Assembly (NCBI GenBank): GCA_015654525.1
Contig: JAATGT010000139.1
Span: 1 to 38,141 of the forward strand
Source of the DNA: Bacteroidales bacterium
GTDB lineage: Bacteria > Bacteroidota > Bacteroidia > Bacteroidales > Paludibacteraceae
Direction: 5' to 3'
DNA: 38,141 nt
The notes under the pieces were generated by a model, which saw only the letters and a list, made by a program, of their open reading frames with translations, was not told the origin of the DNA and searched no databases. Positions within the stretch are counted from its first letter, which is position 1, and every line of letters starts with the position of its first letter. A program made the translations under genes and the position numbers. Shown here piece after piece: positions 1-38,141 of the stretch.

Positions 1-84
1 CTGAAAAATAGGACATTATTTAATTCCTATTACTTATATATAAATTGATTAATAAAACCGACTTTAATTGGTATACCAATCTGC

Positions 85-115
85 TTTTATTTCTTGCACA
101 TTTTATGTATCTTTG
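85..115 (+). promoter_or_regulatory. Bacteroides-type promoter for fabI
   Basis: The -7 element TATCTTTG (108-115) matches the Bacteroides consensus TAnnTTTG. A TTTT at 85-88 lies 19 bp upstream in the -33 position. The predicted transcript leader is about 70 nt. Assigned by consensus only. Confidence 0.6.
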
Positions 116-190
116 TGCCGAAATTCAGGTTATTGATTAGAACATTTCTTGTTTGAGGGTGTTTTACAACAAAACTATTAACAAAACAAC

Positions 191-1048
191 ATGGGTAATA
201 ATTTATTAAAAGGTAAAAGAGGTATTGTATTTGGAGCGTTGAACGAAATGTCCATCGCATGGAAAGTTGCTGAACGTGCCGTAGAAGAAGGTGCAATCAT
301 CACTTTGTCGAATACTCCATTGGCCGTGCGTATGGGAACAACCGATGAGTTAGCTAAAAAGCTTAATGCTAAACTGATTCCGGCTGATGCAACCAGTGTG
401 GAAGATTTGGAACAGGTTTTCTCACAATCGGTGGAAGAGTTGGGTGGTAAAATCGATTTTGTTCTTCATTCGATAGGTATGTCGCCAAATGTAAGAAAGA
501 AAAGACTTTACGACGACTTGGATTATGGCATGCTGAATACAACACTGGATATTTCTGCTATCTCGTTTCATAAAATGCTTCAGGTGGCAAAAAAAATGGA
601 TGCCATTAATGAATGGGGCTCTGTAGTCGCACTTAGTTATATGGCTGCTCAGCGTACTGTTTTTGGCTATAACGATATGGCTGATGCCAAATCAATGCTG
701 GAATCAATTGCTCGTAGTTTCGGTTATATTTATGGCCGCGAACATAATGTGCGTGTAAATACAATTTCTCAATCGCCAACTGTAACGACTGCTGGTAGTG
801 GTGTGAAAGGAATGGATGGCTTGCTCGATTTCTCTGAACGTATGTCTCCTCTGGGCAATGCAACAGCTGCTGACTGTGCCGATTATTGTGTTGTTATGTT
901 TAGCAATCTCACACGTAAGGTAACTATGCAGAACTTATATCACGATGGTGGTTTCTCCAGCATGTCCATGAGTTACCGTGCTATGGAACAATATAATAAA
1001 AGTTTTGATGAATTTAAAGACGAAAACGGTAAAGTTATCTACGGATAA
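191..1048 (+). CDS. fabI: Enoyl-[acyl-carrier-protein] reductase (FabI)
   Basis: This cytoplasmic enzyme reduces trans-2-enoyl-ACP with NAD(P)H in the last step of each fatty-acid elongation cycle (FAS II). The 285-residue protein is a short-chain dehydrogenase/reductase of the FabI branch. It opens with a Rossmann-type segment (GIVFGALNEMSIAW, about residues 11-24) that carries the FabI-type replacement of the usual glycine-rich loop. The catalytic pair has the FabI spacing Tyr-x6-Lys at Tyr160 and Lys167, with a further conserved Tyr150, matching E. coli Tyr156/Lys163/Tyr146. The length suits Bacteroidota FabI, which is slightly longer than the E. coli enzyme. It appears to be a single-gene unit between its own promoter and a hairpin terminator. 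Family identity is clear; cofactor preference cannot be read from the sequence. Confidence 0.95.
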   Translation: MGNNLLKGKRGIVFGALNEMSIAWKVAERAVEEGAIITLSNTPLAVRMGTTDELAKKLNAKLIPADATSVEDLEQVFSQSVEELGGKIDFVLHSIGMSPNVRKKRLYDDLDYGMLNTTLDISAISFHKMLQVAKKMDAINEWGSVVALSYMAAQRTVFGYNDMADAKSMLESIARSFGYIYGREHNVRVNTISQSPTVTTAGSGVKGMDGLLDFSERMSPLGNATAADCADYCVVMFSNLTRKVTMQNLYHDGGFSSMSMSYRAMEQYNKSFDEFKDENGKVIYG

Positions 1049-1081
1049 TGCTCTTTGAATTGAATTCATGTGATAAGAAAA

Positions 1082-1115
1082 CAGGAAAGTGATTAGTTAC
1101 TTTCCTGCTTTTTTT
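1082..1115. terminator. Rho-independent terminator after fabI, possibly bidirectional
   Basis: A perfect 9-bp stem, CAGGAAAGT (1082-1090) with ACTTTCCTG (1099-1107), has an 8-nt loop and is followed by seven T (1109-1115) on the plus strand. The minus strand also runs into GTTTTC, so the hairpin may serve the convergent anti-sigma/barrel gene as well. Confidence 0.8.
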
Positions 1116-1215
1116 GTTGTACGCGGTTATAATGCAATCTTTATAGATTCGGATCTTGGTAATTATTAGTTCCTTCGATCTTATGAGGAAGAACTGAGTG
1201 TAAATTCTGATGCTT

Positions 1216-2523
1216 TTATTTAAATTGATATCTGATGCCGGCGCTTAAGCCGATTGTTGTAGGATGATCTGTGCGTGCACTCACTGGCTGATTGTTATCG
1301 AAGAAATAAGATATTTTCGGTTCAAAATAAATGCTCCAATTTCGCTCTAATTTATATGCCATACCTACTGCTCCGTTTATCGACCATTGAAGTCCGTCAA
1401 TACTACTGGTTGATTTAGTACTGTTTGTCTGATTACTTAAGTGCTCTTCTTCCGTGTAGGTCGATCTTAGCCCTTTCTCGACCATGACTCCGCCCAAAAG
1501 GTATATTTCCCAGTTATACTTACTCCATAGTTTTCCCACGAAGTTAACCGGAACTCCCAGGTAATCGAGTCTTAGTTTAGCATTATAATGTAGAACACCT
1601 TCGTTTTCGAATGTGGATGATAAATAAGTGTATACTAATCCCGTTTCAATGCTTATGGTTTTATTCAGGTTCTTTCTTATTATTAATCCAAATGAGATTG
1701 GAGGTAAATAATTTTGTTTGTCATACTTCGCTGAACTCAAAACGTTGGCATAGCTTGAGCTCATGTTTGAGGTGGATAAACTGTTATTGTCCTTACTGAC
1801 ACTATATAGGTTTTCATTCCCGCCGGTATTCATCATAGTACTTCCATTTGTTCCTACTGTGGCAGCCAATAGCCAGTTGTGTTTGTTTTTTCGTTTACTT
1901 TCAGGCTCTTTGATGGTTGCGTCTGCCAAGCTATAAGGAATAATTTTAGTCGCTTTTGTTGAAAGGCTTGAATCATTCTCTGCAGTTTTTGTCTCAGTTA
2001 TTGTTTCTTCCTGTTCTCGATTGTTCTTGTTTTCGATTCCGGAAATCATCTTGTTTTGAATTGTGTCGTTGTTTAATAAGACAGTCAAAACCTGATCGTT
2101 TTCGGAAGGTAAGACTACTTTTTGAGTGGATGTTATCGGTTGTCTTACTATTATTTGCTCTGATTGAATGTTTGTTATAGTCTTTGTTCTTGCGATTATT
2201 TTATTGGTATGAATACTGGTTGTTTGCTGTTGTGCAAATTGTTTAGTTTGTTTTAGTTCTTCTTTAATATGGTTTTCAGATTTACTGCTATCGGTTGATG
2301 GTTCGAATGAAGGCTGAAGTGTGAACATCAATGCTAAAACAGCTACAGCAGCTTCACCCGTAAGCCAAAACCAGAAAGGAATCACTCTTCTTTTCTTTTT
2401 GGGTCTCAAGCGTGTTTCTATTTCATTCCAGCAATCGGCATCTACCGGCAACCGGTGGTCCTCCAGTTTTTGTCGGATGGACTCGCTAAAAGCATCTCTG
2501 TTATTATTTATGTTGTTTTGCAT
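1216..2523 (-). CDS. Anti-sigma-like membrane protein fused to a C-terminal outer-membrane beta-barrel domain
   Basis: The 435-residue protein has three parts. A short charged cytoplasmic-type head (residues 1-46, with a CWNEIETRLR helix like those of Bacteroidota anti-sigma proteins) precedes one hydrophobic segment (about 47-69). A long Ser/Thr/Asn/Gln-rich linker follows (about 70-215). The C-terminal half (about 216-435) has alternating aromatic/polar strands typical of PorT/OMP_b-brl barrels and ends in IRYQFK. It overlaps the upstream ECF sigma gene by 20 nt, the usual arrangement for a sigma factor and its inhibitor. The inferred role is to hold the sigma factor at the membrane until an envelope signal releases it. 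It is odd because a single chain would cross the inner membrane and end in a barrel. No experimental relative is recalled, so sigma inhibition is inference from context. Confidence 0.65.
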   Translation of the reverse strand: MQNNINNNRDAFSESIRQKLEDHRLPVDADCWNEIETRLRPKKKRRVIPFWFWLTGEAAVAVLALMFTLQPSFEPSTDSSKSENHIKEELKQTKQFAQQQTTSIHTNKIIARTKTITNIQSEQIIVRQPITSTQKVVLPSENDQVLTVLLNNDTIQNKMISGIENKNNREQEETITETKTAENDSSLSTKATKIIPYSLADATIKEPESKRKNKHNWLLAATVGTNGSTMMNTGGNENLYSVSKDNNSLSTSNMSSSYANVLSSAKYDKQNYLPPISFGLIIRKNLNKTISIETGLVYTYLSSTFENEGVLHYNAKLRLDYLGVPVNFVGKLWSKYNWEIYLLGGVMVEKGLRSTYTEEEHLSNQTNSTKSTSSIDGLQWSINGAVGMAYKLERNWSIYFEPKISYFFDNNQPVSARTDHPTTIGLSAGIRYQFK

Positions 2524-3082
2524 ATGCTGAGTTGTTTAATGATTGGATATTTTGTTGAAGAATTTTTCGAGCCCGCATGAATTGCGATCGTGAGGTGCCT
2601 TCACTTATATTCAGTATTTCTGCAATTTCTGCATGCGAATATCCTTCTATGACATAAAGGTTAAAAACGGTTCGATAACCATCTGATAGCTGAGATATGA
2701 GGGACATCAGGTCGTCAGCCGAAATTTTGGCCAATAGACTTTCATCATTATTTTCGAGATAATTATCGTATTCTTCAATACTTGTACTCTGCTTTAGTGC
2801 GTCATTCTGCCGGAGATGTTCAAGAGCTGTTGTGACGAAAATCCGGCGAATCCAGCCGGCGAATGCACCGCTTCCCGAATATGAATCTATTTTGATAAAA
2901 ACCTTTATGAATCCATCCTGCAATAAATCGCGAGCTGTTTCCCGTTCGTTTACGTACCGTGCGCACACGCTCAACATGGCAGATGCATATAACTCAAATA
3001 CTTGTTTTTGAGCCCATGGTTTGCCTTCCTTGCATCCTGCAATTAACTGTTGTTCGTCTGTTGTAGCAGCCTTTGATTTCAT
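2504..3082 (-). CDS. ECF-family RNA polymerase sigma factor
   Basis: A 192-residue sigma-70 family protein with only regions 2 and 4, the extracytoplasmic-function type. Region 2 (about residues 25-95) includes the helix ARDLLQDGFIKVFIKIDSYS followed by a GAFAGWIRRI core-binding/-10 recognition segment. Region 4 (about 125-175) shows the helix-turn-helix with the family-typical HAEIAEILNISEGTSRSQ. It would direct core RNA polymerase to a specific promoter set. Its 3' end overlaps the membrane protein gene by 20 nt, suggesting translational coupling with its likely inhibitor. A -7 match lies about 70 bp upstream. Target genes cannot be predicted. Confidence 0.92.
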   Translation of the reverse strand: MKSKAATTDEQQLIAGCKEGKPWAQKQVFELYASAMLSVCARYVNERETARDLLQDGFIKVFIKIDSYSGSGAFAGWIRRIFVTTALEHLRQNDALKQSTSIEEYDNYLENNDESLLAKISADDLMSLISQLSDGYRTVFNLYVIEGYSHAEIAEILNISEGTSRSQFMRARKILQQNIQSLNNSAYAKQHK

Positions 3083-3152
3083 ATCCTTTTTTCAAGATGC
3101 ATGTTTGGTGGTTTTTGTTGCATCTCAGTCCAATAAAAAGTTTAATATATGA

Positions 3153-3160
3153 CAAAACTA
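3153..3160 (-). promoter_or_regulatory. Candidate -7 element upstream of the first ECF sigma gene
   Basis: TAGTTTTG on the minus strand is an exact TAnnTTTG match, about 70 bp upstream of the sigma start. No convincing TTTG -33 element was found at 19-21 bp, so the promoter may rely on another sigma factor. Confidence 0.4.
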
Positions 3161-3511
3161 CAATATTTTAGTAAGAAATTTGCCCTATTGATGCATCTAT
3201 TATTGAGAGTCTGAATCATCAGAGGTGGAAATGCAGGATGTAAACGCCCGAGCAATGTTTTTTTCTTGCCCGTTGTTAGCTTTCTTTCTATTCCGGCTAC
3301 GCATTTACTAATCATTTCTTGCCTACCAATTAGAGTGTTTGTAACGATCAATTAATAAAGAAATCATTATGATTTATACTTGGGATATATACCCTAAATA
3401 TAAACTCTGCTCATCAATATATTTAATATGACGGGATATTCTTACTAAAACATCGTTATCAAGATGCTAGTTCATATGTATATTCCGGGGTTTTCATTTG
3501 CTGTAAAATAC

Positions 3512-3540
3512 AAAAGACTTTACATATTACGTGTAAAGTC
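3512..3540 (-). terminator. Terminator after the DPP5-like peptidase
   Basis: A perfect 9-bp stem, GACTTTACA (3516-3524) with TGTAAAGTC (3532-3540), has a 7-nt loop. On the minus strand it is followed by TTTTGTATTTT. It lies about 40 bp past the stop codon of the peptidase gene. Confidence 0.75.
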
Positions 3541-3577
3541 CTTCGTTGTGTAAATTATTTTATTGTAAAAGTACGGT

Positions 3578-5656
3578 TTATTTCAGCCATTTGTCCAGCC
3601 ATGAGAAAAATGTCCGTTGCCACAGGATGCCGTTCTGAGGTTGTAATACCCAATGATTTTCATCGGGAAAAATAAGCATCTGTGCCGGAACGCCGCGCAA
3701 TACTGCTGCGTTAAATGCTGACATGCCCTGTGAGGCCAGAATGCGGTAATCTTTTTCTCCGTGAATAACAAGAATGGGCGTATCCCATTTATCAACAAAC
3801 AGGTGTGGAGAGTTTGCGAACGAACGTTGCGCAATAGCATCGTTTTTATCCCAGTAAGCGCCGCCCAGATCCCAGTTGACAAACCACATTTCTTCAGTTT
3901 CCAGATATTGTTGCGGTAAATTAAACATACCATCATGAGCCAAAAATGCTTTGAAACGTTTCTCGTGATGTCCGGCCAGCCAGTACACAGAAAAACCACC
4001 GTAGCTGGCTCCAACACAGCCCAATTTATCTTTATTTACGAATGGTTCTTTTGCCACGGCATCAATGGCTGAAAAATAATCTTTCATGTTTTGTCCACCA
4101 TAGTCGCCGCTAATCTGGGTAAGCCAATCCATTCCAAAACCAGGTAACCCACGGCGATTGGGTGCTACAATAATGTATCCGTTAGCAGCCATTATCTGAA
4201 AATTCCAACGGTACGACCAAAACTGGCTGACAGTTGATTGTGGTCCGCCTTCGCAATAAAGTAATGTCGGGTATTTTTTATTCGGATCGAAATGCGGAGG
4301 ATAAATCACCCAAGTTTGCATTTGTTTATTGTCGGTAGTTGTAATCCAGCGTTCTTCTACTTTACCCATTTCCAGTTGAGCCAGAATGTCTTTATTTTCG
4401 AATGAGAGTTCGGTCTCTAATCCTGTTTTGGGGTTAATTACATAAATCTCGTCTGGTTTGCTCATAGAATGTTTGATGCCTATAAGCTTGTTTTTTACTG
4501 GACTTACAAATGCATAATCGTGTACACCTTTGGTTATTTGTATTATCTTTTTTGTAGTAATGTCAGCTCTATAGATTTGCGTGACAGCATGCCAACAGCT
4601 CACAAAGTAGATTGATTTGCTATCGGCGGTCCATGCTAATCCATTTGAGTTTTGATCGAAGTTGGCCGAAACATCTGTTTTCTCGCCGGTTTTGATGTTC
4701 AGGATAAATAATCTGCTTTTGTCCGATTCGTAACCATCATGCTCCATGCTTTCCCACGCCAGCCACTTTCCATCCGGCGAGAATACAGGGTTCTGATCGT
4801 ATCCCATCATTCCCTGAGTTTTGTTTTCTGTTTTTCCATTTTCTATGTTGTAAAAATAGATATCCGAATTGGTTGAGAGTGCATATTCTTTTCCGGTTTT
4901 CTTCCGGCATGTGTATGCCACAATCTTTCCATCGGGGCTCCATGCCAATTGTTCTATTCCACCAAATGGCTTCATCGGGCTTTCGTAAGGTTCTCCTTTT
5001 AATATGTCGGTTTCATTTTCTATTTTTTCATTATTAAAGCTGGCAACAAAAGGGTGTGGTACTGTTTGTACCCATGCATCCCAATGTTTATACATCAAGT
5101 CATTTACAATCACACCGCTGGCTTTGGGCAGATCAGGATATTTGTCAACAGTTCGCTCGCCATATTTTACATCTGCCACAAAAAGTAGTTTTGTTTCGTC
5201 GGGCGAAAATGAGAAGTCGGTCAGATCTCCTTCCCGGGAGGTTATTTGTTTTCGATCGCTGCCGTCGGGCTTCATGCTCCACAGTTGCATGCTACCACTT
5301 TCGGACGATAAAAAAGCGATGCGCTCACCTTTGTTTATCCATTTGGCAGCTGCTTCGCGTGTGGCTGTTTTTGTAATTTGCTTTTTGTCAGTACCATCGG
5401 CGTTCATTGTAAAAATCTCCGAGTTGCCTTTGTTTTCCGGTATACTGTAATAAGATACGTTATACAGAATTTTTGATCCATCGGGTGATATTTGTACATT
5501 GCCTACGCGCCCAAAAGACCATAACACTTCCGGAGTCATAATTCCGTTTTCTATTTTGGGCTGATGCTTTCCTATTATAGGAGCTTCGGCTAATGTGCTG
5601 CCCGATGCAGCTGCAACGGCTATCGCCATAATACTTGTTTTTATTAGTTTATTCAT
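3578..5656 (-). CDS. S9-family serine peptidase, dipeptidyl-peptidase 5-like
   Basis: The 692-residue protein starts with a signal peptide (about residues 1-23), so it acts in the periplasm, probably releasing dipeptides from peptides for uptake. The N-terminal two thirds is a beta-propeller made of repeated WD40-like/TolB-type motifs (variants of SPDGSKILY and DGTDKKQIT). The C-terminal prolyl-oligopeptidase domain carries the nucleophile motif GASYGG with Ser551, then Asp636 (EKDYR) and His668 (DENHW). The spacings of 85 and 32 residues equal those I recall for the Porphyromonas gingivalis DPP5 triad (Ser542/Asp627/His659). Length also fits DPP5. It is a monocistronic gene with its own terminator, divergent from a methyltransferase gene. 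Substrate preference is inferred from the family. Confidence 0.9.
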   Translation of the reverse strand: MNKLIKTSIMAIAVAAASGSTLAEAPIIGKHQPKIENGIMTPEVLWSFGRVGNVQISPDGSKILYNVSYYSIPENKGNSEIFTMNADGTDKKQITKTATREAAAKWINKGERIAFLSSESGSMQLWSMKPDGSDRKQITSREGDLTDFSFSPDETKLLFVADVKYGERTVDKYPDLPKASGVIVNDLMYKHWDAWVQTVPHPFVASFNNEKIENETDILKGEPYESPMKPFGGIEQLAWSPDGKIVAYTCRKKTGKEYALSTNSDIYFYNIENGKTENKTQGMMGYDQNPVFSPDGKWLAWESMEHDGYESDKSRLFILNIKTGEKTDVSANFDQNSNGLAWTADSKSIYFVSCWHAVTQIYRADITTKKIIQITKGVHDYAFVSPVKNKLIGIKHSMSKPDEIYVINPKTGLETELSFENKDILAQLEMGKVEERWITTTDNKQMQTWVIYPPHFDPNKKYPTLLYCEGGPQSTVSQFWSYRWNFQIMAANGYIIVAPNRRGLPGFGMDWLTQISGDYGGQNMKDYFSAIDAVAKEPFVNKDKLGCVGASYGGFSVYWLAGHHEKRFKAFLAHDGMFNLPQQYLETEEMWFVNWDLGGAYWDKNDAIAQRSFANSPHLFVDKWDTPILVIHGEKDYRILASQGMSAFNAAVLRGVPAQMLIFPDENHWVLQPQNGILWQRTFFSWLDKWLK

Positions 5657-5753
5657 TCGTTATTATATGAAGTTACAACATTCGCGGGTTTGAAAAGAAC
5701 GGGTCAAAGCAATATTGCAATAAGTTGGTAATATATTGCATTAATTGAGCTTG

Positions 5754-5784
5754 CAAATATAAGGTTTTTTACATCATTATACAA
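5754..5784 (-). promoter_or_regulatory. Promoter for the DPP5-like peptidase
   Basis: On the minus strand TATATTTG (5761-5754) exactly fits TAnnTTTG, and TTGT (5784-5781) lies 19 bp upstream. The predicted leader is about 90 nt. Confidence 0.5.
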
Positions 5785-5828
5785 TTAAGCGCCTACATCT
5801 ATATTTGGCGAGTTTTAAACCAAACAAA

Positions 5829-5861
5829 TTTGGCGTAAAAAGAGTTCTATTAGTAGTTTTG
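5829..5861 (+). promoter_or_regulatory. Promoter for the SAM methyltransferase
   Basis: TTTG (5829-5832), 21 bp, TAGTTTTG (5854-5861) is a full match to the Bacteroides -33/-7 consensus. The start codon is 25 bp downstream of the -7 element. Confidence 0.7.
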
Positions 5862-5886
5862 CTAAATTAAAATAAACATATAACGT

Positions 5887-6492
5887 ATGAATGATAGTTT
5901 TGCCCACAGGGCAGCTGACTGGGATAGCCCTGCAAAAATAGAGATGACGGAAATATTTGTTGCAGAGATGATGCATCATATAAAGCCTAGTAAAAGCTGG
6001 AAAGCGTTGGAAATTGGTGCAGGGACGGGACTGGTAGGTTTACAAATTCTACCATATATAGGTGAAATCGTTTTCGAGGATACTTCTGCAGCGATGCTAG
6101 GGGTTTTGAAAAGCAAATTGAAAGGTCTCGAGTCTGTGGCAATGCTTCATGGTGAAGTGTCCGATTACAGAAAACAGGATATTGATTTGATTTTTTCGTG
6201 TATGGCTTTTCATCATATTCCGAAAATTGAGGAGACGCTGAGGCATTTGTATGAGATAACGACTCCCGGTGCATTGATAGTTGTGGGGGACATTCGTAGC
6301 GAAGATGGCTCTTTCCACCGTTTTGAGCCAATACCACATCGGGGCTTTGACACAGGTTTGTTATCCGGGCAGTTTCATGGTGCCGGATTTGAGGTTCTTG
6401 TTTTGCGTACTTATAATGTACTGACGAGAGAGAGGGTAAAAGGTAAGCTGACCGACTATGAACAATTTATTATTGTTGCAAAAAAGAGGTAG
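5887..6492 (+). CDS. Class I SAM-dependent methyltransferase, substrate unknown
   Basis: A 201-residue Rossmann-fold methyltransferase. The SAM-binding motif I is LEIGAGTG at residues 41-48. An acidic residue ending strand 2 (VFEDTS) would bind the ribose hydroxyls. The motif around LIFSCMAFHHIP is typical of Methyltransf_11/25 small-molecule enzymes. The short N-terminal FAHRAADWDSP segment resembles the opening of UbiE/YcgJ-like families. It is a single gene with a strong promoter match, divergent from the DPP5-like gene. The substrate cannot be inferred from its neighbours. Confidence 0.8.
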   Translation: MNDSFAHRAADWDSPAKIEMTEIFVAEMMHHIKPSKSWKALEIGAGTGLVGLQILPYIGEIVFEDTSAAMLGVLKSKLKGLESVAMLHGEVSDYRKQDIDLIFSCMAFHHIPKIEETLRHLYEITTPGALIVVGDIRSEDGSFHRFEPIPHRGFDTGLLSGQFHGAGFEVLVLRTYNVLTRERVKGKLTDYEQFIIVAKKR

Positions 6493-6796
6493 ACATCTTT
6501 TGTTTAACTGATTTTTGACGTTTGAAAATCAAATTCCTTAATTTTGTATTTGTTTGTTTCTCGGTTTTACCCGTAAATTTAGCCTTTTAAGCTGTAAATT
6601 CATCACTTTTGTTAATTTGAGCGGTCATTTTATCTATGAATCCACTTCTATTAAGTTAAATTACTGGTATTTTGCGAATTTATATTAATCTATTATATAA
6701 AAAAATGCATACTATTACTATAGTTACAAAATAAATGCCATTATTTGTTGCCAATGTAGTGGCTGAGATCTTTTTTTGATGTAAATTTGTCGCGTT
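6493..6796. other. 304-bp AT-rich intergenic region upstream of the two-component system
   Basis: A weak hairpin follows the methyltransferase gene (TGATTTT 6519-6525 with AAAATCA 6535-6541), without a clear T tract. At the right end is a -7-like box directly before the kinase start codon. No coding potential was seen. Confidence 0.5.
6782..6789 (+). promoter_or_regulatory. -7-like element directly upstream of the RprX-like kinase
   Basis: TAAATTTG exactly matches TAnnTTTG but ends only 7 bp before the ATG at 6797. If used, the mRNA would be nearly leaderless. No good -33 element is present, so confidence is low. Confidence 0.35.
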
Positions 6797-8338
6797 ATGA
6801 AGAAAACGACTATCTGGATACTCATTGTTTTTATGGTTTTGACCTTTGTGGGGCTTATAGTTCTACAAGCTAGATATGTGAGAGTCAATGCAGAAATGGT
6901 TGAAAATCAATTTAATGACAATGTTCAACGTAGTTTATTTCAAACCGTTAGTTTGGTTGAAGAGAATGAAGCGTTAGAGTATTTGGGGCAAACGCTGGAG
7001 GGCGAAGATTACTCTGGAAGTCAAAATAAGCTTCTAAGTATGGATGCTAAGAATATTCGACTGAAAAATAATATTGACAGCATGGCGGGAAGTTTGAAAC
7101 TAACTTCAGAACAACTCAATCGACCAAGCATTAGATTGTCTACTCGACACGGAAAATCAACCATTGAAGAAACATCACGTTATTTGCAGGAAAAATTCAA
7201 ACAGAATTTTTCGCGTTCTAAGACCATTTTAGATCAGGCTGTATTCAGATGGATGAAAGAGATCGATGAAAAAGAAATAAGTGAACGCGTTAACTTTGAA
7301 GAGTTGAACGGAATTTTAGAAAAGGTATTGGTTAACAACAGCGTTGATTTGCCTTTTTTCTATTCTATAGTTGATAAACAGGGTAAAATTATCTATAATT
7401 GTCATAAAGATATACATCAAGAAGATTTAAACAATACACCAAGTAATATTTATACGCAGAAGCTATTTCCATTTGAGGAATCAAATAAAGTGGCGTATTT
7501 ACAGGTTACTTTCCCGACAAAGCAAAATTATATTTTGAATTCGATGAATTTACTTTTGCCCTCAATAGCACTGGTTATACTCATCTTGTTGGTGTTTATC
7601 GTAGCTATTGTTATTATTTTCAGGCAGAAGAAGTTAAACAACATGAAAAATGACTTTGTTAATAATATGACGCATGAATTGAAAACTCCTATATCAACCA
7701 TTTCTTTAGCTTCGCAAATGTTGCAGGATAGTGGGGTTGGCAAAACACCGGAAACGCTTAAACACATTTCAAACGTTATCCGTGACGAAACCAAGCGGTT
7801 AAGTCTTCAGGTTGAAAAAGTATTGCAAATGGCTGTTTTTGAAAAAGAGAAGTCGATACTTAAACTGAATGAAATCAAAATCAATTCGTTGGTAGAAGAC
7901 ATTATTAGTAATTTTTCTTTGAAAGTGACGAGCAAAGGAGGCAAAATCACCTCCAATATGAAAGCCCTGAATGATGTGGCTCTGATTGATGAAGTGCATT
8001 TTACGAACGTTATTTTCAATTTAATGGACAATGCGCTTAAATACTGCGACAAACCTTTGCTGTTGACTATTGAAACATGGAATGAGAAAGATAACTTGCT
8101 CATTAGTATTGAAGATAACGGCATAGGAATTAATAAAGAAGATCTGAAACGGGTTTTTGAAAAGTTTTATCGCGTATCAACAGGCAACCTGCACAATGTA
8201 AAAGGTTTTGGATTGGGCCTTGCCTATGTAAAGAAAATTGTAAATGAACATCGCGGATCTATTAAGGTAGAGAGCGAAATAAATATCGGAACAAAATTCA
8301 CTATTACAATACCAACATTAAAAAATTACGAGTTATGA
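6797..8338 (+). CDS. rprX: Membrane sensor histidine kinase, RprX-like
   Basis: The 513-residue kinase has an N-terminal transmembrane helix (about 5-25), a periplasmic sensor region (about 26-250) with no recognised fold, and a second helix (about 252-275). The HisKA segment carries the phospho-acceptor His293 in NNMTHELKTPIST. A HATPase domain follows (about 400-510), with N box NLMDNALKY, G1 DNGIGI and G2 GFGLGLAYV. The domain order and length agree with Bacteroides RprX (about 519 residues). The stop overlaps the start of the response regulator gene by 4 nt (ATGA), so the pair is translationally coupled. The signal it senses is unknown. The rprX name is by similarity of layout and partner. 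Confidence 0.85.
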   Translation: MKKTTIWILIVFMVLTFVGLIVLQARYVRVNAEMVENQFNDNVQRSLFQTVSLVEENEALEYLGQTLEGEDYSGSQNKLLSMDAKNIRLKNNIDSMAGSLKLTSEQLNRPSIRLSTRHGKSTIEETSRYLQEKFKQNFSRSKTILDQAVFRWMKEIDEKEISERVNFEELNGILEKVLVNNSVDLPFFYSIVDKQGKIIYNCHKDIHQEDLNNTPSNIYTQKLFPFEESNKVAYLQVTFPTKQNYILNSMNLLLPSIALVILILLVFIVAIVIIFRQKKLNNMKNDFVNNMTHELKTPISTISLASQMLQDSGVGKTPETLKHISNVIRDETKRLSLQVEKVLQMAVFEKEKSILKLNEIKINSLVEDIISNFSLKVTSKGGKITSNMKALNDVALIDEVHFTNVIFNLMDNALKYCDKPLLLTIETWNEKDNLLISIEDNGIGINKEDLKRVFEKFYRVSTGNLHNVKGFGLGLAYVKKIVNEHRGSIKVESEINIGTKFTITIPTLKNYEL

Positions 8339-9042
8339 CAGACGAAAAAGTAAAAATTTTGTTATGCGAAGATGATGAAAATCTTGGCATGCTTCTCAGA
8401 GAGTATTTGCAGACCAAAGGGTATGATGTAGATTTACAACCTGATGGGGAAGCTGGTTACAAGGCTTTTTCAAAAAACAAATACGATATATGTGTGTTTG
8501 ATGTGATGATGCCTAAAAAAGACGGATTTGCATTGGCAGCTGACGTACGCTCATTAAATGCCGAAGTACCTATTATTTTCCTTACAGCAAAATCGATGAA
8601 GGAAGATATCTTGCAGGGATTTAAATTAGGCGCCGACGACTACTTATCGAAACCATTTAGTATGGAAGAATTGTTGTATCGTATTGAATCAATATTACGT
8701 CGTGTGAAAGGGAAACGTGCAAAAGACGTTGTAACTTATCAAATCGGATCTTTTACATTTGATGCTCAAAAACAATTGCTTACTTTTGAAGGTGAGTCTA
8801 AGAAGTTTACAACTAAAGAATCGGAATTGTTGAATTTGTTGGCTGCAAATGCTAATAACATTTTAGAACGTAATTTTGCTCTGAAAACTATTTGGGTTGA
8901 TGATAATTATTTCAATGCTCGTAGCATGGATGTGTATATCACAAAATTACGTAAACTATTGAAAGATGATCAAGACGTGGCTATTATCAACATCCATGGC
9001 AAGGGTTATAAATTGATCACTCCTCAGGTAAAAGAAGACTAA
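8335..9042 (+). CDS. rprY: OmpR/PhoB-family response regulator, RprY-like
   Basis: A 235-residue DNA-binding regulator. The receiver domain (about 6-120) has the acidic pocket CEDDE (residues 11-15), phospho-acceptor Asp56 in FDVMMP, Thr84 in FLTAK and Lys107 in LSKPF. The C-terminal winged-helix domain (about 130-230) ends in a recognition segment with ARSMDVYITKLRKLL and the wing HGKGYKL, as in OmpR relatives. It would be phosphorylated by the upstream kinase, with which it overlaps by 4 nt. Bacteroides RprY is about 233 residues. A long hairpin terminator follows. Target promoters cannot be read here. Confidence 0.9.
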   Translation: MTDEKVKILLCEDDENLGMLLREYLQTKGYDVDLQPDGEAGYKAFSKNKYDICVFDVMMPKKDGFALAADVRSLNAEVPIIFLTAKSMKEDILQGFKLGADDYLSKPFSMEELLYRIESILRRVKGKRAKDVVTYQIGSFTFDAQKQLLTFEGESKKFTTKESELLNLLAANANNILERNFALKTIWVDDNYFNARSMDVYITKLRKLLKDDQDVAIINIHGKGYKLITPQVKED

Positions 9043-9050
9043 TTAGTTAG

Positions 9051-9099
9051 TTACTCCATAAAAAAAACCGCTATTTTGAGCGGTTTTTTTATGGAGTAA
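9051..9099. terminator. Long bidirectional hairpin between convergent genes
   Basis: The two arms pair over about 21 bp with one extra A: TTACTCCAT plus the A run and CCGCT on the left, AGCGG plus the T run and ATGGAGTAA on the right, with a loop ATTTTG. The A and T runs lie inside the stem, giving a T tract on either strand. It ends both the response regulator (+) and the HAD phosphatase (-), whose stop codon is 3 bp away. Confidence 0.85.
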
Positions 9100-9101
9100 A
9101 G

Positions 9102-9752
9102 TTATTGAATAATCTCTGAAATTTCTTTCACCTCACTTACTATATACTTTGGCGAGAATTCTTCTAATTCTGCCCGGGGTCGAAATCCCCATGTAACTCC
9201 TGCGGCATCAATACCGGCATTCTGTGCTGTTTGCATGTCAACACCTGAATCGCCAATGTAAAGTACTTCCTCTTTTTTCACTTTTGCAATACTAAGAATG
9301 TCACGGATAATCCTTGAGTCGGGCTTTGTTGGTATTCCTTCACGTTGACCGAGTACGGTAACAAATGTAATATCCGGAAAGAAGTAGTGAATCAATTTTT
9401 CTGTGGCCTGCTGATATTTGTTGGAAGCAACAGCTAACTTTATTTTTGACGCTTGCAATTCTTTTAGCAATTTAATTATTCCCGGATAAGGAGTGGTCAA
9501 GTCCGTATCATGAAACTCATAATGTTTCAAAAAATGGTTTCGAACTTGCAATATATTTTCGGGTGTTCTCGACTTCTCCGGTAAAGCTCTTTCAAAGAGT
9601 TTATTTATTCCGTTGCCTACAAAGAAGCGATAGTCATCTGTTTTATGGATTGAAAAGCCGCATTGTGATAGCGCATAATTAGTGCTTGCTGCCAGGTCGG
9701 CAACAGTATCAAGTAAAGTTCCGTCGAGATCAAAAATAAGAAGAGATTTCAT
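9102..9752 (-). CDS. gph: HAD-superfamily hydrolase, phosphoglycolate phosphatase-like
   Basis: A 216-residue cytoplasmic HAD phosphatase. Motif I is FDLDGTLLDT, with nucleophile Asp8 and acid/base Asp10. An alpha-helical cap covers about residues 16-80. Motif II is the Ser in VASNK, motif III the Lys in PTKPDS, and motif IV is GDSGVD, which binds Mg2+. The length and the TPYPGI segment fit the Gph/PGP family, which hydrolyses 2-phosphoglycolate from DNA repair or oxygenase side reactions. HAD enzymes of this size act on many small phosphoesters, so substrate assignment is provisional. It is transcribed toward the two-component system and shares its terminator. Confidence 0.8.
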   Translation of the reverse strand: MKSLLIFDLDGTLLDTVADLAASTNYALSQCGFSIHKTDDYRFFVGNGINKLFERALPEKSRTPENILQVRNHFLKHYEFHDTDLTTPYPGIIKLLKELQASKIKLAVASNKYQQATEKLIHYFFPDITFVTVLGQREGIPTKPDSRIIRDILSIAKVKKEEVLYIGDSGVDMQTAQNAGIDAAGVTWGFRPRAELEEFSPKYIVSEVKEISEIIQ

Positions 9753-10272
9753 TCGTTTTGTTATTTAAATTGAGCGTTGTTTCTGTAGTTGAATAAACGG
9801 TTATATGACCTGTTTTGTTGTCTTGTAGTTTTACTGTCGCCTTTTTTTGTAGATTTAAAGCTATAAACAAATTTATATTTATTTGCGAGTAGTATTTATT
9901 ACCACATCAATGCGAAGCAATAAATTGTTTATCCGTTTTGCGTATTTGCTTTTGCGTATTTTTTGTTTTTTTATAATTGGCGATTACTGTTTTTTATTTA
10001 AACATGATTGATTATTTAAAAAGAAGGTTGCTTATAGCATGCTTAAATACAGATAATTACTTCTTTATCTTTAATTCAAATTAAAAACCGATTCTTTCTG
10101 AACGGGCTGGTCAATCTAAGATGGCTAAATCGTAGGCTTGTTTTATTCTCCCGAGTAATTCTTCGTTGTAATATAATAAATCTTTTATAGTATTTTTGTA
10201 TATATGATTTCAATAGAGTTAATATGTGTTTATTGGCTTTTTTGATTGTATTTGATATACAAAAACAGATTT
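9753..10272. other. 520-bp AT-rich intergenic region before the adhesin gene
   Basis: The region separates two divergent genes. It contains the adhesin promoter at about 10165-10198. A minus-strand TAAATTTG box (9875-9868) could serve the HAD gene. No further gene, RNA or repeat was recognised. Confidence 0.5.
10165..10198 (+). promoter_or_regulatory. Promoter for the giant adhesin-like gene
   Basis: TATTTTTG (10191-10198) exactly matches TAnnTTTG. GTTG (10165-10168) lies 22 bp upstream, slightly beyond the preferred spacing. The chosen start codon is about 75 bp downstream. Confidence 0.55.
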
Positions 10273-11193
10273 ATGAAACGGGTATACAGCAGGCTATTTA
10301 TTCTTTGGTGTTTTCTTTTTTCTTTTGAAATAATCTCAGTTAATGCCGCCAATTATAGCAATGAACTTTTAGAGGCAAATAAGATGTCAACTGCGGTTTG
10401 GGCCGGAGTATCTGTTAACGCTGCTGTTAATGGGACAACAGCGGTATGTGTAAATGATGCTGCACCGACTGTAACTTTTACTGGTTCGGGGGGAACATCT
10501 CCCTATACTTTTACGTATAAAGATAAAAATGGTGTCGAGAATGACATTCAATCGGATGCAAGTACTGGTGTCGGAATCTTATCGGTTTCAACTACTACTG
10601 CCGGAACTTTTACTTATACACTGACCAGTGTTAAAGATGTGAATGGCAACGTCCAGAATATAACGAATCAGGTGGCTACAGTTATTGTGAATGCAGCGCC
10701 GGATGCAGGTTTTACTTTTCTTAATAACCAGTGTTCAGGTTCTGCGATCTCGTTTACTTCTAATGCAGTTGGTTCATATACTTATGCATGGGATTTTGGT
10801 GATGGTACTACATCGACAGAGGCTAATCCAACTCATCAATTTTCAACTACCGGAAATTCAACGGCCTCATTTACGGTCAAATTAATTGTTAGTGGAAATC
10901 CATCAACCTGTAGCCAATCAACGACAAAAACAATTACCGTGCAACAAGCTCCTGACCCCACTCTTCATGCAAGTGTTGAATCGGCGACGGACAATGGGGT
11001 CCCCGTGTTTAAAACATGTAGTAGCTCTGCTACTGATATCACGTTTTCTAATGTATCGTCAACAGCTTCTTCTGCAAATGCTAGTTATACAATAAGTTGG
11101 GGAGATGGAACTCCTGATTTTACGGCAACGACATGGAACTTACAAACTCATAAATATGATTTGGGGCTCTGGACGCTGACTTACACTGTAACC

Positions 11194-11196
11194 TGA
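11194..11196 (+). other. In-frame TGA stop inside the adhesin frame
   Basis: The TGA at codon 308 lies between TYTVT and QSGCS. A single change (for example GGA to TGA) would account for it. The reading frame is open on both sides for hundreds of codons. Confidence 0.9.
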
Positions 11197-12747
11197 CAAT
11201 CAGGCTGTTCAATTTCCCGAATTTATAAAGTATTTATTGGTTCTATTCCAGGCGGGAATTTAAATAATCCCGGAAATACCGATATTTGCGGTGATAACAC
11301 GATAGTATTTCCAATTACCGGAACGGAAAGTAATCCTCCCGGAACTGTCTATACCATCACATTCAGTGATGGTTCTGCTCCCCTAACGTATATCCATCCA
11401 GCTCCGGCTTCAGTTTCACATTCTTTTAAATCATCTTCGTGTGGAAACACAACACTTAGTGGTATTACCAATGCTTTTTATGCTACTATGTTAATCTCGA
11501 ATCCATGTGGGCGTGCGGAATCAACGGTATCTCCAATCTATGTTTCTACGCCTCCAAAGCCCAGCTTTTCTGTGCAAGCCTCTACTGTATGTACAAACTC
11601 CAGTTTGTGTTTTACAAACACGACAACCGGATCTGTTGAAATAACAAATAATGGAACAGGTAGTTCGTGCGATACAGCTCTAAAAACAATATGGAAAATT
11701 ACTCCCTCAACCGGATTCACTTTGGGAACCGGCTCGTTGGGAAATGATTTTGGAACTGATATTACAAACCAAAGTCTTTGGGCTACCGGAACTGCTTCTA
11801 TTTGCCCGATTTTTACTGTTCCGGGAACTTATACTATTGCTATGAAGGCGGCAAACCGTTGTGGAGGCGGTGAAAAAGACACTACGATTTGCGTTGAAGC
11901 GCCCTTGCTTCCAACTTTCACGCTGGATCAAAGTGAAGGATGCGCTCCATTTTCAGTCAAGACTACGAATACGACCGATATTACAAAAACCTGTAAAACT
12001 CCGACTTATTTATGGGAAGTTAGTTACTCACCAGGTAACTGCGGAACAACTCCTGCTTATAGTTTTACGAGTGGAACAACTTCAGCTTCCGAAAGCCCTT
12101 CGTTTCAATTTGCAAATCCAGGAATATATACGTTGAAACTAACGGGAACAAACACCTGCGGACCACAGTCCATAACGAAAACTATAACGGTTAAAGCTCC
12201 TCCAACAGTAATTATCAACGATATTCCAGACTGTTGCGGTCCGTCGACTATTCACCCCACTGCTACAATAAATAGCTGTGCTCCAACCACCACTGGTATG
12301 ACTTATGCATGGAGTTTTCCGGGCGGTACACCGGCTACTTCGAATGCAGAGGTTCCAGCTGGAATTACTTACAATGCGTCGGGAATTTATACGGTAACTT
12401 TAATAGCCCAGAATGAATGTGGTGTTCAGGTTACTGCAACTAAAACGTTTACAGTAAATCCTATTCCGACTGTAACGAATGCGCCGCTCGCTCAAACAAT
12501 ATGTTCTGGTGTGCCTACTAGTTTGGTAACACTAACCTCTAGTTTGGCAAATACTACATTTTCCTGGACTGCAACGGCAACTGCTGGAATCACAGGCTTT
12601 ACTTCGTCTGGAACAACAAATACAATACCGGTACAGACGATTAATTCTTTAAGTTCCACACCGGGAACAGTTACCTATGCTATAACTCCCCAAAGTGGAA
12701 ATTGTGTAGGTCCGGTAAAAAATTACGTGATTACAGTTAATCCTCTT

Positions 12748-14790
12748 CCATTTATTTCGAAACAACCGAGAGCGAATACAGCCGTTTGTAAAGATGGAGG
12801 ACTTGCAGTTTTATCAGTAGATTATGCCAACGGAACCGGTACTCCGGTTTATCAATGGTACTCAAATTCAACCAATTCAACTACTGGTGGAACAGCTATT
12901 ACTATTGGTGGAACAAGTAATTCTTATAATCCACCAACTTCTACAGTAGGCATAACCTATTATTATTGTGTAATATCTTTTCCAGATGGAGGATGTTTAG
13001 ATATTGTTTCAAATACAGCAACGGTTGAAGTTGCCGATCCACCTATAATTACGGCACAACCAACTTCATTACAAACAGCTTGTATAGATATGAGTGTCGC
13101 CCCGACTTTAAGTGTAAGTTACTCGGGTGGCGCAGGAACGCCAACTTATAGCTGGTATACTAATACAGCAGCCTCAAATACAGGAGGGACAATAATCCCT
13201 GGTGCTATGGGTTCAAGCTATACGCCTTCACCATTTGCATCGACAGGCACACATTATTATTATGTGAATATTGACATACCGGGCAGTAATTGTGGAAGTC
13301 TGCGGAGTGATGTGGCAACGATCGTTGTTGTATCTGACCCCCTAATTTCTGAACAACCAAACTCCACGCAAACTATTTGCCAAGGTGCTACGCCAACTGA
13401 TTTAAAGGTTTCGGCAACCGGAGGAGCTAATACTTACGCTTATCAATGGTATGCAAATACAACAATTAATACATCGTATGGAGCTTCCATACCTAATGCT
13501 ACAAACAACACGTTTACTCCACCAACTACAACTGTGGGGACTCAATACTACTATTGTATCGTTACCCAGCCCGATGGAAAAGGATGTAATGTTTCCAGTA
13601 CTGCAGCTGAAGTCATTGTAACAGCTCCTGCCAGTATTACAACCCAACCCATATCAAGCGCTGTGTGTCAGGGTGGAACTGCTACAACTTTATCTGTAGC
13701 ATATACTAATGGAACCGGTTCACCTACTTACCAATGGTATTCAAGTCCGGGGAATATAAATAGTGGGGGTTCACTAATTTTAGGCGCAACGGCTGCCGGT
13801 TTTAATCCTCCAACTTCAACAGTCGGAACAACTTATTATTATTGTATCATTAAGTTATCACCAGGTGGTTGTTCGGATTTGGTTTCTAATACCGCTACTG
13901 TCATAGTTAGTCCGGTTCCGGGTATTCAAACTCAACCTACCGCATCGCAAGATATTTGCGTAGGTGGAACCACAGCAGTTCCATTAACAGCAGTTTATTC
14001 GGGGGGCGCGGGTACAGCTGCTTATCAATGGTATTCAAATAGCACCAACTCTACTTCTACTGGAAGTCCTGTTTCAGGTGGAACTGGAGCTACTTATACA
14101 CCACCGGCATTTACGTCAACCGGCACTTATTATTATTACGTACAAATATCTTTGTCGGGAAGTAGCTGTGGGTCTGTTTTCAGTGATCCGGCAAAGATTA
14201 ATGTTGTTGCAGATCCTGTTGTGACATCTCAACCATTATCAGAACAAATTCTGTGTCAGAATGCAACTCCTTCTGATTTAACTTTAGATGCTACAGGTGG
14301 ACTTGGTTCATTCGCTTATCAGTGGTATCAAAGTGCAACCAGTAATACAACAACCGGAACAGCTATTTCCGGAGCAGCAGCTAAAACATATACGCCTTCT
14401 ACCGCTTCTATTGGAACAATGTATTATTACTGTGTAGTTTCTCAGCCTGATGGACCGGGTTGTAGTGTGACCAGCGATCCGGTCAAGGTGACAATCAATG
14501 CATCACCCTCTTTTACCACTCAACCGGCTTCAAATACTGTTTGTCTGGGTGATACACCGGTGCCACTTAAAGTTGCTTATATAAATGGCGTTGGTACTCC
14601 TGCTTATCAATGGTATTCAAATACGGTCAATTCGATAAGTAACGCAACGTTAATTTCAGGAGCTACAAATAGCTCTTATACTCCGTCATTTTCTACTGTA
14701 GGAACGAACTATTACTATTGCGTAATTACGTTGTCTTCGGTGGGTTGTGCTGTGCTTACATCAAATATTGCTCAGATTACTATTAATCAA
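12748..14790 (+). repeat. Seven tandem Ig-like repeats arranged A-B-C-A-B-C-A
   Basis: The conserved Gln of the QP motif falls at 12763, 13057, 13354, 13645, 13933, 14230 and 14521. The spacings are 294, 297, 291, 288, 297 and 291 bp. Repeats 1, 4 and 7 share one style of ending (YYYC then a G-C pair near SN). Repeats 2 and 5 share SGGAGT and CGS-SD. Repeats 3 and 6 share ATP-DL, TGG and QPDG-GC. This suggests duplication of a three-domain block of about 880 bp. Confidence 0.85.
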
Positions 14791-15099
14791 TATCCGGTTA
14801 TAGCGCAGAAAGAAAGTGTAATTTGTAGTGGGGCAACTTTCACTGTAACACCGGTTAGTCTAAACGGAGATATTGTTCCGAACGGAACCATTTACACCTG
14901 GTCGGCTCCGATCATTAGCCCCGCAGGTTCAATTCTGGGAGCTATACCAAAATTAACTCCGCAGGTAGATATTAGCCAGACATTAGTGAATACCACTTCT
15001 ACCGTATCAACTGTGACCTACACTGTCACTCCTTTTGCGGGGGCATGTCCCGGTGCAACTTTTAATGTGGTGGTTACAGTTTATCCTGTTTTGAATCCG

Positions 15100-16770
15100 A
15101 ATACAATAACTCAGAACATAAGCTGTTATCAGGCAAATAATGGTTCTATTCAAACGAATATAAGCGGAGGTATTCCATTTACAACCGGCGATCCTTATCA
15201 TGTATCCTGGACCGGTCCGAATGGATTTACGTCGGCTTTGACTTCTATTTCCGGATTGATTCCGGGAATTTATACGCTCATAATTCAGGATGCTGGTAAT
15301 TGTCCGTTTACAAAAAGTTACACTATTACCGAGCCGACTGATGTTGTTATAGCTACTGACACGAGAAAAGATGTTACCTGCTTTGGGGCATCAAATGGTT
15401 TGATTGGCATTACGGTAACCGGAGGAAATGGAGTTTACAACTATGCATGGACAAAAGATAACGCTCCATTTGCAACAACGCAGGATCTTTCGGGATTGAG
15501 CCCCGGGCAATATACAGTTACGGTGACTGACGGCAATAACTGCGGACCCAAGACAGAAACTTATACTATTACAGAGCCTCCTGTTTTGGCAGTGAGTCTG
15601 GTTAGTCAAACTAATATCTTGTGTTTTGGTGATGCTATAGGAACAATAAATGCGAGCGTTACCGGAGGAACACCTATTCAAACATCATCCGGTGCCGGTT
15701 ATAAATATGTCTGGACCGGGCCGAATGGATATACAAGTTCCAATCGTGATTTGACAGGTTTACGTGCCGGATTATACCAGCTTACTGTTACCGATAATCA
15801 AGGATGTACGGCAATGTTGGATGTAACAATAACCCAACCTTCCGAACTTACGGTTACTGTCACTAAAGGTTTGATTAGCTGTTATTCTGAAAATAACGGA
15901 AAGATTACATTAAACATCAGTGGAGGAGTAAAGCCTTATCAGATAGCATGGAGTAATTTTGGTAAAGGAACTGTTCAGGAGAACCTTTCACCGGGAGATT
16001 ATACAGTTGTTGTTACCGATAGCAATAGTTGTCAGAAAACGCTTGTTATCAATATGCCGGAGGCTCCTCTCTTTGGAATTAGTCCGGTTGTGAAAGATAT
16101 TACATGTTATGGAGCGCACAACGGAAGTATTAAACTCAACTTTGTAGGTGGAACACCTCCTATTTCATTTGCCTGGGCCGATGATCCTAATGCAGGGGTG
16201 GAACGTAATAATCTGGGAGCGGGGACGTATACTATTACAATTCATGATGCGCAACCTTGTGATATCGTCAAGACATTCGTGATACAGGAACCTCAGCCAT
16301 TAGTTGTGTCTACCGATGTAACGAATGCATTGGATTGTGATAATGCTAATAGTGGTGCTATTCATTCTTTAGTTTCAGGTGGAACAGCTCCATTCACCTA
16401 TTTATGGTCAACGGGAGCCACTACTCCCGATTTGATAAATATTACAGGAGGAAATTATAAACTAACGGTGACAGATGCCGGAGGTTGTTCACAAACGGTG
16501 CAGGTTGCTGTTACCCGGCCGTTACCACTTACTTTTGATGTCGATTCTGTGATTTATTTAAATTGTTCAACAAAAATAGCGAAAGAAGTTATTACGGTTA
16601 AAGTGTCTGGAGGGCTTCCTCCTTATCAGTTAGTCTGGTCAAGAGGAACAATAAGCGGAGCAAATAATGAGATAATAGAAACAACGGAGAATGGTTTAGT
16701 AATCTTGACAGTTACTGATGCCTTGGGTTGTACGGCTTCGTATAGTTATAATGTTGATATTCCTGATTAT
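15100..16770 (+). repeat. Seven tandem SprB-like repeats
   Basis: Conserved Cys codons open the repeats at 15124, 15379, 15622, 15880, 16105, 16336 and 16564. The typical pattern is a C-x(5)-NG turn, a GG-x-PPY-like strand, a W-x-G turn, GxYTVTVTD and a C-x(n)-TITEP ending. The pattern fits the SprB repeat family found in Flavobacterium gliding adhesins. The seventh copy is divergent. Confidence 0.8.
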
Positions 16771-17706
16771 GGTATTGATTATAAACTGACAGATTGTAAC
16801 AATCATAATTACCAGTTTGATGCCATAGTGCTGAATGATCTCGACAACAATAGTTATTCCTGGGATTTCGGAGACGGAGGAGTTTCAACTATTAAGAGTC
16901 CGGTACATACTTATTCAGCTCCCGGAATGTATAAAGTAGCATTGACTATGTCTAATTCGACCTGTTCGTCTCTGTTATACGAAAAAACAATTACTGTAGA
17001 GGCATTACCTGTATTGACGCTTGATCGTAATCCGGTGTTCTGTATAGGCGATTCGATGGTTGTTCATGTGGCAGGAGCCTATTCATACCGTTGGAGTAAT
17101 GAATCCACAGCTGATAGTATTGTTATAAAAAAGGCCGGAGAATATAGTGTTACAGGTACATCAAAAGCCGGTTGTACTACCACTTTGAAATTTACAGCAT
17201 CTAATTTTGATTTGATTAATTATACTTTACAAACCGATAAAACAATTATTTCTACTGAGGATCCTACTGTGCAGATGTGGAGTGAAGCAGTTCCGTTCTC
17301 TCAATACTATTGGGACTTTGGCGATGGAACAACTGTGGGAGGAAATAATCCAAGTCATACTTACGACATAATGAGGGATGGATATTTCGATGTGAATCTC
17401 AAAGTTATAAACCCGAATGGGTGCGTTGAGCGCGCTACTAAGCGTATCTGGATTACTTCGACAAAGCTTCCGAATACTTTCTCACCAAACGGAGATGGGA
17501 AAAATGATGTTTACATGAAAGGCTGGCATATGCAGATTTTTAACCGCAATGGAGTTTTATTGTACGAAGGCACCGACGGGTGGGATGGTAAATATAAAGG
17601 GGAGAATGTGACGAATGGAACCTATTTTTACGTAATAAAATATCCAACAGAATCCGGGCATAAAACCAATACGGGATTTATAACGCTTATTCGATAACCG
17701 AAACCG

Positions 17707-18615
17707 ATGATGAAGAAAGTTGTAGTTGTTTTTATATTTGCAGTTAGCTGTGTTTCTTTGATAGCTCAATCGAATATCCGGTTGAATAATTATTGGGAAA
17801 ATACTTATTATATTAATCCAGCCTCTATTGATGAGGACTATATGGCTGACTTTAGTATGGCGGCCCGCAAGCAATGGGCTGGGTTCTCCGGTTCGCCAAA
17901 AACTTTTTTTGCAGCCGGAACGACTTATCTTGATAATATTCATACCCAGTTTGGTGCTAAAGTAAGCGTTGACAAGATTGGTTATACCTCTACTTCCGAT
18001 ATTGCTCTTTCCTACGCTTATTCGTTTCCTGTAAGTGATAAGTGGAAACTGCATCTGGGTTTAGCTCTGAATTACCAGAGCTTGTCGTATGATGTTTCTG
18101 AAGTTACTTTTCCTACTGCCGATGATCCGACGATTTATGATCGGCTATTGTCCCAAAGTAATTTTAATGCAGGTGTAGGGTTAGAGTTGACTAACAAGTA
18201 TTGGACTGTCGGAGCATCGAGCCAGAATGTTTTCTCCATATTCTCGTCGATTAATCAGCAGTTTTCGAATGCTAATTTTTTCTATACCCGCTACAGGCAA
18301 TTTACTCACGACTTTATTAATCTTGGGTTTGGTGTTTCAGCTATTCAGGAGAATAAACTTCTTCAGACCGAATTGAATCTTATGAGTTATTTTAAAGTAA
18401 CACCTCAAACAGATGCTTTTCAGGTGGGTCTATTTTATCGTACATGGAATGAAGTGGGGCTTTTATTTGGCATCAATTTGACCGACAATATCAAACTGTC
18501 TTATAGCTATGATTACAATGTGAGTGGAATCAGTTCAAAGTCCTATGGAACACATGAACTGATGTTGAGTTATAAAATAGATAGACCATTCCAATGCCAT
18601 AATTGTTGGTACTAG
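17707..18615 (+). CDS. PorP/SprF-family outer-membrane protein
   Basis: A 302-residue protein with a signal peptide ending near SLIAQ (about residue 20). The mature part starts with the family-typical segment around NYWENTYYINPAS. The rest alternates aromatic and polar strands and finishes with a DRPFQCHNCWY tail. PorP/SprF proteins sit in the outer membrane and are needed for secretion or anchoring of T9SS type B substrates. SprF serves SprB in Flavobacterium johnsoniae. It starts 9 nt after the adhesin stop, so the two are co-transcribed and very probably a cognate pair. It is intact, although the adhesin frame carries a stop. Confidence 0.88.
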   Translation: MMKKVVVVFIFAVSCVSLIAQSNIRLNNYWENTYYINPASIDEDYMADFSMAARKQWAGFSGSPKTFFAAGTTYLDNIHTQFGAKVSVDKIGYTSTSDIALSYAYSFPVSDKWKLHLGLALNYQSLSYDVSEVTFPTADDPTIYDRLLSQSNFNAGVGLELTNKYWTVGASSQNVFSIFSSINQQFSNANFFYTRYRQFTHDFINLGFGVSAIQENKLLQTELNLMSYFKVTPQTDAFQVGLFYRTWNEVGLLFGINLTDNIKLSYSYDYNVSGISSKSYGTHELMLSYKIDRPFQCHNCWY

Positions 18616-18645
18616 AGGAGTCAAATCATGATTTTGCATAAACTA

Positions 18646-18690
18646 ATAACAAGAGCTAAAACTACATGAATTAGTTTTAGCTCTTGTTAT
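18646..18690 (+). terminator. Long perfect hairpin after the adhesin/PorP operon
   Basis: A 19-bp perfect stem (18646-18664 with 18672-18690) has a 7-nt loop. There is no strong T run after it, so it may act as a terminator or as a 3' mRNA stabiliser. Confidence 0.65.
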
Positions 18691-18806
18691 AATAGGATAA
18701 GTAATAAATAATATTTGACGATCTGTTTTTTAAAATCAAAATACAGATAACCAGCCTTGTAACTCGTAACTATTTACTTGTAACTACTTATATCTGAAGC
18801 CCGGAT

Positions 18807-20654
18807 TTAAAACCTTTTTTCCAGTTCGTCGGTTGCAAATATTGTCATTATTTTCTTTCCATCCGGACTAAAATTATGGTTGGCACAGGCAAACAGACGA
18901 TCAATCAGATCGCTCATCTCTTCGGTGGAGAGCCGTTGTCCGATTTTCAGCGAAGAAGCTTCTGCTAACGATAGTGCCAGAACTTCGTGAATGCTGGCTG
19001 CCGGATCTTCAGCAGTCGTTTTGGCCTTATCCAGCATGTTAAGTAACAGATCAATCACGTTGGCATTTCCTACATACGATGAAACTCCTTTTACACTATA
19101 AGCATGGTTACCCATTGCTTCAGTAAGGAAACCTAAACTTTCTAAATCAGGTAGAATTTGTTCAAAGAATAAATCATCCTCGGCACTCAGTTCCAGCAGT
19201 TCCGGAAAAAGAACCTGTTGTGAAACAGCCCGTGAATTTTCTATCTGATTCAAAAATAAATCGAACAATATCCGGGTGTGTGCCCGATGTTGATCAATCA
19301 TCAATAAGCCCGATTTTACTCCGGTAAGAATGTAACGGTTTTTGTATTGAAAATTTTCGGCACATGTTTCCAGATTGTCAATTACCTGTTGCTGCTCTTG
19401 CTGGCTGAAAGAAGGTGTGACTGCCAAGTCGGCATTTGATTCCCAGTCGATAGATGACTCTATAGGTTGCTGTTCTTTTTTCTCAAAATCTCCATACAAA
19501 TTTTCCCAGTCCAAAACCGGGCGTTTGTAATTGGTTGTTCCAAAAGGGTTATAATTCGGATTAAAATTAGTTTGTGGTGGACGGACATTCTCAACAGCTA
19601 TCGTGGTTGGGATATCAATTGCACCCTCCTGATCAAAATCGATAGACGGCACAATATTGAATTTTCCCAAAGATTCTTTTATTGCTGCCGAAAGTATTGA
19701 CCAGATGGCCTGCTCGTTTTCGAACTTGATTTCCGTTTTAGTAGGGTGGATATTGATATCAATAGTTTGCGGGTCAACTTCGAAGTAAATAAAGTAGTTT
19801 GGGCTTTCCGACGCCTGAATCATTTGATTGTATGCCAGCAATACTGCTTTGTGAAAGTAAGGGTGACGCATATAACGTCCGTTGACAAAGAAATATTGTG
19901 TAGCCGATTTTTGTGCATATTCCGGCTTGCCTACATATCCATGAATACTGACCAGATTGGTTGTAGTTTCGATGGTAAGCAGTTGTTGTTGCCAGCGTTT
20001 TTTTGTATTTTTTCCAAACACATTTTCTATGCGGACTTTGTTGTTGGAAGCAGGGAGATTAAATATCTCGTCGTCGCCATCGAAAAAAGAAAAGGATACG
20101 CCCGAGTTTACTAACGCAATGCGGTAAAACTCGTTGAGGATATGGCTTTTTTCTACATTGTCGCTTTTCAAAAAACGTCGGCGGGCAGGAACATTAAAGA
20201 ATAGGTTCTTTACCTGAAACGAAGTGCCCGGGTCGCACTGAACACTTTCTTGTTTGAAAACGCGTGTTCCGGCTATCTCAACCAGCACCCCCAACTCATC
20301 TTCAGCTCTGCGGGTACGTAATTCCATTTGTGCTACAGCAGCCATCGAAGCCAGTGCTTCGCCACGGAAGCCCATGGTGCGAAGCGAGAACAAGTCGTCG
20401 GCATTTTTGATCTTTGACGTGGCATGACGCTCGAATGCCATGCGGGCATCCGTTTCGCTCATCCCTTTGCCATTATCAATCACTTGTATTAATGTTCTCC
20501 CGGCATCTTTTATCACAATCTGAATAAAAGTAGCTCCGGCATCAATTGAATTTTCAACTAACTCTTTCAGTACTGATGCCGGACGTTGAATCACTTCACC
20601 GGCCGCAATCTGATTGGCTACCGAATCGGGTAAAAGATGAATTATATCGCTCAT
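18807..20654 (-). CDS. mutL: DNA mismatch repair protein MutL
   Basis: The 615-residue protein couples mismatch recognition by MutS to strand removal. The N-terminal GHKL ATPase (about 1-330) has VENSIDAG, DNGKGM and the TMGFRGEALAS lid motif. A linker of low conservation runs from about 340 to 430. The C-terminal dimerisation domain (about 435-615) has DQHRAHTRILFD from Asp454, where endonuclease-type MutL proteins have DQHA-x2-ER-x4-E, and ends with CANHNFSPDGKK. The expected acidic residue is replaced, so nicking activity is doubtful. The gene lies downstream of the manC-like gene on the same strand, with 90 bp between them containing an inverted repeat. Confidence 0.95.
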   Translation of the reverse strand: MSDIIHLLPDSVANQIAAGEVIQRPASVLKELVENSIDAGATFIQIVIKDAGRTLIQVIDNGKGMSETDARMAFERHATSKIKNADDLFSLRTMGFRGEALASMAAVAQMELRTRRAEDELGVLVEIAGTRVFKQESVQCDPGTSFQVKNLFFNVPARRRFLKSDNVEKSHILNEFYRIALVNSGVSFSFFDGDDEIFNLPASNNKVRIENVFGKNTKKRWQQQLLTIETTTNLVSIHGYVGKPEYAQKSATQYFFVNGRYMRHPYFHKAVLLAYNQMIQASESPNYFIYFEVDPQTIDINIHPTKTEIKFENEQAIWSILSAAIKESLGKFNIVPSIDFDQEGAIDIPTTIAVENVRPPQTNFNPNYNPFGTTNYKRPVLDWENLYGDFEKKEQQPIESSIDWESNADLAVTPSFSQQEQQQVIDNLETCAENFQYKNRYILTGVKSGLLMIDQHRAHTRILFDLFLNQIENSRAVSQQVLFPELLELSAEDDLFFEQILPDLESLGFLTEAMGNHAYSVKGVSSYVGNANVIDLLLNMLDKAKTTAEDPAASIHEVLALSLAEASSLKIGQRLSTEEMSDLIDRLFACANHNFSPDGKKIMTIFATDELEKRF

Positions 20655-20670
20655 TTTATGAATTAAAAGC

Positions 20671-20726
20671 TGGCAGTTGACAATTGATAATTAGAAGGAT
20701 ATTCTAACGACAACTGTCAACTGCCA
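20671..20726. repeat. Inverted repeat of a GTTGACA-type micro-repeat upstream of mutL
   Basis: TGGCAGTTGACAATTG (20671-20686) pairs with CAACTGTCAACTGCCA (20711-20726), 15 of 16 positions, around a 24-nt loop. A further CCAACTGTAAATTATCAAC copy follows. It resembles simple intergenic micro-repeats rather than a gene-specific terminator. Confidence 0.55.
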
Positions 20727-20744
20727 ACTGTAAATTATCAACTA

Positions 20745-21818
20745 TTAATTAAATTTACCCTCAAACTGAATGTTGGCGTCATTGACGAACTGGCGAATCC
20801 GTTGTTCCTCTTCAAGTTTGCAAATCAGCAATACATTGTCCGATTCGGCCACAATATATCCTTTCAGATCCTGGATAACAGCAAGTTTATCCGATGGAAG
20901 GACAACAATATTACCTTCGCTTTCGTAAAAAGCCGTCTGACATTTTAGTGCTACGTTTTCATTCTCATCTTTGGGCGACATTTCATACAGCGATCCCCAT
21001 GTGCCCAGGTCAGTCCAGCCAAAGTCCGAGCACAATACATGCACATTCTCCGCTTTTTCCATAATACCGTAGTCGATGGAAATATTGGGGCAGGAGGGGT
21101 ACATTTCATCAATAAATTCCTGTTCCTTATCGGTATTGAAAAATGCTTTTCCTGCATTAAATTTGCTGGCAACTTCGGGTAACAAGTCGTCAAAAGCTTT
21201 GACAATCGTTTGAAGATTCCAAAGGAAGATTCCAGAATTCCAGAAAAATTCGCCAGTTTCAAAGAAAACCTGTGCCAGTTCGGCATTTGGTTTTTCGGTA
21301 AATGTTTTTACACGGCGCAGGTTGGTTTCACCTTCACCTATCTGAATGTAGCCATATCCGGTTTCGGGTCGGCTGGGTTTGATTCCCAAGGTTAGCATAC
21401 AGTCGTTTTTATCTACGAACTCCAACCCTGTTTTAAGTGTATCCAGAAAATCTGTTTCTTTCAAAATCAGGTGATCCGAGGGGGCTACAATAATATTAGC
21501 CTTGTTGGTCATGGCTTTTATGCGGTTCACTGCATAAGCAATGCAGGGAGCGGTATTCCGTCTGTTAGGTTCCAGCAAAACCTGATTGGCTTTGATTTCT
21601 GGCAATTGTTCCAAAATAAGATCTTTGTAGATCACATTGGATACAATAATAATATTTTCGGCCGGTACCACATGATGTATCCGGTCGAAAGTGAGTTGTA
21701 AAAGTGAACGTCCTGTTCCAAAAAAGTCCAAGAACTGTTTTGGGCGGTTATTCCGACTGAAAGGCCAGAAGCGGCTGCCTACACCACCGGCCATAATAAT
21801 GCAATAATTGTTTTCCAT
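20745..21818 (-). CDS. manC: Mannose-1-phosphate guanylyltransferase
   Basis: A 357-residue nucleotidyltransferase that makes GDP-mannose from GTP and mannose-1-phosphate, for cell-surface glycans and GDP-fucose. The N-terminal pyrophosphorylase signature reads IMAGGVGSRFWPFSR, followed by RPKQF, which carries the catalytic lysine. Later motifs include APSDHLI, the FTEKPN segment and FFWNSGIF, all typical of the family. It is the short form: there is no C-terminal phosphomannose isomerase domain, so isomerisation must come from another gene. It precedes mutL on the same strand. Confidence 0.93.
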   Translation of the reverse strand: MENNYCIIMAGGVGSRFWPFSRNNRPKQFLDFFGTGRSLLQLTFDRIHHVVPAENIIIVSNVIYKDLILEQLPEIKANQVLLEPNRRNTAPCIAYAVNRIKAMTNKANIIVAPSDHLILKETDFLDTLKTGLEFVDKNDCMLTLGIKPSRPETGYGYIQIGEGETNLRRVKTFTEKPNAELAQVFFETGEFFWNSGIFLWNLQTIVKAFDDLLPEVASKFNAGKAFFNTDKEQEFIDEMYPSCPNISIDYGIMEKAENVHVLCSDFGWTDLGTWGSLYEMSPKDENENVALKCQTAFYESEGNIVVLPSDKLAVIQDLKGYIVAESDNVLLICKLEEEQRIRQFVNDANIQFEGKFN

Positions 21819-21870
21819 TCCAATGAAAGGTTAGAGTTTAATGATATTCGGGTTAATTCTAAAAAACGTA

Positions 21871-21902
21871 CTAAGATACGGCGTTTTTTTGAGCAAACCA
21901 AA
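21871..21902 (-). promoter_or_regulatory. Candidate promoter for the manC-like gene
   Basis: On the minus strand TTTG (21902-21899), 20 bp, TATCTTAG (21878-21871) fits the consensus with one change. The start codon is about 50 bp downstream. Confidence 0.5.
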
Positions 21903-21947
21903 ACTTGTTTTGACAAAAAACAAGCTTGTCTGCAGTAGAAAACAAGT
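21903..21947. repeat. Nested palindromes upstream of the manC-like promoter
   Basis: ACTTGTTTT (21903-21911) and AAAACAAGT (21939-21947) are inverted copies. Between them is the perfect 10-bp palindrome ACAAGCTTGT (21920-21929). The element directly abuts the predicted -33 box, so it could be an operator. Confidence 0.45.
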
Positions 21948-22056
21948 CAGGCTATCAATAGTTGTATAATAAGCGTTTTAATTATGTAATAGTTGAATAA
22001 AGATGTGGAGCTGACTATACTTGCTCACTGTTATTGGATTATTTCGACTCTTTTTG

Positions 22057-22653
22057 TTAAGTTCTTTGCACTTTATCAGGCATATCTTTTTTCCATTGGT
22101 AATACCCGATAATAGACATTAAGGTATATATAACAAATAAAATAACTGTAGGGTAGAGTCCTTTGTAGATATAAAGTCCAACACATAATCCATCGGCAAT
22201 AATCCATATCAGCCAGTTTTCAATCAGTTTGCGGGCAAGCATCCAGGTACCTATGACGCTGAGTGCCCCCACTAATGAATCGGCTTTGGGGATGGTGGAG
22301 TCGGTAAAATTGGCGAGCACCAGATAATAAGCCAGATAGGCCAATCCGGTGGCTATAGTTAGATATACAATCAGTCGTCCGGACATTCGAGTGGCGGGCA
22401 ACTCTTCTCCGGTATCTTGTTTCCCCTGCTTCCAGTTTATCCAGCCATAGATGCTTATTATTACATAGTAAAACTGCAGGCTCATGTCGGCATAAAACTT
22501 GGTTTGAAAAAAAACAACTACATAAAAAAGCGATGAGAGAATCCCGAAAAACCAAAGGCTCACTTTTTGCCTGATGGATAAATACAGGTAAATAAGACTT
22601 AATACAGCTCCTGCTATTTCAATCCAGTTTTTATGTATATAATCTAAAATCAT
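22057..22653 (-). CDS. pnuC: PnuC-family nicotinamide riboside/vitamin transporter
   Basis: A 198-residue integral membrane protein with about seven hydrophobic segments. It includes family-typical stretches such as ISIYGWINWKQG and the late WLIWIIADGLCVGLYIYKG. PnuC proteins carry nicotinamide riboside or, in other branches (PnuT), thiamine across the inner membrane; the cargo is trapped by phosphorylation. No kinase gene is adjacent, and the 61 bp upstream hold no riboswitch, so the vitamin is undecided. The start codon is only 17 nt past a hairpin that ends the upstream protease gene. Confidence 0.85.
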   Translation of the reverse strand: MILDYIHKNWIEIAGAVLSLIYLYLSIRQKVSLWFFGILSSLFYVVVFFQTKFYADMSLQFYYVIISIYGWINWKQGKQDTGEELPATRMSGRLIVYLTIATGLAYLAYYLVLANFTDSTIPKADSLVGALSVIGTWMLARKLIENWLIWIIADGLCVGLYIYKGLYPTVILFVIYTLMSIIGYYQWKKDMPDKVQRT

Positions 22654-22670
22654 AGCTTTTCTAAACGAAA

Positions 22671-22707
22671 ATCCCCTAAAGATGGTTTTGAACTTTCTTT
22701 AGGGGAT
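22671..22707 (-). terminator. Hairpin between the S41 protease and pnuC-like genes
   Basis: A perfect 12-bp stem, ATCCCCTAAAGA (22671-22682) with TCTTTAGGGGAT (22696-22707), has a 13-nt loop. On the minus strand it is followed by TTTCG. It sits 8 bp past the protease stop codon and 17 bp before the pnuC-like start. Confidence 0.75.
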
Positions 22708-22714
22708 CTTTTTT

Positions 22715-24298
22715 CTATTTTAGTATTTTCTCGTAAGCTCCCGGAGTCTGTAATATTTCAATTGCTTTCTGAAGTGATTCGTTGTCGGCATCCATTATCT
22801 GGTAATATTCGTTCATCTCCCACAGATCGCGCGCCACTAAAGCTTTTAATTGTAGCTTTATAAGCGATTTTGAAATGGCAAACTGTGCCGGATCAACCTT
22901 TATTTTATCTTTTTCTGCAGCGGCAGTCAGTTGATTTAGAAAAGCATCGTTCACTTCATATTCTTTTTTGAACTTATCGAAGGTCGTGTATTTCTTTTTC
23001 AGCTCAGCCCGGTTTTTGTCTATATATTGCACGCAAACTTTGTTTACAACGCCACGAGCTACAATTTTTCGGTGAAAATCGGTATAACGCGTAGTGTCAA
23101 GTGGTACAAAAATATCGGGCATAATACCACCACCGCCATATACGGTACGTTTCAGGTTGAGTGTCTGATAGCGTAGTGAATCTGGAAAATGGATGCTGTC
23201 GGCATGAAGCAGTTCACCTTTGTTGAAGCGTTCTACCAGGTCCATTTCGTATTTATCATAACCTCCTTTGTACGATTTTTGAATGCAACGACCTGTTGGT
23301 GTATAATAACGGGCAACCGTCAGACGCATCATCGACCCGTCAATTAATGGGAACTGGCGTTGAACCAATCCTTTTCCAAAAGTACGACGCCCTACAATGA
23401 TTGCCCGATCCCAGTCTTGCAATGCGCCCGAAAGAATCTCACTGGCCGATGCTGAATATTCGTCGACCAATACAATCACTTTCCCTGTTTCAAAATTAGC
23501 TGGATCTGCTGCCTCTGCAACACTTTTGGGCTGATTGAGTCCTTGTGTATAAACAATCAGTTTGTTTTGCGAAAGAAATTGGTTGGCCATCCCGATGGCA
23601 GCATTTAAATAGCCGCCGCCATTTCCCTGAAGGCTAAGAATAAGATGCTTCATTCCTTTGGCTTGCAGCGTGGCTAGTGCTTTTTCAAACTCCTGTACAG
23701 TGGAGCTTCCAAAATTGTTTATCTTAATATAACCAATGTCGTTTCCGATCATATAGGTTGCATCCACACTATAAAGTGGAATTTTATCACGGATAATCCG
23801 GAATTCAATAAGTTCATTTTTGTTTCCGCGCTTAATTTTTACGATCACTTCCGTGCCTTTAGGACCACGTAGTCGTTTGAAAACACCTGAATTTGGCATT
23901 TTTACACCTGACACCAACTCATTATTGATATAAATAATGCGGTCGCCGGGAAGTACACCCACCTTTTCCGCCGGACAACCTGCTACGGTTTGAACAACTA
24001 ACAGAGAATCGTCGAGCATTTGAAACTGAATGCCCACTCCTTCAAAACTGCCTTCGAGCGGTTCGTTTACACGTTCAACTTCTTCTTTCGATATATAGGA
24101 TGAATGAGGATCTAATTCTTTTAGCACAGCTTCAAGTGTATTTTCAACCAGCTTTTTATCATTTATGCTATCGACATATAAATTTGAGATGGCTGTGAGT
24201 GCATTTACAAGTTTGCGCTGTTGTAATGACGAGAAGCCTTGTGCAAACAACACGGGGGTAAAGAAGATAAAGAAAAGGAATGGAACTATTTTTTTCAT
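22715..24298 (-). CDS. C-terminal processing protease, S41 family (CtpA/Prc-like)
   Basis: The 527-residue periplasmic serine protease starts at 24298 (MKKIVPFLFF), which gives a clean signal peptide; an ATG four codons upstream is less likely. A PDZ domain (about residues 85-170, with GVGIQF and GDRIIYINNE) binds substrate C-termini. The S41 catalytic core contains the SASASEIL motif. Its middle Ser (residue 284) lies 25 residues before the general base Lys309 in FGKGLVQ. This matches the 25-residue spacing of Ser430 and Lys455 in E. coli Tsp. A C-terminal helical region follows. It would trim or degrade envelope proteins. It is followed by a strong hairpin. Confidence 0.92.
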   Translation of the reverse strand: MKKIVPFLFFIFFTPVLFAQGFSSLQQRKLVNALTAISNLYVDSINDKKLVENTLEAVLKELDPHSSYISKEEVERVNEPLEGSFEGVGIQFQMLDDSLLVVQTVAGCPAEKVGVLPGDRIIYINNELVSGVKMPNSGVFKRLRGPKGTEVIVKIKRGNKNELIEFRIIRDKIPLYSVDATYMIGNDIGYIKINNFGSSTVQEFEKALATLQAKGMKHLILSLQGNGGGYLNAAIGMANQFLSQNKLIVYTQGLNQPKSVAEAADPANFETGKVIVLVDEYSASASEILSGALQDWDRAIIVGRRTFGKGLVQRQFPLIDGSMMRLTVARYYTPTGRCIQKSYKGGYDKYEMDLVERFNKGELLHADSIHFPDSLRYQTLNLKRTVYGGGGIMPDIFVPLDTTRYTDFHRKIVARGVVNKVCVQYIDKNRAELKKKYTTFDKFKKEYEVNDAFLNQLTAAAEKDKIKVDPAQFAISKSLIKLQLKALVARDLWEMNEYYQIMDADNESLQKAIEILQTPGAYEKILK

Positions 24299-24310
24299 TT
24301 CGATTGTCAA

Positions 24311-24698
24311 TTAAAAAAGGAACGCAAAGATACAATAATAAGTAATTAAAAATTAATAATAGACCGATAATTAATGCCAAGTCTCTGTAATTTTAAAGGA
24401 TTATACTGAAGTAGGCATGTTCTAGACGGGCGGATTATTATTTACGATCTGGTTTTTATTCCTTTTTTAGGAATGACATTCTATTCTGTCCGGTAATTAA
24501 GTGCTATCTACAAACTTTTCTGATCTATAATCTGTAGGCTCTTTCTTTTGCCTACACGTAAGAGCTATTCCCCCTTCTCTGTAAGAACAGTTCTTACGAA
24601 GAGGGGGGAATGATTCTTACACAGTGAGAAGAACCGCTCTTACACAAGCGCAGGTACTCACTCTGTAAAAAATAATGGTAGTACCAACAAGTACCCAA
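24311..24698. other. 388-bp intergenic region upstream of the S41 protease gene
   Basis: The region contains no credible open frame. Its central part holds a symmetric array of GTAAGA-type half-sites (24558-24643), and next to it a short GGTACT/AGTACC inverted pair (24653-24658 and 24683-24688). The rest is AT-rich with nothing recognised. Confidence 0.6.
24558..24643. repeat. Symmetric array of five GTAAGA half-sites with 23-bp phasing
   Basis: GTAAGAGC (24558) and GTAAGAAC (24581) point one way. GTTCTTAC (24590), ATTCTTAC (24613) and GCTCTTAC (24636) point the other. Start-to-start distances are 23, 9, 23 and 23 bp. The block 24558-24620 is a near-palindrome centred at 24589, with about 25 of 31 positions paired, including C5/G6 runs. 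Confidence 0.7.
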
Positions 24699-25412
24699 TT
24701 ACAGTTTCAAATAAAAATCTTTTGCTAGTTCGCTAAATTCGGACGAATAGTGATGACGTTCCCCGGTTTCGATTGTCAGCTCCGAGATTACAGTATTGGT
24801 TTTCTGCAAGCTGAATTCTAGCAATACGCGCTTAGCCGCAACATCCGGTTTGGGATAAACTATCACTTGTTTTGAGTAATATAATCCGAGCGCCTGAGCA
24901 TATTTTACACATTGCATTCCTTCATTCACCGGCAAAATAATACAAAGCCGACCTTGCGGCCTCAGAAGCTTTATTGCATTCTCAATCAGTTCCTCATGGG
25001 TAAGCATGTCGGCATGACGAGCAGCTGTGCGACTTTTCGAAGGAGTTTTCAGGGAATTCACGAAATAAGGTGGATTGGAAACTATCAAATCAAAAAGCAG
25101 CGAGGGGGAAGCCGCAAAGTTTTGCAATGAGGTTTCACGCACCTCAATTCTGTCTGGCCACGGAGAATTAAGGACGTTTTCCCGGGCCTGCAAAACAGCG
25201 TGGTTATCAATATCGATTGCAACAACATCTGAGTCACTACGCTGTGCCAACATCAGCGCTATCAACCCGGTTCCTGCCCCGATATCCAATATACGTTTTG
25301 CACTTCCGACCTCTGCCCACGCCCCCAGCAACACACCATCAATACCAACTTTCATAGCACATTGATCGTGATAAACAGTAAATTGTTTGAAACTAAAATA
25401 CGGATTAGGCAT
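24699..25412 (-). CDS. trmN6: tRNA1(Val) (adenine-37 N6)-methyltransferase
   Basis: A 237-residue class I methyltransferase of the TrmN6/YfiC type, which modifies A37 of tRNA1(Val). It opens with FKQFTVYHDQCAMKVGIDGVLLGAW, the family N-terminal signature. SAM motif I is DIGAGTG at residues 43-49. The catalytic NPPY at residues 113-116 marks N6-adenine methylation. HADMLTHEELI follows, as in relatives. Its start is 3 nt from the stop of the upstream Spy-like gene, so the two share a transcript. Confidence 0.92.
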   Translation of the reverse strand: MPNPYFSFKQFTVYHDQCAMKVGIDGVLLGAWAEVGSAKRILDIGAGTGLIALMLAQRSDSDVVAIDIDNHAVLQARENVLNSPWPDRIEVRETSLQNFAASPSLLFDLIVSNPPYFVNSLKTPSKSRTAARHADMLTHEELIENAIKLLRPQGRLCIILPVNEGMQCVKYAQALGLYYSKQVIVYPKPDVAAKRVLLEFSLQKTNTVISELTIETGERHHYSSEFSELAKDFYLKL

Positions 25413-25415
25413 ATA

Positions 25416-26018
25416 CTATTTTCGGGTTGTATTTACCGGAGTATCGATTTTGCGTACCGGAGTTGACGATGGTCGGGTAGTTGTCGGATTATTCTGGCGT
25501 TGTGTCGAACGAAGATTAGGGGCAGCCCCAGGAGCCGAACCTCTCCGTATAGTTTGATTCGGCTGAGTTCTATACTGAAAATTAGGATTCAATGAACGGT
25601 TGTTGTTGCTTGCCGGGCCGTTTCGAAACTCTGATGAAGATCTGAATCCCGACGAATTAGTAGGTATACTTCTGTTCATATTCTGTATCTGAATACTGGA
25701 ACGTTCATAACGTTTCGACTGCAATCTTTCGTTTTGCTCCTGACTCAAGACCTGCTGAATTTCGCTGTTTTTGTTCTTCATGCGTACCAATGCCTCGGCG
25801 CGCTTATTCGAAATCTGGCGTTCGCGGGCATATCGTAAGTTTATTTCATAAACGTGCTTGGCCTGATCTGGGCTAAGATTCAATTCTTGCTGAAGCCGCT
25901 CTGTTTGTTTAACAGCCTCTTGTTCAGGCGACCGTTGAGGTACAGCTGTATTATCCTGACCATAGATTGGCGCAGCCAGAGTCAGAGAAATAACAAGAGT
26001 GAATAGTAACGTTTTCAT
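25416..26018 (-). CDS. Small periplasmic Spy/CpxP-like protein of unknown function
   Basis: A 200-residue protein with a signal peptide (about 1-20, cut near IYGQD). A helical section (about 30-110) has an LSPDQAKHVYEINLRYARER segment resembling the LTxxQ helices of Spy/CpxP proteins. The C-terminal half is low-complexity, rich in Asn, Arg, Ser, Thr and Gln, with repeated R-Q/N-N-P patterns and no fold. This suggests an envelope-stress or chaperone-like role, but there is no direct support. It forms a two-gene unit with trmN6, 3 nt apart, with no obvious functional link. Confidence 0.7.
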   Translation of the reverse strand: MKTLLFTLVISLTLAAPIYGQDNTAVPQRSPEQEAVKQTERLQQELNLSPDQAKHVYEINLRYARERQISNKRAEALVRMKNKNSEIQQVLSQEQNERLQSKRYERSSIQIQNMNRSIPTNSSGFRSSSEFRNGPASNNNRSLNPNFQYRTQPNQTIRRGSAPGAAPNLRSTQRQNNPTTTRPSSTPVRKIDTPVNTTRK

Positions 26019-26151
26019 AAGAGTTTAAAATGGTATCCTAAGCGACGGAAAAGCAACAATGACCATGCCAAATGAATTTGGGAAAAGTAATTCGATACTC
26101 TTTTAATAGTTTAGCACATAAACACATTACTCCTACCATAAAAATAGGAAA

Positions 26152-26176
26152 CGGGTAAAAACATTGTTTTCACCCG
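26152..26176 (-). terminator. Terminator after the DnaQ-like exonuclease
   Basis: CGGGTAAAAAC (26152-26162) and GTTTTCACCCG (26166-26176) form an 11-bp stem with one wobble pair and a 3-nt loop. On the minus strand a TTTCCTATTTTTA stretch follows. Confidence 0.65.
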
Positions 26177-26204
26177 CTCCGGTATCGATCATTAGAAAGA
26201 TTGG

Positions 26205-26972
26205 TTATTTATTAAAGTCGCGCAACTTAATGTTAGTCAACACCTTTTTTGTATGTAAGGAAAAATCACTGTTCATAATCCAACCATAATACCCCATATC
26301 TGTTTTCAGCACATCAGTTACCTTCTGCCCTTTATATTTCCCGAAATTTATTATTTCTTCTCCTTTATCGTTGTAAATAATACGTCCTGAGAAATCAACG
26401 TTATTGTTTTGAGTGGTGAATTTAGCCAGAAAATCAATATCATTTTGCAGTTCTGGATAGCGATCCAATTGAGCTTTCAGCACTTCATAAGTCGCCAGCG
26501 TGTCGGCTTCGGCACCATGCGCCCCAATCAAATCTTTGTCACAATAGAACTTATAGGCAGCACTTAAGGTACGTTGTTCCATTTTGTGAAATACTACCTG
26601 CACATCCACAAACTTACGTTTCATCAAATCAACATCCACATCAGCGCGCAACAATTCTTCAGCCAGTAACGGAATATCAAATCTGTTAGAGTTGTAACCG
26701 GCTAAATCGCAACCCTCAATGTCGTGTATAATTTCCTTTGCTACAGTTTTAAAAGTTGGACAATCCACCACGTCGGCATCAAAGATACCATGAATAGCCG
26801 AGGAAGATTCCGGAATATGCATTTCGGGATTTACGCGAATAGTCTTCGTTTCTTCCCGCCCGTTTGGTGACACTTTATGATACGAAATTTCGATAATACG
26901 ATCGGAAACTATATTTGTACCGGTGGTTTCGAGGTCGAAAAAGACAATAGGATTTTTTAATTGGAGTTTCAT
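26205..26972 (-). CDS. DEDDh 3'-5' exonuclease with ExoX-like C-terminal domain
   Basis: A 255-residue DnaQ-fold exonuclease. The catalytic acidic residues are Asp13 and Glu15 (FFDLETTG) and Asp99 (NRFDIPLL), with His152 and Asp157 in AHGAEADT, which completes the DEDDh set. After residue about 195 a small second domain (INFGKYKGQKVTDVL ... YYGWIM) matches the ExoX-like C-terminal module. It may proofread or trim DNA ends. It lies downstream of dnaN on the same strand, separated by a terminator, so it probably has its own promoter. It is not a full PolC subunit, and its role relative to the replicase is open. Confidence 0.88.
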   Translation of the reverse strand: MKLQLKNPIVFFDLETTGTNIVSDRIIEISYHKVSPNGREETKTIRVNPEMHIPESSSAIHGIFDADVVDCPTFKTVAKEIIHDIEGCDLAGYNSNRFDIPLLAEELLRADVDVDLMKRKFVDVQVVFHKMEQRTLSAAYKFYCDKDLIGAHGAEADTLATYEVLKAQLDRYPELQNDIDFLAKFTTQNNNVDFSGRIIYNDKGEEIINFGKYKGQKVTDVLKTDMGYYGWIMNSDFSLHTKKVLTNIKLRDFNK

Positions 26973-27015
26973 GAAAATGGATAGGTATTGGCCTATTTAA
27001 TTAATTGAATTATAG

Positions 27016-27061
27016 AAAAAATCAAAAGCCCAGGGCAAAAGAGTTGACCTAAGGCTTTTGA
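27016..27061 (-). terminator. Terminator after dnaN
   Basis: TCAAAAGCC (27022-27030) pairs with GGCTTTTGA (27053-27061), with an added AGG/CCT pairing inside. On the minus strand TTTTTT (27021-27016) follows directly. Confidence 0.8.
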
Positions 27062-27099
27062 CATTATAAGTAGGTGATTTGTGATATTCAAATTGTCTC

Positions 27100-28236
27100 T
27101 TAATCGTTAAGCAACATAGGCATCAACAGCATTAGGATTTCTTCATTTTCCTCATTTTCAAATGGAAGAATTAAACCGGCACGTGAAGCATCTGACAATT
27201 CGAAAATAATATCGGAAGCATTGATATTTCCCAGAATTTCGATCAGGAATGATGATTTAAAACCAATCTTGATCGGATCGGCATCAAATTGGCAACTGAT
27301 TGTTTCTTCGGCCGAGATGGAAAAATCAATATCCTGTGCCGAAATATGAATCTGGTTGGCATTGAAAGCCAGCTTCACCAGGTTACTGGCCTGATTAGCA
27401 AAAACAGAAACACGTTTTAAAGCATTCAGCAGAGTTACCCGATCAATAATGATTTTAAGTGGATTATTCTTAGGAATCACTCCGTTATAATTTGGATAAC
27501 GTCCTTCCACCTGACGGCAAATCATGGTATAGTTAGCCAACTTAAAATGAGCATTTTTACTATCAAAACGAATTTCGACTTCACCACTTTCTTTGGGCAA
27601 AATATTTTTAAGCATCGTAGATGGTTTCTTTGGCAAAATAAAGTTTACCGTTTCTTCACTTTCCACCGAAGCCGATGTATGCGACGTTTTATAACGTACC
27701 AGTTTATGAGCGTCAGTTGCCACTAAGGTAAGACTATCGCTGGTGATATCGAAAAACACACCATTCATTACCGGACGTAATTCATCATCGGCCGTACAGA
27801 AAAGCGTTTTTGATATTCCGTTTGAAAGAGTTGTAACCGGCAAAACCAATGAGCGGGCATCATCTTGCAACTGAGGCATGCGTGGATATTCATCACCGTT
27901 TTGACCAATAAAATTATATGACCCATTGGCAGATGTAATCACCATAGCCAAATTAGATTCATTAATAGTGAATGTAAGCGGTTGTTCTGAAAACTCCCGC
28001 AATGTATCGAGCAATAAACGCGATGCAACTGCTACTTTTCCTGTTCCTTCAGCTGTTTCAACTTCCATTGATGTAATCAACGTAGTTTCAATATCTGAAG
28101 CAGTCATGGTTAACTTATTACCTTCGAGCTGGAGCAGAAGGTTATCAAGAATGGGCAATGAATTTTTGCTGTTTATTACACGACTAATGGCTTGTAAATG
28201 GCTCAAAAGATCGGTGCTTGATACTATGAATTTCAT
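27100..28236 (-). CDS. dnaN: DNA polymerase III beta sliding clamp
   Basis: A 378-residue clamp made of three similar domains of about 120 residues. It opens with MKFIVSSTDLLSHLQAISRVI and ends with the conserved MLMPMLLND, close to the canonical clamp C-terminus that lines the hydrophobic protein-binding pocket. Other family features are the LVATDAHKLVRYK segment in the middle domain and the EGRYPNY motif. Dimers encircle DNA and tether the replicative polymerase, MutL/MutS and ligase. It is not next to dnaA here; the neighbour is an exonuclease gene. A -7 promoter match lies 43 bp upstream, and an 11-bp tandem array lies about 240 bp upstream. Confidence 0.97.
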   Translation of the reverse strand: MKFIVSSTDLLSHLQAISRVINSKNSLPILDNLLLQLEGNKLTMTASDIETTLITSMEVETAEGTGKVAVASRLLLDTLREFSEQPLTFTINESNLAMVITSANGSYNFIGQNGDEYPRMPQLQDDARSLVLPVTTLSNGISKTLFCTADDELRPVMNGVFFDITSDSLTLVATDAHKLVRYKTSHTSASVESEETVNFILPKKPSTMLKNILPKESGEVEIRFDSKNAHFKLANYTMICRQVEGRYPNYNGVIPKNNPLKIIIDRVTLLNALKRVSVFANQASNLVKLAFNANQIHISAQDIDFSISAEETISCQFDADPIKIGFKSSFLIEILGNINASDIIFELSDASRAGLILPFENEENEEILMLLMPMLLND

Positions 28237-28278
28237 GTTCTACAGTTTTTGTTATTAGGTACTACTGAATTAAAGGAA

Positions 28279-28286
28279 CAAATGTA
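28279..28286 (-). promoter_or_regulatory. -7 element of the dnaN promoter
   Basis: TACATTTG on the minus strand exactly matches TAnnTTTG, 43 bp before the start codon. The -33 position is only T-rich. Confidence 0.5.
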
Positions 28287-28470
28287 GTGATTTTTTTAAA
28301 TAAAAGAAAATTAGATTGCTGTTTTTCGATAAAATGTTCCGTACTCTGCTTTTGTTTACATCAAAATGAAAAATATCTATTCCCGTCAATCAGCTAAAAT
28401 AGCGGTGAAAAATAATTTTTATCAAACAAACACTCATCTTTGATCTATTATTCGTCTATCAGTTCTTCGA

Positions 28471-28536
28471 ATATCTATCGTTCATCTACCGCTTATCTAC
28501 CGCTCATGAACCGCTGATGAACCGCTCACCAACCGT
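28471..28536. repeat. Six 11-bp tandem repeats (TCATCTACCGC type)
   Basis: The units are ATATCTATCGT, TCATCTACCGC, TTATCTACCGC, TCATGAACCGC, TGATGAACCGC and TCACCAACCGT, in exact 11-bp register. Weaker related units extend the array on both sides (for example TCATCGTTTAT at 28548). Eleven base pairs is about one helical turn and does not preserve a reading frame. Confidence 0.8.
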
Positions 28537-28638
28537 TGGGAATATATTCATCGTTTATCATGACCTCACTCGGTACCCGATCATTCATGCGCAGCATAAA
28601 TACATTTATAATGATTAACCGCAACAGGTCAAAAAACT

Positions 28639-28694
28639 AAAGTCAACCCATGAACCATTGAGTTTTCGGGTTCAATGATTCATGGGTTGACTTT
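28639..28694. terminator. Strong bidirectional hairpin
   Basis: A 16-bp perfect stem (28639-28654 with 28679-28694) is followed, after a 2-by-2 mismatch, by 5 more pairs, with a 10-nt loop. T runs flank it on both strands (CTTTTT at 28691-28696; minus strand TTTTTT from 28636). It probably ends the second ECF operon, 110 bp after its last stop. Confidence 0.8.
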
Positions 28695-28806
28695 TTAATT
28701 ATACTATAATGTCGCTCCGACGGAGCTTAGACATCAACTTTATAGGTTCAGTAAAATCCGTGTATTCTGTGCGCGAATTCTTATCTAAACGACATTGGAT
28801 ACGGAT

Positions 28807-29727
28807 TTAGAAATTCAGTATCAACCCGAGTGAAACGGCTCTTAAGTCAGGTCCTTTGTCGGATTGGAAAATACTGGTAAGCGAGTATTTGGCATACACA
28901 CTAAATGCTCCATAACCCATTTGCCCATACAAATCGAATGAAAGGGGTGAGGTGTTGAGGCCTTTACTTTCGGTACTCGACACCGTATTTCCATTTGCAT
29001 CTTTGTATTTAATTTTATATGCAGCGTATGTATTTATCCCTGCAATTGCACCGATGGAGGCAAAAGCATTATGATTGCGCCCAAAAGTAGGTTGCCACTC
29101 AAGCAGTAAAGGTATAGTGATATGGAATGTTTTAAGTCGGCTGAAGTCATAAGTTACACCTGCCGGAGCATCATACACGTTTGTAACCCCATTGACTTCA
29201 AGCAGATGTTTATTCATATCTAAAACATAATTATGCCAGTCGAACCCAATACCTGTAGTCAGACCCAGATTGTTGTGATAGATAGGCAGAATTTTTTCGA
29301 TCAGATTTACAAAGAATTCTTTGGACGATTCGGCTTTTAACGACACTCCGGCTATATTATTCATTTTAAAATTATGATCAACGATGTTTATGAATCCAAC
29401 TCCGATACCAGCCCAGTGTGGCTCCATTGAATAGCTACGGTTATGTTTCCGACTTGGTTTATTCAGAAATGGGATTTGAAGACCAACAGCTTCCATCACC
29501 GTCCATTTTTCGTAACTCTTCCCGTCGCTAAAAACCCCTTCGTATATAGGCTTATAGGGTAGCGAATCAGAATCGAGAACTTTTACTTTCATTTGGCCAA
29601 TACTATCTTCCAAATGAATCACCTTTTTATTAAAACGGACTGTGGTATCATTTCGGGTCGGCTCAATGGCATGCAAAGACAACACACCTAAAAAGGTTGC
29701 CAACAGTAGTAAACTATACTTTCTCAT
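28807..29727 (-). CDS. Outer-membrane beta-barrel protein, last gene of the second ECF module
   Basis: A 306-residue exported protein with a signal peptide (about 1-20, ending SLHAIE). Residues from about 100 alternate short amphipathic strands with Gly-rich turns (HWAGIGVGFINIV; FASIGAIAGINTYAAYKIKYK), and the chain ends in VSLGLILNF, with the C-terminal Phe typical of barrels. It resembles PorT-like OMP_b-brl proteins. It follows a sigma gene, an anti-sigma gene and a DUF protein on the same strand with short gaps, so it is likely the envelope end of that regulatory set. Confidence 0.75.
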   Translation of the reverse strand: MRKYSLLLLATFLGVLSLHAIEPTRNDTTVRFNKKVIHLEDSIGQMKVKVLDSDSLPYKPIYEGVFSDGKSYEKWTVMEAVGLQIPFLNKPSRKHNRSYSMEPHWAGIGVGFINIVDHNFKMNNIAGVSLKAESSKEFFVNLIEKILPIYHNNLGLTTGIGFDWHNYVLDMNKHLLEVNGVTNVYDAPAGVTYDFSRLKTFHITIPLLLEWQPTFGRNHNAFASIGAIAGINTYAAYKIKYKDANGNTVSSTESKGLNTSPLSFDLYGQMGYGAFSVYAKYSLTSIFQSDKGPDLRAVSLGLILNF

Positions 29728-29753
29728 TGCTCTTAATTATTAATTGTTTGTAT

Positions 29754-30206
29754 TTATTTTTTCTTTAATATTAATTTCAGTACATCTTCCGAATCATTTT
29801 TCGATTCAATATAGATGAGTGTGATTTTATGCTCTGCGTTAAGCACTTCGTTGAATAAGATCAGCCTATAGAGCTGCCCTTTGCGTGGAAGCTGGAGGTA
29901 GATAGATGTAGGAACTCCATTTGCAACTACCTGCTTCACCTTCTTGGCTCCGACCTGGTCTTTCTGAAGACATTTTCGTATAAAGTCGGCCGCAGTAGGG
30001 TTATTCTTAATGGTTATACTTTTGAAAAGAGAGAAATCATAGCCATCTAACATTTCATCTGTCAGTTCAACCATCACAACTCCTTTTCTTTCACCATACT
30101 GATCAAATACTTTGCTGATTTGCAAATCATTCTGAGCTTTCAGACCCGGAACAGCCACAAATCCGGCCAGTAGCATCAGGATAAAATACTTTTTTATTGA
30201 TCTCAT
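29754..30206 (-). CDS. Exported protein of the DUF4252/DUF6108 type, unknown function
   Basis: A 150-residue protein with a signal peptide (about 1-24, ending GLKAQ). The mature part begins with ISKVFDQYGERKGVVMVELTDEML, a pattern I associate with small Bacteroidota proteins encoded next to ECF sigma genes. It ends with a basic KLILKKK tail. It has no catalytic motif and no Cys in the lipobox position, so it is probably a soluble periplasmic protein. It lies between the anti-sigma and the beta-barrel genes, 19 nt and 26 nt away. The family assignment is from memory of the pattern and not certain. Confidence 0.6.
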   Translation of the reverse strand: MRSIKKYFILMLLAGFVAVPGLKAQNDLQISKVFDQYGERKGVVMVELTDEMLDGYDFSLFKSITIKNNPTAADFIRKCLQKDQVGAKKVKQVVANGVPTSIYLQLPRKGQLYRLILFNEVLNAEHKITLIYIESKNDSEDVLKLILKKK

Positions 30207-30225
30207 TTCTATGTTTTTTTATTTT

Positions 30226-30708
30226 TTACTTTTCTGTAGATGAAAACACGTCGAGCTGCTGCTCAATTGATTCATTTTCGTTCAGACTTTTAAACCCTTC
30301 CTCCACTTCGTTCGTCGACGAAGAAACATCCACCAGGGATGCCAAAGCCTGAGATTTTATGGTATGCATATTGCTTACTTTATGACCATCTATAAATGCA
30401 TAATTGGCTTTATTATCAGCTGTAAACCGCTGTATACTGAACAGGCCTAAAACAACTACAGCCGCCACACTTGCCCAACGTATATAAGGAAGGAGGCTGA
30501 CATGCTTTTTCGGAGCTTTACGGTCGAAATGGCCTAAAATGACCTGCTCCGGTTTATACTTATCAGGCAAATCCCGTCTCGAAAGAAACGCCTTCAGCTG
30601 CCTCTCTTCATCGCCGGTAGTTAACCCTTCGTAATATTTTTCAATCAGCTTATCAGCCTCTCTGTTATTTATTTTGATATTTATCTTTATTCTCATACTG
30701 TTGTCCAT
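30226..30708 (-). CDS. Single-pass membrane anti-sigma-like protein
   Basis: A 160-residue protein with a charged N-terminal cytoplasmic region (about 1-70, including ADKLIEKYYEGLTTGDEERQL, typical of Bacteroidota anti-sigma heads). It has one transmembrane helix (about 73-93) and a short periplasmic tail rich in Ser/Glu. The start overlaps the sigma gene stop by 16 nt. The inferred role is to bind and restrain the upstream sigma factor. Start at residue 5 (MRIKINIK) is an alternative. Compare the first module, where the corresponding protein is fused to a barrel. Confidence 0.72.
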   Translation of the reverse strand: MDNSMRIKINIKINNREADKLIEKYYEGLTTGDEERQLKAFLSRRDLPDKYKPEQVILGHFDRKAPKKHVSLLPYIRWASVAAVVVLGLFSIQRFTADNKANYAFIDGHKVSNMHTIKSQALASLVDVSSSTNEVEEGFKSLNENESIEQQLDVFSSTEK

Positions 30709-31193
30709 TTTATATATTCCTCACGAACCTTTTTTCGGGCTCTCGACAAATTAACTCTCACTGCCTCCACATTGGTACCGGTAATTTCGGCAATCTCGTC
30801 CACTTCATACTCTTCCATATCCTTCATTTTGATAATGGCCTGTTGCAAGGGTGGCAGATTCTCAATAATCTTCTGCAGAACCTCTTCTGTATTTCTTCGT
30901 TCGAGCTGCAGGTAAGGATTATCAGTACCTGCACGTGCATAATACGACTCATCCAACGAATCCTGCCTGTTTTTCACTTTCAACCTGTCCAGACAATGAT
31001 TCTTTGTCACCGTTGTTGCAAAGGCAGCCGGACTATCATACTTGTCTAACGAATCACGCGTATGCCAAAGCTTGAGAAGAACTTCCTGTACGGCATCTTC
31101 TGCTTCCTGCTCTTCCACAAGTATTCGTTGCGCAATGTGGAATAACTTATCGCGTATGGGCAGTATCTCTGCCTTAAATCGTTCCTGACTCAT
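30693..31193 (-). CDS. ECF-family RNA polymerase sigma factor
   Basis: A 166-residue sigma factor with region 2 (about 10-75, including EEQEAEDAVQEVLLKLWHTR and the FATTVTKNHCLDRLK segment) and region 4 (about 105-160, with MEEYEVDEIAEITGTNVEAVRVNLSRARKKVRE). It heads a four-gene minus-strand set: sigma, anti-sigma, DUF protein, barrel. The region 4 wording is of the type seen in Bacteroides ECF sigma factors that control envelope genes. A -7 box (TAACTTTG, minus strand, 31313-31306) lies about 115 bp upstream. Targets are unknown. Confidence 0.93.
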   Translation of the reverse strand: MSQERFKAEILPIRDKLFHIAQRILVEEQEAEDAVQEVLLKLWHTRDSLDKYDSPAAFATTVTKNHCLDRLKVKNRQDSLDESYYARAGTDNPYLQLERRNTEEVLQKIIENLPPLQQAIIKMKDMEEYEVDEIAEITGTNVEAVRVNLSRARKKVREEYIKWTTV

Positions 31194-31397
31194 TTAATAG
31201 ATTGACGATTGAATGGGGGAAAACATAACATCGAAAACGATTATTTCTTTGATGATTTTAAATTTCTTTGATAATGAAATATTTAATTAGAAAAAACAAA
31301 CCTTGCAAAGTTATGTTTATTTTTCAATGCCTATTTTATTCCTCCTTGGAGATATCAAAATATTTATTAATCTCTAAATAATTTTAGCTTCTGAAAT

Positions 31398-31428
31398 TTT
31401 GTCATACAGAAACTATGTCGTATGTTTG
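31398..31428 (+). promoter_or_regulatory. Promoter of the arsR-arsN2-gshAB unit
   Basis: TTTG (31398-31401), 19 bp, TATGTTTG (31421-31428) is a full match to the Bacteroides consensus. Transcription would start near 31435, after the upstream in-frame ATG at 31415. This favours the start at 31448. Confidence 0.75.
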
Positions 31429-31435
31429 CGACATA
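31414..31435. promoter_or_regulatory. Probable ArsR operator overlapping the -7 element
   Basis: TATGTCG (31414-31420) and CGACATA (31429-31435) are perfect inverted copies. The 8-bp spacer is exactly the -7 box. A dimeric repressor bound here would block RNA polymerase directly. Confidence 0.65.
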
Positions 31436-31447
31436 AAACATTCCATT

Positions 31448-31762
31448 ATGAGAAAACCGGAAGTATTTGATAAAGAGCTACAAGATCTGGCTTGCTTTGC
31501 TAAAGTAATTTCGCATCCTGCACGATTAGCCATTTTGAAATATCTAGCTGAAACAAAAACCTGCATATCAGGCGATATATCGGACAAATTACCTTTAAGC
31601 CGTACTACTGTTTCACAACACTTAAAAGAGTTGAGAGATATGGGCTTGATAAGCGGCGAAATAGATGGATTAAAAATTAATTATTGCCTGTGCAGTTCTT
31701 CCATTTCAAAATCAATTTCTATGTTGAATAGATTTTTTAAAAGAATAGAGGAAAAAGAGTAG
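31448..31762 (+). CDS. arsR: ArsR/SmtB-family metalloid-responsive repressor
   Basis: A 104-residue winged-helix repressor (start at 31448; an in-frame ATG at 31415 lies inside the promoter). The recognition helix region is SGDISDKLPLSRTTVSQHLKELRDMGLI (about residues 41-68). Cys occur at positions 16, 39, 80 and 82. Cys39 precedes the helix-turn-helix, and Cys80/Cys82 are in YCLC after it. Together they could form a trigonal As(III) or Sb(III) site, though metal identity is not proven. It is the first gene of a three-gene plus-strand set and probably represses its own promoter through the inverted repeat at 31414-31435. Confidence 0.88.
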   Translation: MRKPEVFDKELQDLACFAKVISHPARLAILKYLAETKTCISGDISDKLPLSRTTVSQHLKELRDMGLISGEIDGLKINYCLCSSSISKSISMLNRFFKRIEEKE

Positions 31763-31828
31763 GAATACAGTAATCAAAAACTGCCCAGAGACTAAAATCA
31801 CAATTGTGCTTTATAAATTGTATCTGAA

Positions 31829-32272
31829 ATGATGAACCAGATTAACTATAGAATTTCTACCAATAAAGATTTGCCTCAAATAATAAAACTGATTTCGGAT
31901 AGCAATCTACCTATTGTAGATCTAATTGAAGGCAAACAGCTCTTTGTTGTGGCTGAAGTCAGCGCCCAAATAATTGCTTGTGCGGGACTGGAAATTCACA
32001 AAGAAAACGGATTGTTTCGCTCGTTGGCAGTAAGCCCAAGTTACCGGAACATGAAAATAGGTAAAGATATATTCACCAAGATCATTGCTTTAAGCAGAAA
32101 AAATCAAATAAAGCAACTTTATCTCTTGACCACTACAGCTGATTTATACTTTAGAAGAGGAGGATGGAAAGAAATTGACAGAACCGAAGTGCCTGATAAA
32201 ATACGTTCAACTTCAGAATTTTCATCAGTGTGTCCATCAACAGCAATGTGCATGAAATATCAACTCCACTAA
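31829..32272 (+). CDS. arsN2: GNAT acetyltransferase, ArsN2-like
   Basis: A 147-residue GNAT-fold enzyme using acetyl-CoA. The central strand/turn FRSLAVSPSYRNMKIGKDIF (residues about 72-92) is the CoA-binding motif A region. The C-terminus carries STSEFSSVCPSTAMCM (about 127-142), which I recognise as the ArsN2-type signature. ArsN enzymes acetylate the amino group of arsinothricin or phosphinothricin and give resistance. Its place directly after arsR (66 nt) and before gshAB (27 nt) supports a role in arsenical or electrophile detoxification. The true substrate is unproven; other amino-acid-like toxins are possible. Confidence 0.72.
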   Translation: MMNQINYRISTNKDLPQIIKLISDSNLPIVDLIEGKQLFVVAEVSAQIIACAGLEIHKENGLFRSLAVSPSYRNMKIGKDIFTKIIALSRKNQIKQLYLLTTTADLYFRRGGWKEIDRTEVPDKIRSTSEFSSVCPSTAMCMKYQLH

Positions 32273-32299
32273 TATAAAACATATTTTTTGAAATAGTAT

Positions 32300-34615
32300 A
32301 TGAAATTGAATCTGAACTTTACGAGTAATAAATTTCTTCCGAAAGGCAATGTTTGGCTAAAAGGATTATTTGGCATTGAAAAAGAAAATATCCGTGTTGA
32401 CAAACAAGGTGTAATCTCTCAGATTCCCCATCCGGCTGTATTTGGGGACAAGCTCAAACACCCTTACATCACCACCGATTTCTCGGAAAGTCAGGTTGAA
32501 ATGATTACTCCTCCCCTACCCGACATTAAGCAGGCATTGGGATTCCTGGAGGTAATTCACGACATAGTCAGCACAGAGCTAACCGACGAATTACTTTGGC
32601 CTCAGAGCATGCCGCCCATCCTACCCAACGAAGAGAGCATTCCCATTTCGCATTATTCAGCTATCGGAAAGAGAGATGCAGAGTACAGACAGAATCTGGC
32701 TTTGAAGTACGGACGAAAGAAGCAGACACTTTCGGGTATACATTTCAATGTTTCTTTGAATGAGAATTTGTTGAATCTGCTGTATCAAAACTCAGGACAA
32801 GATGCACCTTTTGATGAATTTCAGGATGAAATATACTTAAAAATTACCCGTCAGGTATTACGAAACAGATGGCTCTACGTACTGATATTTGGTGCGAGCC
32901 CTATTGTTGATGACACATTTGAATTGAGATGTAAGAATTTTCCGGTTCACATATGTACCAAAACCCGCGGTTTATCTCTTCGAAACAGCTGCTTTGGGTA
33001 CGGAAACCTGGAAGAGTTATATCCGGATTATAGCAGCACCAGCGCTTACCTTCAGAGCATAGATACTATGGTGGCAGAGAAGAAACTTCTTGCACCCAAA
33101 GAATTGTATGCGTCCGTGAGGCCCAAATTTATCAATAATTCAAAAGCAATATCTTATGCTGAATTGAGATTTATCGATATTAACCCGCTGAGCAAGGTCG
33201 GTGTCACTCCCGAAATGCTGCATTTTCTCCATTGGATAGTTATTTACGGATTACTAACCGACGAACCGGATGATTTTTCGACACAACACCAGGCTATTGC
33301 AAACGCCAACTACCGGAATGTTTCGCTATATGGCTTAAAGAGTGAGCTCGATTTAGCAACTATGTACGGCTCAACGCTAAATGCATGGGATGAAGCTAAA
33401 AGAATAATTCTCGACATGCAAAAGCTGTATGCTGAGCTCAGTATTGAGAACGTGGACTGCTTTAAAACATTACAATATTGCCTCGAAATGGTCAACCATC
33501 CGGAAAAAAGGATTGTTCAGCTAGTTTTAGGTAACACAGACAAAAAAGGATTTATACCCTTTCATCTGGAAAAAGCACAAAACTACTTTGAGGACACCCA
33601 GCGAAACACCTATAACTTCAAAGGATTGGAAGATATGGAACTTTCAACACAATTGATCCTTCGCGAGGCTGTACGCCGTGGTATCAGGTTTGACATTCTG
33701 GATAAAGGTGAGAATTTTATTCGGCTGAAACGGGACAATAACATTCAATACCTTTGTCAGGCAACCAAAACATCATTGGATAACTATGCCAGCATCCTGG
33801 CTATGGAAAATAAAGTAATAACTAAACTGATTCTGAACGAACACGGCATTCGGGTTCCCAAAGGGCTTAATTATGCAGACAGACTTACAGCAAAAGCTGA
33901 TTTTCTCTATTTCAGAAATAAGGCAGTGGTAATTAAACCCAAATCAACTAATTTCGGTTTAGGCATTACCATTATCAAAAAGAATGTTGACACTAGCGTA
34001 TTTGAAAGAGCTATTGACATTGCTTTTGATAATGACTCGAGCATTCTTATCGAAGAATTCATTGAAGGTAAAGAGTTTCGGATATTTGTAATGAATGATG
34101 AGGTAGTTGGTATTCTTCATCGCGTTCCGGCAAATATTACCGGCAATGGTATACAGAGTATTCGGGAACTGGTTGTTGAAAAAAATAAAGATCCGTTACG
34201 TGGAAAAGGTTATCACACACCGCTGGAAAAAATTCAATTAGGAGAAGCTGAAATGATGTTCTTAAATGCTCAGAATAAAAATTTCGATTACATCCCCCGC
34301 ATGAATGAAACAATATATCTACGCGAGAATTCAAATATAAGCACCGGTGGTGACAGTATTGATTTTACAGACGACATTCCCGATTCGTATAAAAAGATTG
34401 CAATTAAGGCTGCTCAGGCATTGGCTGTGCAAATTACCGGACTTGATATGATTATTCCCGATTACACACAGGAAGCAACGGACGATAACTATGCTATTAT
34501 AGAAATGAATTTCAATCCGGCTATACATATTCACTGCCATCCGTACAAAGGACAGAACCGGCGGTTAAATGAAAAATTACTCGATCTGCTTGGATTTCCG
34601 ATCGCAGACCAATAG
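32300..34615 (+). CDS. gshAB: Bifunctional glutamate-cysteine ligase/glutathione synthetase
   Basis: A 771-residue fusion that makes glutathione in two ATP-dependent steps. The N-terminal ligase (about 1-450) has FGIEKENIRVDKQG, SQVEMITPP and GIHFNVSLNE, typical of the GshA half. The C-terminal ATP-grasp (about 488-765) has VVIKPKSTNFGLGI, LIEEFIEGKEFRIFV and MNFNPAIHIH, the metal/ATP-binding end. The length matches GshF/GshAB fusions (about 750-780). The gene follows arsN2 by 27 nt with no terminator seen between. No arsenic pump or arsenate reductase is nearby, which is unusual for an ars-type set. The ligation order and the fusion are clear; regulation is inferred. Confidence 0.93.
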   Translation: MKLNLNFTSNKFLPKGNVWLKGLFGIEKENIRVDKQGVISQIPHPAVFGDKLKHPYITTDFSESQVEMITPPLPDIKQALGFLEVIHDIVSTELTDELLWPQSMPPILPNEESIPISHYSAIGKRDAEYRQNLALKYGRKKQTLSGIHFNVSLNENLLNLLYQNSGQDAPFDEFQDEIYLKITRQVLRNRWLYVLIFGASPIVDDTFELRCKNFPVHICTKTRGLSLRNSCFGYGNLEELYPDYSSTSAYLQSIDTMVAEKKLLAPKELYASVRPKFINNSKAISYAELRFIDINPLSKVGVTPEMLHFLHWIVIYGLLTDEPDDFSTQHQAIANANYRNVSLYGLKSELDLATMYGSTLNAWDEAKRIILDMQKLYAELSIENVDCFKTLQYCLEMVNHPEKRIVQLVLGNTDKKGFIPFHLEKAQNYFEDTQRNTYNFKGLEDMELSTQLILREAVRRGIRFDILDKGENFIRLKRDNNIQYLCQATKTSLDNYASILAMENKVITKLILNEHGIRVPKGLNYADRLTAKADFLYFRNKAVVIKPKSTNFGLGITIIKKNVDTSVFERAIDIAFDNDSSILIEEFIEGKEFRIFVMNDEVVGILHRVPANITGNGIQSIRELVVEKNKDPLRGKGYHTPLEKIQLGEAEMMFLNAQNKNFDYIPRMNETIYLRENSNISTGGDSIDFTDDIPDSYKKIAIKAAQALAVQITGLDMIIPDYTQEATDDNYAIIEMNFNPAIHIHCHPYKGQNRRLNEKLLDLLGFPIADQ

Positions 34616-35143
34616 AATCTGCAACTAATTTTTAGACGTTTCAAGCACAGGCATCTCTACAATAATGGCAGTTCCATGTCCCGGTTCACCAGAAATTGTC
34701 AGGCTGCCATTAAGCAAGTAGACCCTTTCCCGCATACCTATAAGTCCGTACGAATCGTATCGTGTTTTAAGATTTGAATCTATTCCTATCCCGTTATCAG
34801 CAATTTTTAAAATTATTTTATTATCAATAATATTTAGCGAAATCATCACTTCGGTCGCTTTTGAATGTTTTGCTACATTGCTTAAAGCCTCCTGAAGTAT
34901 TCTAAATAATGCAATCGATTGTTCTGGTTCTAAATTTAATTCATTTACAGGATAATCTACCTTACATGCTATTTTGTATCGTTCAGAAAATTCCACAATG
35001 TATAGCCTGGCAGCTTCAATAAAACCAACTAAATCAAGTAATTCAGGTCTAAGTCCTGTCATAATTTTACGGGTAGTTCTAATTGTGGAATCAAGAAGGG
35101 CATAAAGTTGTTCAAAGTTGGATGTTACTTTTTTTAGTTCTTC

Positions 35144-35146
35144 TTA
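35144..35146 (-). other. Second in-frame TAA in the multi-PAS kinase
   Basis: Codon 632 reads TAA between VIRSVK and EELKKVTSN, just after the phospho-acceptor helix. The frame is open again up to the normal stop at 34625. Confidence 0.9.
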
Positions 35147-35662
35147 TTTTACGCTTCTAATAACATTCTGCTTAAACATTCCCATATCAATTTTGAGGGC
35201 TATAAGCATTTGTCCTAATTCATCATGAATCTCCCTGGCCAACATCACCCGCTCTTCTTCACGAATATTTTGTAAATGAGCTGCAAAGCTTTTTAATTGT
35301 TGCTGAGAACTTTTCAACGCCTCTTCAACCAATTTTCGTTTTGTTATATTACGCACCATGGCAATAACTTTTTCCTCTCCAAAAGGTAATACAAAACATT
35401 CGAAAGCATTAACCCCATTCTTTAGAGTCATTTCATATTCAACAGACATTGTTGTTTTTTCCCCTAACGCTGCATCTATCGTATTCTTTAGTGTTCTGCC
35501 AATAGGATCAGGAAAAACATCTAACACAGCTTTATTTATAAAATCCTCAAATGGCAAAGCAAGATCGTCAGCATTCCCTGTTTTGAAGTCGAGAAAAACG
35601 CCTTTAGAATCTAAAATAAATATTAAATCAGGGATAGCTGTCAGAATAGACTTTGTATACTC

Positions 35663-35665
35663 TTA
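35663..35665 (-). other. First in-frame TAA in the multi-PAS kinase
   Basis: Codon 459 reads TAA between ALKES and EYTKSIL. Relatives of this PAS-linker usually have Glu here, so GAA to TAA is the simplest explanation. The frame downstream is open for 172 codons. Confidence 0.9.
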
Positions 35666-37206
35666 GCTTTCTTTCAGAGCTTGTTCTATTTTTTTTCGTT
35701 CTGTGATGTCGATTGATAATCCAAAAGTACCGACAATATCCCCTTTCAAATCCCGGAGAGGCATTTTATGAGTAATCCCCCACGTTTCTGTGCCATCGAG
35801 TAAATTACCTTGTTCTTCTTCATTTAAGTACTTTCCGGTTCGAATTATGTCTTGTTCATCCTGATAAGTCTTACTAGCATATTTATATGAATATATATCA
35901 AAATCGGACTTGCCGATCACTTCTTCAGGAGTATTGAATCTCATACTTTGTGCAGAAGCATTGTTTACGCGTATAAACCTACTATTTAAATCCTTGAAAA
36001 AAATACTTTCCGGGGTAAAAGTCATTAGTGAATCTAACAAGAACCGCTCATGAACAAGCAATAACTCTTTTTCTTTCCGATCTGAAATATCTTTGTGCGT
36101 ACCAATGCATCGAATCGGTTTTCCGTCTTCATCTAATGCCATTATTTTTCCTGTTGAGAGGATCCATTTGTATGTTCCATCTTTACATCTCAACCGTTGC
36201 TCCGCTTCAAATGACAAGGTTTTCTGCGTTAAAAATTTATCTATAATATCAAGAACTCTATCTTTATCCTCTTCATGTAACAAATCCTGCCATCCGTGAA
36301 TATTATTATCAACATCGTTGTCATCATACCCCAACATAGACTTCCAACGTTTAGAAAAAAACATATGACCAGTTTGAGGATTCCAGTCCCAAACTCCGTC
36401 TCCAGCCCCTTCAAGTGCATATTGCCATCGCTTTTCGCTGATGTCCAACGCCTTTTTATTTTCCCAATTATTAGACTGTCTAATCATTAATTTTCCGAGT
36501 AAAACGGTTGCCAAAGGGTAAATTGTAAATAAAGGAAATACAATATTTCTAGATGTTTCAGCTCTGATCTGAGAAGGTAAAAAAAGTGTGCAAGCAAGCA
36601 TAATAACATGTACTAAGAGCCCTAAACCAATTAACTCATACAAATTATTCTGTCTCCATTTTGGTCGAAAGTATCGCCAAATCAAGCCAATTAAAGATGA
36701 TGTAATAATTACAGCTACACCCATATATACGCCCAATCCCCCGAGATAAATCCGAAAAAGGGAAACGATAACCATAGCTATAAAAGTTGGTGTAAATCCG
36801 AAAAATAATCCTGAAATAGAAAGAACTATTGATCGGGCATCAAAAAAAACACCTCCTTTAAATGTCCAGGGAGTCAAAGTCAAGATGATTCCAACTAATC
36901 CCAATATTATTCCTGCTCCTATTTTATAGAAAATATTGTTCATCTTTTCATGTCGAGTCCAAAAATAATCATAGACCATACTAAAGGCAAGTAGTAAGGC
37001 TATATTTTGGATTAGATCAAGGAGAATTGGTTCTTTCATTCTTATTTTTTATTTGAAAATATATTCATATTAGATAGTATGCACCTATTTCTTTATGATA
37101 GTAATGCATTAAGAATATCAATTAAGTCTATTTAAGATTCTAATCTAATATGATTAAAATTCCTTGGAATCTAATTTGAAGGAAACCACAAGTGTAAATA
37201 TAACTT

Positions 37207-37557
37207 TTAACAAAGCCCTTCTCTGAGTTTTTTAGGTAAACCTAACACTACCAAATCATAGGAATGTTGTATTAGTTCATAAAGCAAGGCCTTTGAAATT
37301 GAAGGATCAATTATCACAGTATTCCAGTATTTCTTATTGAAATGCCAGGCCGGAACTATAGCAGAATGTTCTTCGCGCAAACTAATAGCTCTTTCAGGAT
37401 CACATTTGAGTGAAATCTGGGTTTCCGGATTGTCCAGAGGAATTAGTGCAAACATTTTTCCCTGCACTTTAAGAACTAAAGTCATTTCGTCGAAAGGAAA
37501 AGATTCTGTTGTCCCTTTCAGGCTCAGACAATAGTCACGTAATTCTTCTATATTCAT
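37207..37557 (-). CDS. MmcQ/YjbR-family protein
   Basis: A 116-residue small protein. It starts MNIEELRDYCLSLKGTTESFPF, the common opening of the MmcQ/YjbR family, and contains EEHSAIVPAWHFNKKYWNTV, the family's central signature with the aromatic N-K-x-WNT motif. The fold resembles CyaY-like domains and some members bind DNA. No specific role is known. It lies after the metG terminator, so it is a separate unit with its own -7 promoter match (TATATTTG, 37627-37620, minus). Confidence 0.85.
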   Translation of the reverse strand: MNIEELRDYCLSLKGTTESFPFDEMTLVLKVQGKMFALIPLDNPETQISLKCDPERAISLREEHSAIVPAWHFNKKYWNTVIIDPSISKALLYELIQHSYDLVVLGLPKKLREGLC

Positions 37558-37619
37558 AATAGCTATTATTTATTTTACAATATCCAGACCTATTTAACTT
37601 TGAATATCTGTGTTGTGTG

Positions 37620-37627
37620 CAAATATA
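37620..37627 (-). promoter_or_regulatory. -7 element upstream of the MmcQ/YjbR gene
   Basis: TATATTTG on the minus strand exactly matches TAnnTTTG. TTGG lies 20 bp upstream, in the -33 position. The start codon is 62 bp downstream. Confidence 0.55.
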
Positions 37628-37651
37628 CAAAATCAGTTGAAATGAAACCAA

Positions 37652-37692
37652 TAAAAAAAAGCACCAATAGATTTTATTCTACAGGTGCTTTT
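37652..37692 (-). terminator. Terminator after metG
   Basis: AAAAGCACC (37657-37665) pairs with GGTGCTTTT (37684-37692), with partial extra pairing inside. On the minus strand the stem is followed by a run of eight T, ending near 37653. Confidence 0.85.
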
Positions 37693-37714
37693 CATTATTT
37701 TGAAGTTTTTCTTT

Positions 37715-38141
37715 TTATTTTACTTCTACACCATTCGTAACCGCCACTTTGGGTTGTATCAGTACCAATTTTCCATCAGCATCTTCGGCCGACAGAATCA
37801 TACCTTCACTCATTACACCACGAAGCTTACGCGGTTCGAAGTTAGCAATAAAGCAAACTTGTGTGCCGATTAATTTTTCCGGATTGGGATAATGTTGTGC
37901 GATACCCGAAAGGATAGTTCGCTCTTCCAAACCGTCAGCAATGCGGAACTGGAGCAATTTATCGGCTTTAGGAACCTTCTGGCAATCGAGCACGGTGCCT
38001 ACACGGATATCCATTTTCATGAAATCTTCGAAAGCAACATTTTCTTTCACCGGAGCAGCTTTGTAAGCAGCTGTTTCGTTAGCCTTTTTGGTTCGTTAGC
38101 CGTTAAGTGACGTCGTTCGAAACCGTGTGCGCGCAGGCGGC
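37715..38141 (-). CDS. metG: Methionyl-tRNA synthetase, 3' end only, with a probable frameshift near the window edge
   Basis: The last 125 or so residues encode the C-terminal tRNA-binding domain of Bacteroidota Met[58 protein letters not shown]. The domain raises tRNA affinity and aids dimerisation. A GTG at 38050 gives a short open frame, but the sequence before it ([13 protein letters not shown]) is the normal linker to the catalytic part. So this is not a free-standing protein. In the same frame a TAA occurs at 38096-38098. Adding one A to the A5 run at 38085-38089 opens a frame to the window end, which suggests a base-call or edge artefact. The catalytic domain is outside the window. Confidence 0.8.

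What the first reader, a model, noticed from the sequence alone, without database searches (positions are those of the whole stretch)
31398..34615. arsR-arsN2-gshAB: arsenical-type repressor controlling an ArsN2-like acetyltransferase and glutathione synthesis
Seen: three plus-strand genes with gaps of 66 and 27 nt, one consensus promoter, and no terminator between them. The first is an ArsR with Cys at 16, 39, 80 and 82. The second has the ArsN2-type STSEFSSVCPSTAMCM ending. The third is a full GshAB fusion. Known: ArsR proteins respond to As(III)/Sb(III), ArsN enzymes acetylate arsinothricin-like amino acids, and glutathione buffers thiol-reactive metalloids. Inferred: a compact detoxification unit that makes its own thiol on demand, in place of the usual pump (ArsB/Acr3) and reductase (ArsC), which are absent here. 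I do not recall this gene set being described as a system.
Basis: partly seen in the sequence, partly recalled or inferred. Interest (0 to 1): 0.72.

Follow-up and report, generated by a model that had tools for sequence, protein, structure and literature searches.

The report
Arsenic operon that makes glutathione
A bacterium carries a stripped-down arsenic-resistance operon whose largest gene encodes the glutathione-making enzyme; in its relatives that gene sits between the usual arsenic genes and the arsenic pump, so glutathione here looks like part of arsenic detoxification rather than general metabolism.

Summary
An ArsR repressor, a true ArsN2 and a full GshAB lie in tandem behind one promoter whose -7 box is the loop of a perfect palindrome. 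The palindrome occurs at 25 sites in 23 of 48 genomes of the genus (own included), always ahead of the same arsR. These genes do not replace pump and reductase; they are what is left of a larger ars operon. In the 6 relatives of the ars-linked GshAB clade with full context, arsC lies upstream and acr3 directly downstream of gshAB; arsN2 adjoins gshAB in 3. The window lineage lacks both genes here but keeps arsC and acr3 on another contig under a different ArsR. ArsN2 is not ArsN1; its substrate is unknown and its fold is closest to N-acetylglutamate synthase. Of interest: gshAB is rare (5 of 48 genomes) and all 5 copies lie in ArsR operons; no glutaredoxin was found in this draft genome; and ArsN2 pairs with gshAB again in a second operon type, MarR-ArsN2-MATE-GshAB (4 loci). 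My searches of open papers found no gshAB described inside an ars operon. New variant of a known kind.

The parts
31398..31428 (+). Bacteroidota-type promoter: TTTG (31398-31401), 19-nt spacer, TATGTTTG (31421-31428)
   Evidence: Read; a TTTG / TATGTTTG layout recurs ahead of arsR in L085 and L122. Consensus recalled.
31414..31435 (.). ArsR operator, perfect inverted repeat TATGTCG-N8-CGACATA, with the -7 box as its loop
   Evidence: 25 exact sites in 23 of 48 genomes, own included, 0 control matches; all 25 precede an ArsR1 gene, 24 within 15 nt and 1 (G505) at about 230 nt; one base off in G525; same arms in a Hymenobacter plasmid ars operon. Not found in L001, and only with 3 mismatches in L003.
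31448..31762 (+). arsR (ArsR1), 104 aa; Cys39 and Cys80 align with Cys41 and Cys82 of the ArArsR type; Cys82 extra; no C-terminal Cys
   Evidence: start chosen at ATG 31448.
31749..31828 (+). breakpoint zone: DNA similarity to the G001 operon stops at 31749, inside arsR's tail; arsC is missing
   Evidence: blastn; gene comparison.
31829..32272 (+). arsN2, 147-aa GNAT N-acetyltransferase
   Evidence: NF040501 147.1 bits, cut-off 125; model pLDDT 90.9, best PDB match N-acetylglutamate synthase 2r8v.
32300..34615 (+). gshAB, bifunctional glutamate-cysteine ligase / glutathione synthetase, 771 aa
   Evidence: NF002688 903 bits, full length; PDB relatives 3ln7 and 3ln6; ars-linked clade support 100/100.
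34616..34624 (+). site where relatives carry acr3; here gshAB ends 9 nt from a convergent sensor-kinase ORF
   Evidence: acr3 match starts within 150 nt after gshAB in 7 of 7 other ars-type loci; in G500 the kinase homologue lies beyond acr3.

Best explanation
It is a reduced ars operon of Bacteroidales. Inferred from comparison: the fuller layout is arsR-[DUF1573]-arsC-[arsM]-[arsN2]-gshAB-acr3; in this lineage arsC (with the end of arsR) and acr3 have gone from this locus, while a second locus on contig C146 (arsR2-DUF1573-arsC-acr3) can supply reductase and pump. Inferred mechanism: without metalloid, ArsR1 sits on the palindrome over the -7 box and blocks transcription. Trivalent arsenic (As(III), MAs(III)) binds Cys39/Cys80 and probably Cys82, ArsR1 leaves, and arsN2 and gshAB are made. 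GshAB then makes glutathione in a cell in which no second GshAB and no glutaredoxin was found; glutathione complexes trivalent arsenic and protects protein thiols until the pump encoded elsewhere removes As(III). ArsN2 acetylates a glutamate-like amino group of an unknown toxic or arsenic-derived compound. Not shown: induction, arsenic binding by this ArsR, glutathione production, and any activity of ArsN2.
For: G001 has arsR-arsC-arsN2-gshAB-acr3 next to the same left-hand genes (exonuclease, dnaN, barrel protein, PG0214-type sigma factor; G001 has an extra arsR2 cluster between dnaN and the barrel gene). 7 of 8 ars-type gshAB loci have acr3 directly downstream; the window is the exception. 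The 7 ars-linked GshAB rows form one clade, 100/100, window sister to G001 100/96, so loss is the simplest reading. Of 28 ArsR1 units seen, 24 have enough contig; 22 of 24 carry arsC and acr3 or an acr3-like gene (4 at 32-33% identity); the others are the window and one G505 unit with other exporters. Own genome: acr3 444 bits, cut-off 282.8, next to arsC on C146; this acr3 is 89-90% identical to congeners G505, G526 and G034, which argues against foreign DNA. gshAB in 5 of 48 genomes of the genus and 2 of 101 of the family sample, own included; all 5 in ArsR operons. No glutaredoxin (0 hits; rings in 13 of 14 controls); best glutathione-reductase match 238 bits, cut-off 556. ArArsR mutants: Cys41 and Cys82 essential, Cys107/108 dispensable.
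Against: No expression data. ArArsR Cys80, needed for As(III) but not MAs(III), aligns with Asn78 here, so As(III) sensing by Cys39-Cys80-Cys82 is assumed. The draft has 361 contigs and is 88.98% complete; the losses rest on one contig without read support. gshAB in G525, L001 and L003 has no arsN2 beside it, so the two genes are separable. The operator is not conserved in L001 and L003. The C146 ArsC is below its curated cut-offs (134.8 against 174.3 bits). Stand-alone gshA/gshB, glutathione transferases and a second glutathione-reductase model were not searched. An E. coli-type promoter match (11 of 12) inside arsN2 at 32175-32202 could drive gshAB alone.
Confidence: 0.66

Rival explanations
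1. Specialised organoarsenical module: after losing arsC and acr3, the unit answers to methylarsenite or other organoarsenicals made by neighbours, with glutathione and ArsN2 as the defence, while C146 handles inorganic arsenic.
For: The two ArArsR cysteines sufficient for MAs(III) sensing are kept, the third As(III) cysteine is Asn78 here. No ArsM ortholog found in the own genome (best 23% identity, 26.9 bits), so MAs(III) would come from outside. Inorganic-arsenic genes sit elsewhere.
Against: All 24 aligned ArsR1 rows share C39, C80 and C82, although most of their operons carry arsC and acr3, so this set probably serves As(III) too.
Confidence: 0.13
2. Decaying remnant: with arsC-acr3 present at a second locus, this operon lost its purpose and is being dismantled.
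For: Two losses at one locus; arsR lacks the C-terminal Cys that 30 of 31 aligned rows have; the next gene downstream, a sensor kinase, is split into three ORFs here but is one 801-aa ORF in G500.
Against: Operator, arsR, arsN2 and gshAB are intact, and end branches are no longer than in the sister G001 (gshAB 0.18 against 0.26; arsN2 0.51 against 0.52). The C-terminal Cys pair is dispensable in ArArsR, and the ArsR beside gshAB in L009 lacks one too.
Confidence: 0.12
3. gshAB is a general antioxidant or electrophile-defence gene whose place in ars operons is incidental.
For: Relatives of gshAB sit beside MATE pumps (16 of 27 Bacteroidota loci) or formaldehyde genes, and one plasmid copy has neither ars genes nor a pump nearby; an internal promoter-like site lies upstream of gshAB.
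Against: Rare in the genus and, where present (5 of 5), inside ArsR operons; separate pairing with acr3-arsC in Haploplasma and with an arsB-type pump, arsC, arsD and arsA on Paenibacillus plasmids.
Confidence: 0.09

Closest known systems
ArArsR type of ArsR repressor and the arsRMC operon of Arsenicibacter rosenii (PMC11868830)
   Same: Cys39 and Cys80 align with its essential Cys41 and Cys82, using Spirosoma proteins with the same cysteine set as stand-ins; operators share TCG-N8-CGA.
   Different: Its third As(III) ligand Cys80 is Asn78 here, with an extra Cys82; its operon has arsM and arsC, no arsN2 or gshAB.
Bacteroidota ars operons with ACR3 (for example Spirosoma arsR-arsM-arsC-acr3)
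   Same: Same regulator kind and same neighbours as in the window's relatives.
   Different: The window copy has no arsC, arsM or acr3, and carries gshAB.
ArsN1/ArsN2 genes of ars operons (PMC6465285)
   Same: The window GNAT is ArsN2 by curated model.
   Different: Tested arsinothricin acetylation is for ArsN1; ArsN2 is the clade nearer N-acetylglutamate synthases and was not tested there.
Accessory glutathione operons: plasmid gstA-gloB of Klebsiella (PMC13274388, passages) and gshAB with formaldehyde genes on plasmids
   Same: Glutathione chemistry carried in an accessory detoxification unit.
   Different: Other toxic substrate and no ars regulator.

Membership tests
ars operon | ArsR-family repressor with a conserved operator at the promoter | tested here: met
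ars operon | arsenite pump (acr3 or arsB) in the same operon | tested here: not met
   Absent in the window; present in 7 of 7 other ars-type gshAB loci and elsewhere in this genome.
ars operon | transcription induced by trivalent arsenic | not testable with these tools
   No expression data.
[quoted passage not shown]
   Cys41 and Cys82 positions met (window C39, C80); Cys80 position is N78, with C82 two residues past C80. ArArsR itself was not held; Spirosoma proteins stood in.
ArsN2 | score above the curated NF040501 cut-off | tested here: met
   147.1 against 125 bits.
ArsN1 (arsinothricin acetyltransferase) | match to the ArsN1 models NF040503/NF040504 | tested here: not met
   Neither is among the 10 families matched at E 0.1.
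GshAB | fused GshA and GshB domains over full length | tested here: met
   Residues 19-767 of 771, 903 bits; 3ln7 over residues 16-766.

The most novel reading that the evidence does not exclude
Glutathione synthesis in these bacteria is an inducible, laterally mobile metalloid-detoxification trait, and ArsN2 acts with it: ArsN2 acetylates the free gamma-glutamyl amino group of glutathione, gamma-glutamylcysteine or their arsenic or toxin adducts (or protects GshA from glutamate-analogue toxins), and the product is handed to ACR3 or MATE. That would explain why ArsN2, an N-acetylglutamate-synthase-like enzyme of unknown substrate, sits next to gshAB in two different operon types, and why an ArsN1-like enzyme takes its place in a variant of the second.
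Probability: 0.13. Interest if true: 0.76.

Novelty: new variant of a known kind. Interest (0 to 1): 0.5.

Why it matters
Bacterial glutathione is usually treated as housekeeping. Here its synthesis looks like an accessory, ArsR-controlled trait in a genome without detected glutaredoxin, which would make the role of the thiol in arsenic handling testable with little background. The repeated ArsN2-GshAB pairing is a concrete lead to the unknown substrate of ArsN2. The window also shows ars functions split between two loci with different ArsR repressors.

Tried and rejected
Read first as a pump-free detoxification system: rejected after the corresponding site in G001 showed arsC and acr3. I suspected that the lost C-terminal Cys of ArsR1 would blind the sensor; dropped because Cys107 and Cys108 are dispensable in ArArsR. 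I thought C146 might hold the relocated arsC-acr3 of this very operon; its acr3 is nearer to G505, G526 and G034 (89-90%) than to the gshAB-linked copies (about 80% for G525 and L029, 83% for L001 and L003), so probably another acr3 lineage. I thought that the loss also removed a front extension of ArsN2; not secure, since L002 and G519 lack it as well. E. coli-type promoters: number below shuffles. Rfam found nothing at 30600-35600; no tRNA in the window. A phylum-wide sample gave 2 of 395 genomes with gshAB, own included. G519, whose contig ends just after a related arsN2, has no gshAB in the assembly.

Rows dropped: of 79 loci, L036-L079 (44) match only the ATP-grasp part and were not used. 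In one search, G115, G242, G336 and G135 were dropped for the same reason. The ArsR alignment caught 24 of 28 ArsR1 units; G492, G508, G516 and G528 were missed by my filter. In the GshAB tree 41 of 45 intended rows were found by a motif; L019, L021, L022 and L024 were lost, and partial loci were left out. Of 14 plasmid records with gshAB I looked at 6. ArsR1 units were collected because of operator, arsN2 or gshAB, so they are not a random sample.
Full report
WHAT IS THERE. Three intact plus-strand genes at 31448-31762, 31829-32272 and 32300-34615, gaps 66 and 27 nt: an ArsR/SmtB repressor (NF033788, 60.7 bits, cut-off 55), ArsN2 (NF040501, 147.1, cut-off 125) and a full-length GshAB (NF002688, 903, cut-off 425) (Pfam). 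The host shares a genus with G514, whose contig has the same length (100,757) as that of L002, titled Paludibacter sp.. From memory, G001 (3,685,504 bp) is P. propionicigenes.

PROMOTER AND OPERATOR. TTTG at 31398-31401 and TATGTTTG at 31421-31428, 19 nt apart, fit the Bacteroidota -33/-7 promoter (consensus recalled). The -7 box is the 8-nt loop of a perfect palindrome, TATGTCG-TATGTTTG-CGACATA (31414-31435). The arms occur exactly at 25 sites in 23 of 48 genomes of the genus, own included; the reversed control pattern gave none. All 25 loops fit TAnnTTTG. All 25 sites precede an ArsR1 gene, 24 within 15 nt and one in G505 at about 230 nt. G525 and G526 have a one-base variant; G497's ArsR1 has no such site. 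A Hymenobacter plasmid ars operon has TATGTCG-TATATTTG-CGACATA. L001 has no such site and L003 only with 3 mismatches. The footprinted site of ArArsR (PMC11868830, parts 1 and 2 of 3 read) has the same TCG-N8-CGA core.

THE OPERON IN RELATIVES. gshAB was found in 5 of 48 genomes of the genus, 2 of 101 of the family sample, 18 of 393 of the order sample at E 1e-50, 4 of these ATP-grasp-only, and 2 of 395 of the phylum sample at E 1e-80, own included each time. Of 27 Bacteroidota gshAB loci, 8 are of ars type (window, L085, L122, L002, L124, L001, L003, and L029, cut upstream), 16 have a MATE pump directly upstream, 1 (L007) has neither, and 2 (L117, L023) are cut by contig ends. These loci were found by likeness to the window's GshAB and are not a random sample. 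In 7 of the 8 ars-type loci acr3 follows gshAB directly; the window is the exception. arsC lies upstream in 6 of the 7 with upstream context; again the window is the exception. arsN2 is directly upstream of gshAB in 4 of 8 (window, L085, L122, L002).

In G001 the operon reads arsR-arsC-arsN2-gshAB-acr3 and has the same left-hand genes as the window (exonuclease, dnaN, barrel protein, PG0214-type sigma factor), except that G001 has an arsR2 cluster with a permease between dnaN and the barrel gene; its right-hand flank differs. In G500 the operon reads arsR-DUF1573-arsC-arsM-arsN2-gshAB-acr3, with the sigma-factor gene on the left and the homologue of the window's sensor kinase beyond acr3 on the right, so the site matches on both sides. 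DNA similarity between window and G001 stops at 31749, just before arsR's stop: arsR's tail and arsC are gone there, and acr3 is gone between gshAB and the kinase. The 7 full ars-type GshAB rows form one clade (100/100) with the window sister to G001 (100/96), so loss is the simplest reading.

WHERE PUMP AND REDUCTASE ARE. The own genome has one acr3 (444 bits, cut-off 282.8), on contig C146, in the order arsR2-DUF1573-arsC-acr3. The ArsR1 operator is not on that contig even with 3 mismatches. Its acr3 is 89-90% identical to congeners G505, G526 and G034, and about 80% to the gshAB-linked copy of G525: it belongs to the genus but is probably another acr3 lineage. Its ArsC is closest to the thioredoxin-type arsenate reductase model, below the cut-off (134.8 against 174.3 bits), and is 84-92% identical to the 12 congeners' arsC genes listed. 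No ArsM ortholog was found (best 23% identity over about 100 residues).

THE REGULATOR. [quoted passage not shown] Cys43, Cys107 and Cys108 are dispensable. Two Spirosoma plasmid ArsRs carry exactly that cysteine set and anchor the alignment: ArArsR Cys41 is window Cys39, Cys82 is window Cys80, Cys80 is window Asn78; window Cys82 is extra. All 24 aligned ArsR1 rows share Cys39, Cys80 and Cys82, and most of their operons carry arsC and acr3, so the set is probably a working site in a shifted register; this is inference. Thirty of 31 aligned ArsR rows have a Cys near the C-terminus; the window does not, nor does the ArsR beside gshAB in L009. In a model of the window ArsR (pLDDT 86.1) residue 39 is next to a short strand (40-41), 80 in strand 76-81, and 82 just after it; I had no coordinates to measure distances.

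ARSN2. The paper that named both says that ArsN2 is the clade nearer N-acetylglutamate synthases and studies ArsN1 (PMC6465285, passages). Sequence relatives in the PDB are ArgA-type (5yge, 5yo2), and the model (pLDDT 90.9) matches N-acetylglutamate synthase best (2r8v, 3d2p), with many other GNATs close behind. ArsN2 from the four gshAB operons groups with that of G519 (90/86), apart from the other 11 of the genus; the four alone have 77/79, so support is modest. G519's contig ends just after arsN2, and no gshAB was found in that genome. Twelve of the 16 arsN2-bearing genomes of the genus show no gshAB, so ArsN2 does not need it.

A SECOND PAIRING. In 4 of the 16 MATE-type loci (L005, L006, L025, L030) the order is MarR-[cysK]-GNAT-MATE-gshAB (MarR and cysK named by eye), and all four GNATs pass the ArsN2 cut-off (136.9-147.1 bits). 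In L113 the GNAT is ArsN1-like (120.8 bits, cut-off 170). Outside Bacteroidota, of 20 GshAB loci (L034 partial), 8 have a MATE gene directly upstream and 9 an ArsR-family gene nearby. Haploplasma has arsR-acr3-arsC-gshAB. Two Paenibacillus plasmid records that share protein accessions have arsR-trxB-MATE-gshAB followed by arsR-arsR-pump-arsC-arsD-arsA. Of the other four plasmid loci viewed, one has MATE-gshAB, two have formaldehyde genes and one has neither. So gshAB with an exporter and a metalloid or stress regulator recurs, and among the 25 informative Bacteroidota loci only the window and L007 lack an adjacent exporter.

GLUTATHIONE CONTEXT. In the own genome no glutaredoxin was found at E 0.001 (the model rings in 13 of 14 controls), and the best match to one glutathione-reductase model is far below its cut-off (238 of 556 bits). 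The genome is 88.98% complete, and stand-alone gshA/gshB and glutathione transferases were not searched, so absence is not proof. It fits glutathione acting as a ligand or sink rather than as a glutaredoxin-cycled reductant.

LITERATURE. Nine searches (open-licence PMC only; two searches listed 20 of 46 and 20 of 55 papers) showed no gshAB described inside an ars operon. I read passages of PMC6465285, PMC7374977, PMC9144182, PMC8038741, PMC6205960, PMC7278568, PMC7733945 and PMC13274388, and parts 1 and 2 of 3 of PMC11868830. gshAB induction by arsenic is reported in Exiguobacterium, where it is treated as an oxidative-stress gene (PMC7374977, passages). Subscription papers were not searched.

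VERDICT. Real, conserved and ars-linked, but most likely a reduced form of a gshAB-bearing ars operon, not a pump-free system. New variant of a known kind, interest 0.5.

Noticed in passing
L005, L006, L025, L030 (upstream of gshAB): MarR-[cysK]-ArsN2-MATE-gshAB cassette; all four GNATs pass the ArsN2 cut-off.
   Followed up: partly
L113:1016-5189: ArsN1-like GNAT (below cut-off) directly ahead of MATE-gshAB, with a divergent MarR-like gene.
   Followed up: partly
L190, L194 (Paenibacillus plasmids): arsR-trxB-MATE-gshAB cassette next to an arsenic pump, arsC, arsD and arsA.
   Followed up: no
L026:8037-12226: Haploplasma modicum, a mollicute, has arsR-acr3-arsC-gshAB.
   Followed up: no
L085:9236-9790, L122:8424-8978 and other congeners: ArsN2 carries a Cys-containing N-terminal extension (about 40 aa or more) that by eye resembles the start of ArsM; absent in the window, L002 and G519.
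   Followed up: no
L167:5918-12130 (G505): An ArsR1 unit with the same operator but with thioredoxin-like, ABC-type and P-type-ATPase-like genes in place of arsC and acr3 (named by eye).
   Followed up: partly
L085:2913-5770: G001 has an arsR2-thioredoxin-like-permease cluster between dnaN and the barrel gene; the window has only about 570 nt there.
   Followed up: no
window:34625-37039: Sensor-kinase gene split into three ORFs; the G500 homologue is one 801-aa ORF (L122:12723-15128).
   Followed up: no
window:11488-18615: 2069-aa SprB/PKD-repeat protein with a type IX secretion tail (CHU_C), followed by a PorP/SprF gene.
   Followed up: no
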